Source: Owenia fusiformis (Eukaryota; Annelida; Polychaeta; Sabellida; Oweniidae). From it: DNA of 64,000 nucleotides. Position numbers and translations under genes: made by a program. Positions within the stretch are counted from its first letter, which is position 1; each line of letters starts with the position of its first letter. The notes under the pieces were generated by a model. It did no database searches and was not told the DNA's origin. It saw only the letters and a list, made by a program, of their open reading frames with translations. The stretch covers positions 27,828,166 through 27,892,165 of the forward strand of contig CAIIXF020000011.1 of the NCBI GenBank assembly GCA_903813345.2, given 5' to 3'. Positions 1-64,000 of the stretch are shown in pieces.

Positions 1-1
1 T

Positions 2-307
2 GGTGCCAACTGTATTAAGGGGATTGATCAAGAAGGAAAGGAGGTGTTTTCTTATGGTGAGGAAGGAAATGGAGATCAACAGTTTCTAGAGCCTCGTGGA
101 ATATGCACTGATGCGAGAGACTTTATATTTGTAGCAGATTTTGACAATGATCGTGTTCATTTACTTAGCCCTGATGGTAAATTCATCAAGTATGTTCTAA
201 CAGAGAAGGATGGGTTACAATATCCAATTGCTGTTGCAATCCATGATGACCACCTCCTGGTTGGGAATGACTTTGGGGAGCTCTTTACTGTGAAATACAG
301 GGAATAA
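2..307 (+). CDS. C-terminal exon of an NHL-repeat protein (TRIM2/3/71-like), partial
   Basis: The frame is open from base 2 to the TAA at 305-307, so this is the last exon of a gene that starts to the left of the window. The translation holds about two NHL beta-propeller blades. The signatures are EPRGICTDARDFIFVADFDN, then DRVHLLSPDGKFI, then QYPIAVAIHDDHLLVGNDFG, ending in VKYRE. The pattern of a hydrophobic strand, a D/N-rich turn, and R-V followed by L-x-P-D-G is typical of NHL domains at the C-terminus of TRIM-NHL proteins. In those proteins the propeller binds RNA or protein. No RING, B-box or filamin part is visible, so TRIM membership is inference. An AATAAA overlaps the stop (303-308). 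The gene is convergent with HACE1, whose missing 3' exons must lie in or beyond it. It is distinct from the NHL gene at 21232-23053. Confidence 0.8.
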   Translation, partial: GANCIKGIDQEGKEVFSYGEEGNGDQQFLEPRGICTDARDFIFVADFDNDRVHLLSPDGKFIKYVLTEKDGLQYPIAVAIHDDHLLVGNDFGELFTVKYRE

Positions 308-880
308 AGTAAGTATACAAATATTTTATAGAATTCATGTCTCTAAAAATATATTTATGAACATGATTTAACAAGTAAAATAATTTGTGTTCTTTGTTTT
401 CACTAGTTGCATATTCCTCTCTCTTCCTGTATATATAGTTTATAATGTATGTAAACAATTTGCAAATTATAAAGTTTTATGATTCACGCTGTATCATATC
501 ATTCGTAACACATCGTGAGGTCAGTATTGTAGACACATATCTATATTCATTCTCTAGTATCGTGGTACTCCTCATATAAACTGGAATATGCATGTATATC
601 CAAATTTGGGTCCACTGAAAAAAACGTAAAGCAGCGGGCATGGTGTCAAAATGGTGTTAAGAAGTATTACAAGTCAAAAACTTCAGGGCCTCCCTGACAC
701 TATGCATTTACATACAAAATATATGTCCTTAATTCTCACTTTTCCAGTCTACAGCCCTGGAGTGAGATGTACAGACTGATCATTGTGAACACATACAACA
801 CCCAACAAAGTTTATAATTATAATGGACAATAGACTCGAACTATGATTGAATACAATGGATGATGAACTCATAATGAACA
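308..880. other. Non-coding, nothing recognised
   Basis: This AT-rich stretch follows the NHL stop. Both strands were read for HECT C-lobe coding sequence or other exons and none was found. It would be HACE1 intron if the HACE1 C-terminal exons lie to the left of the window. Confidence 0.5.
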
Positions 881-1232
881 TCCATGTAGCTCAGCGGTAG
901 CACAGGTACCTCTTACGCAATAGGTCCCGGATTCGATCCCCAGTTCAGGCAAGACTAAATTTGCTTGTTTGCGTGAAGTACCTGAGGGTGTTTGACTGAG
1001 TGGCCCGCAACTCGTACAAAAGGCTGTGGTGTGTACTTGTATGTCTATGTATAAGTGCACATAAAAGAACACAGGGCTCCTTCAAGGAGGGGGTTCTGGG
1101 TCTATCTTCCATGTTAATTACGTAAATTACGACCGTATATGTACGGGACATACCCAAGAGGTATTGCTCACCTTCATTGGTGGTAAACAAAATACAACAA
1201 CAACAACAACCACAACAACAACAACAACAATA
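881..1232 (+). mobile_element. tRNA-derived SINE with (CAA)n tail
   Basis: The 5' head looks like a tRNA pol III promoter. An A-box-like TGTAGCTCAGCGGTAGCA begins near 888, and a B-box-like GGATTCGATCCCC lies at about 928-940. About 230 bp of unrelated body follows, then a simple CAA/ACA-rich tail at about 1193-1232. The tail and the internal promoter define a SINE rather than a tRNA gene: the tRNA-like part has no matching acceptor stem. The exact 5' end and target duplication were not resolved. Confidence 0.7.
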
Positions 1233-1249
1233 TACAAGTACATGCATCA

Positions 1250-1578
1250 AACATTGCTGACAGTGGATATGTTATATTATATCTTCATTGGACTCCATTC
1301 ATTCAACTTCCACATTTACACCTAGCTGCATACATATTTAAAGACATGCGTATTCAGCCAATGCTTAAAATCTTACTTGCATGATAGTCTACCTGAAAAT
1401 GATTGTTTTGGACTTCAGAACAGTTCATCTTAATTCCTATACATTACTTCAGCATTGGAACCTTTTAAAATGTTTTAAAACTGAGCTTTTTTGTAGATAA
1501 GAAGGATTAGTAACCATTCTTTTCATAATTACTACCCTATTGATTTGCAGTGTCATTATAACATACATCAACCTGACA
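1250..1578. other. Intronic/intergenic, nothing recognised
   Basis: No coding frame, repeat or RNA was identified. It lies downstream of the last visible HACE1 exon. Confidence 0.4.
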
Positions 1579-2038
1579 TGATGGCTTCAAGTCAACCTCC
1601 CTCACGACCTGGAATACATCAAGCTATACACTGAATGTTAGGTCAAGGCAAGAGGTATCATGCACCTACCTGATGGCTTCAAGTCAACCTCCTGCATGAC
1701 CCCAAATACACCAAGCTATACACTGAATGTTAGGTCAAGGCAAGAGGTATCATGCACCTACCTGATGGCTTCAAGTCAACCTCCTGCATGACCCCAAATA
1801 CACCAAGCTATACACTGAATGTTAGGTCAAGGCAAGAGGTATCATGCACCTACCTGATGGCTTCAAGTCAACCTCCTGCATGACCCCAAATACATCAAGC
1901 TATACACTGAATGTTAGGTCAAGGCAAGAGGTATCATGCACCTACCTGATGGCTTCAAGTCAACCTCCTGCATGACCCCGAATACATCAGTCTCCACACT
2001 GAAGGTCAGGTCAAGGCCAAGGTCAGAGATATCATGGT
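1579..2038 (-). repeat. 92-bp tandem array derived from the HACE1 exon 17 3' edge and donor
   Basis: Five units of 92 bp start at 1579, 1671, 1763, 1855 and 1947. The rightmost unit (1947-2038) is the genuine 3' end of HACE1 exon 17. The other four are copies lying downstream in the intron. Read on the minus strand, each copy repeats the end of the exon (…GACTTGAAGCCATCAG). Three copies keep the donor GTAGGTGC, at exon-end equivalents 1670, 1762 and 1854. The outermost copy has lost the donor GT. The copies share derived changes absent from the exon, including a TAG stop where the exon encodes Glu of TFSVETD. One initial duplication followed by expansion explains this. Confidence 0.9.
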
Positions 2039-5000
2039 CAAGAATCCATTGGAGGTTCTTAGCATACTCTGGGTCTATTGAAGCCACATCTTTGTAGTTA
2101 ACTGGTACTCCTGAAATGGTAATAGATAATACATAATTATTGACATTGGGATAAAATTCATATCCTTCAAAAATCATACAATATCCTTTGATTATAATTA
2201 TATTTGAAATAAACATGATTTAGCAAGAAATATTTCTCACAGTGTTGAGGTTAATGAAAACACATAATGAAATTCTGTGCTAAGGGGTGATAGACTATGA
2301 TGTGAAGTCCAGTCCATCCTATAAGGGATTGAACCTACAATGCATCACATTCTGGACGAATGCTCTACCACTGAGCTATAGAACTGACTGACTCTTTCAC
2401 ATCAATACTGCTGTTACTGTGAATCCACTTACCAAGGATATGTTTGTAGAAAGATCGTGTAAAGTAAACGTTAAGGAGTTGTTTATGGTACAATGCAAGA
2501 CCCATAGCTTGACCCGCAAACTCAAAATAATTCAAATGGTCGGGGTTAACAGACGAGTTACTATTCGGCTGGAAGGTGCTGCCATCTGCTGACTGAGTAA
2601 AAAGAGCATAATCTGGGTTGAGGATTTCTCGTGACAATACATCGAACCATTCTCTCATCACACCTTGCCCCATGCCATCCTCGTTGTCAAACCGAACTGC
2701 AAGATTTTTCTTGAGTTTTTCCGGATTGTTCTTGAGAAGTTGATAACAGCTGCTATCAAACAATTTCTCTGGAAATAAATGAGTATGTGATTAAAATTAT
2801 AAATGCTACATGCTCTTCTGAATGTGAAAGGGAATAAATAGGCAATTAAAACACCATAAGCAGGTATTAATATGTCATTTGTTACAGATGCCAACCGCCA
2901 AACACCGAACACCAACAGCCATCCACAAAAAATATTCCATGCCCACTTAGAAGATTACCTTACCTCTTTTAATGACTAGTATATCAGAATCATAAGGTGG
3001 AATGTGAAGGACCTCACTAGTTGTGTTGTCAGGGTGTAAGTTCTCATAGAACCAGTCTTTCCTGGCATCAAATGGCTGAAACACACAGAAGTTACACATA
3101 AAAACATTTTAAAACATCTGCATACATGTCACTCTTCTTGGTCAGGTTCTAAGTTCAGTTTAATTATCATCTTATAATTTCAATTTAAAGAAATTATTGC
3201 AAGAAACACATGATTTTTATTTCAATCGGGACATCACCAATTTTTTTATTTAACTATTTACTTTTGCTTTACTTTATAATTAGCTTGAGGAATGAATGAT
3301 AAAATTTGGATTTGATGAAATAAGACTCAATGATACAATTTAGAGTACCAGGTGTATGCCTGTTTTCGTCAAATCCTCGTTAATTTCACCATTTCCACTC
3401 CAAATACCAGGTGTCCTTGTACTTCTGTTTTCTTAAATTCCTTGCTAATTTCACTCCATTTCCACTCACCATGACAACCACATTTGTACTAACCTGTGAT
3501 TTTATGATGTGCATAAAACGAGACATCAGTTCGGGGCAGTCTAACAGGAAGTGAAAGTGGTCAAAGATGACAGTCGGATTTCTGGCGACTAAAAACTTGA
3601 GCACTGTATCATGTCTGCAGACAAACTCTATGAACCTTGGTGACGTCATCCTAAAAATATAAAACAATAATATTCAGATAGTGCAGTCCAAGAATGGAAA
3701 TATTTTTGTACATATTTTCAGGCACATCCTCAAACACAAAAGGACTTTTGCCACTCGATATTTTTGTGAGCTATCTGGGCTCTGGCAAATTCTTGACAAA
3801 CTTGGGCTAATTTCTATATATTTGTATATCTACTTCTTGAACTGATAATTTTTTTACTGATGAGATAAATGCTAACCTTTCAAAGTTCCAAGTGAAACAT
3901 GGGATGATTTGAATTATTATACTTGGTCAACTTTGATTCTGATCAACTGGTATTTGAGCATAAATGTCAAATGAAATTAATGACTTCTGCCAGCAAGGTT
4001 TTATTGAAGACTTGACATTAAAAACTGTTTCATTTTATAAGTTAGTTCACAATATCATCAACCGCAATAACATTATACACATTTTATATCAATTTTATAT
4101 CAATTTCAATACAACAATAACTAGGAAAGTTAATCATTCAGAAGGAATGGTCTGTATAGTATACTGAGTAAGAAAAAGCAGAAAATGATGTTCTCCAAGA
4201 TGACTCTAGGATGCATTCTTGTCACTTTAATTCTGGTAATAACAACAACTGAAGGAAAGAAGAAACCATGCGTTCCTCACCCAACTGCAACATGCAACAA
4301 ACAACAAAAGAGTTGTCCAAACACATACAGATGTGCCAAAGTGAATGGGATATGCTGCAGGAAGAAGAACATACCAGCCGATTGCGATGCTGCAATTGAC
4401 CAATCAACTAATGCACCATATGAATGTACACGACCCTTTTATAGCTGTAAATCATTAGATGGACCAAAAACCAAGTATGTTTGTATCTATCATAATCATG
4501 GAAGGAATGCTTACTCTATGTGTTGTGAGAATCCTATCTGCTTTGACATATCTGGAAACATGCATAGGAAATATGAAGGTGAATGGACCGAGTCTAACGG
4601 CTGTACCGTATGTAGCTGTATATCCACCAACAACACTGAATGTGATGACTCGAAATGTCAAAACAAATGTGGTATGTAATTTCATGTGTAATAACAATAG
4701 AACACTGTTATTGATTTGTGGTTTGGTGTAATATTGTAATGCTAGTCTAAAATGTTGTACAAATGCCTAGATGTATTCAAAATCAACATTTTTTATTGTA
4801 GGTGAATTTTCTCAATTTTCCCCATGCCCAAAAAGCTCATGTGGTAAACAGTATAAGATAAGGAAATGTATAAATACAAAGAATGACATAAAATCGCAGC
4901 GTAATGCTGAACTGAACGTGACAATATGTTATCCCCAGCCTCCAGCCCAATGTCCACTCCCAGGAAGAGTTAGAAGTAATTTAGTTATTGTACCCATGCG

Positions 5001-8000
5001 CCAAGGGGCTGCTAGAGTATTCCCAGAGTTCAATTATCGTTGGATGGCTCATTTTGCTTATGGACAAGAGGATCAGGTTTATTGTGGAGGTTCAATTCTA
5101 AGTCCAAGGCATATTCTAACTGCTGCCCATTGTTTCTACTTGTTTGGAAAGAAAATGTCAGCGTCTTTTATTAAAGAGAAATTCACAGTTAAAACTGGTA
5201 AATATCGGTTATCTCTTAAAGAACCTCTTGAGCAAGCTCCAAAAATTAAAGATGTGACCACTCATGAAGGTTTTGATCCAGACACATACGATAATGATAT
5301 TGCTATTGTAGTACTTCAGTCACCAATTCAGTTTAATGAACATACGCATCCGATCAATCTTCGACATAAAAAATTTGGTCGAAAAGCCATGGGGAAATAT
5401 TTTTGTAAAGTATTGGGATGGGGCCTTACTAATGATTCTTCTGTAGACAGGGATATTTTATTGGAGGTAATAGTTACCCCAGAAAGCCATTTGACTTGTA
5501 CAAAGAAAGTTGAAAATGTCACAGAGAATATGTTTTGTGCTACTCCTAGAGTCCCTTATAAGGATAAGAAGTTAAAAAGTTTGGATCAATGTGCAAGTAA
5601 TTCTGGGGGACCTTTAATGTGTCGCAATGGGCCACAATGGTATCAGTATGGCCTAGTAAGTTCCTGTAGGAACCATACTTACCAAATTGGGGTATATACT
5701 AAATTACCTAACTATACAGATTGGATAAAAGATGTCACTTCATCTCCTGGGGGCTGGGGAGACTTCAGTGGATATTCACCATGTTCAGTATCATGTGGAG
5801 GTGGAACCAGGTCCAGAGTGAGGGCATGTACCAACCCTGAACCTATTCGCAATGGGAAATGTCGTGGCTTTAACTTCAAGACTACAGACGGTGAGATGGT
5901 ATATATAGAAGATGAGGAATGCAACACTAACCCATGTTAATCTCCAGGACTGGCACTCCAAGAAGAGAAACAATGTGGACAGTAAAATATACAATGTACT
6001 TATACAATATAAATAAAAATATTCAGTAATACTAGCTTGTGTAAGCGTAAGAGCATGTGCACCTGTCAATATTTTTGTGACTTCAATCATTTTGCAAATT
6101 GTTTATTTAGCATACTAAGACAAATGGAACTTTTACCATGGCAGTCCCTGATTCTAATTGGTCAAATGGAACTGGAAGTGCATGTAGTATACATAAGGGT
6201 TTCATTAATTTGGAATTACTTTGTTTCAACCCTTTTAGAATTCTTTATTTTTTGGATTCCTAAAGCATATATACTTACTGTAGTTTATCAGTCTGACAAG
6301 CACAGCACATGTAGAACGCCTGTATTACTGCACATATTCTTGGACACACAACCTCTATGATGTCTTGTTGTTTGCCTGCTTGCTTGAGTTTATCAAACCT
6401 CTCTGACAATGGAATGATACCTTCATCATCTGTGCTGCATATGGAGGCCTAAAATAGTGTAGTCATATAGTTGTTTATACATATCACACTACGTAATTGT
6501 TGTAATTTCAAATTTTTAATTAACTGTAGCACAGTTTTACTAGCATTCTGCAAAGTATTTCAACCTGGATTTTCATATATAGCGCAGTCAGATGTCCCTT
6601 TGGTAGTTCGACTTTTTCAGGAAAGCAACAAACTTGGCACAGTTGTAGAAACATATGATCTGAATGAAAAATGATTTCGGGGCAAGTGATTCGGGGTGGT
6701 CTTCATGGATTGTAAGCCTCTGACCCCCACCCCTATCAGGCGGGGAGGGGGTACATTATAATAAAATAAATAAAAATAGTTGTAAAGTATATTTCTTTAA
6801 ATGACTTCATTTGGTGATTGCTTTGAGCCTTGAAATTGAGAAAAACCTATTTTAGAAATGGTGTTTAGGAAGGAAAATACATTTTAACCCAATTATCTAG
6901 CGTGAATTCATCTTTCAAAGGGTCAAATATGGGACATCAAGTACTGTATTTCAAGAATGTGATGTCTGATCATCCTGAAAAAATTCATACTAATAGAGAT
7001 ATAGGTGTTAATCACTCATATGATATATGGCTTGTGTAGCTCATGTAATTTTTGAGAAATAAATTATCGAAATATGGATATTTAAGCCCTTGCGGCCTAG
7101 GGGTGACCTTATTTTACCTTAATAATTTTTAAGATACGCAATGTTTGGGCCTCATATGAATTCTAAATGTTGCATTAAGTATTGTTTTGTCATATTATTC
7201 CTAATTAAATGTAAAAAAATTATTGGAAATTAAAAAAATAATCAAATTTTCATTTTCGGTTCTAAAGGGCCAGGGGTAACCATATTTTACCCTAATAATT
7301 TCCCAGATATGTAATATATGCATCTCAAATTAGCTCAAGATGTTGCATATAGTTCTGTTTTATCATACTTCTTCCAATAAGATGAAGAAAATGATCGGAT
7401 ATATCTAAAAAATCAAAATTTTCACTTAAGCTCTTGATGGCCCTGGGGTAACCTTATTTTACCTTAATAATTTTCTAAATATGAGACATAGTCACCTCAA
7501 ATGAGCTTAAGATGGTATATTTAGTCCTGTTTTATCATATCATTCCCAAGGAGTGAAAAAATGATTGGAAATTATAAGAAAATGACATTTTCATATTACA
7601 CCCCCAATCCGCAACATCTTCTTGCAGCGCTGTAAACAGTACTGAACAATGCAGTCAGAGTACTGCACTATATAGCAATGTACAATGCTATTCTAACACC
7701 ATCTGTTTTGGACAGCGTAGTACAGTACTGTTTTTACAGCTCAGTACTGTTTTAGAAAACAGCTGTGTTCAGTACTGTTTTTACAGCACTGTTTACGAAA
7801 CCATGCTGTTTGATGCAGTTTGAGATTGGTAGTGTAGTTTATGATAGGTCAGGGATGACCTAATTTTACCTTAAAAATTTAAACAAAGATATATCATATT
7901 GTCTACTCAAATGAGCTCAAAATAGTGAATATAGTCTAGTTTTGTCATATTATTGCTACTGAGATATACAATAATGATTAACAATTATAAAAAATGAACC

Positions 8001-11000
8001 TCAACAGCCATTTATTCCTTTTTAGTACCAATGGCAATACTATCTAGTTTTATAGAACATTTTCTAAGATATGAAAATGTTTGATAAGTCCCGTTCATAC
8101 TCGCACGAGTAGTAGCATTGTTAAGATTCTGTATATATTATCATTTGAGTATATAATCCAAATCTATAAAACCTAATCAAAGGAGTCATAATTTATGGAT
8201 TCTGACAGTCTCTCCTACAGCTACATAGCTCAGAGCAAATCAGATCTGCTTTCAAACATTTGCATCTGTTCTCTTGACACAGGTATCTACCCCATGACCT
8301 ACATTTTATGTTGTGGCCTCAGTATCAGCAGTGGGAGTAGTCCAGCCACATTCATGTGGTGATAGAAACTGTGGGTACAGATGCATCAGAATGAATAAGG
8401 AATGAATAATTGACATTTTCAGCACAAGTTACTGCCAGTTTAAACCACATCAAAATCAACTGTATTGACTATGATTCTTATTAGGTCATGACAGAAGCAG
8501 TCTTTGGCATGCTTCTTCATATGAGCGAATGGTGATGGCAGATACTTCACTATCGGGCAAAGATATTGCATTACCTCATTGTGAGGTCACTATCTTCTTG
8601 CCATCTTCCTCCAGGGTTTCAGTTTAAATGCCAGGAAGGAAAACAGCTCCCTCTTGTTCCAACTATCTTAGGAAATCTTGCCAATTCCACAGAAGAAAAT
8701 TAGTAGGATATACTTTCCTCACTGTTCCAGTTTTGTGCTGTTTGTATCTATGCTCATTAACATCAAAGTTGAATGACTAAGCTACATAGTAGATGCCAAA
8801 ATAATAGACAGGGCATGTATAGTTAAACATGCTAACAGTGAAATATAAAGAAAATTTGGTGATTATGCAAATATGATATTACCCACGAAAAAGTCTGCAA
8901 ATAGTTCATTGCCTTGATGTCAGCTGGGATGTTTACAAGACACTAGCTTAAAGGGGCAACAAGGTCTGTAGAAGATTCAATTTTTTTACTCTTTCTGAGC
9001 TATCAGGGCAATATTTGGCTTTGACATACCTATTGCAATGCAATGTTTTAGCCCAACAGTGTGGTTCTGCCATCACCCTTGCTCTTATAAGAAGAAGCAG
9101 ATTCAAGGATATTTCTCAATATTTTCAGTTAGACTGCTTCAATCATGGCCTTCAAGAGAAAGAATAATACTCCTTACATTTAATTCTGATGTGGTTATCC
9201 TGGCATATATGTGATGTTAAAAACTGAAAAAGTCAATTTGGATAGCATATGGTAAGGGAGAAAACAAATCAATATCTACCTGCCCATGACCAAAGTTTAA
9301 TCCTCCCCATTTCTCATACAATCATTGGATGTGATGTTACATCTGTATTCTACTGCTATGGAAAAATGGAATAAATGGATTGAGATTTAAATGTGTCACT
9401 GAATTTTCTAATTGTTGTTATTATCTCAGTAGGAATAAAGTGAAAAACAGACTATTTTCCCCATTTTGAGATCATTTTATCTTGAAAATTATTGTGATAA
9501 CATTTGGCATTCTTGTGCCCAATCATTGACTGTCATTATTCACTGACAGAATCCTTGACAGAAGCAGCTCACCTTAACCCCTCCCCCCATAAGGCTAAAA
9601 TTATTAGGCGACTGGACTTACTACCCTTTGCATTCATTCAACTTTCCTTCTACTCTATCAGTTTTCAATGAATCTCTGAACTCACTGCGCTAATCAGAGT
9701 TTGTTGTCAAAATAAGGACAGCTTTCTATATGGTCATTTTCTCTGACGAAATCGCATCATTAATGTGCACGCATTTACCACTTGTTCCTTCAAGCTCGCT
9801 GATTGGTTGAGAATAGGTCAGCATGGTTTATTGCAGCTTGGGTCATAAATGCTTTAAGACCCAAGCTGCCAATAGCATCGGTCATGGGGACGGGGCTGCT
9901 AAACTCACTCCATCCTTTGCTTCTATATTATGGTAATATATGATAAAATCACCCCTGACCTGTCAAAAGCTAAAAATGTCATTTTTCAAATTTCCATTAT
10001 TTTTTACATCTCCTAAGGAATAATATGACAAAACAAGAGTATATGACACAATTCTAAGCTCATTTGAGTTGCATACGTCTCATAATTAAGAAAAGTTCAA
10101 GGATAAATAAGCCCCCCCCCCAGGCCATCATAAGCTAAAATGAAAATTTCAAATTTTAAGAAATGTCCAATCATTTTCTACATCTTATTGGAGGTATTAT
10201 GATTAAATAGAACTATATGCACCATCTTGAGCTAATTTGGGATACATGTATTACAAACCTTGAAAGTTATTAAGGTAAAATATGGTTACCCCTGGCCCTT
10301 CAGAAGCGATAATGAATTTTTTTTTTTTTTTTTTGAAAAGTTCCAATCATTTTTCAATCCAGTTAGGAATAATATGACAAAACAAGACTCAATGCACCAT
10401 TTTGAGCTCATATGAGACCCATACATTGCATATCTTAAAAATTATTAAGGTAGAATAAGGTTACCCCTACGCCGCAAGGGCTTAAAAATTCAAATTTCGA
10501 TAATTTTTATCTCAAAAAATACATGAGCTACCCAAGCCATATTCTATATTTGTGACGAACACTTATACCCCTATTAGTATGAATTTTTCCAAGATGATCA
10601 GACATCACATTCCTGAAATAGAGTACTTGATGTCCCATATTTGACCCTTTAAAAGATGAATTCACGCTAGATAATTGGGTCAAAATGCATTTTCCACACT
10701 AAACGCCACATCTACAATCGGTTTGTCTCAATTTCAAGGCTCAGAGCAATCACCAAATGAAGTCATTTAAAAAAATTTACTTCACAACCATTTTTATTTA
10801 TTTTTTATAATGTACCCCCTCCTCGCCTGATAGGGGTTGGGGTCAGAGACTAAAAAATCCATGAAGACCACCCCGGATCACTTGCCCCGAAATCATTTTC
10901 CACTCAGATCAAGTGTTTCTACAACTGTGCCAAGTTTGTTGCTTTCCTGAAAAAGTCGAACTATAAAGGGCTCATTTCTGGACATCTGACTGCGCTAATA

Positions 11001-14000
11001 ATATACAAATGTAACTAATTATTAGATCACTGTTATGTCAAGTTTATGATTAGTTAAACCGAGGTCATGTGACATCAAAGATCAGACCGAATATACACCT
11101 CCAATAGGCCACAGCTGGGTGTACAAAATTTCAATTAATCAATTTTCCCAACACAACACCAATCATAAAGTCAAGATACCTTTTTATTTTCAGCTGACTG
11201 GGTCTGTTTATCATCAACTCTGGGTATTGATTCCTCATCTGGTACTTTAATTGGCCTCGGAGCAAACAATGCCTCCTTGTCTTTACTCTGGTTGATTTCA
11301 TCATGAAGTATTAACAACCACTCCTCAAGTGATGTCCATAGTAGTTCTAGGTGCTGGGGAGACAGTAAAATCATAATTGTATGAACTATATATTTCAGTC
11401 CTGTCTTTATCCCATTCATATTCGACAAAAATACCTTGGATAATACCCCAGCTGTTACTGAAAAATATCTTGAATATTGTCCAGCCTTTATTGGATAAAT
11501 ACCTTGAATATTGTCAAAGCCTTTATTGGATAAATACCTTGAATATTGTCCCAGCATTTACTGAAAAATATCTTGAATATTGCCCAGCCTTTATTGGATA
11601 AATACCTTGAATATTGCCTAGCCTTTATTGGATAAATACCTCGAATATTGCCCAGCCTTTATTGGATAAATACCTTGAATATTCTCCCAGCCTTCATCGG
11701 ATAAATACCTTGAATATTGGATAAATACCGGTACCTTGAATATTGCCACAGCCTTTATTGGGTAAATACCTTGAATATTGTCACAGTCTTTATTGGATAA
11801 ATACCTTGAATAATGGATAAATACCTTGAATATCACCCCAGCCTTTAGTGGATAAATACCTTGAATATTACCCCAGCCTTTAGTGGATAAATACCTTGAA
11901 TATTGGATAAATACCTTGAATATTACCCCAGCCTTTAGTGGATAAATACCTTGAATATTGGATAAATACCTTGAATATTACCCCCGCCTTTAGTGGATAA
12001 ATACCTTGAATATTGCCCAAGCCTTTGGTGGATATACCTTGAATATTGGATAAATACCTTGAATAATACCCCACCATTTAGTGGATAAATACCTTGAACA
12101 ATGGATAAATACCTTGAATATTGCCCCAGCTTTTATTGAAGCCTTTGTGTTTCCACTGACTGCACATGTTCCATTTGTTCCAGTGGGCTGTGTAAGTTGA
12201 CTCTCTTTGTACAAGTTGCACATAAACTTTGCACACCTTAGTAGGCTTTTCACCTGATATGGCACATTACTGGACACACTGAAATACAGGGGAACACACA
12301 TAAACTTTGCACACCTCAGTAGGCTTTTCACCTGATATGGCACATTACTGGACACACTGAAATACAGGGGAACACACATAAACTTTGCACACCTTAGTAG
12401 GCTTTTCACCTGATATGGCACATTGCTGGACACACTGAAATACAGGGGTAAACACATAAACTTTGCACACCTTAGTAGGCTTTTCACCTGATATGGCACA
12501 TTGCTGGACACACTGAAATACAGGGGTACACACATAAACTTTGCACACCTTAGTAGGCATTTCACCTGATATGGCACATTGCTGGACACACTGAAATACA
12601 GGGGTACACGCATAAACTTTGCACACCTCAGTAGGCATTTCACCTGATATGGCACATTGCTGGACACACTGAAATACAGGGGTACACACATAAACTTTGC
12701 ACACCTCAGTAGGCATTTCACCTGATATGGCACATTGCTGGACACACTGAAATACAGGGGTACACACATAAACTTTGCACACCTTAGTAAGCTTTTCACC
12801 TGATTTTGCACATTGCTGGACACACTGAAATACAGGGGTAGACACATAAACGTTTAAGCATTAAGGTCTCTATGAATCAGGATTTAAATATCATTACAAC
12901 TGTATCAACACAACCTATTAATGTGATCTTGACCTTTAATATAGCATGACATGACCTAGACACTTAAGTATCCTTCCTTCACAAGTCAAATGAGATAGCT
13001 AATTAAAATGTGAAAATGATAAGAGATGAGTGATTTCTTTAACTATAACTTAAGATTGGTCCTTTTACAGGCTTCACTACTAACATCACTAGCAGTCTCC
13101 AAAAGTTAGCCAAATAGATGCACATTAGGTTACAGTAGCAATTACCTTAACAATTTGTGTCCTATATAAACTGCTTGTTGACCCAGTCCTATGAGTATAT
13201 CTGCACACATGGTTTGGTTCTTCTTCCTCAAGTAACTTAATACCTTGTAGAACTGCAACAATATTAACATAAAAATGGTCCTGTAAGCGTTTTGCACCAG
13301 AGTGAGAATATACATTTGAGGAGCAGTACCAATAGTGAGTAGATTTTGGATGACATTTTTAGAAACATGCTTGTAAAATGTAAGTCAAAAAACAAGTTTG
13401 CCCACTTTTGCATAACTGTAGAGTGAATACAGTTCATAGTTGTTGATGCATATGTAAAAACTGTATTCAATAGATGTCTCTAGTCATGCTCATCCATCCC
13501 ATTATTTATTCAAATATGTTAAAATAAAGTTTTATGTTTATCAATCATTCTAACTTATCTGAGTTATTCAAGGTTTGAAATCTATCAGAACCATGACCAA
13601 TATACGTCAATCTCCAAGCAAAAAGCACCAAACATCATCCTTTTATTTCCTTTTTTGAGGATAAGATGTTTAGCACCCTGCACTTGGAGGATGCAATTAC
13701 CTCTGTTTCTGCTAAGTCATCCTTCTGCACCATGGTGATTAGGGACTCAAATAATGTTGGTATCTGTTCAAGTAACATTTCACATGTTTCACTGTAACCA
13801 CCCTAAAAACATAAAATATAATGTACAAGCATATGTAAATATTATTAAGTCAACATGCTGTGGCAGTAAAAAGTTAAAAAGAAAACTTGCACTTCAGATT
13901 ATGTGATATACTGGAGCAGTTTTCAATAGCTTTAACTCCTTGCATAGTGCATGCAGAAGTGAAAGAGTCAAAAATAAATTATGTTTTTTCTATAAAATAG

Positions 14001-17000
14001 CTTCATTCTCATCTTCCATTCTCGTCAACTTCCAGATATTAGAAAATTTGATTATGGAATAATGTTAACATATTTAGTTACATTTAAAGCCAGCACCCAC
14101 CTGTACAGAGAGCTCCAGGGGTGTTGCATTGCTCCCATCAGGCACAAACTTTGCACCCCTCGATAGTAGTATCATCGCAGTGTCCCTCTGTCCATGGCTA
14201 TAATTAAGATGTTCAGATTTCAGTTTTTGGAGACTCAATATGCAAACATACACATTTGTCGCTTATTTTGATGCACTGTACAAAAATTTCCAAGCCTTAG
14301 ATTTTAAGGATGCAAAATTTCATGAGCAAACTTCTATTGAATATTTTTCTACAGTTCACCAAAGTATGCAACAAAAACATGTGTGGGGTACGATGTAATG
14401 AACATATTTCATCAAAATATATTTTGGATTGTGATATTGATCAGCTAATTGGCAAGAGGAGGGCGGTATAAGAAATTGCCTCATTATGAGTTAAATCATA
14501 GTTTTTTGTTTGTTCATTGAGATGTTACTTCTTGTGCACGAAAAATTTGATTTTTTAATTATTTTCACATTCTTTTTTAAAAAAACTCGCACCTGCATGC
14601 AAAGTGTAAAGGTGACGACTTTTGGTAGTTACATAAGTCCACATTTGCTCCGTTATCAATGAGGCATGTTACAGTAGATTTGTGACCATTCTGTGATGCA
14701 ACATGTAACGCTGTCTGACCTTGGGCATCCTGGAGGAATAAATTGGAATTGATACAATCGTAGTAATACACTTGGGAATTGATCCAAATATGTTTATACA
14801 CTCGGGGAACAAGTCCATAATATTGGAGTTGAGTTTTATGAAATAAAAACAAAAGAGAGGGGCCAATTCAATTGCTGTAGATGTTCACAACAAGGCTTCC
14901 AGTATATGATAAACAAATATTTATTAAAAAAAGAAAAAAAAGTTTATTCTCGAGATGTTATTTTTCATTGAGGTTGACCTCAAAATATAAGTGTTCATTG
15001 GGATAACTCCAACCTCAAAATGGAGTTGCTACTACAAAATGGTGATGTACATTGGCATTCATTTCCTTTTGGCATTTTTTTGAGATTTTTCAACAAATTA
15101 AATTTCAACAGAACATATCGCATAATTCACTGGTCACTCAAGGTTAAAGTTTTAGACCAACCTTTGATGGTTTTTAAAATTAAGAGTTAGAAGATGAATC
15201 ACTCATGGATACATTCCATGTACGTTTACATACCTCAACATCCACATTATGCACATATTGTAATAGATCATGAAGCATCTCGGTGCGTCCATTCACAGCC
15301 AACCAATGGATCTGAAAATTAGATACATCATATTCACTTAGCATAAAGTGGTGCAGTGCTAATCAGCAAATGCAGTATGTCAAAAGCAAAGAACATATGA
15401 AATAATAACAATACAAAACTAAATGGAAATCAGTTATTTTGTGTTTTCACTTGACTGGTTCAGTACAAGTAAATGACACATTGATTTACGGAAAACTCAA
15501 TGATGGTTTACTGTATAACATATTTAATTCAAAACATACAATATTTTTACTAATCAATGTAACTCCCAATGATTTAAATGCTAAAAATGCTAATTAGCAT
15601 CAAATGATTTAAGGCCCGGTCACACCGCCCGGACGTTGCTGGAGCGTTCCTTGAACGTTGAAAAAATTCATCAACGCTCGTCAACGCGCACAAAATGGGG
15701 AAAAAAACAAAAACACGGGCGTTGGCTTAGCGGTGCACCGCTGAAGCCCGCGTTGCTTTAGCGTTGGTTAAGCGGTTGCGAGCGGTAGCTAGCGTTTGTT
15801 TAGCGGTAATGCGAGCGTTGGTATAGCGGCGTTCTGCGCATGAGAGCGTTGCCTCGGCGGGGGTATAAATAGCAGCAGGGTTGGTTTAGCAGCATATCGC
15901 GTTTGACTACTGGGAAATTATTTCAAGTGGGAAGTGTTTAAGAGTAAAGACCTTTATTGGAATTTGTAACTTTAACAAAAGTCCTTCAAGGATTAAAAAA
16001 GAAATGTTTTAAATCCAAAGTGCTTCTATTAATGTAATATGACATTAAGAATGAATAACATTACAATTTTCATTAATAATCTCTCATATCATTTCAAACA
16101 AACATATCACAATTTAATCGTTGCATTTCCATTACTTGGAACCGATTTACGTTCAAATTGCTTTAACAATGTCAAATAACATATACAGCAAAGTAATAAT
16201 CATGACGCATGACAAATTTTTGCATTGCTGTGCGCGCATCAACTTTTTGTATAATACCATGACGAGTGCAACATTTTACAAGCTGCGCAGAAAATTCACA
16301 GATAATTTATTGAATTGCTTGACGTGAAAACACTAGATATATACTATATTTGAATAAAGGTCTCAGTAAAAGTCTATTTGTATTAACATATAATGAAAAA
16401 CAAAAATCGCATAATTCACCTTTTTATAATCCAAAATCAGAAACTTTGAGCGCTTAATTTAGGAATTTACAATGCAAAAAATTGAAATGCCAGACATGAA
16501 TATATATCAAATGTAAAACGCACAAGTGTCTCCACAGTGTTCTACACAGTGGTGCATTTCTCCACGTATTTATAGCCAAATTCTGGTCCCGCTCCGACAC
16601 CTCTATACCAACGCCAAAGCAAAGTTCATCGCCGCCATGGAACGCTGAGATAACGTCCGACACCGTTTCCAACAACCCCATGTACGCTGATAAAACGCTA
16701 ACAACCGCTCCACCGACGTTTGTGCAACGTTTAATCGCCGCCCGGGCAACACTGGCGAAACAGCGGTGGTCCAGCGTTTAAGATTTCTGCGTTGGTCTAG
16801 CGGATTCAAGCGTCCACGAACTTGCGTCTAGCGGTGCCAAACTTTGACTGGGCGTTGGTGGAGCGGTGATAAACTTTGCCAGGGCGTAAAATTGTCCCTT
16901 TTTCAACGCTCGCAATATTTTGAGCAGCTCAAAACTTTTGGAGCGTTAGGATGGCCACTCGAGAAACATCCGCGTTGGCCGAGCGTTTACAGCGTTGCTT

Positions 17001-19673
17001 TAACGGATGCCAACTTTTGTTAAACGGTGGTGAACGTTTACGAGCGTTGATGATTTTTTTCAACGTTCAAGGAACGCTCCAGCAACGTTTAGGCGGTGTG
17101 ACCGGGCCTTTAATGGAGTAAATTGCAATAAGGGAGCATTGGTCAATGCGGTTACGTTCCAAGTCCACTTATGATTTCATTGAAGCAAGCCATTTATCAA
17201 AAGCTGACCACATTCAAACTATAACTGACTGTTCAAGAATGATAACATCTCAATAACTTCCTGCACTTTCTAACCCATGGTGGAATTCACAAATTCACCC
17301 ATTTACATGCAAAACTAAGATGGCATCAAAATTGACGCAACACAATAATCCATCTATAATTGTATTTTTCTTACTATTGTCAGGCCCTCATTGCTTTTTA
17401 TGTTCACATCAGATTTATATTCCAGCAGCTTGTTCAAACATTTCTTCTGTCTGAAAAATTCAAAATCATAATATATGAAACATTTAAACATATAAATAAA
17501 GCGTATCATATCATGATTTGTATACATATACAAACATAAAATTATCTTGCCCAGTTTATTGTATTGTATTCATTCCAATATCATGATGACATAGCACATA
17601 TTGTAAACAATTGTAGATTTTCACTGGGCCTCTATAAGTAAGACCACTTTTTGTCCTGATGGAGCTTCCCAGAATAAATATAGTTTGCAAATCAAATCCA
17701 ATCAAGGAAACAAGGCATTAACATACAAAATGTCACCAACTGCCATTTGTAACAGATGTGGAATGCCAGACACTAACCGACAAACACCATCCGAAAAAAA
17801 GTTGCACTATAATAATATGTGACCAATTTTGGTGTTGGGATAAAAATGAATTATAATCGCTATTCATCTTTTAAATTCTCCTACCCATTTCTTGCGGCCA
17901 AGTGTAGAGGGGTGCACCCAGACATATCCTGCTTGTTCACATCTCCTCCTTTCTTCAGCAACAAACACAAGCACTCATAGGAGCCACAGCTGCATATACA
18001 AAAATAATTCAAATTTGAAAGAATACCTTTTACTGCAGTGTTAATAAAATGAGGAGAATTTTCAAATGCATTTTCAAATAAAACAAGACTTTGAAAACTA
18101 TGGTAATATGCCATTGTCTATCTCTGATTTTTTAAATTAAATTTCTCATATGGTATGGACTAGGAACTTACTTTGCAGCCAGGGGCGGATCTGGGAACCA
18201 ACAAGGGGAGGGGGCCCAAATTTCAGGTCAAAGAAAAAAACTTTGGAAAAAAGTTTGAAATTTTGAGGCCCATATTCTTCAAAATTTGGCCCAGTAATGA
18301 CCAAAAAGGCCCACTTTTTGGGGCCTTTTTTGCTAAAATCCCAATTTCTTTTTCTAGGCCCACCCAAGGGGGGGGGGTATGAGGTTTCTCATTGGATGGA
18401 CTTACTTTGCAGCTATGTGTATGAGGTTTCTCTTTGCTCTGCCAGCCCCATAATCGGGAGAATAGTCTGTGTTGGCCAGCAAGTCAGCTACAGATCTAAA
18501 TAAGATGAAATATGTAGATAGTTTAAGGTGAGAGCGTTTCTTATTTGAAATAAGATCTGTCAAGTTGCTTATGGTTTACACATAAGCACAACGTTTTTTG
18601 AATTTCTATATTTTCAAGAATATAAAGTTCTATATGAGAGTGTATTAAATTCATTTAAGGATCGGAGTTAAAGTACTTGCACCTGTAAACATTATATTAT
18701 GATTAAATGAGTAACTTGTACAAAATAACAAGTCAAGGATAAAGCCACCTTGAATGAATCATTTAAAATGTAAAGGATCTTCAGATGAACATTTTAAACA
18801 TGATTCTTTTCTTGGCTGTTTCATCTGTAATATTGTCAATTCAATGCACAATGATGGAAATATAATCAGCTTGAATAGATTTTTAACCAGATAATCCTGC
18901 AGTGTTGTCATGTTTAACCTTGTATCTTATATTATGTTAGAAATATGTACCTGTGCTGGTTTGCTATCACCATGGGCATCAGAACAAAGAATGCAGAGTT
19001 AGCATCTGAAATATAAGCAGATAGTTTAGAATATTGGGACATTAGATACATTGATATTGGTATGAAATTGTTGCTGGGACAAGCAAAAAGTGTTCAGATT
19101 GGCAGGTGTTCAGATTGGCAGGTATTCACATTCAAAGGTTTTCAGCATGGAAGTCTATGATCGATTAAAAAATGTGACTGAAAAAATCAGGTTTAAATGT
19201 AGTTTCTATGGGACAATGCAATTGAAAAATGAATGGTGTATTTATTTCATACTAAGCTGCTCAGACCATATACTCCATATGATACAGTATGAGTACTTAT
19301 AAGAACATTTTATGTATTACTGGGATGTCTATTTCTCAGAGAAAATTACTCATGTCCAGTATGAAGATGAGACGGACTGTAAATTAAAATATCAAACAGA
19401 GCAAAGAAAATCATAATTATTAATACAGGTTGATATCTTATCACGACATTCAGTTAAAAACACAAAAGAAGGGATAATCTATACATGTCTTTCAAGCCCA
19501 ATATCCAGGATACACTCACTCTACATGAGGTAGAATGTCTATGAGTAAGTTTTCTTCTACTACCTCTGATATAAACTGAACCTTATATATTAGATTATAT
19601 ATAACATACCTGTAGGAAGTTGAACTGTCCTGGCACTCTTAAGTGATCTTGCCAAATGTTGTATGAACTCCAT
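1946..19673 (-). CDS. HACE1: HACE1 E3 ubiquitin ligase (ankyrin repeats + HECT), 17 exons, 3' end outside the window
   Basis: HACE1 is a HECT E3 ligase; its known substrates include active Rac1. CDS exons on the minus strand, in order: 19673-19610, 19005-18951, 18495-18406, 17989-17885, 17450-17375, 15311-15234, 14729-14593, 14197-14101, 13802-13701, 13252-13146, 12278-12113, 11353-11180, 6448-6279, 3650-3494, 3075-2964, 2768-2433, 2110-1946. All junctions are GT-AG and phases agree throughout (2191 nt, about 730 codons). The start [20 protein letters not shown] matches the family N-terminus. Ankyrin repeats follow, e.g. [13 protein letters not shown] and [17 protein letters not shown]. The linker contains [18 protein letters not shown]-lobe motifs include [42 protein letters not shown] and [14 protein letters not shown]. 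Family length is about 909 residues. The last roughly 155, with the catalytic Cys of the C-lobe, are not in the window. Several exon edges are tandemly amplified. Confidence 0.95.
2290..2400 (-). mobile_element. tRNA-derived SINE head, minus strand
   Basis: Read on the minus strand there is an A-box-like TAGCTCAGTGGTAGAGCA (2378-2361) and a B-box-like GGTTCAATCCC (2335-2325) with tRNA-like spacing. The arms do not close into an acceptor stem, so it is a SINE relic rather than a tRNA gene. It ends about 30 bp from the donor of HACE1 exon 16. Confidence 0.6.
2870..2935 (+). repeat. Interspersed repeat fragment, family also at 17705-17800 and 54628-54735
   Basis: The stretch around CATTTGTTACAGATGCCAAC followed by ACCGCCAAACACC recurs, diverged, in another HACE1 intron and downstream of the universal stress protein gene. 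No termini were recognised. It is probably a fragment of an old transposon. Confidence 0.5.
3355..3475 (-). repeat. Two-copy ~60-bp intronic tandem duplication
   Basis: Two diverged copies of a unit containing ATACCAGGTGT, then AATTTCACCATTTCCACTCC, sit side by side just inside the intron after HACE1 exon 14. Unlike the other HACE1 arrays this one does not include the splice donor (3493-3492). Confidence 0.6.
4185..5940 (+). CDS. Secreted VWC / TSP1 / trypsin-like / TSP1 protein, nested in a HACE1 intron
   Basis: Two exons, 4185-4671 and 4802-5940 (GT-AG, phase 1), encode 541 residues. Residues 1 to about 24 form a signal peptide ([19 protein letters not shown]). A Cys-rich region follows, then a VWC-like module ([20 protein letters not shown]), and a TSP1-like segment ([13 protein letters not shown]). 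Next is a chymotrypsin-fold domain with [17 protein letters not shown] (His272), DNDIAIVVL (Asp328) and Ser430 in [10 protein letters not shown]. The protein ends with a C-terminal TSP1 ([20 protein letters not shown]). The S1-pocket Asp is kept (Asp424), predicting trypsin-like specificity. The usual GDSGGP is SNSGGP: the Asp that pairs with the new N-terminus on zymogen activation is Asn, and no R-IVGG-type cleavage site is seen. Activity is therefore uncertain. The start is either of two adjacent ATGs (4185 or 4188). A poly(A) signal follows at 6012. The gene runs opposite to its host intron, between HACE1 exons 13 and 14. Confidence 0.88.
6012..6017 (+). terminator. Poly(A) signal of the protease-like gene
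   Basis: AATAAA lies 72 bp after the TAA at 5938-5940 and about 260 bp before HACE1 exon 13 on the other strand. Confidence 0.6.
6580..10997. mobile_element. 4.4-kb foldback-like DNA element with ~1-kb inverted arms
   Basis: The termini TAGCGCAGTCAGATGTCC (from 6580) and its complement (to 10997) open inverted arms of about 1 kb, roughly 6580-7600 and 9950-10997. Both arms contain landmarks such as GATTTCGGGGCAAGTGAT and the run CTGATAGGGGT…GGGGTCAGAG. Each arm also carries several copies of a ~180-bp unit around GGGGTAACCTTATTTTACCT (about 7090, 7265, 7445 and 7850 on the left, mirrored on the right). Long TIRs with internal tandem repeats fit a foldback-type or other long-TIR element. The target duplication is ambiguous (possibly ATA). 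The centre holds decayed coding sequence. It fills most of the HACE1 intron between exons 12 and 13. Confidence 0.8.
9180..9370 (+). pseudogene. Decayed transposon ORF relic (nuclease-like motifs)
   Basis: Across several frames one reads SDVVILAY, then [12 protein letters not shown], then [13 protein letters not shown]. This order resembles a repetitive invertebrate protein family whose D-containing blocks look like PIN/FEN-type nucleases. Stops and frameshifts separate the blocks, so it is non-functional. The family assignment rests on motif memory only. Confidence 0.4.
11415..12120 (-). repeat. Donor-bearing minisatellite adjoining HACE1 exon 11 (about 23 units)
   Basis: About 23 copies of a motif that reads on the minus strand AATATTCAAG|GTATTTATCC occur in units of about 34 bp (with CAGCCTTTATT spacers) and about 20 bp (without). 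The unit nearest the exon contains the genuine exon 11 donor: the exon ends at 12113 with …GCAATATTCAAG and GT follows at 12112-12111. Every further unit repeats a near-identical donor-like site in the intron. Unit length is not a multiple of three. Readthrough from exon 11 stays open only to a stop at about 11990. Confidence 0.9.
12113..12278 (-). CDS. HACE1: HACE1 exon 11 (linker after the ankyrin repeats)
   Basis: This exon is listed separately because arrays of its own edges flank it. The acceptor TATTTCAG precedes 12278 and the donor GTATTT follows 12113. It joins exon 10 (…GHKLL) as [20 protein letters not shown] and ends …IFK, joining exon 12 ([13 protein letters not shown]). Both joins match HACE1 (HKLLSLSSN and VFKPLELLW in the human protein). 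It is 166 nt long and enters in phase 2, leaving in phase 0. The upstream copies would be added in frame if an upstream acceptor were used. Confidence 0.85.
12221..12844 (-). repeat. Eight-copy 78-bp array of the HACE1 exon 11 acceptor and 5' part
   Basis: Units start at 12221, 12299, 12377, 12455, 12533, 12611, 12689 and 12767, with an exact 78-bp period. Each contains, on the minus strand, a pyrimidine-rich CCCCTGTATTTCAG acceptor followed by the first ~57 nt of exon 11. Eight acceptors therefore lie at 12278, 12356, 12434, 12512, 12590, 12668, 12746 and 12824. Because 78 is divisible by three and no unit has a stop, one frame runs through the array into the true exon. It repeats [20 protein letters not shown]-type 26-residue units. 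Variation is mostly single bases (K/C, V/L, R). Confidence 0.93.
15864..15871 (+). promoter_or_regulatory. TATA box inside the Harbinger-like element (left arm)
   Basis: TATAAATA in a GC-rich context (GGCGGGGGTATAAATAGCAG) is a strong match to a pol II core promoter pointing inward. It is paired with an identical octamer on the other strand at 16574-16567. Confidence 0.5.
16567..16574 (-). promoter_or_regulatory. TATA box inside the Harbinger-like element (right arm)
   Basis: The minus strand reads TATAAATA, pointing inward toward the left-arm promoter. Two convergent promoters fit the two-gene plan of autonomous PIF/Harbinger elements, but no long frame follows either one here. Confidence 0.4.
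17705..17800 (+). repeat. Interspersed repeat fragment (same family as 2870 and 54628)
   Basis: AAGGCATTAACATACAAAAT followed by GTCACCAACTGCCATTTGTAA, then CACTAACCGACAAACACC, closely matches 54628-54735 in order and spacing. Confidence 0.5.
18168..18410 (-). repeat. Duplicated HACE1 exon 3 donor edge split by a ~200-bp insertion
   Basis: The real exon 3 edge reads on the plus strand CTTACTTTGCAGC, then TATGTGTATGAGGTTTCTC (from 18401). A second copy lies just downstream in transcription order: CTTACTTTGCAGC at 18168-18180 and TATGAGGTTTCTC at 18378-18390. The two halves are separated by an insert (about 18180-18377) that begins CAGGGGCGGATCTGGG and ends in a G-run. The pre-insertion duplicate was about 35-40 bp and carried a second donor. 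The insert resembles the gene-poor, G-tract-containing repeats seen elsewhere in the window. Confidence 0.7.
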
Positions 19674-20469
19674 TATATTGCACGATTGTCCCTTTGAATT
19701 CTGCCTAGTTCTGCAAAACATCAAATCACTCCTTAGGGCACTACTCATGTACCATACACTGTCATTTTATTCTTGAATGACTGTGTAAGAGTAAGCTAGT
19801 AAATCAACAAGATGGAGCCCTTGTGTTCCTTATGGTCAATATTGCCATGTAAAAAAGTATATAAGGTACAAATATATATGTACTTTTATGCCTTATGCTG
19901 TATATCTGTATGTACATGAGCAGCTACATGTATATGTGCGGCTACATACACATGTCACAGTAAAGGATCATTGATATAGAATGTCTGAAGAAGTAATGTT
20001 CTATTCTTGTGATATACTGTGCTGACTTCACACAATTCAATCAATATGCATTCCTCATGAAGGCTAGCATAATGATATTAGGTGACTCAACCCAATTTTA
20101 CTTGATATATACCAGATGAGCTATTTATAAAACATGACTCATCCATCTGCATCAGCTGGCATTCTGCATAAATCTTCTTCTTCTTCTATTACAGTACAGA
20201 CTCCTCTTGAGGCAATTTCTTGAGTAGAAGAATTATACTTAAAATACATGCTATAAGAAAGCACAAAGAATCATTTAAATATTTGTACAGGTAGTACTGT
20301 TTGGCTCAAAACAGACAAATGACTTACATTTTGATTTACTCACTCTATTATCACCCACAATCATGAAAAATATTTTTATCATCTTCTTTTCAAGTCATAT
20401 AATCCACCTTATACAAAAAACGGATTTAAAACATAGTGAAAAAGTATATTGTTTCAGAAATACCTTATT

Positions 20470-20565
20470 GACATTAAATTACGACCCCATCACTAAGCAT
20501 ACTTCGAAATTAGTCGAAATATTTTACTTCCTTGGCCGCCATTGACCTTGTAGCAGTTTCGTCCG
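20470..20565 (-). promoter_or_regulatory. Likely HACE1 promoter / 5' UTR exon
   Basis: The minus strand carries AATGGCGGCCAAGG at about 20541-20528, a YY1-type element typical of housekeeping transcription starts. An AATAAG|GTATTT donor-like site follows about 70 bp further on. An acceptor (TTTTGCAG, about 19717) stands just upstream of the HACE1 start codon, implying a spliced 5' UTR. The ATG in the YY1 motif would open only a nine-codon upstream ORF. The divergent NHL gene begins a few hundred bases to the right. This is inference without transcript data. Confidence 0.4.
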
Positions 20566-21231
20566 GTGTAGAATTTGATAAAATGGTACGCGTACAATCT
20601 ATAAATACAATTTGATTTTTGGTGTCTTTTTACTCAAAAATACACAAATGTAGGTCGAATGTTTTCATATTGTGCTACATTTGCTACATTTCTTGTACCA
20701 AAAATGTCTAATTTGTTTAATGATTTGAGTTGAATGTAAGGTGAAATCACGTACGCACCATTTTGTTGACAGTGTATTTTCTCGTTGCTAGTTGCAACAA
20801 CAGGTGTTTCAAAATGGAGTCAAGCAGGTAAATAATTCAGGTGTGATATCAATTATTAATTTACCTGTTATTGGAATTTATAATCAATGTTTTGAAGTAT
20901 TTTAAATGTCATTAAACTTTGTGAACCTTTCCAATCACTGCAATTTTGAGAAAATCGAAGTTTAAGGATCTATTCAGGCATAAAAATTAATTGGAATGGT
21001 AGGCTGCTATTAGTACATGTATCCAACAGGCTGACTAAGTACAGGATATAGTCTAAGGCTGCTATAGTTAAATAAGTTTAAAGTGAGACTAGTCCCAGTA
21101 ATGGGTAGAAAGTGTACATCCTACATGGTACTATTATGGTTGTTTGATAATAATATTTATTCTTAATTTCAGTTGAAACGACAATTCTGAAGAACGTCTC
21201 ATTTTAAAAGTTGATTGTACCAGCTGCCAAG

Positions 21232-23053
21232 ATGGTGGACTTTATGTCCCGTTATCGTTTATATGGGTTTGGTTATTCCATTCCATCTCCCCGACGCACA
21301 ATGGCATCAACCAACAGGGATTTATATAGGCTGACAGAGCCCCATCTATTTTCTACCCCGAGAGTAAAAGGTGATTAATATATACATTAACATCATGTTA
21401 TATTTGTTCACTCTCAGCAAATGCTTTTTTATCCTTTGGAAAAGACATTACATTGATTCATTGAATATTAAATCAATTAGACAAATATTGTTATAGCCCC
21501 CTAGCCTGCCTTGGCTTCTCATAACATTGACTATGAGATAATTTTCCTGTAGTGAAAATGTATATCTGTTTAATACACAGACAGAATTAGTACTTGAAAT
21601 TTAAAAAAAATCATTGTTTATTCATGAAATAAAATCAATTTTAGCTATAATCAAAATATTCTTCATAACTCTTTTTTCAAAGTTTTGAATTTATGATATG
21701 CGCTATTGTATGATAACCTCTTCAAACTGTTTTTCAGTCCATGACTGCCGGGAACAAGCTATGAAAGAGTTAACAGACCAGTTCACATGGGAAACATTCC
21801 TGTTGTCAAAAGGTGTACGACAGGCAAATGACAGTGTGACATCATTACACAGCAAAGCAAGAGATGAAACTAAAGATGGAATTAAAAAGTAATTATCAAA
21901 ACAATTTAATAAATCACTAGTGAATTTTCAATTATTCAGCTCAATAAATGTTGTTAAATGTCACAAACAGAAATCAGTCATCAATTAGTCTTTTTCGTTT
22001 ATTATGGTTTCTAAATTCAGTTCATTGTGTGTTTTTAAATGCCGCCATTTGTTTTTCAACAATGTTCCATGCTCACTATGATGTCATTTATTGATTCATG
22101 ATGTACATTTGTTGGTTAATTAATGTAAATTATATTTAAGGCCAGAGAAGTTACTATTTGATGTGGGGAGGAGAGGGACAGCTGCAGGAGATCTCAATTG
22201 GCCCAGGGGGATGACTGTTAACCCCCACACTGCTGAAATTATAATAGCTGACACTATGAACCACAGAATTCAGATCTTTAACCAATTCGGAGTTTATAAA
22301 ACCAAGATTGGGCATAAAGGCCTCAGCAATGGTTGTTTCAATGAGCCAACAGGTGTTGGCGTGTGTCCAGATGGCCGTATCGTCATTGCAGATAAGAAGA
22401 ATAGGAGAATCCAAGTACTCGGGGAAGATGGTAGATTCAAATATTCCTTCCCAACTATAGACCAGCCTTTCTCTGTAACTGTAGATACTGACTTTAATGT
22501 TGCCATAGCAACTGTTGCTAGGAGTATTGAACTTTATCGCCGTGGGGGAAAACTGTTGAAGAGATTTGAACTTGGAGGTAGTGGTAGATCTCCCGTTTAT
22601 ATTGCCTTTAATGACAAGCGGGAAGTTGTGATAAGTGATACAAAAGACCATGTCATTAAGTTTTATAATTATGAAGGAGAATTGCTCTATAAGTTTACGC
22701 CGGAATCGACTGGAGAAAGCCTGGCGTGTCACCCAGCTGGAGTTTGGATACACAATGGAGATATTGTAATTGCTGATAATCTTAACCATACAATCAATTT
22801 GTACTCTGAGAGAGGTAGGGTGATCAGTCAGTTGGCAGGCCCCACTGATGACGTTGGAGCTGCCCAGACTGTCGCAGTTGGCCCAGAAGGGCATCTCATC
22901 ATGACAGAGTTTACAACAAATGGACGACATTGTATAAAGATATTGCGCTATCTTGATTGTGACTGTCACAAAACCAGACCTGGGTCAAGTAAAAGGAGAT
23001 CTAGGCCAGGCTCTAGAAATGCTGCGTCCTCACTCTCTTTTGCTGGGAAATGA
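21232..23053 (+). CDS. NHL-repeat protein, 400 aa, three coding exons
   Basis: Exons 21232-21370, 21738-21888 and 22141-23053 join in phase (1203 nt). The first 95 or so residues (MVDFMSRYRLYGFGYSIPSP…) have no recognised domain. The large last exon encodes an NHL propeller of about six blades. Examples are DLNWPRGMTVNPHTAEIIIA, HRIQIFNQFG, NEPTGVGVCPDGRIVIADKK, RRIQVLGEDGRF and HPAGVWIHNGDIVIADNLNH. A basic Ser-rich tail follows (PGSSKRRSRPGSRNAASSLS). No RING, B-box or coiled coil is seen, so it is a stand-alone NHL protein rather than a TRIM. A non-coding first exon may end at about 20825 (AAGCAG|GTAAAT); its ATG meets a stop at once after splicing. The gene is divergent from HACE1. Possible poly(A) signals lie near 24215 and 24508. 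Confidence 0.88.
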
Positions 23054-23740
23054 TAATGCTCTCAGTATAGTAAGACATATTATAATGTGAGAGCATGTAA
23101 GATCTGCCAAAACAGGTTTACATCCAGGGGTCAACCCATAAAGGCATTTAATGAAAATGTGGCTTATTAAGAAATACTCATATCTGGGACCAACAATCCC
23201 TTTTATTTTAGATACTCGATACTCAGATTTAACAAAAAATGTAAATAACAATGGCTTATGACAAAATACTCAACACTTCAGTTTGATACATGTACTTTTA
23301 TACGTATATAACTTTTTTGGATTTTCGGTGTTGGTTTTTACAGCACTGCAAATATCCATGGTGCCATTCACAAGTTGCAATGTTATAACAAATGATACAC
23401 TTATTGTGATTGTTCAAATGTGTAATTTTGTGTCAAGCCATCCCTCCCCCGTTCCCCATATACAGGTTTATCTGTTTATGGATCTGCTATACACATGTGA
23501 TTAATATGTTGCAAGGATATTCCACAGCTGAAGTTCTAAATAATGATATGTTATGATTTTATATCTAGAATTGCATGCATACAATTCATAACACATAAAA
23601 GTATTGTGTAATTTCTAAAACAAATTCTTCACTGGAACTTTAGCATGTAACAGAGAGATTGTCCTTGTAACCCTCTCAGGACTTTTGTTATAGTTGGGGG
23701 ATCTCAGGCTTGATACAGGACTATTGTTTATAAAAGATGT

Positions 23741-23924
23741 ACAGTAAAACCTGTCTAAGTGGAACACCTTTGGAACCTCGTCTAAAAGGGTTCGACTTGG
23801 GAGATGTTCCACCTATAAAGGCTCATTTAGCATTAAGTCAGTTGGTCTTGGGACTCTAAAGAATGTTCCACTAACAAAGGTGTTCCACTTCTAGAGGTGT
23901 TCCACTTTACAGGTTCCCCTGCAC
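23741..23924. mobile_element. MITE, ~184 bp (relative at 44243-44431)
   Basis: The inverted ends ACAGTAAAACCTGTCTAAGTGG and its partner (…CCACTTTACAGGTTCCCCTG) bracket palindromic GGAACACCT / AGGTGTTCC blocks. It lies downstream of the NHL gene. Confidence 0.65.
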
Positions 23925-24689
23925 TCACTTTCAGTCTGTGATAAATGTGAGAGGTTGCATGTACTGCTTACATGTAGTGATGAATAATGAATAGACTATT
24001 TTTGAATTTATTCAACCACATAAAAGATTCATATTTTTGGTTTGTGAACTAAAAGAGATTGTGGTATAGTTAATGCAGGATACATGTCTTAATGCATAGA
24101 AATGAATTAGATTACATCCCATTAAGCATGTAAACAGGGGTTATTCTTGGATTGAAATGGGTATTTTTCTATTCTTTCAAAATATGCAATGTTTGAGAAT
24201 TGATCATGATAAAAATAAAGTCTAATTGCTACAGGCCCTTGTGCCCTCCCCCCCCCCATTTACACCTCACCTTGAGGTGAAGTCGAGAGGAGGTGGTCCA
24301 GAAACTTGGTGCAAGACTAGAATGGTAAAATGAAAGTAAACTCAAAGTATCTCTTGAAACATGTTTACAATTGATGATCAATTGATGTACATGACTTGAA
24401 TTTTTAATAATGTTGGTGTTATGCTGTTTAAAATGTCAGTGCAAAGAAATATGATTTATCAGCACTATAATTACTGTAATACTGTGTACCTTGCTCAATA
24501 TTGTATAATAAAATACATGTAAAAAATATAGACATTATTAATCTATTTTATGGTGAGTTTCCGCTTATAATTTACTGGGGGTATTCCCCTTCCAAAATAT
24601 GACCTGAGTACCAGGAATACGTTATGAACTATATAAAAGTGCACAAAGTATAGTGAGTATTGTGTAGTATTTGGAAAGGATTATCAAAC
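23925..24689. other. NHL gene 3' flank, no gene seen
   Basis: AT-rich, with a short C-run (about 24248) and possible poly(A) signals AATAAA near 24215 and 24508. No supported coding frame. Confidence 0.4.
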
Positions 24690-24694
24690 TATAA

Positions 24695-24779
24695 ACAGGG
24701 GCCGCTCCCCCCCCGGCAAAAACTCCCGCCTTGGTAAAACTGCCGCCCCCCACTAGGTAAATTCTGGCTACGGGCCTGA
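24695..24779. mobile_element. Truncated copy of the CAGGCCCGTAGCCAGG MITE family
   Basis: Only the C-rich half and the terminal TCTGGCTACGGGCCTGAT remain. The full-length relative is at 51138-51350. Confidence 0.6.
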
Positions 24780-27300
24780 TAAATGTACACCTTTGCACAT
24801 CATTATGGATGAAAACGATTGGTCAGGTATAACATAAAAAATACTATTTAATATTTTGCACTACTCTATTCCCTTGCCTCAAAATATGACTATAACAAAC
24901 AAGTATATAGAATTCAAAGACAACAAATATCGTATATTACCTATCTTGAGCCTCCACCTCCCAATACGTTTTACACCACCACCCCCCCCCCCCCTCTCTC
25001 AATACGTCTTCACAATCATTGAAATGCAGATTGCTTCATATGGAACAAATTAGAGATATGGAATATCTGACTGTAACCATTGTAACATGATGAGGTAACA
25101 AAAGCCAAAGACGGTATGTGCATTTTGTTCTTAACAATTCCATCTCCCGTTTTTCGGGAAACAGTCCTGATTTTATTTCGTAACAGATGCTTTCATCTTT
25201 GGCAACTTTGGATGACCCGTTCCATTTCTGCATTTTAAGAACTTTAAAAGTTAATCAGGAACTTCAATATTCTCTCACATTATAAACAATCTATCACTGC
25301 CATTTGAAACATTCCATTTAGGATTTTCAGTCTCTTTTTTAGAGGTTCATGCAAGAAGGCACGGGAGTTTTCACACGTACGCATTCATCATTTAAATTCA
25401 TTTACCACAGACACTATTATTCTAACAGAGAAATGTTGGGGTGTAATTAATAGCTTGAGTTTCCATCTGAATTATGTGGCATATTGTACATTACCACTTG
25501 GTGCAAGATTATTTCCAAAAATCTGCAACTGAATACAAGACCCACTGCACCCGGCAATGTAATGTTAGGATTAAGTTCAACACTTACCTGTTTGAAAATG
25601 TAATAATTAAAATGAGCCAAAGCAATAGGATGTACAGTTTGAAAAACATGGGGAACAACCCACTATAGCACCAACATCCTAGTGCAACCTGACATCATTT
25701 CATCTAAATACGATATACCTTAGGGGTGGACCAATAGTTATCATTCTGGTACCCTACTTGGAATTCTCGGTAAAAATACCAAAATAATTTTTATCATTAC
25801 AAAAACTTGAGATCATCTGGGTGTTTTCTTCAGGAAACAATACATATCCCACAGATCAAAAGAACCATCCATATGTCACCGGGACATTGTGTCACGCCCC
25901 TCAGACAGCAAGTATTCTGGATGTGTCAGAGTCAATCAAAGAGGATTGGAACCCTGGGAGCCAATCCTCCAGATTTCCTCTATTTTATTTTTGGGGTTCC
26001 CTTTCTTTTTTTCCTAAATTGTTGAGGTACGTGTGCCGGTGGTCCTAGGGTTCTGGGAAATACACCCTCCTTTCAGAAAATATTATAATTTGGGGAATTT
26101 TTAAATGATTTTCGGGCACTTCTGATGGGTGTTTGAGTCATTCAAAATATTGAATATTGAAGTTTTTTGCAGGGTTGCCATGGGGTAAAGAGGATGCATT
26201 GTATCAAGCAAATTTTAGTATTTTAAAAAACTATTTTTTCTGGGAGTTTGCATCTTCGTTCACTCGACTCCCGTCGGATAAACGCAGTGAAGACCGGAGC
26301 GTGCGAAGATGGGGAGTTTGTTGAGAGTTGATAAAGAATTATTTGAAAGTCATGTTTAGGGCTTGACAGAGGTTTTAGGGGTAAAAAGGACGTCCCTCTT
26401 CAGAATTTTATTTCTCTTAGGGATGTCAGAGAAAGTGATGAGGATATTTGTTACTTTGTTTGAAAAAAAACATTTTATATAATTTGATCAATGAAACAAG
26501 CCAAGTTTGTTCAAACGAATAAATCAGATGTGCTGCATTTTGTTGGTGAGCGTTGCATGGCTATGATAGCGATATGATAGCAAACGATATTGGATATCAT
26601 ATGTCTTTAGCAACAAATATGTCTCAGTCTTTCATCTAGCTTCAAAGTAATCAAATATGCATTCGCCGTAAAAATTAAAAAACAGTTAGTCTGTAGGAAA
26701 AACAACAAGTAAAAGATCAAGCTCTATTTTAGACTATCACCTTAAGACATTGTGCTTATTTGCTTTAACTTGTTTATTTCTTCCTTTTCCAAAAGTTTGA
26801 TTTTGCTTTTTCTAGGAAAGCTTCATATATATTATCTATTAATAGGGTTTTACTCAGGGTATGGCCATTCTTCCCTAACATAACTCCAACCTCGGACTTT
26901 TTAAAATGGAACCTCACACTGAGTCACCCTCAAAATCATTACATGCAATTTTATTGATCCGAGACCAAAGCTCTCATAGTAATTAAAAATCAAATATGGT
27001 GATAACAGCCACCAGATGATACATAGAAACCCCTGGACAACCTCAAATCATCTCATCTCTGCTTTAAGATCAACAATGAATATCGTATTTTTCTTTATTG
27101 TGATTCATGAAGAGGATAACCTTTGCTTATTGATCTGCGATGTTTATGATTTTACCTGGTGCCTACGTGACGGAGATCTGTTGCTAAAAATTGCATCTAG
27201 GCCGTGTAGGCTTAATATTGATATAAACATATTGCAGTTGGAAGTACAATTCAGGATATAAAATTAATATTACACACATCCTTTTCAAAAAGTAGTGTTA
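24780..27300. other. Intergenic, no gene seen
   Basis: Short C-runs (about 24980-24996) and AT-rich unique sequence lie between the NHL and universal stress protein genes. No frame longer than about 80 codons has coding character. Confidence 0.4.
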
Positions 27301-27340
27301 TTTCCGCGTATTGATCATCCTTTCTGTTTGTAAACACGAG

Positions 27341-27427
27341 CACGTGGCCGTCTGATGACACGCCCCGGAAGTTAAAACTGTTTGAAGTAAACAATACCAC
27401 GTGATCTGATATCAACAATACCACGTG
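27341..27427 (+). promoter_or_regulatory. Three CACGTG E-boxes upstream of the universal stress protein gene
   Basis: The palindromic E-box CACGTG occurs at 27341-27346, 27398-27403 and 27422-27427, 125-210 bp before the start codon. The last two share the context AATACCACGTG. Such sites bind bHLH-ZIP factors (USF, MYC/MAX or CLOCK/BMAL families). Which factor acts here cannot be told. Confidence 0.5.
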
Positions 27428-27551
27428 GCTACTGAATATTTTGTGCCCTGGATAGCGTTGTTTTTCATTTCTGCAGGAGCAGTCGGTTGACAAAGACGTT
27501 GTTTTTTGCGCATTTTTCTTGCTAAAACACGAGTTTAAATTAACATACAAA

Positions 27552-30439
27552 ATGGTCGGGAAGGATGATGGAGACGAGAGGGTAGTCCTCATCCCGGTGA
27601 CAAACAACAGCATCTCTGAAAAGGCGTTTGATTGTAAGTAAACTTAACAATATATGAAACATATGATTTTTAGTGACCTGGATTTTGTTCTTTGTTTTAT
27701 TTCCCCACAGATTCACAACACGTGCATACTATTTCAGGTATACTATTTTAGATCATCATCAGTGAATTATAACGTTTACTGGTGGTGTTATGCATGACTG
27801 AGTTTTGTATTTAGTCATGCAAAACATGTTTATTTTTGAATTGTACAGAGAAAGTCTAATGTATCAAATTTTCCATGATGACCTACATTTTTGCAAACCT
27901 TCTTTCCAAGCCCTGTTGATTAAAATTCAGATGATGATTTCTAATACTTGTATGCATAAACTGACCTTGAAAAAGATGATTTATTTCATTATAGACCTTC
28001 ATAAACAACTTGTAAACAAAGAAATGAAAAATGTTATATGAGGTTGCCTTGGTTTCTAGCTTTCAGGTACACTCAACATTTACATAATATCAGCCAACGA
28101 TGAAGGTGTGCTCCTATATGAGGGATATGACCCAGACAGTTCCTATCTAAGTAAAAAGAGCATTGCACTTTGGAATGGCATCTAAAATATACATGTTTTA
28201 TCATCTCTATTCTACTGTATGTTTCTCAGTGATATTGTAACATTTATAGTCTTGTTTACATCAAGCTGTGTATGCTGAATGTGTTTATTGAATTTAAAGT
28301 TGATTTTTAAAACAACTAAATGATAAGATATTCTCAATGATAACTTCCCCATCATGAGATGCCTTGGAGCATGGTATGGTGTAAATGAGGAAGACATGAA
28401 AATGATGCCATTGTTTATAACTGTTAAACATCTGCAGCTGTTTGGATGTAAGTTACAGAGTAAAATGATCTCAGTTCAGTCTGTGCTTTCATGATGGATA
28501 GAGAAACAATAGAACTGGGGGGAAGACCTAATATGTTTATTCCTTTCTCAACCGAAGTGTTTTGTACTAAAAAATCTGATCAAATATCAAAATCTTTTCC
28601 TTTCCAATGGTGGTACAAAAACTGTCGTTCTCCCCGATTGTCTCGAGGTTTTGTGTAGGTTTCACTAATTTAATGGTCCAGTTTTAAAGAATCTGTCCAC
28701 AAACCTAACTGTCTCAAAAACATAGCTATGTGGATGTTTGCAAACTGAGAGCTGTGTGTACATGTTTGAGTGCATGAACATGAAAATGTCTTGTCTGAAA
28801 TGTTTTTTTTTTAAATTCCAGATGTCAATCACCCTAGGGCAGAGTAAGGTATATGTGTATGACTCATCCCAGAATTCCAGGCATTGTTATTGTCTTATCC
28901 TACTTCATTGCAAATTGAAATCATTAATGTAAAAGGTGTCCATTATATAAGCACCAAGCCCCCCCCTCCCCCCCCCCTAAAGGTTATTTATACATGGTGC
29001 TGTTCAGTTTTTAATGTTTGACTGAACAGTGATATGGGTCATAATGGCTGCCTTGTGATATTTAAAAGTTCATAAAACATTGCAAACATCTGCTATGTTT
29101 TCATGAATATTCAATTATCGGAGTTGTGCATATGAGTCCCAACTTGTTTTTGAAATTATCTGAAACATGGTCAATAACATGAAAATAATCGATCGAAAAA
29201 AGTTGAATATTGACATTTTGATGAATGTTCTGTTTACAGTTGTCCCTGAATCTGGAGTGTGTCTGCAGTTGGTCTATTTATGGTCCAACATTTGATGGAC
29301 TATTTGCCTAACCATTTCGCTTTTTTATATTTACTTACTGTGTTTTTTGTTTATATAACATCCTTGGCGCATGTATGATACTTAAATTAATAGGTAAATT
29401 GACCCAGAATGACACTGTTTACCACTTTTGCCACTTATTGATTGATTGATTTATTCAACAATAATGGCCTCCATACAACCTTGTACTAAACACTCAATGT
29501 CTGATATTCAGTCACAAAATGTAAACAATGCCACATGATTGTTTTTGTTTTTTTCTTTGGACTGGTGTTTTTTATCGCACTTTAAAGTGCTATATTGTCG
29601 CCGTCTTGTGCTGTTGGGCGGGTGGGCGTGCGGGCGGGCGGGACATAAACCAAATCTTGTCATCAAATTTCCAGGATAACTGCTTACCTGTTCAACTTGA
29701 AATTTTACAGATGCAAGAGCAGACTAGTACCAAGATCTGATTAGGTTAAGAGCATGCTGGGTAAACTATGTGGCGGCCATTTTGAATTTTTCAACAAATC
29801 TTGTCATCAAAATTCCAGGAAAACCACTTATCCGTTCAACTTGAAATTTTTACAGATGCAAGAGCAGACTATTGCCAAGATCTGGTTAGGTTTTGGGTAT
29901 GCTGGCTGAATTACATAGTGGCCATTTTGAATTTTTCAATTTGGTGGCCATTTTGAATTTTTCAACTTGCTCCAAATTGACCAATTTTTTTTTTAAAAAA
30001 CATCTACAAGTTCTCAGAAGTTCAAATCTGATTTCAGATTTGACCTTTCATTCAACTTCAGTGACCTTGAAAAGGTCAAAAAAGTTGATTTTCTAAATTG
30101 ATATTTTGGATTTAAATTTAGGTCAGCTTAATTACAAAACACCTACTGAGGTCTGAAAAAGTAAAATTTTCAAGGTCGAAGGTCAAGGTCATTAAACTAG
30201 GTCACAAATGATGTTATCCAAGTTTCTCAAAGTTTGAGACTACAGGGCTGTCAACTTGGGACCACCTAATATGAGTGACTTCAAAATGTTGGACACCTAA
30301 GTCCAAATCTGAACACTTTTGTCCAAATTTTGAACACCTTTGGCCAACTTTTAAACACCTTTGGCCAAAGTTTGAGCACCTTTGCCAAACTTTGAACACC
30401 TCAAATTTTTCGCGCTCGCTACGCTCGCAAATTCGTCAA

Positions 30440-30477
<38 letters not shown>

Positions 30478-33400
30478 GGTACGAAAAATTTCCAATGAAC
30501 ATGCGTGACACATACAGGATTCGCGTGACAAATCCGAACAAATTGCGTTCGGTTTTTTCCGGCGTTCGTATTTTTACCGTATCGTAAACATCTTTCGAAA
30601 AAATTTCTACAAAAATATTTTTGCGTGACAATTACCAGGTAAAATGCGTATTTTGCGTGACATTATCTGTCACGCAAAAAAAAATGGCGTGACTTCAAAT
30701 TCTTCAGCAAATGCGTGACAAATACGCAAATTGCGGGACAGTTGACAGGCCTGAGACTACAAATCAATTCCTGTCATCAAAATTCCAAGAAAACCGCTAA
30801 CCTGTTCAACTTGAAATTTTTACACATGCAATAGCAGACTAGTGCCAAGATCTGATTAGCTTTAGGGCATAATGGGTAAACTACGTGGCAGCCATTTAGA
30901 ATTTTTCAACAAATCTTGTCATCAAAATTCCAGGAAAACCACTTATCCGTTCAACTTGAAACTTTTACAGATGCAAGAGCAGACTATTGCCAAGATCTGA
31001 TTAGGTTTTGGGTATGCTGGCTGAATTACATGGTGGCCATTTTGAATTTTTCAATTTTTTTAAACATCTACAAGTTCTCAGAAGTTCAAATCTGACCTTA
31101 GATTTCAGATTTGACCTTTCATTCACCTTCAGTGACCTTGAAAAGGTTTTGGCCATGCTGGGTAAATTGCATGGTGGCCAGTTTGCTCTTCAAAGTGCGA
31201 TATTTATCACTGTGTGTCTTGTTTCATGAACCAAAGGTAGATGTTATGTCATTGATTAGCCAGTATTGTTTAGAATTAGAGCTTTATGTACGATGATGCA
31301 TTGGTTGTTTCTACTCTCTATGTCACCACCTGAACATAAGTTTAGTTTAGTTTAGTTTAAGTTTATTGGCCCAACAAAATATATCTTGCCAAGTACAAGC
31401 TAACATTTGTATGCATATAATGCAGCTGAAGTACATTATCAAAAACAGTAGGAAAAATATATAATGTATAAGTGTAGACCTTTCAAGTTGTTGATAATAA
31501 GTTCCATATGTAAACATGTTATGATTTCTGCCAATATCTGTTACCATGGCAACAAATAAGTGGACTTGTAACATTTTGTAACCATTAACAATAATTAACA
31601 TGTCATGTTAATGAATGCTTTGCTTCTAAAAATTGTTATGGTTAAACCATTGAACTTTGGCTGCATGACATGGTCTTCATTATTAATGTTTTGATGAAAT
31701 TAAGAATATTTATTATCAATTAAGACATATTAATTGCATATACTTTAAATATTTGATAGTGATTAGTACCATCTTGTACTCCTATCAATTGCAAATAATA
31801 ACCTGTTTTTAATTAATGATCCTTAATTTTGGGTAAATCAGATCAATAAGTAAACTGATGTATGGAAATTTATGCTTCCGACAATGGCTTTGAATAAATA
31901 GTCTTACAAGATTGATGTTTTTTGTTCACAAAAATCTTCTTTATATGGAAGACTTAATCGATAATGGAAGAAATCTTAGTAACATATAAAAAATTTGATT
32001 GACAAATGTCGGAACTATAAAATATTCATAGCATTTATTTAGCGATGCAAGCAATATTGTAATAATTAATATTTAATAATAAAGTAAACAAAAGCCATTC
32101 TAAAAATATTATTTTTTGATGATAAATCACAAAGGGCAAGAAAAGAAAAGTACCAAGACCTGAAAGACCCTGGTGGTGTGGTGTACAGTTCAGGGGTATA
32201 CTGTTCAGGATTATACTATTCAGGGTTGTACAAGTCAGGGGTATACTGTTCAGGGGTATACTGTTCAGGGGTATACTGTTCAGGGGTATACTGTTCAGGG
32301 GTGTACTGTTCACGGGTTGTACTGTTTAGGAATGTACTATTCAGGGCTATACTGTTCAGGGTTGTACTGTTCAGGCATATACTATTGAGGGTTGTTCTGT
32401 TTAGGGGTATACTATTCAGGGTTGTACCGTTCAGGGGTGTACTGTTCAAGGCTGTACTGTTCAGGAGTGTACTGTTCAGGATTGTGCTGTTCAGGGTTGT
32501 ACAGTTCAGGGGTGTATTGTCAAAGGGTATGTTGCTCAGAGGTATACTGTTCAGGGATATACTGTTCAGGGGTATTCTGTTCAGGGGTGGAGTTGACACT
32601 TGACTGGGAGGGGGGATGCATGCTAACAATTATATATAACTTTCTTCATTCATTTTGATGAATTACTTTTTACTAGAGCACAGTGCCATGTACCTGTTGT
32701 CCCCGTGATTAGATGCTTAATAGTTTGTCACAAAGTATTAATAATGAATTTGATTACGGAGTTTTTTCAAAGTAGTTTTGAATCACTGAACTTATTATCT
32801 GAACAGCAGGCCTGTCAACTGTCCCGCAATTTGCGTATTTGTCACGCATTTGCTGAAGAATTTGAAGTCACGCCAGTTTTTTTTGCGTGACAGAAAATGT
32901 CACGCAAATACGCATTTTACCTGGTAATTGTCACGCAAAAATATTTCTGTAGTATTTTTTTCGAAATATGTTTATGATACGGTAAAAATACGAACGTCGG
33001 AAAAAAAACCGAACGCAGTTTGTTCGGATTTGTCACGCGAATCCCGTATATGTCACGCATGTTCATTGGAAATTTTCGTACCTACCCCCTCCCCCCCCCC
33101 CCCCCCCCCCCCCCCGTTGACGATATCGCGAGCGTAGCGAGCGCGAAAAATTTGAGGTGTTCAAAGTTTGGCAAAGGTGCTCAAACTTTGGCCAAAGGTG
33201 TTTAAAAGTTGGCCAAAGGTGTTCAAAATTTGGACAAAAGTGTTCAGATTTGGACTTAGGTGTCCAACATTTTGAAGTCACTCATATTAGGTGGTCCCAA
33301 GTTGACAGCCCTGGAACAGGTATGTACGATCTAGGCACTAAAGAGGATTTGATTATAATGAAATACTAATTGAATCCTAAATTGAACCTGGGGCACAAAG

Positions 33401-36400
33401 TCAGTTAGAACAAGAAGCGAATCAATTCTCAAAGTATATAATATCTAAGGCAGATGGTCTGGTGTAACTAGTCTCAAACTGAATCCAGATTTTAGTGATC
33501 ATATGTTTTTTGCATATATTCAATTTAATATATAAAATATTAAAGGGTCAACAAAGACCAGAGACACATAGTGACTTTTTGAATTCAGTATTTTTGCTCC
33601 TTTCACTTCACTTCATCTATTTTTCTGAAACCATGCCCTGTCTGGCTCAATTGCTGCTCCCAATTGTTGTTTTTTCAAAAAATAAGATTAGGAAATGTAA
33701 AGTACATTAGCACACTTTTTGAAAAAGATTACTTTCAACATTTTACACTCTCAAGTCATTGCTGCCACTTGAAGGACCTCTGGCCTACAGCCAGGGGGGG
33801 GCTCGAGTCAAAAATGCTTTCAAAATCATGCAGATTTTCATAATGCTGAACACTTCAAGTGAGTTTGGACATTTTTTGGGGCAAAGTTGTCAAAAGTGAA
33901 TAACCCCCTGGAAATTTTTTAAAAGTGAAAACCCCCTTGGCAAATCCTGGCTATGAGCCTGAACCTTGTACCAAAATATTATTGTTTTGTTCAAAGCACT
34001 GTTGATTCAAATCAATGCAATCAACAGATCAACGAGACTTTCATCTCTCTAAACCTGCGAAATGTAGGAGTTTATGGTACTTGTTTGTGTGTGAAGGAAT
34101 TTCCATGGTATAATGATATATGAGTTCAAGTTAACCAGCATTTTACTTTCAAATGTGTACCTACCTATTAATGAACTGCTATATTTGGCCCTAGATTTAA
34201 TGCATATATACATCATCCATGCATCATGAGATGACTATGAATTGTGGAATTGTTTTTTTCTTAATGTCATTTTGATCTATGGCTAGGTCGAGAAAAAGCT
34301 CAGTTGTCTTAGTTTAATCAGATTTGCTGAATCGAATATGCTGGCTGAATATCTGAAACCTGGGTTAGGATGACATCATAACTTTTCCAAGTTCTGTTTG
34401 TCTCTATAGTCAAAGATGGATGCTCTAGAAAGTCATGAACTTTTCAGAGTTTGCTTATATTCACCAAAATTAATGAAGCCAGCTTAATGTTACGTTTGTG
34501 GTCTGGAAATGGTTTACATTGTTTGTATGGTTTGGTATGGTTTGGTATAACATACTGCTTGTGACCTCATTATAATGGGATGACAACATAACTGTTGGAT
34601 TGTTTATAACCTCACACTGTTGTGTTTATTGCCTCACACAGTTGGACTGTTTATGACCTCATACTTTTGGACTGTTTATGACCTTACACTGTTGGACTGT
34701 TTATGACCTTACACTGTTGGACTGTTTATGACCTTACACTGTTGGACTGTTTATGACCTAACACTGTTGGACTGTTTATGACCTCACACTTTTGGACTGT
34801 TTATGACCTCATACTGTTTGACTGGTTATGATCTTACACTGTTGGACTGTTTATGACCTTACACTGTTGGACTGTTTATGACCTTACACTGTTGGACTGT
34901 TTATGACCTTACACTGTTGGACTGTTTATGACCTAACACTGTTGGACTGTTTATGACCTCACACTTTTGGACTGTTTGTGACCTCACATTGTTAGACTGT
35001 TTATGACCTTACACTGTTGGACTGTTTATGACCTCACATTGTTAGGCTGTTTATGACCTTACACTGTTGGACTGTTTATGACTTAACACTGTTTGACTGT
35101 TTGTAACCTCACACTGTTGGACTGTTTATGACCTCACACGTTGGACTGTTTATGACTTAACACTGTTTGACTGTTTGTAACCTCACACTGTTGGACTGTT
35201 TATGACCTCACACTGTTGGACTGTTTATGACCTCACACTTTTAGACTGTTTATGACTTTACACTGTTGGACTGTTTATGACCTCACACTTTTGGACTGTT
35301 TATGACCTCACACTTTTAGACTGTTTATGACTTTACACTGTTGGACTGTTTATGACCTCATGCTTTTACACTCTTAATGATTGCATACTGTGAAGACCGT
35401 TCATGACCAAAACGGTTAATGACCTCACATTTTGGACTGATCATGTCCTCACATTTGATTTTTATGACCTCTTACTGGTGGACTGTCATGACCTCATACT
35501 GCTAGACTGTTCATGACCTCGCCATGTTAGACAGTTTACGACCTCATTCTTTTGCCTTGTTCATGACCTCACTTCATGATTATTATCTTATTCTAGAATG
35601 GACCATTGGTGACATTGACAAATACATTTATCTAAACTGTTATCCACCTCATAATATTGTTACTTTCATGTTGTCGTCTACCTCATGCTGTTAATGACCG
35701 AAAACTGTTTTTTTACCTCATATTGTTTATTTGATGCATTTTTGTTTGTTATACTTCTGACTACACACATATCATTACATTTGTTGTTTTTAAAGGGGGT
35801 CTAAGAGCATGTTTGCCACTAGCTTAATCATATAGGCTGTTGACATGTAATATGCACATGCACACAAAAACACCTTCTAAATTAAATTCTCATTGACAAG
35901 AACATCTACACTTTAACCTATAGTTTTTTTTTTATCTAGGACGATGAACTCTGGTTCAGTTTGATCTACAGCCTCAGGAATTAGTTCCTCAAATTCAGAG
36001 AATTGTTCATTTGTTTAACATGAACCAGTTTACAAGGCCAGGTTTATGTGTAAAATACATGTAAAAGTTCTATTGGGTGAAAAATGTCCAGCAGGGGAAA
36101 TTTTGTATGAAATATTAAAAAAAGCTATTTATCCAACAAACATGAAATAACACTGACTCAATGCTCAACTATTATCTGCTATTATGTATATTCAGGAAAG
36201 ATAGAAATTATGATAATGCTGTAGGATCCTGAAACAATGAATTGAAAATACATTGTTTATATCATATACTTGACATATGACTCATCTTCATGGTTTATAC
36301 TATTGTTGTGAATTGCGTTGTACAACAAAATATATGATCAATTAACACCATCCGTTATGCTCATATATATCAGCAGATAAAATTAAAGTGGCTATCAGAC

Positions 36401-39400
36401 GTGATCGATCAAGAAATATTTAATTTCTCAACCAATGTAGACATAATACTCCTAATGTAACAATGAAAAAGAAAAATGATTATTTGTGTAGGACAGTAAA
36501 TGATAATGCATGTACATTCGAGATGTATGAACCAAAATGATTGCAATATAATTTTTAATAAAATTTTAGAAATTGATTTTCCCTTTAAGACAACTGTAAG
36601 TAAAAATAACAAAATCAATATCACCATTGGTAATGAACGTTAGTTCAGATCATAAAATCGATTTTGCAATATTCAGTTATTTTATTACAGTGTTCAGGAA
36701 TTAGATTTTTGAAAAAATGATCAATTTGAACCATAACATTGAAGCATTGGGGAAATTCATGTCACAATCTCAGACATCACTGTTAATTAAGCTTGAAAAC
36801 ATTTTTCTTAATATACATGCTGATATCGTCTGTACGTGCAATATGACATGTTTCAACACCTTAGTTATAGCTTGTCGTGATTCTAGGATAAAAAATAATG
36901 TAATTTATTTTACAATTTTTTGTTCTATTAATCGAAAGTGTCAAATTGAAATCTAGGAGCTGTCATTTAATTCTATTTGCTTTTCACTTGATAATGGTTG
37001 TTGACGGAGATGTTTTTTAAATTTCCTGATTGCGCATTGTTGATCAGATTTAATGGCATCACATTGCTACATGGTAAATTGGCACTATAGGTCAACATGA
37101 ACATGGAACGTTTGAAAACATGTTTTTTTCCCTATTATTGGTAGCATCTATCATTTTGGAGGATCCGATACTCATTTATGTAAACAATCTCTTTAGAATC
37201 CCTGGGTCAACATGCTCCATGTAATTGGTATTAAGGGAGGTGGAGTTTGTATATATATTAAGGAAAATATCATTTTCAAAGAACGTCATGATCTTACAAT
37301 GAATTTAAATTCCTGTGAAAATGTAACAATTGAAATTACTCCACCTAATGGTAAAAATACTTTAGTATCTGCTATTTATAAGCCTCCAAATTCTAATTTG
37401 GCTATTTTCAATGATGAATTTAATGAATTCTTAAATAAAGTCACATCTGAAAAAAAGCCAAGTTATTTATTCACGCCTAACCATCGACAAGGTACAGTCA
37501 CGTGACAGTGACAAAATATGCCGTAGTACACTTTTGATGTACTATGTCATTTCCGCCATTTTATATCGCCATTTTCTAGAATGAGGAAGTGAGGTAAGAA
37601 CTAGCATTGATTTGATCAATATTGTGTCAGTTCATCATCAGGCAGTTGTTGCATTCGATTTGTAATTAAGTTGCAAATATGCATATCTATTTCAAATGAT
37701 CCTCAGCAACTTCAATATCTTGTTATAGATCTACCCAGTACGCCAGGGATCTCTAAATCTTGACTGAATTTCGCAAAATTCTCTCTAATTTTTGTTTTGC
37801 TATGCAAATAACAGCCAAACTACGACTAACACAACTTAAGATAAGTATACAAATATACATCCAGAGTTAATGCAAAACCGCTTTTTACTTTGGATGCTAC
37901 TACGAAAAACAGATAATGTATGTTGTCAACTCGAATGTATGTTGTCACATTGGCCTTACAGATCTCAATTCACAGTTAATTTTACATGAATGAAATGCTA
38001 TAATGTACGTGTAATAGAAGGAACATATTTGATAATAAAGTAATAATTTATAATAATAGGGCTGGCATATCGAAAAAATTACTCTAATATTTTGTCCGTT
38101 AATCAATAAAATTGTCATTGATATGATTAAATTTCAATGTTACTAATAATTTTTTAGTATTCCATAACCCTGGCTTTTGAACTTCTGCACTTCCCCCCCT
38201 AGGCAGACATATACCAATTTCTCCATAGTATGTGTCATATATCATATTTAAGCTTATCCAAAGTTACATTGATTTGCCAAATATGATGGTTCAAATGGTA
38301 AAAAGTAACAGGCATTTCAAAAATTAGCGTTTTGCCAAAAAGTCCATTTCAGTATCCTGGAAACAGCCCTGACCTGAATGTGACAGAAAATATGGATGCT
38401 ATTCTCGAAGATAATATATGGATATCGAGTTCTAAAAAGATGACGTTTAGGGTAGATACTCCAAGGAAACTCTTCTTATGCCTTAAAAAGGTTTTATGAA
38501 GATTACAAAACGCCATATCCCTATTTGAAGCCAGTTTAAGATCATATGGAAAGTATTGCTGCTGTTAACATGGCGGCTAAGGAGACACACCGACTATTGT
38601 TTTGGTGTAAAACTGACTTTAATTTTGTCCAAACACTAACTTTTGAAATTCCTGTAACTTTTTCCATTTGTGAGTTGAACCATGATACTCGGCAAATTAA
38701 TGTAACTTTGGATGAGCTTTAAAATGATATACGACACATACATGGAGACATTGGTATATGTCTGCCTATGGGGGCCCATAATTTCGGGACACCCTGTAGC
38801 ATAAAGTCATCTTGGATTAGCTAGTAAAGATCTCTCCATGAACTCCTTAAGATTATTAAAATTCATAAAAGTGCAACTAAACATAACGTAACGTACCGAC
38901 GTCGAGTGGTTAAAGAGGTCGGAAGAAAACACGCCGTGGTCACATATTAGTCACCATATTAATACTTTCATAAAATAAAATAGCATTCAACGAAAGAATC
39001 ACTTTTACCTGTTTATCTGTACTAGGGATACAGGAGCATGTTCGTTGAACATCACTTGTAACGCATAAAACCCTTAATGCATTTTGAAATTAAATCATTG
39101 CAATGTTTAATATTATAACTCATGTATTTCAATTACAGGGACAACATACACTGTGAGTTGACAACGTACATTTCTGATTTTTTAAATTATATCAAATGCA
39201 TGAATGTTTATTAAATGTTCACCTGTCCTAAACTGTGTAGTTTAGAGAAACACATTCTCATAAAAATATTCGACACTCTGAGACGTCAGGGGAGAAAATT
39301 ATCAAAGGAAATGTGTAAAAAACAACATTTTTCCAACCGAAGAATCGTATGGGTAGACTAACAATGAAAAAAATCGAGCACTGCTCGAAGATCTTTTAAC

Positions 39401-42400
39401 GTTATTAGAAAAATAAATGTCTTTGAAATCGAATGCACGCGAAATCAAACATAAAATCCTTTGTGTTCTCCTAAAATTTATTTTTGAAAACCTGCATCAA
39501 ACCTACATCATGGTCTTCGCTCAAAATCAGTTAATAGTGACATAGTACATCAAAAGTGTACTACGGCATATTTTGTCACCTGTCACGTGACTGTACCTTG
39601 TCGATGGTTAGGCGTGTTATTGGGTGATTTTAACTTAGATCTACTTAAAGCAGATGAACATAACTTGACAAATGATTTTTTATGCCATCTATATGAGAAC
39701 AATTTTATGCCCTTAATCTATCGACCAACAAGAGTAACTCATAACAGTGCAACTTTGATTGATAATATATTCACGAATGTTAATAATGTGACATCATCAG
39801 GTGTAATACTTTATGACATCTCTGATCATTTTCCAGTATTCTGCACCTCTTTACTTGAAAAACCATCTTATAAAAAAATCAAAATAAGTTATCGTTCATA
39901 TTCTGATAAGAACTTAACCAGATTTAAAGATGAAATATGTCTCATGGAATGGACTGATTTAAAACAACAGGACAATGTCAATGAAGCATATTCAATATTT
40001 ATTAACAAATTTACTGAGGTGTACAATAGATGTCTCCCAATATTAACTAAAACTGTCAAAACTTACTGTAACTTAGAAAGACCATGGATATCCCTGGGTA
40101 TTATTACTTCAGCTAAGAGGAAAAATAAACTATATATTAAGTTTAAAAAATGTCCAACTGATGAAAATAGACTCACTTACACTAATTATAAAAATAGACT
40201 TAATCATATTATCAGGAATGCAGAAAAGCTTCATTATAAGAAAAAATTTGAAATTAGCAATGGCAATATAAAAAAGACCTGGGATGTAATAAACTCTATT
40301 TTGAAACGTAAACAACCTAAGAAGATCCTTAATGATAATTTTATCCATGAAGGAAGAAAAATTGATGATGGAAAATCCATAGCAGACAATTTTAATAAAT
40401 TTTTTAGCACAATTGGTGAAAAGCTAGCTAATGAAATTAACTCAGATAAAGACCCACTTGATAATGTTAATAAAATCGAACGTAATATTAATTCAATTTT
40501 CTTGGCACCTGTTGATGTTAATACTGTCCAAAATCAAATCAAGAACTTAAAGGACTCAGCCGCAGCCATTGATGATATTAAACCAAAAGTTGTTAAAGTA
40601 TTACATGATCATATAGCGGATCCTCTTACCTTCATTTATAACCTCTCTATGACCACAGGTATTTTTCCTGAAGAACTTAAACTTGCTAAAGTTATTCCAA
40701 TTTTCAAAAAGGGGGAACATGATAAATTCACAAACTATAGACCAATATCTATTTTAAGTGTATTTGCTAAGATGTTTGAAAAAATAATGCATGACAAAGT
40801 ATCTACTTTTTTAGAGAAATATGAATTATTGTATTTACACCAGTACGGCTTTCGGAAACATAGATCAACTTACATGGCACTCCTAGAATTTATTGAAAAT
40901 GTCAGACATTCATTAGATAACAAAGAATATTGTATCGGAATATATTTGGATCTATCAAAAGCTTTTGATACTGTTAATCATGCAATATTACTTAAAAAAA
41001 TGGAACATTATGGTATAAGAGGAATTGCACTTTCATGGTTTTCATCTTATTTATCAAATCGAAAAATGAAAACTGAATACTCTAAAAGTTTATCCGAGAA
41101 ATATTTGTCTGAAGAAGCAATCGTTAACTGTGGAGTACCCCAAGGGTCTGTTCTAGGCCCCCTCCTATTTATCATATTTGTAAATGACTTCTATCTAGTT
41201 TCTGATAAACTCAAACTGGTGATTTATGCGGATGACACTAATATATTATGTAGTGATTCCAATCTTGATAATTTGACCACAACTGTAAATTCTGAACTGT
41301 GTGACATCAATGATTGGTTGTTGGCCAATAAACTCACTTTAAATGTTAAGAAAACAAAATACATGGTCTTTGGAAATAAAAGAAATATATCTGTGAACAA
41401 TGAAATAAAAATTGCAAATTCTAACCTTGAAAAAGTAGATGAGATAGGATTCCTGGGAGTAATTATTGATTCAAAATTATCTTGGGCTCCCCATATCAAT
41501 GCTCTTCATAGAAAAGTTTCAAATGTTATAGGAATGTTATATCGAACAAATTATGCTCATACTTTAAATTCAAAGATGATAATATATAACTCTCTGATTT
41601 TTTCTCATCTTAATTACTGTAATATTTTATGGGGAAATGCTTGTAAGAATCTATTAAATAAACTACTGATATTGCAAAAGAAATTTGTTAGATTAATAAC
41701 AAATTCAGATAGATTAGCTCACACATTCCCAATTTTTCAAGATCTTAAAATACTTAATATTTATCATATTCACACAATCCAAACTGTTTCATTCATGAAA
41801 AAAGTTATAAGCAAATCTGTACAGTTCCCTTCAAAATTATACGATCACTATTTCAAAACTAGAGAAAACCTACATCAACGTATAACTCGATTTGGTCATA
41901 ACTTAGATATTCCTAAACATAGAACCAGAATTGGTGAAAATTCTATTAAGGTCCATGGTTCATATATATGGAATTCCCTCAATGAAGATATTAGAAATAA
42001 ACCATTAAATTCACTCATATCTCGTTTGAAAATTGACCTCCTGAGTACAGAGTAACCAAAACATTTATTTCATTTCTTTATTGTCTCATATTATTGTATT
42101 TGTATATTGTATTTATATTATATTATTGTATTGACCTATGTACCACTTTAAATGTTCACAGTTTATCATGTTTATTGTAAATTTAATTATGGGCAGTCAT
42201 ACACCCCCTGGGGTGTCATAGCCTGTATAATGTTGTAATTTTTGTAATGAAAACTGAAATAAATTATTTTGAAATTGAAATTGAATTGAATTGAATTGAA
42301 TTCAAAGAAAATGCTTTTCAGAAATCTTTGGAAATGGTTATACTCTCGAGTTTGCTAGAGATGGGAAGAATCTTCAAGTAAGATGAATGTTGGAATGTCA

Positions 42401-45400
42401 CAACAGGAAATTGGCCCATTCATTGTGTACATGGTACAGAGGAATCTTTCTCACATTGTTTTTCATCATCCAAGATTTGTATATCCGCGTTTTGATAAGA
42501 CATTCGCTTTTCACTTGGTCTGAGGTTGGAGCCCCTGAAATCTGAATCAAGATGCAGTCATGCAGTCTAATGTTTTATTTTTAGTAAACACAATATTTGT
42601 TTTATTCAGAGAATATATGTTTTTTTGATCATTTCCATTGCTTATACATAAAGATCATCAAGAAACGATGTATTCAGAGAATATATGTTTTTTGTGATCA
42701 TTTCCATTGCTTATACATAAAGATCATCAAGAAATGATGTATTCAGAGAATATACGTTTTTTGTGATCATTTCCATTGCTTATACATAAAGATCATCAAG
42801 AAACGATGTATTCAGAGAATATATGTTTTTTGTGATCATTTCCATTGCTTATACATAAAGATCATCAAGAAATGATGTATTCAGAGAATATACGTTTTTT
42901 GTGATCATTTCCATTGCTTATACATAAAGATCATCAAGAAATGATGTATTCAGAGAATATACGTTTTTGTGATCATTTCCATTGCTTATACATAAAGATC
43001 ATCAAGAAATGATGTATTCAGAGGATATACGTTTTTTGTGATCATTTCCATTGCTTATACATAAAGATCATCAAGAAATGATGTATTCAGAGGATATACG
43101 TTTTTTGTGATCATTTCCATTGCTTATACATAAAGATCATCAAGAAATGATGTATTCAGAGAATATATGTTTTTTTGTGATCATTTCCATTGCTTATACA
43201 TAAAGATCATCAAGAAATGATGTATTCAGAGAATATATGTTTTTTTTGTGATCATTTCCATTGCGTATACATAAAGATCATCAAGAAATGATGTATTCAG
43301 AGAATGTATGTTTTTTGTGATCATTTCCATTGCTTATACATACATAAAGATCATCAAGAAATGATGTATTCAGAGAATATATGTTTTTTTTGTGATCATT
43401 TCCATTGCTTATACATAAAGATCATCAAGAAATGATGTATTCAGAGAATATATGTTTTTTGTGATCATTTCCATTGCTTATACATAAAGATAATCAAGAA
43501 ATGTGAGGGGCAACATTTGAAAGTGAAAGGTTCCTATATGTAGTATCTGATCATATAGAATTACTCAGAAAAATGTCATATATAATTATATCCTGAGCTT
43601 GCAAACTTCAAATAACTATTATACAATAATATCTGGCAAATCAATAAATCATTTTTCAGTCGCAACCATCATTTGTAAATTAAAATAGTCTGTTATGTGA
43701 CATGCAAAGTCCCATGTTTTTATTCTTTGACCCCCTAATTACAATTTCTCAAGACGTGATATAGAGTATTTCTGACATGTCTGAACCAAATGTCTTCTAG
43801 AATCTGCTTCATACATCTGATCGGGTTAACTTTATGTGCGTATAATAAGATATACCATTTACATACAATGTGTGCTTTACTTTAAGGGCAAGTAGAGATG
43901 GCTGAACCACATCCAATAACTTTTAACAACAATTTTTTTAACATAACTAAAAAGTGTGATATTGATATTGTCTGCTGTTGCCTCACAGGCAGATGAGGCA
44001 TACATAATCCAGCTTTTCATTTAGATAGCAACGTATATCAATATTTGAGGTTATTGTAACCTGATCTGTTTTTCAGCTTCTTTAATAACATTCATCAAAT
44101 GTACACAAACCCTTTGATGAAATAACTGTGCTTCACACAAGGGACTATGGTGAATGATGAATACCGTGATCTTTGTTGAATGACAACAGTGTGGAGCATA
44201 ATTGTTGTGAAAATACTGTGTCATTTTCAAACTTCACTTGATACAGTTAGACTTGTCTAATCTGAACGCCAATGGGACCAGTTTAAAGTATTCAGATATT
44301 AGGTGTTCACATTTTTTAATGTGTGAGATTGTATGTCTGTATGAGATAACGAAATTGGGACCAAGAAAAGTGTTCATATCGAGAGGTGTTCAGATCAGAC
44401 AGGTGTTCTGATATACATGTTTCACTGCAATCACTTTTAGAAAATTTGTCTCATATAAGAACATTAAATACCAACATCCAGACAAAATATATTCATAGAT
44501 TGTTATAAAACAAACAGTATACTATGTTAAAATAGAAGACATATCAAGGTCCAAAGTCAAAATTTTGGCATTGCATAAAAAGTTAAGTAAATATTGAACA
44601 GGTTGTTCAGTCTCATTGAAAAAGTTGTCTCAAGATAACATGCCCTATCTTTGAACTTTAGTCACTGAAGAAGTCATACATAGATCTTTAAATACATGTT
44701 GTGCACATGTTATATACATGAATAAAATAATAAGCTGGAGTTAAAAATTGGTCAAAACATAGGTTGGGAGTTATGTGTCTTTTTATGGATTTTTCAGGTG
44801 TTGCATATGTGGCTGGTTAATTGAAATTATTGGCCTTTATGCTCAGTAACATAATTTGAAGTACAGTTTAGTTTCTGCTTTTTCAATTTACCTTTTTAAA
44901 ACAGCCCTTAGAATAAATTTTTTAATTGTTTAATTGGGATTATACAGGCCAAAATTCCCGTAAATTCTCTAAATCCACCTTAATTTTAATCTTTAATACA
45001 TTTTCTAGCCAGTAATACATATCTAACCCAAATCCAAAAATAAACATCCTCTGTCTTTTTTTCCTGTGATTCATTACTCTGGTAATATATTAAATAACTA
45101 AAGTTCATTAACTTCAGAGAATGATTTATTTTTGGACAGTTCGCTCGTCATCCAACCAGCTTTATCAAGATTACATTAAAAAAAATCTTAATTAACTTTA
45201 GTTATCTTCTGTCTTGTTCAGGTATTTTACTCTACATACCTACATAACAAAAATAGCATTGTTTTACATTGCCAAAGTGACAATGGTATATTACTTTAGT
45301 TGACTTCAGGGCAAACTGGAACATTAAGTTAGCAAGTGTACGAGAAACCATGCTACAAAACATGTTGACAGCTTTATAGTTAGAAAAGTTTACAAACTAG

Positions 45401-48400
45401 ATCTTATTTCCAGACATAATGTTAGTGAACAACTGTACCAAGAACAAAATGTTATTAGTTCTCTAGCATGAGTAAATGAGACGATATTAGTGCCAGTGTT
45501 ATAAAGTTACTCAAATGTGCCTTCCTTAAGGTGGGACCAACCCAAGGAATTCCTACTTATTTGACTTGCAACACTTGTTTGTATTTTTATGAATCATGTT
45601 AATACCAACACTTAATATAAAATATCTATAATGAGTAATTTTTGGGACATAACACACTTTAATTATTCAAAATGTATTTCAAATTTGAATCTCAAAAGTT
45701 TGTTTCATATATTTTACGATTTATTATTTGATGCCATCCTGTGTTATTTTATAGACACAATGTGTACAAAATATTACATTTTAGAATATAGGCACAACAT
45801 AATGTACTTCTGAGCAGAGTTTAATAAGAAGATGAAGCTCTCTTTTAAGAAGCAAAATCCAGCATTACAAAGGGATTAAACATGATTGTTGACACACATA
45901 TTTGAATATTACACATTTTAGATTGACACATAAGAGACACATAAAACATGTATTCATATTTTATTTGACACAATATGGATAATTAGATACACTGTGAGTA
46001 GAAAGACATAATGTGAGTTATTAGACAAATTGCGAGTAGAAAGACATAATGTGAGTTATTAGACAAATTGCGAGTACTTCTACACATAATGTGAGTGTAT
46101 AGGCACAGTATAAAGAGAATCAAATGAATATACTTTTATTTTTTAAGGTTATTGTTATTTATTTCCATATTATTCAACACAATTATTTACATAGATTGTG
46201 AAGGGCCGAGGCTATATAGCATTATTGCCCCCCCCTATACTTTTATAAAATGCAATAAGAGACCAGACTGAGGAGAGGCACTGAAGGTGACATTGCTCTG
46301 AACATAGATATTGATTATTGATGTTATATCAGCTGATTAAGCAGCCCTTCAATATTGTAGACTTAAATTGAAATAGAGTGTTGCACCACTTTGACATTTA
46401 TTTGCACCCATGCACCCATTTGAGATTGACACAGATATTTCCAAGTCAAAATAGGTAACCTCCATTCCAGATTGATGTTGAATTTGAATTGATTTTTAAG
46501 GGGAGTAAGTGGCCATCTATACACATTCAGTTCATTGCACTTACCTATCGTGTTTTATGTGCTTTTAGGGTATTTGAAAAATGAACACAAGAAGGGCGAC
46601 AAGGTTCATGTTGTCCACTGTCCAGAAGAGCAGCCTCCCGTCAAAGCTCTAGCCGAGACACAGTTGAATAACTTCTCAGCAGATGTTGTCTCTCGTAAGT
46701 TGTTCAATTCTACAGTATTAATATAGTAGTACAGTATTTTGAATATTACTGTATAATGAGAATTTTCATAAAATTGAATTTTGTAGCATGAATTTTTATA
46801 AAATTGGATTTTGTACCTTTGTCCTCAGAGTTAATGTTATATAATTTTTAATTATCTTTTTGACCTATCTTATAGGTCATATTCAACAGTGAAACTGAAT
46901 TTTTCAAAAAAATTCCTTGCCATAAAGATATTTTGCTACAATGTAATTGTGGTACTTCAACTGCATGTATTGCATTCTGCATTTTAATTCATTTACATTA
47001 TGCTACAATGAAATACATTAAATTTGCTACAAAGAATTTTTCCTTGCCACAAAGAAATTTTGTTACAATGTAATTTTGCTACCATGTGTATTACATTCTG
47101 AATTTTAATTCATTTACATTATGCTACAATGAAATACATTAAATTTGCTACAAAGAATTTTACCTTTCCACCAAAGAAATTTTGCTACAATGTAATTTTG
47201 CACCTTGTATGATTTAACAAGTTTGCCTTTCCATGAAATAATCAGATACCAATGACAAATTCTCATTTTACAATATTTTCTGTAAAAAGTATATTTAAAA
47301 ATGAACTTATATTGCCAGATGTTGCACAACGCTCTCACATTTACAAAATCAATTTTCCATAAAGGTATTAGGATTGCAATTGGATGAAAGCATCTTTTCA
47401 ATAAAGTACCATCTGCTTGACTTAGCATCAGGAAATATTCATTGCCATGAGCACTTCTGGAAAATGTCTTATGTCAGTAGAGTTGGAATATGCAGGTTTT
47501 TTTTGTGGATGTACTTGTATAATATGGCCAAAGGGTTGACAATGTTTTTTAGCATGATTTATTGATTTGATTTTTACTTCCATTTCTAACCAGTTCTATC
47601 CATTTGTGTCATGCATGATATATTATACATAGTACATAAGTATCCATATAGCACTTAACCAAAGCCTCCTGTACTAAACCTTTGGAGCACAAAGGGCAAT
47701 ATTTGAAGTGTAGGAACATTAATGCTTCCCTCTCACTTGGTAGACAGGATTAACTAATAATATTTCCTGTCTTTTCAGCTGAGAAATGGGAAGCAGGTGC
47801 TAAACAGGAGGAAGAGGAATCCATACTTAACATGTACAAGAAAAAACTTGCAGACAACAATGTAAGACCAACATACCCCGTATCCCACTAGTTATTCTCT
47901 TGAAAGCCCATGATTTAAGGGAGAATCAGATCTATAGGGAGTGACAAAATTGCAAGCAACAAGTACTGTTGACTTATCAATATATTCCTTACAATCTCAA
48001 ATACAATATCTCCCAAAAGACCCTAGGAATAATATGAGCTTATGCTTTAAAAACCCTTCGACCTGCACCTTTAACCTTTGACTTATTGGGTGTTCAGAAA
48101 TTCTTGTAATAAAACGTTATAAAAACCCTTCGACCTTTTGAGTTCTTTGTTGAGATACTCACAGTGATGTGTTTAGTAAATGATGCAGGCCTGTCAACTG
48201 TCCCGCAATTTGCGTATTTGTCACGCATTTGATGAAGAATTTGAATTCACGCCAGTTATTTTTGCGTGACAGAAAATGTCACGCAAATACGCATTTTACC
48301 TGGTAATTGTCAAGCAAAAAGATTTCTGTAGAAAAATTTCTAAAAAAGTTCGTCTACACAGCAAAAATACGAACGAGGGAAAAAACGTACGCATTTCGTT

Positions 48401-50673
48401 CGGACTTTTCACGCAAATTACGTATATGTCACGCATTCCGTTCGAAATTTTTCGTACCTACCCCCCCCCCCCCTCAACATTTCTAAGTCACTCATGTTAG
48501 GTGTTCCCAAGTTGACAGGCCTGATGATGTGTCCAAGGAGAGGTGAAAACAGTTATTGTACTCAAGTAAATAATTTCTATCGATCGTTTCTTGACTTCCT
48601 CTATTAGAGTTCAAAATATGCTCAAGGGCAATTGGGGGAGGGGGGAATCTGCACAAGTTCCAATTTTTGGTTCGATTTTTCCATGCACAAGTATTAAATC
48701 CATTAAATTTGATTTGTTTAAATAATTTAAATGCATGCGCCATCTATACCCTATAATGACCTTATGTTTCGGGAATATTTTTGTTTGGTGCAAAAATACA
48801 TGGTGGGGAAGATAAACTGAACTGAAAAGCAATTTGAATCATGGGAATGAAATACCTCCATTCATGTGCATGTGCAAAAATTTGAACCAAAAAATGGAAC
48901 CTCGTGCAGAATGCCCCTAGTTAGCTCAGATGGTGAGCTATTGCAATCACTCACTTGTGCTCTTCGAGATCGGCAAAAATCGCTCATAAAAACTGTTCTT
49001 TTTGGACACCTAATAGGTTGAAGGGTTTTTAGAGTATTCCCCCAAAATATTCTCAAATTGAAACAATGCGTCTAAGAGTTATTACTGTATTTGAAGATCT
49101 TGCAAATCTGATTCTGCCTTTAATACAAACTCCTAATAGAGCAGTCTGGTAGTTTCAATTATATCACTGCATTACACAAATCATATTTGTATAATGCCAT
49201 TTGGGAAAATCCAAACTAAATAAATATCTTTCCAGAGAAATTGATTTCCGATGAACCCTGTGATTAAATCTGAATTTTGATTCATAAATCGTTATGATAA
49301 AATGCTTATTCATTCTTTATAGAAACAATTTCTGTTTAACCGCAACATATACCCACTAGGGTGTCTAGTCTAGCGGCTTGTTTTTATAGTGTATATTATA
49401 TAAGAATTATGAAATAAATAAATTGAATTGAAATTGTTCATGATAACAGAACCAAACCATTTTGATGAGATTCTTGTAATTTTGAAGGCCTCCACTCCAG
49501 TTAGAGTTGTTTATACTTTTTATACATTAAGCCTCATTTACATGTTTATATTTGCTCTGACTTATTTTTTGTCTTTACTCCTGATGTAGTAATTGGTGTA
49601 ATGAAATGCTAAATGTGTGATTACATGGTAAATTTGGTATTGTGGAAAAATCTTTTGCATATTGAGTTTCACCACATATTCATCCATCTACTTACCAAAG
49701 ACGAAGCCCCAAATCCCCTCTTTCAGTGTTAATTTTGCGATTGTGCTGGCCGATTAATTCAATCTGAAGTTTGAATATACTTGGAAAGTCCTCATGTTAT
49801 CTGATTGATTGTTGAATTAGTTTATCATGAACCTGATTGTCTGGGGTTGAAACCTATGGTATAATGCATCTTTAAGTTATTGTAAATGTGAGATAAATGT
49901 TAAAGATTGAGAAATGCATGATGAAAATGAATTTGGAATAGCATTATTTAGAATGTCTAAGCATCTAATTACCATATTCTCTCTAATGAGCACACAGTTC
50001 CAATGAGCGCACATGCAACTTTCATTTTGAATGTGGTCATGAGAAAACATGAAGTTTAATGCATTGGTTTTGATTGTTTACACAAGATATTGATTTTCTA
50101 AATTTTTGGAATGTGCGCTTTTAAGATGTCAATTTGGAAACTGCACTGTGCGCTAATTTGAGAGAATATGGTATATCAAATACTCAAGAGAAATATTCCC
50201 ATATTTTGCAGGTTGCAGGGAAAGTTACGAGTGAGTTTGTTGTTGGATCTCCAGGGAGAGACATTGTACAGGTAGCTGAGAAGGACAATGCTAAACTGAT
50301 AGTCATGGCTAAACAGGGGCTCGGTGCCCTTTACAGGAGTCACTTCCGCAGTGTGTCAGAATACGTCCAGAAGAATACCACAGTTCCAGTAAGTGTTTAT
50401 ACAGAACCAGAGGCCCCCAAAAGCCCCGTATCTGCATCCCCACTACCTCCGTCCCCATTAGCGATGGAAGATCAACCTCGAGAACGAAGTGGAAGCTTCC
50501 TTGCCCGTCTGATTGGTCGACAGTCTTCATATGAAAGGGCTGGGGAAAGTCCCGAACCAGTCAAAAAAATTAACCCTGATCAGAAGAAATATGCAGACCG
50601 CCGCCACCAGAGGGAGCTGATGAGGCATCCTTCTGATACGATCCCACAGCGGGAACGCAAGAACACAATGTAG
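27552..50673 (+). CDS. Universal stress protein (UspA family), four exons
   Basis: Exons 27552-27633, 46569-46694, 47779-47861 and 50212-50673 join in phase to encode 250 residues. The UspA fold is clear: N-terminal strand RVVLIPVTNNSISEKAFDWY, GDKVHVVHCPEEQPP, then EFVVGSPGRDIVQVAEKDNA and KLIVMAKQGLGALYRSHFRS followed by VSEYVQKNTTVPV. The GxxG and R-S-V-S elements match the ATP-binding type. The last ~85 residues are a Pro/Ser/Arg-rich tail (PLPPSPLAMEDQPRERSGSF) beyond the usual ~150-residue domain. Animal USPs occur in cnidarians, molluscs and others but not vertebrates. Intron 1 is 18.9 kb and packed with transposons and minisatellites. Three E-boxes lie upstream. A poly(A) signal AATAAA is at 50796. 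Confidence 0.92.
27711..27737 (+). other. Possible 27-nt cassette micro-exon in USP intron 1
   Basis: A 27-nt segment lies between TTCCCCACAG and GTATAC. It enters and leaves in phase 1 and would insert nine residues (YSQHVHTIS plus a junction residue) after AFD without shifting the frame. It would break the conserved D-WY join of the UspA domain, so it may be unused. Confidence 0.25.
28067..28185 (+). other. Possible alternative terminal exon in USP intron 1
   Basis: After a pyrimidine-rich acceptor (TTTCTAGCTTTCAG), a frame in phase with exon 1 reads TLNIYIISANDEGVLLYEGY, then DPDSSYLSKKS, and ends in TAA. The composition looks coding but no family was recognised and no close poly(A) signal was seen. 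Confidence 0.25.
28440..29570. other. USP intron 1, no feature recognised
   Basis: AT-rich sequence with one C-run (about 28960-28978). No coding or repeat structure was identified. Confidence 0.4.
29574..31206. mobile_element. DNA element with ATCGCACTTTAAAGTGC ends and internal 146-bp repeats
   Basis: The left end ATCGCACTTTAAAGTGC and the right end (complement ATCGCACTTTGAAGAGC) are inverted. A GGGCGGGCGGGC-type GC block follows the left end. Four ~146-bp units (starting near 29651, 29797, 30766 and 30912) share TTGTCATCAAAATTCCAGGA and AGATGCAAGAGCAGACTA. The second pair is separated from the first by a younger transposon at 30243-30753. No coding frame was recognised. Confidence 0.65.
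30243..30753 (-). mobile_element. CAGGCCTGTCAACT family, copy A (511 bp)
   Basis: The TIRs are CAGGGCTGTCAACTTGGG and its partner. The 6-bp duplication AGACTA is at 30237-30242 and 30754-30759. A G-tract of about 36 bp lies near 30441-30476. One arm repeats a GGTGTTCAAA-type motif; the other has palindromic GCGTGACA/TGTCACGC blocks. It is inserted in the element at 29574-31206, so it is younger. Confidence 0.8.
31335..31600 (-). mobile_element. 3' end of a truncated LINE, minus strand
   Basis: Read on the minus strand the sequence ends …GGGCCAATAAACTTAAACTA with a short (TAAAC)n tail (at 31335-31358 on the plus strand). That is the form of a 5'-truncated CR1/L2-type retrotransposon. The 5' limit is uncertain. 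Confidence 0.45.
31601..32170. other. USP intron 1, no feature recognised
   Basis: AT-rich unique sequence between the LINE fragment and the 15-bp minisatellite. Confidence 0.4.
32178..32593. repeat. 15-bp minisatellite (~27 units)
   Basis: The consensus is GGGGTATACTGTTCA with base variation (TATAC/TGTAC/TTGTAC). Because the period is a multiple of three, frames stay open on both strands (VYCSG repeats on plus, TPEQY repeats on minus). These frames are by-products, not genes. Confidence 0.9.
32807..33313 (+). mobile_element. CAGGCCTGTCAACT family, copy B (507 bp)
   Basis: TIRs CAGGCCTGTCAACTGTCC and …AAGTTGACAGCCCTG are flanked by GAACAG (32801-32806 and 33314-33319). A C-tract lies at about 33085-33115. 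Opposite orientation to copy A. Confidence 0.82.
33314..33784. other. USP intron 1, no feature recognised
   Basis: Unique AT-rich sequence between two transposon copies. Confidence 0.35.
33785..33962. mobile_element. Diverged copy of the CAGGCCCGTAGCCAGG MITE family
   Basis: The ends GCCTACAGCCAGGGGGGG and TCCTGGCTATGAGCCTGA correspond to the ends of the copy at 51138-51350. The interior shares TTTCAAAATCATGCAG. Confidence 0.65.
34590..35400. repeat. 25-bp minisatellite (~32 units)
   Basis: The consensus is GGACTGTTTATGACCTTACA plus CTGTT. Higher-order copies of several units are visible (e.g. 34657-34760 resembles 34840-34940). A degenerate edge runs on to about 35580. Confidence 0.9.
35600..37190. 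other. USP intron 1, no feature recognised
   Basis: AT-rich, with short open frames lacking coding character. Confidence 0.4.
37212..37471 (+). pseudogene. LINE ORF2, endonuclease part before the insertion
   Basis: GGGVCIYIKENIIFKERHDL and LVSAIYKPPNSN are typical of the APE-type endonuclease of CR1/Jockey-group LINEs. The N-terminal half of the endonuclease is absent (5' truncation). The frame breaks at codon TTA (37467), where the DNA transposon entered. The following frame continues at 39617 in the same phase. Confidence 0.8.
37472..39616. mobile_element. 2145-bp TIR element inserted in the LINE
   Basis: Near-perfect TIRs of about 78 bp (37472-37549 and 39538-39616) begin CACGCCTAACCATCGACAAG. 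The 5-bp duplication TTATT flanks them (37467-37471 and 39617-39621). A 5-bp duplication with CAC ends recalls Transib-type elements, but the next bases do not match their CACWATG terminus, so the superfamily is open. No transposase frame of its own is seen; it carries a nested Tc1/mariner relic. Weaker internal inverted segments occur near 37921 and 39139. Confidence 0.85.
38165..38797 (+). mobile_element. Tc1/mariner relic nested in the TIR element
   Basis: Inverted arms at about 38201-38315 and 38655-38768 share AGGCAGACATATACCAA. The right end reads GGGACACCCTGTA, the complement of the TACAGGGTGTCCC terminus common in mariner-type elements. Between the arms, 38355-38400 encodes PGNSPDLNVTENMDA, the motif around the last catalytic residue of Tc1 transposases (SPDLNPIEN). 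Only this fragment survives. Confidence 0.7.
39617..42055 (+). CDS. LINE ORF2: end of endonuclease plus reverse transcriptase
   Basis: The LINE-coded frame runs from the 3' edge of the insertion to TAA (42053-42055). LLGDFNLDLL closes the endonuclease. The reverse transcriptase follows, with KVIPIFKKGEHDKFTNYRPI, YGFRKHRSTYMALLEF, DLSKAFDTVNH, GVPQGSVLGPLLFIIFVND and the catalytic YADD (41225-41236). A C-terminal connection region runs to the stop. All RT core blocks are intact with no internal stop. The copy cannot be autonomous because its 5' end is missing. Confidence 0.9.
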   Translation, partial: LLGDFNLDLLKADEHNLTNDFLCHLYENNFMPLIYRPTRVTHNSATLIDNIFTNVNNVTSSGVILYDISDHFPVFCTSLLEKPSYKKIKISYRSYSDKNLTRFKDEICLMEWTDLKQQDNVNEAYSIFINKFTEVYNRCLPILTKTVKTYCNLERPWISLGIITSAKRKNKLYIKFKKCPTDENRLTYTNYKNRLNHIIRNAEKLHYKKKFEISNGNIKKTWDVINSILKRKQPKKILNDNFIHEGRKIDDGKSIADNFNKFFSTIGEKLANEINSDKDPLDNVNKIERNINSIFLAPVDVNTVQNQIKNLKDSAAAIDDIKPKVVKVLHDHIADPLTFIYNLSMTTGIFPEELKLAKVIPIFKKGEHDKFTNYRPISILSVFAKMFEKIMHDKVSTFLEKYELLYLHQYGFRKHRSTYMALLEFIENVRHSLDNKEYCIGIYLDLSKAFDTVNHAILLKKMEHYGIRGIALSWFSSYLSNRKMKTEYSKSLSEKYLSEEAIVNCGVPQGSVLGPLLFIIFVNDFYLVSDKLKLVIYADDTNILCSDSNLDNLTTTVNSELCDINDWLLANKLTLNVKKTKYMVFGNKRNISVNNEIKIANSNLEKVDEIGFLGVIIDSKLSWAPHINALHRKVSNVIGMLYRTNYAHTLNSKMIIYNSLIFSHLNYCNILWGNACKNLLNKLLILQKKFVRLITNSDRLAHTFPIFQDLKILNIYHIHTIQTVSFMKKVISKSVQFPSKLYDHYFKTRENLHQRITRFGHNLDIPKHRTRIGENSIKVHGSYIWNSLNEDIRNKPLNSLISRLKIDLLSTE
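42602..43502. repeat. ~69-bp satellite-like array (13 units)
   Basis: Units carry TATTCAGAGAATATATG, then a T-run of 5-8, then GTGATCATTTCCATTGCTTA and AAAGATCATCAAGAAATGAT. Most length variation is in the T-run. The array lies 300 bp beyond the LINE tail. Confidence 0.92.
43520..44240. other. USP intron 1, no feature recognised
   Basis: AT-rich unique sequence. Confidence 0.35.
44243..44431. mobile_element. MITE related to 23741-23924
   Basis: The ends ACAGTTAGACTTGTCTAATC and (complement) CAGTGAAACATGTATATCAG enclose GTGTTCAGATC-type palindromic blocks. Same length and plan as the copy at 23741. Confidence 0.55.
44432..46560. other. USP intron 1, mostly unique sequence
   Basis: A small repeat (AGAAAGACATAATGTGAGTT, about 45995-46090) and one C-run (about 46230). 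No gene recognised. Confidence 0.4.
46880..47215. repeat. Two-copy ~125-bp tandem repeat in USP intron 2
   Basis: TTTAATTCATTTACATTATG, then CTACAATGAAATACATTAAA and TTTGCTACAAAGAATTTT occur twice (about 46985 and 47105). Confidence 0.7.
48186..48523 (+). mobile_element. CAGGCCTGTCAACT family, copy C (338 bp)
   Basis: TIRs CAGGCCTGTCAACTGTCC and …AAGTTGACAGGCCTG are flanked by ATGATG (48180-48185 and 48524-48529). A C-tract lies at about 48461-48473. Shorter than its relatives because the GGTGTTCAAA block is deleted. Confidence 0.82.
49110..49436 (+). mobile_element. LINE 3' fragment (same group as 37200-42302)
   Basis: Ends ACTAGGGTGTCTAGTC…GAAATAAATAAATTGAATTG, parallel to the 3' UTR and TTGAA tail of the large LINE. 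Upstream coding is too decayed to read. Confidence 0.5.
49972..50171. mobile_element. 200-bp Tc1/mariner-type MITE next to the USP exon 4 acceptor
   Basis: TIRs CCATATTCTCTC (left) and GAGAGAATATGG (right) are flanked by TA on both sides. GCGCAC blocks are also inverted. It ends 40 bp before the exon 4 acceptor (ATTTTGCAG, 50211). Confidence 0.7.
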
Positions 50674-50795
50674 GACCAACATCCTTTAAAATGAACTTAA
50701 AGTGTAAATGTTAAAGTGGACCGTATTACATAAGGCATCTTTGCTGTCTGAAATTCTGAAATAACTCTTTGTGGGAATGGAAATTGATTGTGCAA

Positions 50796-50801
50796 AATAA
50801 A
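50796..50801 (+). terminator. Poly(A) signal of the USP gene
   Basis: AATAAA lies 123 bp after the stop codon. Confidence 0.55.
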
Positions 50802-51137
50802 ATGAAATTTATAAAGGTTGCTTTATTGTACACGTTCTAATATAAACTCACCCTTGAGCTTTGATGGGGAAGGGTTCAGAAGTTTATTTTAGAAAAGGCT
50901 GATCAAAGTTGGAGATTTTGGAAGGCCATACAAAGTAAAGGGTAACTATATTGGTACATTTATACAACAATGTAGAAAGATATTTTGATATATCTATTGT
51001 CATCGTTGTACAGTGTTATCCAGGATAATATTGGTGACCATACCATAGCATTGAAAGTGTGAAATAAATGAACCACAGCATTGTTACTTGTAAGTATCGC
51101 CATTTTATTTCAAAATCTGACATTTCGGTGTAATATT

Positions 51138-51350
51138 CAGGCCCGTAGCCAGGGGGGGGGGGGGTTCGCAGGGTTCGGACGAACCCCCCCCCCCTGGCCA
51201 AAAATTCTTTCAAAATCATGCAGTTTTTCACCATTTTGAGCACTTCTCAAGTGATTTTAGCCATATTTGGGCCAAAATTGTCAAATGTGAACCCCCCTGG
51301 AAATGTTTGAAAACTGAACCCCCCCTTGCCAAATCCTGGCTACGGGCCTG
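51138..51350. mobile_element. Full-length CAGGCCCGTAGCCAGG MITE (213 bp)
   Basis: Perfect terminal CAGGCCCGTAGCCAGG / CCTGGCTACGGGCCTG with direct repeat ATATT (51133-51137 and 51351-51355). G- and C-runs just inside the left end can fold back. Other copies are at 24695 and 33785. Confidence 0.8.
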
Positions 51351-51399
51351 ATATTAAACTAGTATACTGAAGTATGAAAGCACAAGTGGAAATTTACGT

Positions 51400-54300
51400 G
51401 TATATACAAAACATCAGGGCAGGTAATAGTATGCATAAAATGTCTATGCCCAATGTGTGACGCTCAGGAGCGCATTCAGAATTATAGGCCTAATACGCAA
51501 TTTACAGTATTTCTGGGTAAAATGGTATTGTAAATAGTAGGTTTACTGGTCACCTTGCTCATTTCTCCTAAAAGATGAGATTTCGGGAAGGGGACAGTAG
51601 CATGAATTTTCGCTGTAAATAATGTCTTTGTGGTAGCTGAAGCTTCATATTGATCAGTGGATTTCTAGATTTGATGTTCAGGAGTGATGAAGATCATTTT
51701 GTAAATCTTTATTTTTTAACTTGCAAAAACCATGCAAGATTTATATTAGGCTTATTGAGGCAATATGTTGTATATATTCTGATTGGTGATGGATGAGTCT
51801 TTGTCATATGACTATTTACAGTGACTAATATGACTAATATTTTCATTTTGTAAATTGTGACCATGACCAATGAATGGTGCACAAATAGAATCAGGAATCA
51901 ATTTGATTGGTGCACAATACTCTACCTTCATTGGTGTAGATTGTGCTGATTGGTGTACAGTGCTCCATTTTGTATAGTAACACTTGTATCTTGTAACATG
52001 TAGCAGTGCCATGGTGATTGTGCCCTTTGCATTCGTTTGACTTCACTTCTTAAAAGAGAGCTTCGTTTAACTAGACTCTGCACGCAGGGTATGGTGATTG
52101 CAAAGTGTACATACAATATGTTTAACTACAAAAAAAGTATCATGTGATTTTCAGAGTTTTCGCTCATGAATTATAAAAAGGTGCCATATTTTTGTGATCA
52201 GTGATCATGATTTCATTAAAAGTATTTAACAAATTGCCAAAAAGGTTGTGACATTTACTCATTTAGCGTTTGAAACAATACAATTGATTTTTGTAAAGCA
52301 AATGATTAATGGACACTGTAAATTATTGAAATACCTTGAACCATATTTCAATGTATATATAGTTTTATTACGTTTCTGTTGTCAACAACATGTATTGCTT
52401 TCTATACTTATGTGTTTAACAGTATCATGATATGTGTCAAAGTGTCAAAAGTGTCTAAGGGCCCAGGTCAAATGATAAACATGAGACTATATATTTAAGC
52501 AAAACTAAATTTAATTTGCATCACTCACAGTAAAAGGTCAGTTTTGTTAAGCTAAAATCAAATGAAATGGCATCATTTAAAACTGATGATTGATGTCATT
52601 TCAATGTTCATTGAGGCTTAACAAATGGGGACAGGGGGAGTCCTTTCTTTAAATAACATGAGTAAAAATAAGCATTAATATGTTGACTTATCCCCGAGCA
52701 TGAAGTACACCCCAGGACAGGTACTTCTAAAATTCAAATGTTGATAAATTACATTATAGATAACCCCAAAGCTTGTTTATCATTATGTGTAATTAAAGAT
52801 ATCTACAAGAAATTATTGAGATAAAATATGTTTCAAATGGATTTCATTATCTGTTTACATAGATAGAAATGCTGTTTGTAAATTGATTTATTTTTGAAGT
52901 GTTGTGACAGCGAGATAAGTATAAAAAATTAATAAAAAATGTAAAAATGAAAAACTAAATTATGCCTTATTTTTGTATTTCTCTTTGGCGTGTCTCGATA
53001 TATTGAAGCACAGTCTGGTAAATCATCCTCTTCGTAAGCAAACCTAGACTTCAATGGCTGACCTTAAAAATATTTTCACCACAAATTGATTTTTTTTATT
53101 GTAACATATTTCCAAACACAAAGATGTCATGAACTTAAGTCTTTAACTTCACATTACAATGTAATACATATTTCTATGCATTGGCCTCATGAAAAATCCA
53201 TCCGTTCAAAAAGTCAAATTCAACACCCACTGAAGTAAAGTTTTCATTGATGTACTAAACCCAACTAGCTAAAAGTCATTTTCAAATCCATGACATAGCC
53301 AGAAGCATGCATATCCACTTGGTGCCATGGTTACACTAATATGAAGACTAGACATTCTAAAGTATTTCTGAAAACAGGTTAGATGATAATATGCTTGATA
53401 GTCATACATGCAAGTCATACCGATTTAAGATAGCATTAGAATATCAAACACTTGTATTTTGACCTCAATAACTGTAATTGAGAATGCCCCATTGACTAGA
53501 AGTTTAGGTAGGTATTCCCCACCAGAAGACGCCTAGCATAGGCACAATGATTTGACATGTGTTTGGCTTTAGTCTACCAAAGTAATAATATTGGTGGAAT
53601 TTATCCCTAAGAAGGATCATCCTTAGAACTTAATCATTCCTTCAATTATTGAAATGCCCCCCCCCCCCCCCCCCTTAAGGATGCTGCATACCATGAACTG
53701 ATCACCAGATACAGTTTGAGTTGAAGGCTCAAGTTACATTATCAGATAAAAAAATTTGTCTCAAGTATTCAATCTGTTATATGGCAATGCCATGAAAACA
53801 TTTCAAATCTTTGCACAGTCATTGAATACTTCACTAACACATAAATGTGGTCAGAATATTTTGTTAAGTTGTTAAACAGAATGAAAAAATAAACTCAATA
53901 CATTAAGTGCATGTTTACAAAACTATGTATGTCATAACTGCATTCCTATTCCAGGGAAAAATCTGTAATTATCTTTAGTTTGAATTCACTTTTTAAAAAT
54001 ATGGACCTTTACAAACATTGAAGCCTATTTATAGAAATAAGAAATAAAAAAACTTGGGTGTACAAATTAACAAAAACATTATGGTCTCATCTTCATGGCC
54101 CAAAGTCCATCAGTGTATTTACCAAATAAAAAAATGATATCGGACTTATAGTAATTAACATCCATGAACAAATACAGTTTATCGCAAAACAACATTGTTT
54201 CATATTTACCCAATGTCATATATAAAGTTGACATGAAGAGCAAGATGACATGTGAAACTATAAATTTGCCAAGGTCTAATAACTACTCAGCTTATCTCTG

Positions 54301-54400
54301 TGTGAACAAACACATTATTAAATAAATACAGTAGTTGAGACTTTATTACTGTATACTTGTTAATATCAATAGAGTAGTCTAGGTTTTTGGAGTCTTGAAT
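51400..54400. other. Intergenic, no gene seen
   Basis: AT-rich, one C-run (about 53657-53674). Open frames are short and lack coding character on both strands. Confidence 0.45.
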
Positions 54401-54420
54401 CAAAACCTTGTATCATATCA

Positions 54421-54627
54421 GTGGGCTCCCCTATTACTACCATCTTAGAATCAGTTCTGGGAGGCATATGGGTGCATCCTCCTGACGCAGGGCTCCAGAC
54501 ATCCACTAAGTTTATTCTTTCTTCCAAGGAAAGAGACGGTACAAGTTCTGGAGGCCTGTGTTTGGAGGATGATATGGGTGTTACTAGTGGTGGCAGTCAC
54601 GAAGAAAACTGGAGTCAACACATTTAA
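54421..54627 (+). other. Possible terminal exon, unrecognised
   Basis: After an acceptor-like ATCATATCAG the frame reads GSPITTILESVLGGIWVHPP, then KFILSSKERDGTSSGG and DDMGVTSGGSHEENWSQHI, then TAA. The composition is protein-like, but no partner exons or family were found. It could be an alternative last exon of the USP gene or chance. Confidence 0.25.
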
Positions 54628-54735
54628 GACAAGGCATTAACATGCAAAATGTCACTACCTGCCATTTGTTACAGACACTAACCACCAAACACCAGCTGCC
54701 AAACACCAACCGGCCAATAGCCAGCTTTTGCCAAG
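54628..54735 (+). repeat. Interspersed repeat fragment (same family as 2870 and 17705)
   Basis: AAGGCATTAACATGCAAAAT, then CTGCCATTTGTTACAGACAC, then ACCACCAAACACC. Confidence 0.5.
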
Positions 54736-55197
54736 GGTCCGAACAGTAATGCAACAATATGTAACCACATTTAGTGGTGACATAAAAAACTGAGCCAAAA
54801 CAGACTTTTGTTGCCTTTATTTTAAATTGCATGAATTTACTTCCATGACTGTTTATTTAAGCTATGTTGCTTTATGTTTTGAAGAACAATTCCATTTCAT
54901 TCATTATCTACAAGTCTTACAATATCACAATGAGAATCTCTTATTACTCTAAAACAATAGGAAACAACTGCAAAGAAGTATTCCAGATGTAAGGTGTAGG
55001 ATACATGTAAACACACCTGGTTTAAAATCACAGAAAAATTAATTGTGAACAGAACATATTGATCCCAATGCCATCTATACATTTGTCATTTCACAACTTT
55101 ATTAATACTAATACAAAAGTGATCCAACAAAGCTTATGTGTCGACAGTAATGGACAGCACGGTCACAAATTTTTCAAAATTTTGCAAAAGATCATTT

Positions 55198-55203
55198 TTT
55201 ATT
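55198..55203 (-). terminator. Poly(A) signal of TYW3
   Basis: AATAAA on the minus strand, 45 bp beyond the stop codon. Confidence 0.55.
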
Positions 55204-55247
55204 CATTCTGAGCAATGAACTTGAACTAGAACATCACTTGTATTTTG

Positions 55248-55949
55248 TTACAGAAATTCATCAAAATTGACTTCAATTTCAATGTTATTGTCCTTATCAC
55301 CCTTTTTTGAATCACTAAATTTTTTCTCTGGATAATGTTTCTTGTCAGACTTTTTACCGAGATTTTCTGAATTGCGTCTTTGTAAAAGTTGAACAAAATT
55401 TTCTGTAAATCTTTCAATACGAACAAGATTATCTACAAATTTCTCATTTGTTAATTTCACAAGGTGTTCAATGTACTTTGACGAGACCAACATCTCTCCA
55501 TTATGAGACAAAGGTGCCTCTAGATGTTGAGTACTGCGAATTGCTATAATAATTTTCCCTTTTTGTCCGATTGTGATTCCCGAATTACGCATCCCAGAAG
55601 CGACTGCAGCTGCGTGTAAAGTCTGTGCGTCCCCTACTTCACGACACTGAATATGTAAAATAAAAGGCTCGAATTTAAACACAACATCACCCGAAATCTC
55701 CTCCAGGGATTTATTCACTTCATTCACCTCGGGACTAGTGTGACTAACAAGTAGCCATTTGCAACCTTTCTTCCTACTTTCACCACTCTCGTAGATACAC
55801 AATCGTCCAGAGCAGGAGCTTGTCGTGAAATAGTTCTCACTTGAATTTATTTTCTCGATCAGTTCAACAATCGGAGCATCAATGCTTCCTTTGCGACTTA
55901 GATCCACTGCGGCAAGACATTGCTTTTTCTGATTATCAAAAGCAGACAT
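55248..55949 (-). CDS. TYW3: TYW3, tRNA wybutosine-synthesizing methyltransferase homolog
   Basis: A single uninterrupted exon encodes 233 residues. TYW3 is the S-adenosylmethionine-dependent N4-methyltransferase step in making wybutosine at position 37 of tRNA-Phe, a cytosolic pathway. Conserved blocks are KKQCLAAVDLSRKGSIDAPI (8-27), FTTSSCSGR (41-49), CKWLLVSH, FKFEPFILHIQCREVGDAQT, ASGMRNSGITIG and AIRSTQHLEAPLSHNGEMLV. The C-terminal ~45 residues are Lys/Asp-rich and disordered, as in other animals. Length is close to the human protein (about 260). The ATG at 55949-55947 is the natural start: the family also begins a few residues before KxQCL. The lack of introns could be ancestral or due to retroposition; no poly(A) tract marks it as a retrocopy. 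Confidence 0.95.
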   Translation of the reverse strand: MSAFDNQKKQCLAAVDLSRKGSIDAPIVELIEKINSSENYFTTSSCSGRLCIYESGESRKKGCKWLLVSHTSPEVNEVNKSLEEISGDVVFKFEPFILHIQCREVGDAQTLHAAAVASGMRNSGITIGQKGKIIIAIRSTQHLEAPLSHNGEMLVSSKYIEHLVKLTNEKFVDNLVRIERFTENFVQLLQRRNSENLGKKSDKKHYPEKKFSDSKKGDKDNNIEIEVNFDEFL

Positions 55950-56125
55950 GGAAATTGTCTATTTCGTCAACTGCACCAATTTTTCAGGTCTCAATGTAAT
56001 TAAATTATATCTCTGGTATTATTCTTAGGTTCTGCAAAAGATCAAGTCGTATCTACACGTATACAATATAGATGTTTTTTCAATGGTACATGTAATTATC
56101 TATCACATACAAAGCCAGTTGTAGA

Positions 56126-59100
56126 TTAGCGAGCCATTCTTATGGTCGATTGCATCTCGCTCAATGTCTTCTGACCTCTTGCTAAAGACATGCGAATGTC
56201 CATCTGAAAATACACATGTAGTCTCCTTAGAAAACTTGTCATCATCAATTTACTTTAAAAATATGTTCATTTATCATCTTAAAAATAAGTTAATTTATAT
56301 ACAACAAGGATGCCTTAGGAAACTCTTATTATACATAATTGCGTGCATTTTATTTACTTCAGTATCACAAAATTTGTGTTTAGTTCAAATGTCCAGACAG
56401 AGACAGATAAAGCAGTTCCTTCACTTTTTGAAAAATTGTACATAAAAATTGAGCAAATTACTGTTCATATGATTGAATAAACTTAGATGCTTCAAGTTGA
56501 AAGATGATCTGAAAGACTGTGCCATCTTGTAGGGAATTCTTACCTGATCGGTTAACTGCTTGTTCTGCTGAAAATCTGTTCTCGCCCAATCTTTCAAATA
56601 TTTCTGTTGACTTGGATCCTCAACCTCACGAATCACTCGCAGAATTTGTCGATATAGGTTCAGCACTTCTCTGCGTAACATGAACTGAAAGCAATACATA
56701 ATAGACATCATAAAAAGGCAATAATAACATATCAAGTACATCGATAACACTCGGTAACAGTAAACATTATAAGCCTGTAAGTGTGCCTTTGTGATACCCC
56801 GGCCCAAATGATGGACCGATCAGCTAAAGTAATGCTTACCCTAATAAGCATTTGAATACTCGGACGTTTCACACATTTCTGAAGTTGACCCAAATCTTGG
56901 ATAGGAAGGCCCGGGTCGGATCAAAAACAAGTCAAAAAGTTGCCTGACCCTGTCTTACATCTGTTGATTATCCCTGTTTATAACTGATTCAAGAGCATGG
57001 CACTGAACAAACCTATATGCTTATTTGTTATTTGTTAAGTTGTTGGTTGGGTAACATGTTCATGACGTCACAAATGATGCGAAGAATCTTTAAACCAATC
57101 AATGAAGTCTGTATTAATTGTTTGATTAGTTGTTGATGTGGCAAATACGTGTCTGATGTCCAAGTGATTGCATCATATTCTATTTTATATATATCATATT
57201 TATTTATTGATAAATTTAAAAAAATACAATAATGATGTTTTAATTTGAGGTCAAAGTCCGGAAATTTGATCAACTGATTTAAATCACGTTTTAAAGAGGT
57301 GAAGAAGTGAATAATTCCAGGAGCAAACGTGATCAATGGTTCGACGTCTCCCACAAGGTAGTCGCTACGCTCTTACAGTCGAAACAGAATTGTTTGTGAC
57401 TACTTTGAATTTAAAAATAAGCAATCAAATGACCATATTGAAACAGTTTATGTAAAAATAGAAACATTTATATTTATCCTAACTTTTGTATATTTTAGTT
57501 TGTTTTCTAGTTTAGCTGTCATATCTGTGTCCTCTTATATTTTGATACTTCTCTGCCATGTTATTTTCGGAAAAATTAACATGGCTGAAACTCCCTAAAT
57601 TACAAAAGGCCACAGCTTTGCTGCACATTATACATTACTATCTGAAACAGGGGCGTAGGAAGGTGTAAATTCAACACTACGCCAAAAATATGAAAAAATT
57701 GTGTCAAATCTTTGATATCAAAATGCCTATTTTATGTTCGTAAAACGTGATTTTTATGGTAATACCTGTTACGCGGTAAACACGATACAAAAATATGTCA
57801 TATTCCGCAACGAATATGGCATATTCACTTGCGGTGTATGCCAGATTCACCTGCGGTATATGGCATACACACTAACCAATGAGAACATGATACGGAAGTA
57901 CGCAATTGTCAATTGCATCGATTGAACGAATAAGTAAAATTTAATAAATTATGATAATGATTACTGAATCAACAGTACTGTGTATCGAATATATTAACTT
58001 AGCAGAAGTATCAGTCACCAATCTCATGTAATAGACTTACTCAATCAATCCAGGATTCATATATTAGTACTTGACGCACTAACTATATTGGTAATCCAGC
58101 GTAGTTATACATTTAGAGTCGACTCTCGCAACCAATCAAATCAAAGCTTTCTGTATCACGTTTTCACCTGCGGTATATGTCATATTCACCTGCGGTGTAT
58201 GGCATATTCCGCAAGTGAGTATGACATATTCCGCAGGTGAGTATGGGGTATTCACTGAAATCAATATATCGCATATTCACTGCGGAATATCGCATACTCA
58301 CTTGCGAAATATGCCATATACCGCAGGTGAGTATGGCATATTCACCCGTATCACAAATACCGCGCAACCATGAATATATGCCATATACCGCGTAACAATA
58401 CCTTTCTAATGTGCTTAAAATGTTCGAATGTTTTTCATCATATAAAATCACCATGGAAAGCCGATCTTTTAAATCTCGACAATACAGATTAAAGAAAATA
58501 GTATGATCAATAGAAACATGTCCGTGATCAATGATACAACTAACTCTAACCTTTTTTATAACACTAATTCGCAAACCCCCCTCAACAAAGGTCAACGTGA
58601 TATTTTGTGGTAAATTGTTAATTTCCTTTCAAAAGAATTAAATGTGCCTAAATAGTTTATTTCCTAAAATAATAGTCTATTATCTTTCAAATGAAATAAC
58701 AATTAGGGTAATTGCTTTCCTAGAACTGAAGTTATGTACTTTCGAATTTAGCAGGCATCACGAAAACTCATTAAAATCAGTGGAACACGTAACTGAATAA
58801 ATAACAAGTTCAAGTTCAACTTGTTTTTGTCTTTAACATTATATTTCAAGAAGTACTACAAATAACAATAACAATTAGTGATTTAGTAAGATAATAGATA
58901 AATGCTGACTTATTATTGTTTCAATATAAATTCGGTCCTTGCTTTTCGCTAGCAACCACATAGCAACGGAATATAAATTGAATTGGTGAAATTGAAAAAT
59001 CGGGGGTAGGGGAAAATAAAAAAAACTACATCTTATATTGGGAGAGGTTTATGATTATAATTCTGGTACCACAGTTTACATAAGCATTACGGAACATGGA

Positions 59101-61038
59101 CAAAAATTAACCAAAATCGATTTTCATGAAATAAAGCATGTTGGAAAGAGAATTCAATCTGTTAAATGAGCACTATCTACCAAACACATAATGATTAAAA
59201 TGCATTTTCTACACTATTAGAAACAATGTGACTATCAATATTTTACGAATTTCATTTTTATTGGCTTAAACATCCGACTGTCATAGCTTTGCCCCTCTAC
59301 CCCCAATCACCTTGATTCTTACGCCAAAAAGTGCCATTTATCTGTGGCCGAAGCTAGAAAATAACAGAGGCACAAAAAACTTGCAAAAAGTACTATTGAA
59401 AAGATGGAACATAATGGTGTCCAAAAACATGTCTTTAGTGTGCTCGAGATCACAAACTTGGCAATTTATTAACAATGAGGAAATATGACTAAAGAACATA
59501 GGGAAATTAATAAGCTTCTTTATTCTAGCTTTTCAACACTACGCATTGGCGTTTTGGCGTACATTGTTCCTACGCCACTGTGAAATATACAAAAGTTAGG
59601 ATAAATATAAATGTTTCTATTTTTACATAAACTGTTTCAATATGGTCATTTGATTGCTTATTTTTTAAATTCAAAGTACTCACAAACATTTTTGTTTTGA
59701 CAATACTTGACAATGGGCTGCCTTCTTCAGAGGAGACCTCGAGAAAAAGTATGGAGACTTGTGTGTTTTTCTATTTCAGGATAACATTACATTGCCTTCT
59801 TTTAGAATTTTTTTCATGGCCTGAGTTCGTCGCTAACATGCTAAATATAAGAGTTAGCTGATGTTTGATGTTTGATCTTCTAAAGGTTAGAACCCGAATC
59901 TTAATGAAACCATATCACCTTTGTTGCGTCTATGATGATGCATAAACACAGCATTTGATAGAAATTAGTGTAAATGCTTTTCCGACTTTTTCATTTTTCA
60001 TCAATGTTGACTTCCGGGAAGGCGTTGTAGTTATCACGAAATAACGCATTGACCCTTGAACTTTACTTTGTTGACGTGTCAACCAAGCATGTCTGGTGTG
60101 AAAATTAAAAGAATATTAAGCAATGTTCTACATCCGCCAAGCTAAGTGAAGTAGCCAATATTTAAAATTACCAATTTCAAGTGAAGTACAAAACGAACGA
60201 AACTGCGTGATCTACACTCCCACTATTCGTCTGAACGAAATGCTACGTAGAAATATGAGCCATCTGCTGTATTAGTCGATTAATAGAGTAAGACCTGTTG
60301 GTGATGCTTTATAATTTAGACCAAAACATTGAAGAACAAACGAACCTGTAAATCGTGAAAACAACGAACAAATATTCGGTTTTCACATATGTTCGGTAAT
60401 TTTTCGTATTGAAACTTCCGGAACTTACAAGGAAATCATTCATTTTCACGGTCCATGATTTACCTCTTGGATGTTGTGGCAAATGCTCCATGGTTGACGG
60501 AACAAAGGTGATATGGTTTCATTAAGATTCGGGTTCTAACCTTTAGAAGGTAAGTCGACTCCCAAACGTCAGCTAACTCTTATATTTAGCATGTTAGCGA
60601 CGCTCTTATATTTAGCATGTTAGCGACGAACTCAGGCCATGAAAAACATTCGAGTATTTCGGCAATCCAGTAGATATTGTTGAGAAATTTGGAGAAACTT
60701 GGAAAATTGAAAAGGCAGTCATTTCCTTGAAATATCAGCATTTCCTGGAATTACCATTGACCTCTAGAACCGGGTTTACGTTAGAGGATAGATGTGGTCA
60801 GAAATCTGGAGAAATCAGGAATATTATGGGTGGGCGATAATATGTGATATATAATAATTTTCGGTCAAAACATCCCAGAGCATACATTATTCTTTAGTTA
60901 CATGGCGATACTAGATATGAAATGTTGTACTATATATTTGGGAATATAGTGGAATGTTTACTTTCCTTACATGATAGTCGATATGATTGTAATTACCTGT
61001 TTTAGAGACAGTGCATTTTTAGGAAGTCTGGATGCCAT
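56126..61038 (-). CDS. LYRM2: LYRM2, LYR motif-containing protein 2
   Basis: Three exons on the minus strand, 61038-60997, 56684-56544 and 56203-56126, all GT-AG and all phase 0, encode 86 residues (human 88). The first exon reads MASRLPKNALSLKQ, matching the family start (LPPATLTLKQ). The second carries the LYR motif in LRREVLNLYRQILRVIREVE, then KYLKDWARTDFQQNK. The third reads MDIRMSLARGQKTLSEMQST and ends IRMAR-stop. LYR proteins act in mitochondria, binding the acyl carrier protein and helping assemble respiratory complexes and Fe-S enzymes; LYRM2 is linked to complex I. Intron 1 (4.3 kb) carries a TIR transposon and two large inverted duplications. The gene is co-oriented with TYW3. Confidence 0.93.
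57648..59580. mobile_element. 1.9-kb TIR element (CAGNGGCGTAGGAA ends)
   Basis: The left end CAGGGGCGTAGGAA and right end TTCCTACGCCACTG are inverted, with TGAAA on both sides (57643-57647 and 59581-59585). Near the ends lie inverted TTCAACACTACGC blocks. The interior has the CACCTGCGG/TATGGCATA array and AT-rich sequence, with no transposase frame. Confidence 0.7.
57794..58400. repeat. Array of alternating-orientation CACCTGCGG / TATGGCATA motifs
   Basis: Two clusters (57794-57870 and 58155-58400) repeat TATTCACCTGCGGTATATGG and its complement CCATATACCGCAGGTGAATA in mixed orientation. Roughly ten core CACYTGCGG sites alternate with palindrome-like TATGCCATA segments. Confidence 0.7.
59811..60650. 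repeat. ~120-bp inverted repeat pair with 600-bp spacer
   Basis: The left arm (59811-59930) has TTCATGGCCTGAGTTCGTCG and AGGTTAGAACCCGAATCTTA. The right arm (about 60498-60650) is its complement. In the right arm a 24-bp piece (CTTATATTTAGCATGTTAGC…) is tandemly doubled. Confidence 0.75.
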
Positions 61039-61294
61039 TTGCCTCGTTTTCGATAATCGTGAACGGAAATGAAAGAGGAAGTGCAAAATCGACTTATTTT
61101 ATCATTGCAGCCCTTCGCAGGTTGATGTGGTGAGTATTTACATGATGTATAAGTTACACTGCAGTTCAATTTCCCCTTGTTACAATCTGACTTCCCCTCG
61201 ATACAGTCCTACTTCCCCTACAGTTTGGAACATTGACAGGTGGATTTTCTATCACCATTTCCTAGATCTAACCATAATTAGGCTAGATATCTAG

Positions 61295-61435
61295 TCTACC
61301 ACCATACCACAGTCATGGCAGGCCTAGCAACCATTACCACGGCCATGACAGGCCTTACAACCATTGTCACGGTCATATCAGTTACCACAGTCATGGCAAG
61401 CCTTGCAACCATTGTCACAGTCATATCAGGGTTTA
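61295..61435. repeat. Short minisatellite (3 units)
   Basis: Repeats of ACCACAGTCATGGCAAGCCT, then TGCAACCATTGTCACAGTCA, of about 40-60 bp with variation. Confidence 0.6.
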
Positions 61436-61570
61436 GGTACAGCTGGAAAATAACATTTTGGTAAAAAATTGCTATACATGTACCTGCACATGTTATTTTC
61501 TGGTACAAAATAAAGTATGAAGGCATGTGTGTATTTCCTTGCTTTTTTCAGGAAAGTATCATTACACTGT

Positions 61571-62064
61571 CAGGCCTGTCAACTGTCCCGCAATTTGCGT
61601 ATTTGTCACGCATTTGCTGAAGAATTTGAAGTCACGCCAGTTATTTTTGCGTGACAGAAAATGTCACGCAAATACGCATTTTACCTGGTAATTGTCAAGC
61701 AAAAATATTTCTGTAGAAAATTTTCTAAAAAAGATCGTCTACACAGCAAAAATACGAACGACGGGAAAAAAACGTACGCATTTCGTTCGGACTTTTCACG
61801 CGAATTACGGATATGTCACGCATTCCGTTCGAAATTTTTCGTACCTACCCCCCCCCCCCGTTGATGGATGTTCGAAACACGAGCGTAGCGAGCGCGAAAA
61901 ATTTGAGGTGTTCAAAATTTGGCAAGATGTAATAAAATTTAAACCAAGGTGTTCAAAATTTGGATCAAGGTGTTCAGATTTGGACCAAGGTGTCCACATT
62001 TTGAGGGGAGGTGTTCAACATTTCCAAGTCACTCATGTTAGGTGTTCCCAAGTTGACAGGCCTG
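61571..62064 (+). mobile_element. CAGGCCTGTCAACT family, copy D (494 bp)
   Basis: TIRs CAGGCCTGTCAACTGTCC and …AAGTTGACAGGCCTG are flanked by CACTGT (61565-61570 and 62065-62070). A C-tract lies at about 61848-61859. Confidence 0.85.
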
Positions 62065-62070
62065 CACTGT

Positions 62071-62811
62071 CTACTTTTAGTAAACCTGGAAACAGGTCAA
62101 TGGTAGCTCCTGTGTTGTCTGGAAACTTTGAAAGAAAATTTGGAAAAATAGAAAGTGTGAAATATCAGAATTTCCTGGAGTTCCCATTGAACATCTTTTG
62201 GTTTTAGGGGCCCAAAAGTTTATATATTTTAGTTTAATATATTTCTGGATACTAGGCTCATCAAGTATCCTGAAATATCCATAATTCAGATTTTGTTGAA
62301 AGGTGGGAACTTGGAGTATCCACAAATATTCTTTCAAGAATATTGCCTGATATTTGAAGTATCGGTATATTTTAGGACATTCCAGAATACTACAAATATC
62401 TGGGATTTGGGATCTGTACGGAAACTATTGGATACTATACCATTTTTACCAAAATAAAAAATGTTGATGTTTTTTTGGCCCACCTTATATTTAGCCTAAT
62501 TCCCAATTAAAGCAAATCTATGATTATGTATCATTCCAGCTTCAGTCCACTTGTTCAGTGTTAACACCATTTTACCATTAATCATTTAATTGATCAGATT
62601 TACCATAATACATGCAGAAAAATCAAATGGCTGAAATCAAGACTGACTGGTTCCGCAATTGAGTTTAAATTAAATTAGATGAACATAACACATGGTTCTG
62701 TTTTATAGTTCTGGTAGCTGACATTTCTGCATTTGTGAAGAAGGAATAAAAATCAAAAATAAGATACAATTGATGCCTTGTACTTTACATGATATCATAT
62801 TCTTCTTTCAG
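62071..62811. other. Upstream flank/intron of the ankyrin gene
   Basis: A stretch at about 62110-62200 (GAAATATCAGAATTTCCTGG…) resembles 60700-60790 and is probably a dispersed repeat. The pyrimidine tract TTCTTCTTTCAG ends at 62811 and is used as the acceptor of the next exon. Confidence 0.4.
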
Positions 62812-62828
62812 AATTGATAACATATGGG

Positions 62829-64000
62829 ATGGCAGAGCCAAAAACATCGTACATTTACTGCCCAAGATCTCCTAGTTACAGTCCAGCATCCCCTAGTAAC
62901 AGTCAAACACCACCTAGTCTGAATTCACCCCTCCCATATAGGCGTCCAGGATCAAGTGAAACTTTCTGGAGAAAATCAGGACTGTCATATTCCGCTTATG
63001 AGTGCCCATATGACTTGACACTGACTGAAGATAGTGAGAATAGGGAAACCCAGGAGACCTGTCAACTTGCAACTGATGGCAATGGGGAGACCTGTCATTT
63101 TGCAACTGATGACCATGTGGAGATCCAAGGGACCTGTCAACTTCCAACTGATGAGGAAGTATACAATATTATCATACAGCAAGATGTGCAAAAACTTCAA
63201 GAACTAATAGATAATGGCCTTAATGTGAACCATAAACTTAAATTGCGGCAAACCATTATAATAATAGACACAGTCCCTGGCAATCGAGTACCATTAACAA
63301 ACTGTACTTTATTGATTGCTGCTATTAGCACCCAAAAGGAAGAAATTGTTGCATGTCTTATCAAAAATAACTGTGATATTCAGGTGCGGGCGAAGCTGAC
63401 TGACTAATACTTATTTTGAAGATGGAATGCCATTATGTAGAGCGCCGTTACTTCAAGCAATGGAACGCAACAATCCTCGTATATTCAGGATGCTCCTGGA
63501 GGCTGGTGCAAGAATCACATTTGTTGGGGACATGAGGAATATTTTTCAATGTTTACCGAGTGTTCTAGCACGATATATGATTGATGAACTATCTTCATTT
63601 AAGCTTGTTGAATTCATAGAAATATTAGTAGACTGTTATGAGGATATCGTGAATGAGCCAATGCAGGTTGGCAATCAGGTTTATTACCTCCTTCATCATG
63701 TAGCCTTTTATGATAATTTCAAGTTGGCTGAACTTTTACTCCAGAATGGCGCTATTGTTGATGTTGTCACCTATGTTGGTGATTGTACTCCGTTACATCT
63801 GGCGGTACTCCTGAACCATACAGAAATGACACGGTTATTGCTAAAACATGGTGCCGATCCCAATGCATTATGGGATGGGGATGTGGATATGGAAAGGGTC
63901 CTACTAAGTGATCACGATTTAATGGACTGTGATATAAGCAGGATGAAAGCTGTGCAGAAAACACGATACAATCGTGAGATCTTTTCTGAAATGTTAAACA
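62829..64000 (+). pseudogene. Ankyrin-repeat protein gene, frameshifted, open to the window end
   Basis: After an acceptor at 62811 the frame opens; the first ATG (62829, purine at -3, G at +4) begins MAEPKTSYIYCPRSPSYSPA. A Ser/Pro region follows (SPSYSPASPSNSQTPPS), then three ETCQLATD-like repeats. The first ankyrin repeats come next (VQKLQELIDNGLNVNHKL; CTLLIAAISTQKEEIVACLI). The frame stops at 63405-63407. The other frame continues without stops to the window edge, with LLQAMERNNPRIFRMLLEAG, LHHVAFYDNFKLAELLLQNG and CTPLHLAVLLNHTEMTRLLL followed by KHGADPNA. The shift coincides with a 4-bp tandem duplication in CTGACTGACT (63397-63406), so a 4-bp gain explains it. It could be a pseudogene, a null allele or an assembly error. 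Upstream exons were not found. Confidence 0.75.

Follow-up and report, generated by a model that had tools for sequence, protein, structure and literature searches.

Three exon–intron junctions of the HACE1 gene in the annelid Owenia fusiformis were found to be repeated in tandem together with their splice signals: the acceptor of exon 11, the donor of exon 11 and the donor of exon 17. In their anatomy, these arrays fit the structural definition of mirage minisatellites, which are a known kind of repeat. At all three junctions, the tandem unit extended across the exon–intron boundary and included the splice signal. One copy lay within the intact exon of a normal gene, which has a predicted 912-aa HACE1 frame, and similar arrays were recognized by eye in four other genes of the genome, one of them marginal. 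The explanation that we consider probable is that the HACE1 arrays are 'mirage' minisatellites that came to straddle the junctions by ordinary turnover, with the exon-proximal copies being the ones used.

The window, which is the whole stretch of 64,000 nucleotides that was analyzed, contained coding exons 1–17 of the 20 HACE1 coding exons on the minus strand (1946–19673), and exons 18–20 were located in the adjoining 10 kb on its left side (locus L003). Spliced with the exon-proximal sites, these 17 and three exons gave a single open frame of 912 aa. In a phmmer comparison, residues 1–912 of the model matched residues 5–909 of the PDB HACE1 chain 8h8x_A (909 aa) end to end, with 1239 bits. 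The ankyrin, middle and HECT homology to 8h8x_A was all present, including the region of the catalytic Cys, where ...SAATCINLLKLPEY of the model aligned with ...TSSTCINMLKLPEY of the chain; the Cys in this alignment is presumably the catalytic Cys of HACE1. This homology identifies it as a HACE1 ortholog of full length, an ankyrin-HECT E3 ligase. Exon 10 (13146–13252, minus strand) ended with ...GHKLL and left in phase 2. Exon 11 (12113–12278, minus strand; 166 nt) was entered in phase 2 and left in phase 0, and it was followed by exon 12 (11180–11353, minus strand). Exon 17 (1946–2110, minus strand) belonged to the HECT domain. The join between exons 10 and 11 aligned without a gap to PDB HACE1, and an insertion was absent there. 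The gene model and phmmer agreed in gene, exon, position and phase with the original prediction, which had taken exon 11 to be the linker after the ankyrin repeats.

The GC content along the window varied from 0.29 to 0.38. An ORF with Trypsin and thrombospondin-1 domains (4771–5940) lay on the plus strand, opposite to HACE1, in the interval from exon 13 to exon 14, and it is apparently a gene nested within a HACE1 intron. A cysteine-rich ORF beside it (4134–4679) had no Pfam match. Intron 5 of HACE1 contained a segment (15610–17110) whose ends, as read by eye, were GGCCCGGTCACACCGCC and its reverse complement; this segment may be a DNA transposon bounded by inverted ends. A long reverse-transcriptase ORF (RVT_1; 39488–42055, plus strand) was closely followed by an array of 13 copies of a 69-bp unit (42603–43503). 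Past the 3′ end of HACE1, a further tandem array with an open frame (YYNGCNGFMG...) was observed at ~1130–2137 of L003 on the minus strand.

The acceptor-side array of exon 11 occupied positions 12219–12851 on the minus strand, where TRF reported a period of 78 bp, 8.1 copies, 97% matches and zero indels. Each 78-bp unit comprised the final 21 nt of intron 10, including the AG, followed by the initial 57 nt of exon 11. The minus strand of the whole window contained the word TATTTCAG joined to TGTGTCC exactly eight times, which placed the first exonic bases of the eight acceptors at 12824, 12746, 12668, 12590, 12512, 12434, 12356 and 12278. The first seven of these belonged to decoy units (12279–12845, minus strand), and 12278 was the acceptor of the modeled exon. 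An ORF of 287 aa (11990–12853) was open in a single frame through all eight units into exon 11. The choice of any of the seven upstream acceptors would retain the frame and add 26–182 aa, and exon 11 counted from the most distal acceptor would be 712 nt long, with 182 additional residues.

Among the eight units, 9 of the 78 columns were variable, including 3 of the 21 intronic and 6 of the 57 exonic columns. Eight units that are so nearly identical are not a chance product, and the acceptor array at HACE1 exon 11 is confirmed as real. The amino acid was altered in three of the six variable exonic columns; these changes were too few to give a test of selection any power. The most distal copy was the most divergent from the exon copy and held two of the three amino-acid changes. 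The 9-mer GTTTATGTG was found at both ends of the array, one copy being in intron 10 and the other in exon 11, and the length of the array agreed with 8 × 78 + 9 = 633. A DNA search, of a kind that skips very common words, placed the array at a single position in the genome.

The eight units had been predicted from the sequence before, each with a TATTTCAG acceptor and about 57 nt of exon 11, and TRF and the word search bore them out. The eight junction positions proposed between 12278 and 12824 were the same as the first exonic bases computed here, the single frame into exon 11 was found as the 287-aa ORF, and the calculation of a ~712-nt exon with up to seven in-frame repeats of 26 residues was correct. 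That description thus held for the position and anatomy of the array; it did not state the minus strand, and it overlooked the arrays in intron 11 and at exon 17.

On the donor side of exon 11, an array with 35- and 20-bp steps repeated the end of the exon with its donor TTCAAG/GTATTT (11429–12135, minus strand). This array covered 684 of the 759 nt of intron 11 (~90%) and contributed 19 decoy donors, counted by the word A[AG]GTAT. Exon 11 was therefore bordered at either end by an array that repeated its splice site there. In a third array (1571–2017, minus strand), 4.8 copies of a 92-bp unit repeated the end of exon 17 with its donor CCATCAG/GTAGG; three of the decoy donors were exact, and a fourth copy was degenerate. 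Every extension at exon 17 met a stop, and only two of the 19 decoys in intron 11 (12038 and 12005) were open and in frame into exon 12; thus, most of the donor decoys would break the protein if they were used. Among the HACE1 decoys, the acceptor array was the exception, since the frame was retained at seven of its seven upstream acceptors.

For every internal HACE1 junction (38 in all), the surrounding 30 nt served as a query for local copies with an identity of at least 75%. Three of the 38 junctions had such copies: seven were found for the acceptor of exon 11, 15 for its donor and three for the donor of exon 17. The other 35 had none at this identity over 30 nt. The donor region of exon 3 (GCTGCAAAGTAAGT; ~18170–18410, minus strand) was seen by eye to recur imperfectly ~240 bp downstream; this second copy was below the 75% threshold and was left out of the counts. 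When random 30-nt positions in the HACE1 introns were taken instead, 164 of 2000 had a local copy, and 116 of these 164 were in 500-bp bins that hold the three arrays.

The strength of the sites was compared with position-weight matrices, which were small and derived from HACE1 alone (18 acceptors and 17 donors). On these matrices, the eight exon 11 acceptors scored 6.1–8.2, with 7.8 at 12278 and 7.3 at the most distal, 12824. The 19 decoy donors of exon 11 scored 6.0–7.2 vs. 7.0 for the real donor. At each of the three acceptors that were checked, a branch-point-like TTTAT preceded the site by 23 nt, and this word was invariant across the eight units. Because the decoys were equally strong and TTTAT did not vary, the local sequence was not in favor of 12278. 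The length of the exon may point to the proximal acceptor, as 166 nt is typical of HACE1 and 712 nt is atypical; the coding parts of the 19 other exons ranged from 55 to 336 nt.

With eight acceptors alike in score, an isoform ladder could arise, in which several of them are used and the linker gains 0–7 extra modules of 26 residues, depending on the allele and possibly on the tissue. Of the 60 AGs in intron 10, the near-equal acceptors were the top 8, followed by one that scored 4.0, and all seven upstream ones were open and in frame for 26–182 additional aa, which argues for such a ladder. For most of the human tandem repeats at exon–intron boundaries in one study, transcripts with the repeat kept in the exon were also reported, in the accessible text (PMC2812944). 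However, a period divisible by three together with 21 stop-free intronic nt is expected by chance at ~0.21, and the period was divisible by three in only two of the seven junction arrays found in HACE1 and elsewhere (78, 35/20, 92, 61, ~59, 147 and 34 bp). The open frame was thus weak evidence for function. The donor-side decoys were mostly frame-breaking, PDB HACE1 carries no insertion at the join of exons 10 and 11, and the available parts of two papers describe regular splicing for the mirages of amphioxus, among them the BflGb6 acceptor mirage (PMC3087553; PMC3902484). We regard it as unlikely that the ladder exists in appreciable amounts, and it is still more doubtful that the acceptor mirage is used and that the number of linker modules (0–7) is set by the repeat number of the allele. 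If the ladder were true, the eight acceptors and 20 donors would make exon 11 a natural assay of splice-site competition and a hot spot of intron building.

A scanning spliceosome prefers the first good AG past the branch point. If this preference decided the matter, acceptor 12824 would be used constitutively and HACE1 would normally have the 712-nt exon 11 with its 182 additional residues; the frame is open for this, and the distal acceptor was little different in score (7.3 vs. 7.8 at 12278). Such an exon would be far above the range of the other 19, of the three amino-acid changes two lie in the distal copy, which is also the one most divergent from that of the exon, and the lack of an insertion in PDB HACE1 also speaks against it, so that we hold constitutive inclusion to be highly improbable. 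Tandem arrays are also a known weak point of assembly, and a single assembly was examined here; the copies might thus have been created or multiplied by the assembler. Against this, the copies differed by distinct variants in nine columns, three arrays with different periods were present within HACE1, and comparable arrays were found at unrelated loci. An artefact of this sort is hardly credible.

The occurrence of such arrays elsewhere in the genome was assessed at 60 excised loci that surrounded the best-scoring matches to HECT and the myosin head. Merged and without HACE1, they gave 43 regions with 154,309 bases, 93 HMM exons and 45 arrays; the exon list comprised the 98 of 173 HECT and myosin rows that were judged to be inside the excised loci, and 93 of these were in the 43 non-HACE1 regions. 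Arrays had a period of at least 15 and a length of at least 45, and an overlap with an exon had to be at least 9 nt. Six of the 45 arrays overlapped exons, where random placement would have given 12.4 [P(sim≤obs) = 0.0105]. The enrichment of arrays at junctions that was expected from HACE1 was thus unsupported, as the overlap in the sample was below random. Arrays that are rarer on exons than under random placement gave no sign of targeting to splice sites.

By eye, four of the six exon-overlapping arrays straddled splice junctions. Two were acceptor arrays, in a myosin-head gene (C1:57373835–57374107, period 61) and in a HECT gene (C11:15886180–15887140, TRF period 296, with a unit of ~59 bp by eye). 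The other two were donor arrays, in a HECT gene (C1:34728460–34729188, period 147) and in a myosin-head gene (C4:17297164–17297299, period 34), the latter being marginal with ~4 exonic nt per unit. The remaining two were a repeated stop-codon end (C9:6666664) and a spurious case (C2:4437188). A total of 11 arrays had been flagged initially: one was that of HACE1 exon 17 and four others were those straddling junctions. Apart from the two just rejected, a pair on C7 and one on C281 lay directly beyond a stop codon, and one on C4 (C4:17297432) was apparently intronic, ahead of an acceptor, and was not counted. Boundary arrays are accordingly not rare in the O. fusiformis genome, although 4 of 93 exons (one marginal) is a rough figure, because HMM ends approximate exon ends and the sample was drawn around the strongest matches.

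Several other observations were made in these searches. Twelve myosin-head matches (profile ~18–84) were found within 8 kb at C9:37986009–37994334, sharing their strand with the remainder of a myosin gene close by, and this cluster looks like tandem alternative N-terminal exons. Seventeen HECT matches with an identical score of 40.4 bits (profile 234–284, in a 161-aa frame) were distributed on C1–C6, C10–C12 and C512, and they are probably a fragment in a dispersed, near-identical repeat. Three matches above the cut-off to the haemoglobin linker domain PF16915 (Eryth_link_C) were located within 15 kb of C6, one of them with an internal stop. At locus L001, an LDLa ORF was found beside a linker C domain, and the best PDB chain was 22jw_M, 'Hemoglobin linker 1' (E = 0.0025). 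To our knowledge, the haemoglobin linker C domain is specific to annelids. Together with the GC content of 0.29–0.38, these linker genes spoke for an annelid and against amphioxus as the host. The GFP family (PF01353) and mollusc haemocyanin gave no match, and neither did their controls in any genome; COX1 was likewise without a match, while its control was detected in 8 of 14 genomes.

Under the mirage explanation, the 78-bp array would have started as a duplication between the two 9-bp direct repeats GTTTATGTG in intron 10 and exon 11, and it would then have expanded through slippage or unequal exchange. Splicing would take place mainly at acceptor 12278 and donor 12113, giving the 166-nt exon 11 and leaving the remaining copies as intronic decoys. 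In a genome rich in arrays, they would form wherever minisatellites form and would last where the body of the exon remains intact, and the splice sites would not be targeted as such. The copy number should then differ between haplotypes, and variation of the HACE1 array between individuals is likely, as for a minisatellite.

The recurrence of such arrays in an annelid and the bracketing of exon 11 on both sides are of more interest than the ladder. Near-identical natural sites that compete with each other could be used to probe whether the spliceosome settles on the site that comes first, on the nearest one or on the one set by exon definition. Intron 11, of which ~90% repeats its own donor end, touches on the proposal that repeats seed or remodel introns, as it is worded in the available part of the paper (PMC3087553).

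In the literature searched, reports of boundary-spanning minisatellites otherwise concerned lancelets and certain recently duplicated human genes. In human paralogs in segmental duplications, tandem repeats at exon–intron boundaries can alter splicing and create new introns, according to the accessible text (PMC2812944). They share with the HACE1 arrays that minisatellites are located at exon–intron boundaries; however, the human cases described there are recent duplicates with transcript support, whereas HACE1 is a conserved gene whose arrays were read from genomic sequence. Tandemly duplicated (mutually exclusive) exons likewise have repeated exon sequence adjoining an exon. Unlike them, the 78-bp units consist of the acceptor and the first 57 of the 166 nt, and the donor and the 3′ part of the exon are absent. 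The closest annelid case was that of the earthworm metallothionein genes, whose first intron holds minisatellite arrays; for these arrays, the available text does not state whether splice sites are spanned (PMC12783039). A literature search to which subscription papers were mostly closed brought up no mirage for HACE1 or for any annelid, and the phrase 'mirage minisatellite' gave no match.

The amphioxus mirages are the most similar system. As far as the accessible texts go, they are known from Adh3, TnC and the globins BflGb6 and BflGb9 (PMC3087553), and also from PGBD5 (PMC3902484). They are stated not to interfere apparently with regular splicing, alternative transcripts from cryptic sites being conceivable; their length differs between haplotypes, and they were proposed as a route of intron gain (PMC3087553, in the part available). 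The Adh and TnC mirages are cited as being without aberrant mRNAs, and in lancelet PGBD5 a predicted exon inside the mirage repeats lacked transcript support, again within the available text (PMC3902484). Splicing and length variation have been studied in some amphioxus mirage genes. In both systems, so far as the amphioxus mirages are described in those texts, the units span the boundary, the splice signal is copied on either the acceptor or the donor side, and the exon body is intact. Unlike the amphioxus mirages, the arrays described here are in an annelid host, one exon is repeated at both ends with a third HACE1 junction in addition, and the acceptor array preserves the reading frame. Three arrays in the conserved HACE1 gene and four in the 43 regions (one marginal) suggest convergence between annelids and the systems described before, or a wider phenomenon that has been overlooked.
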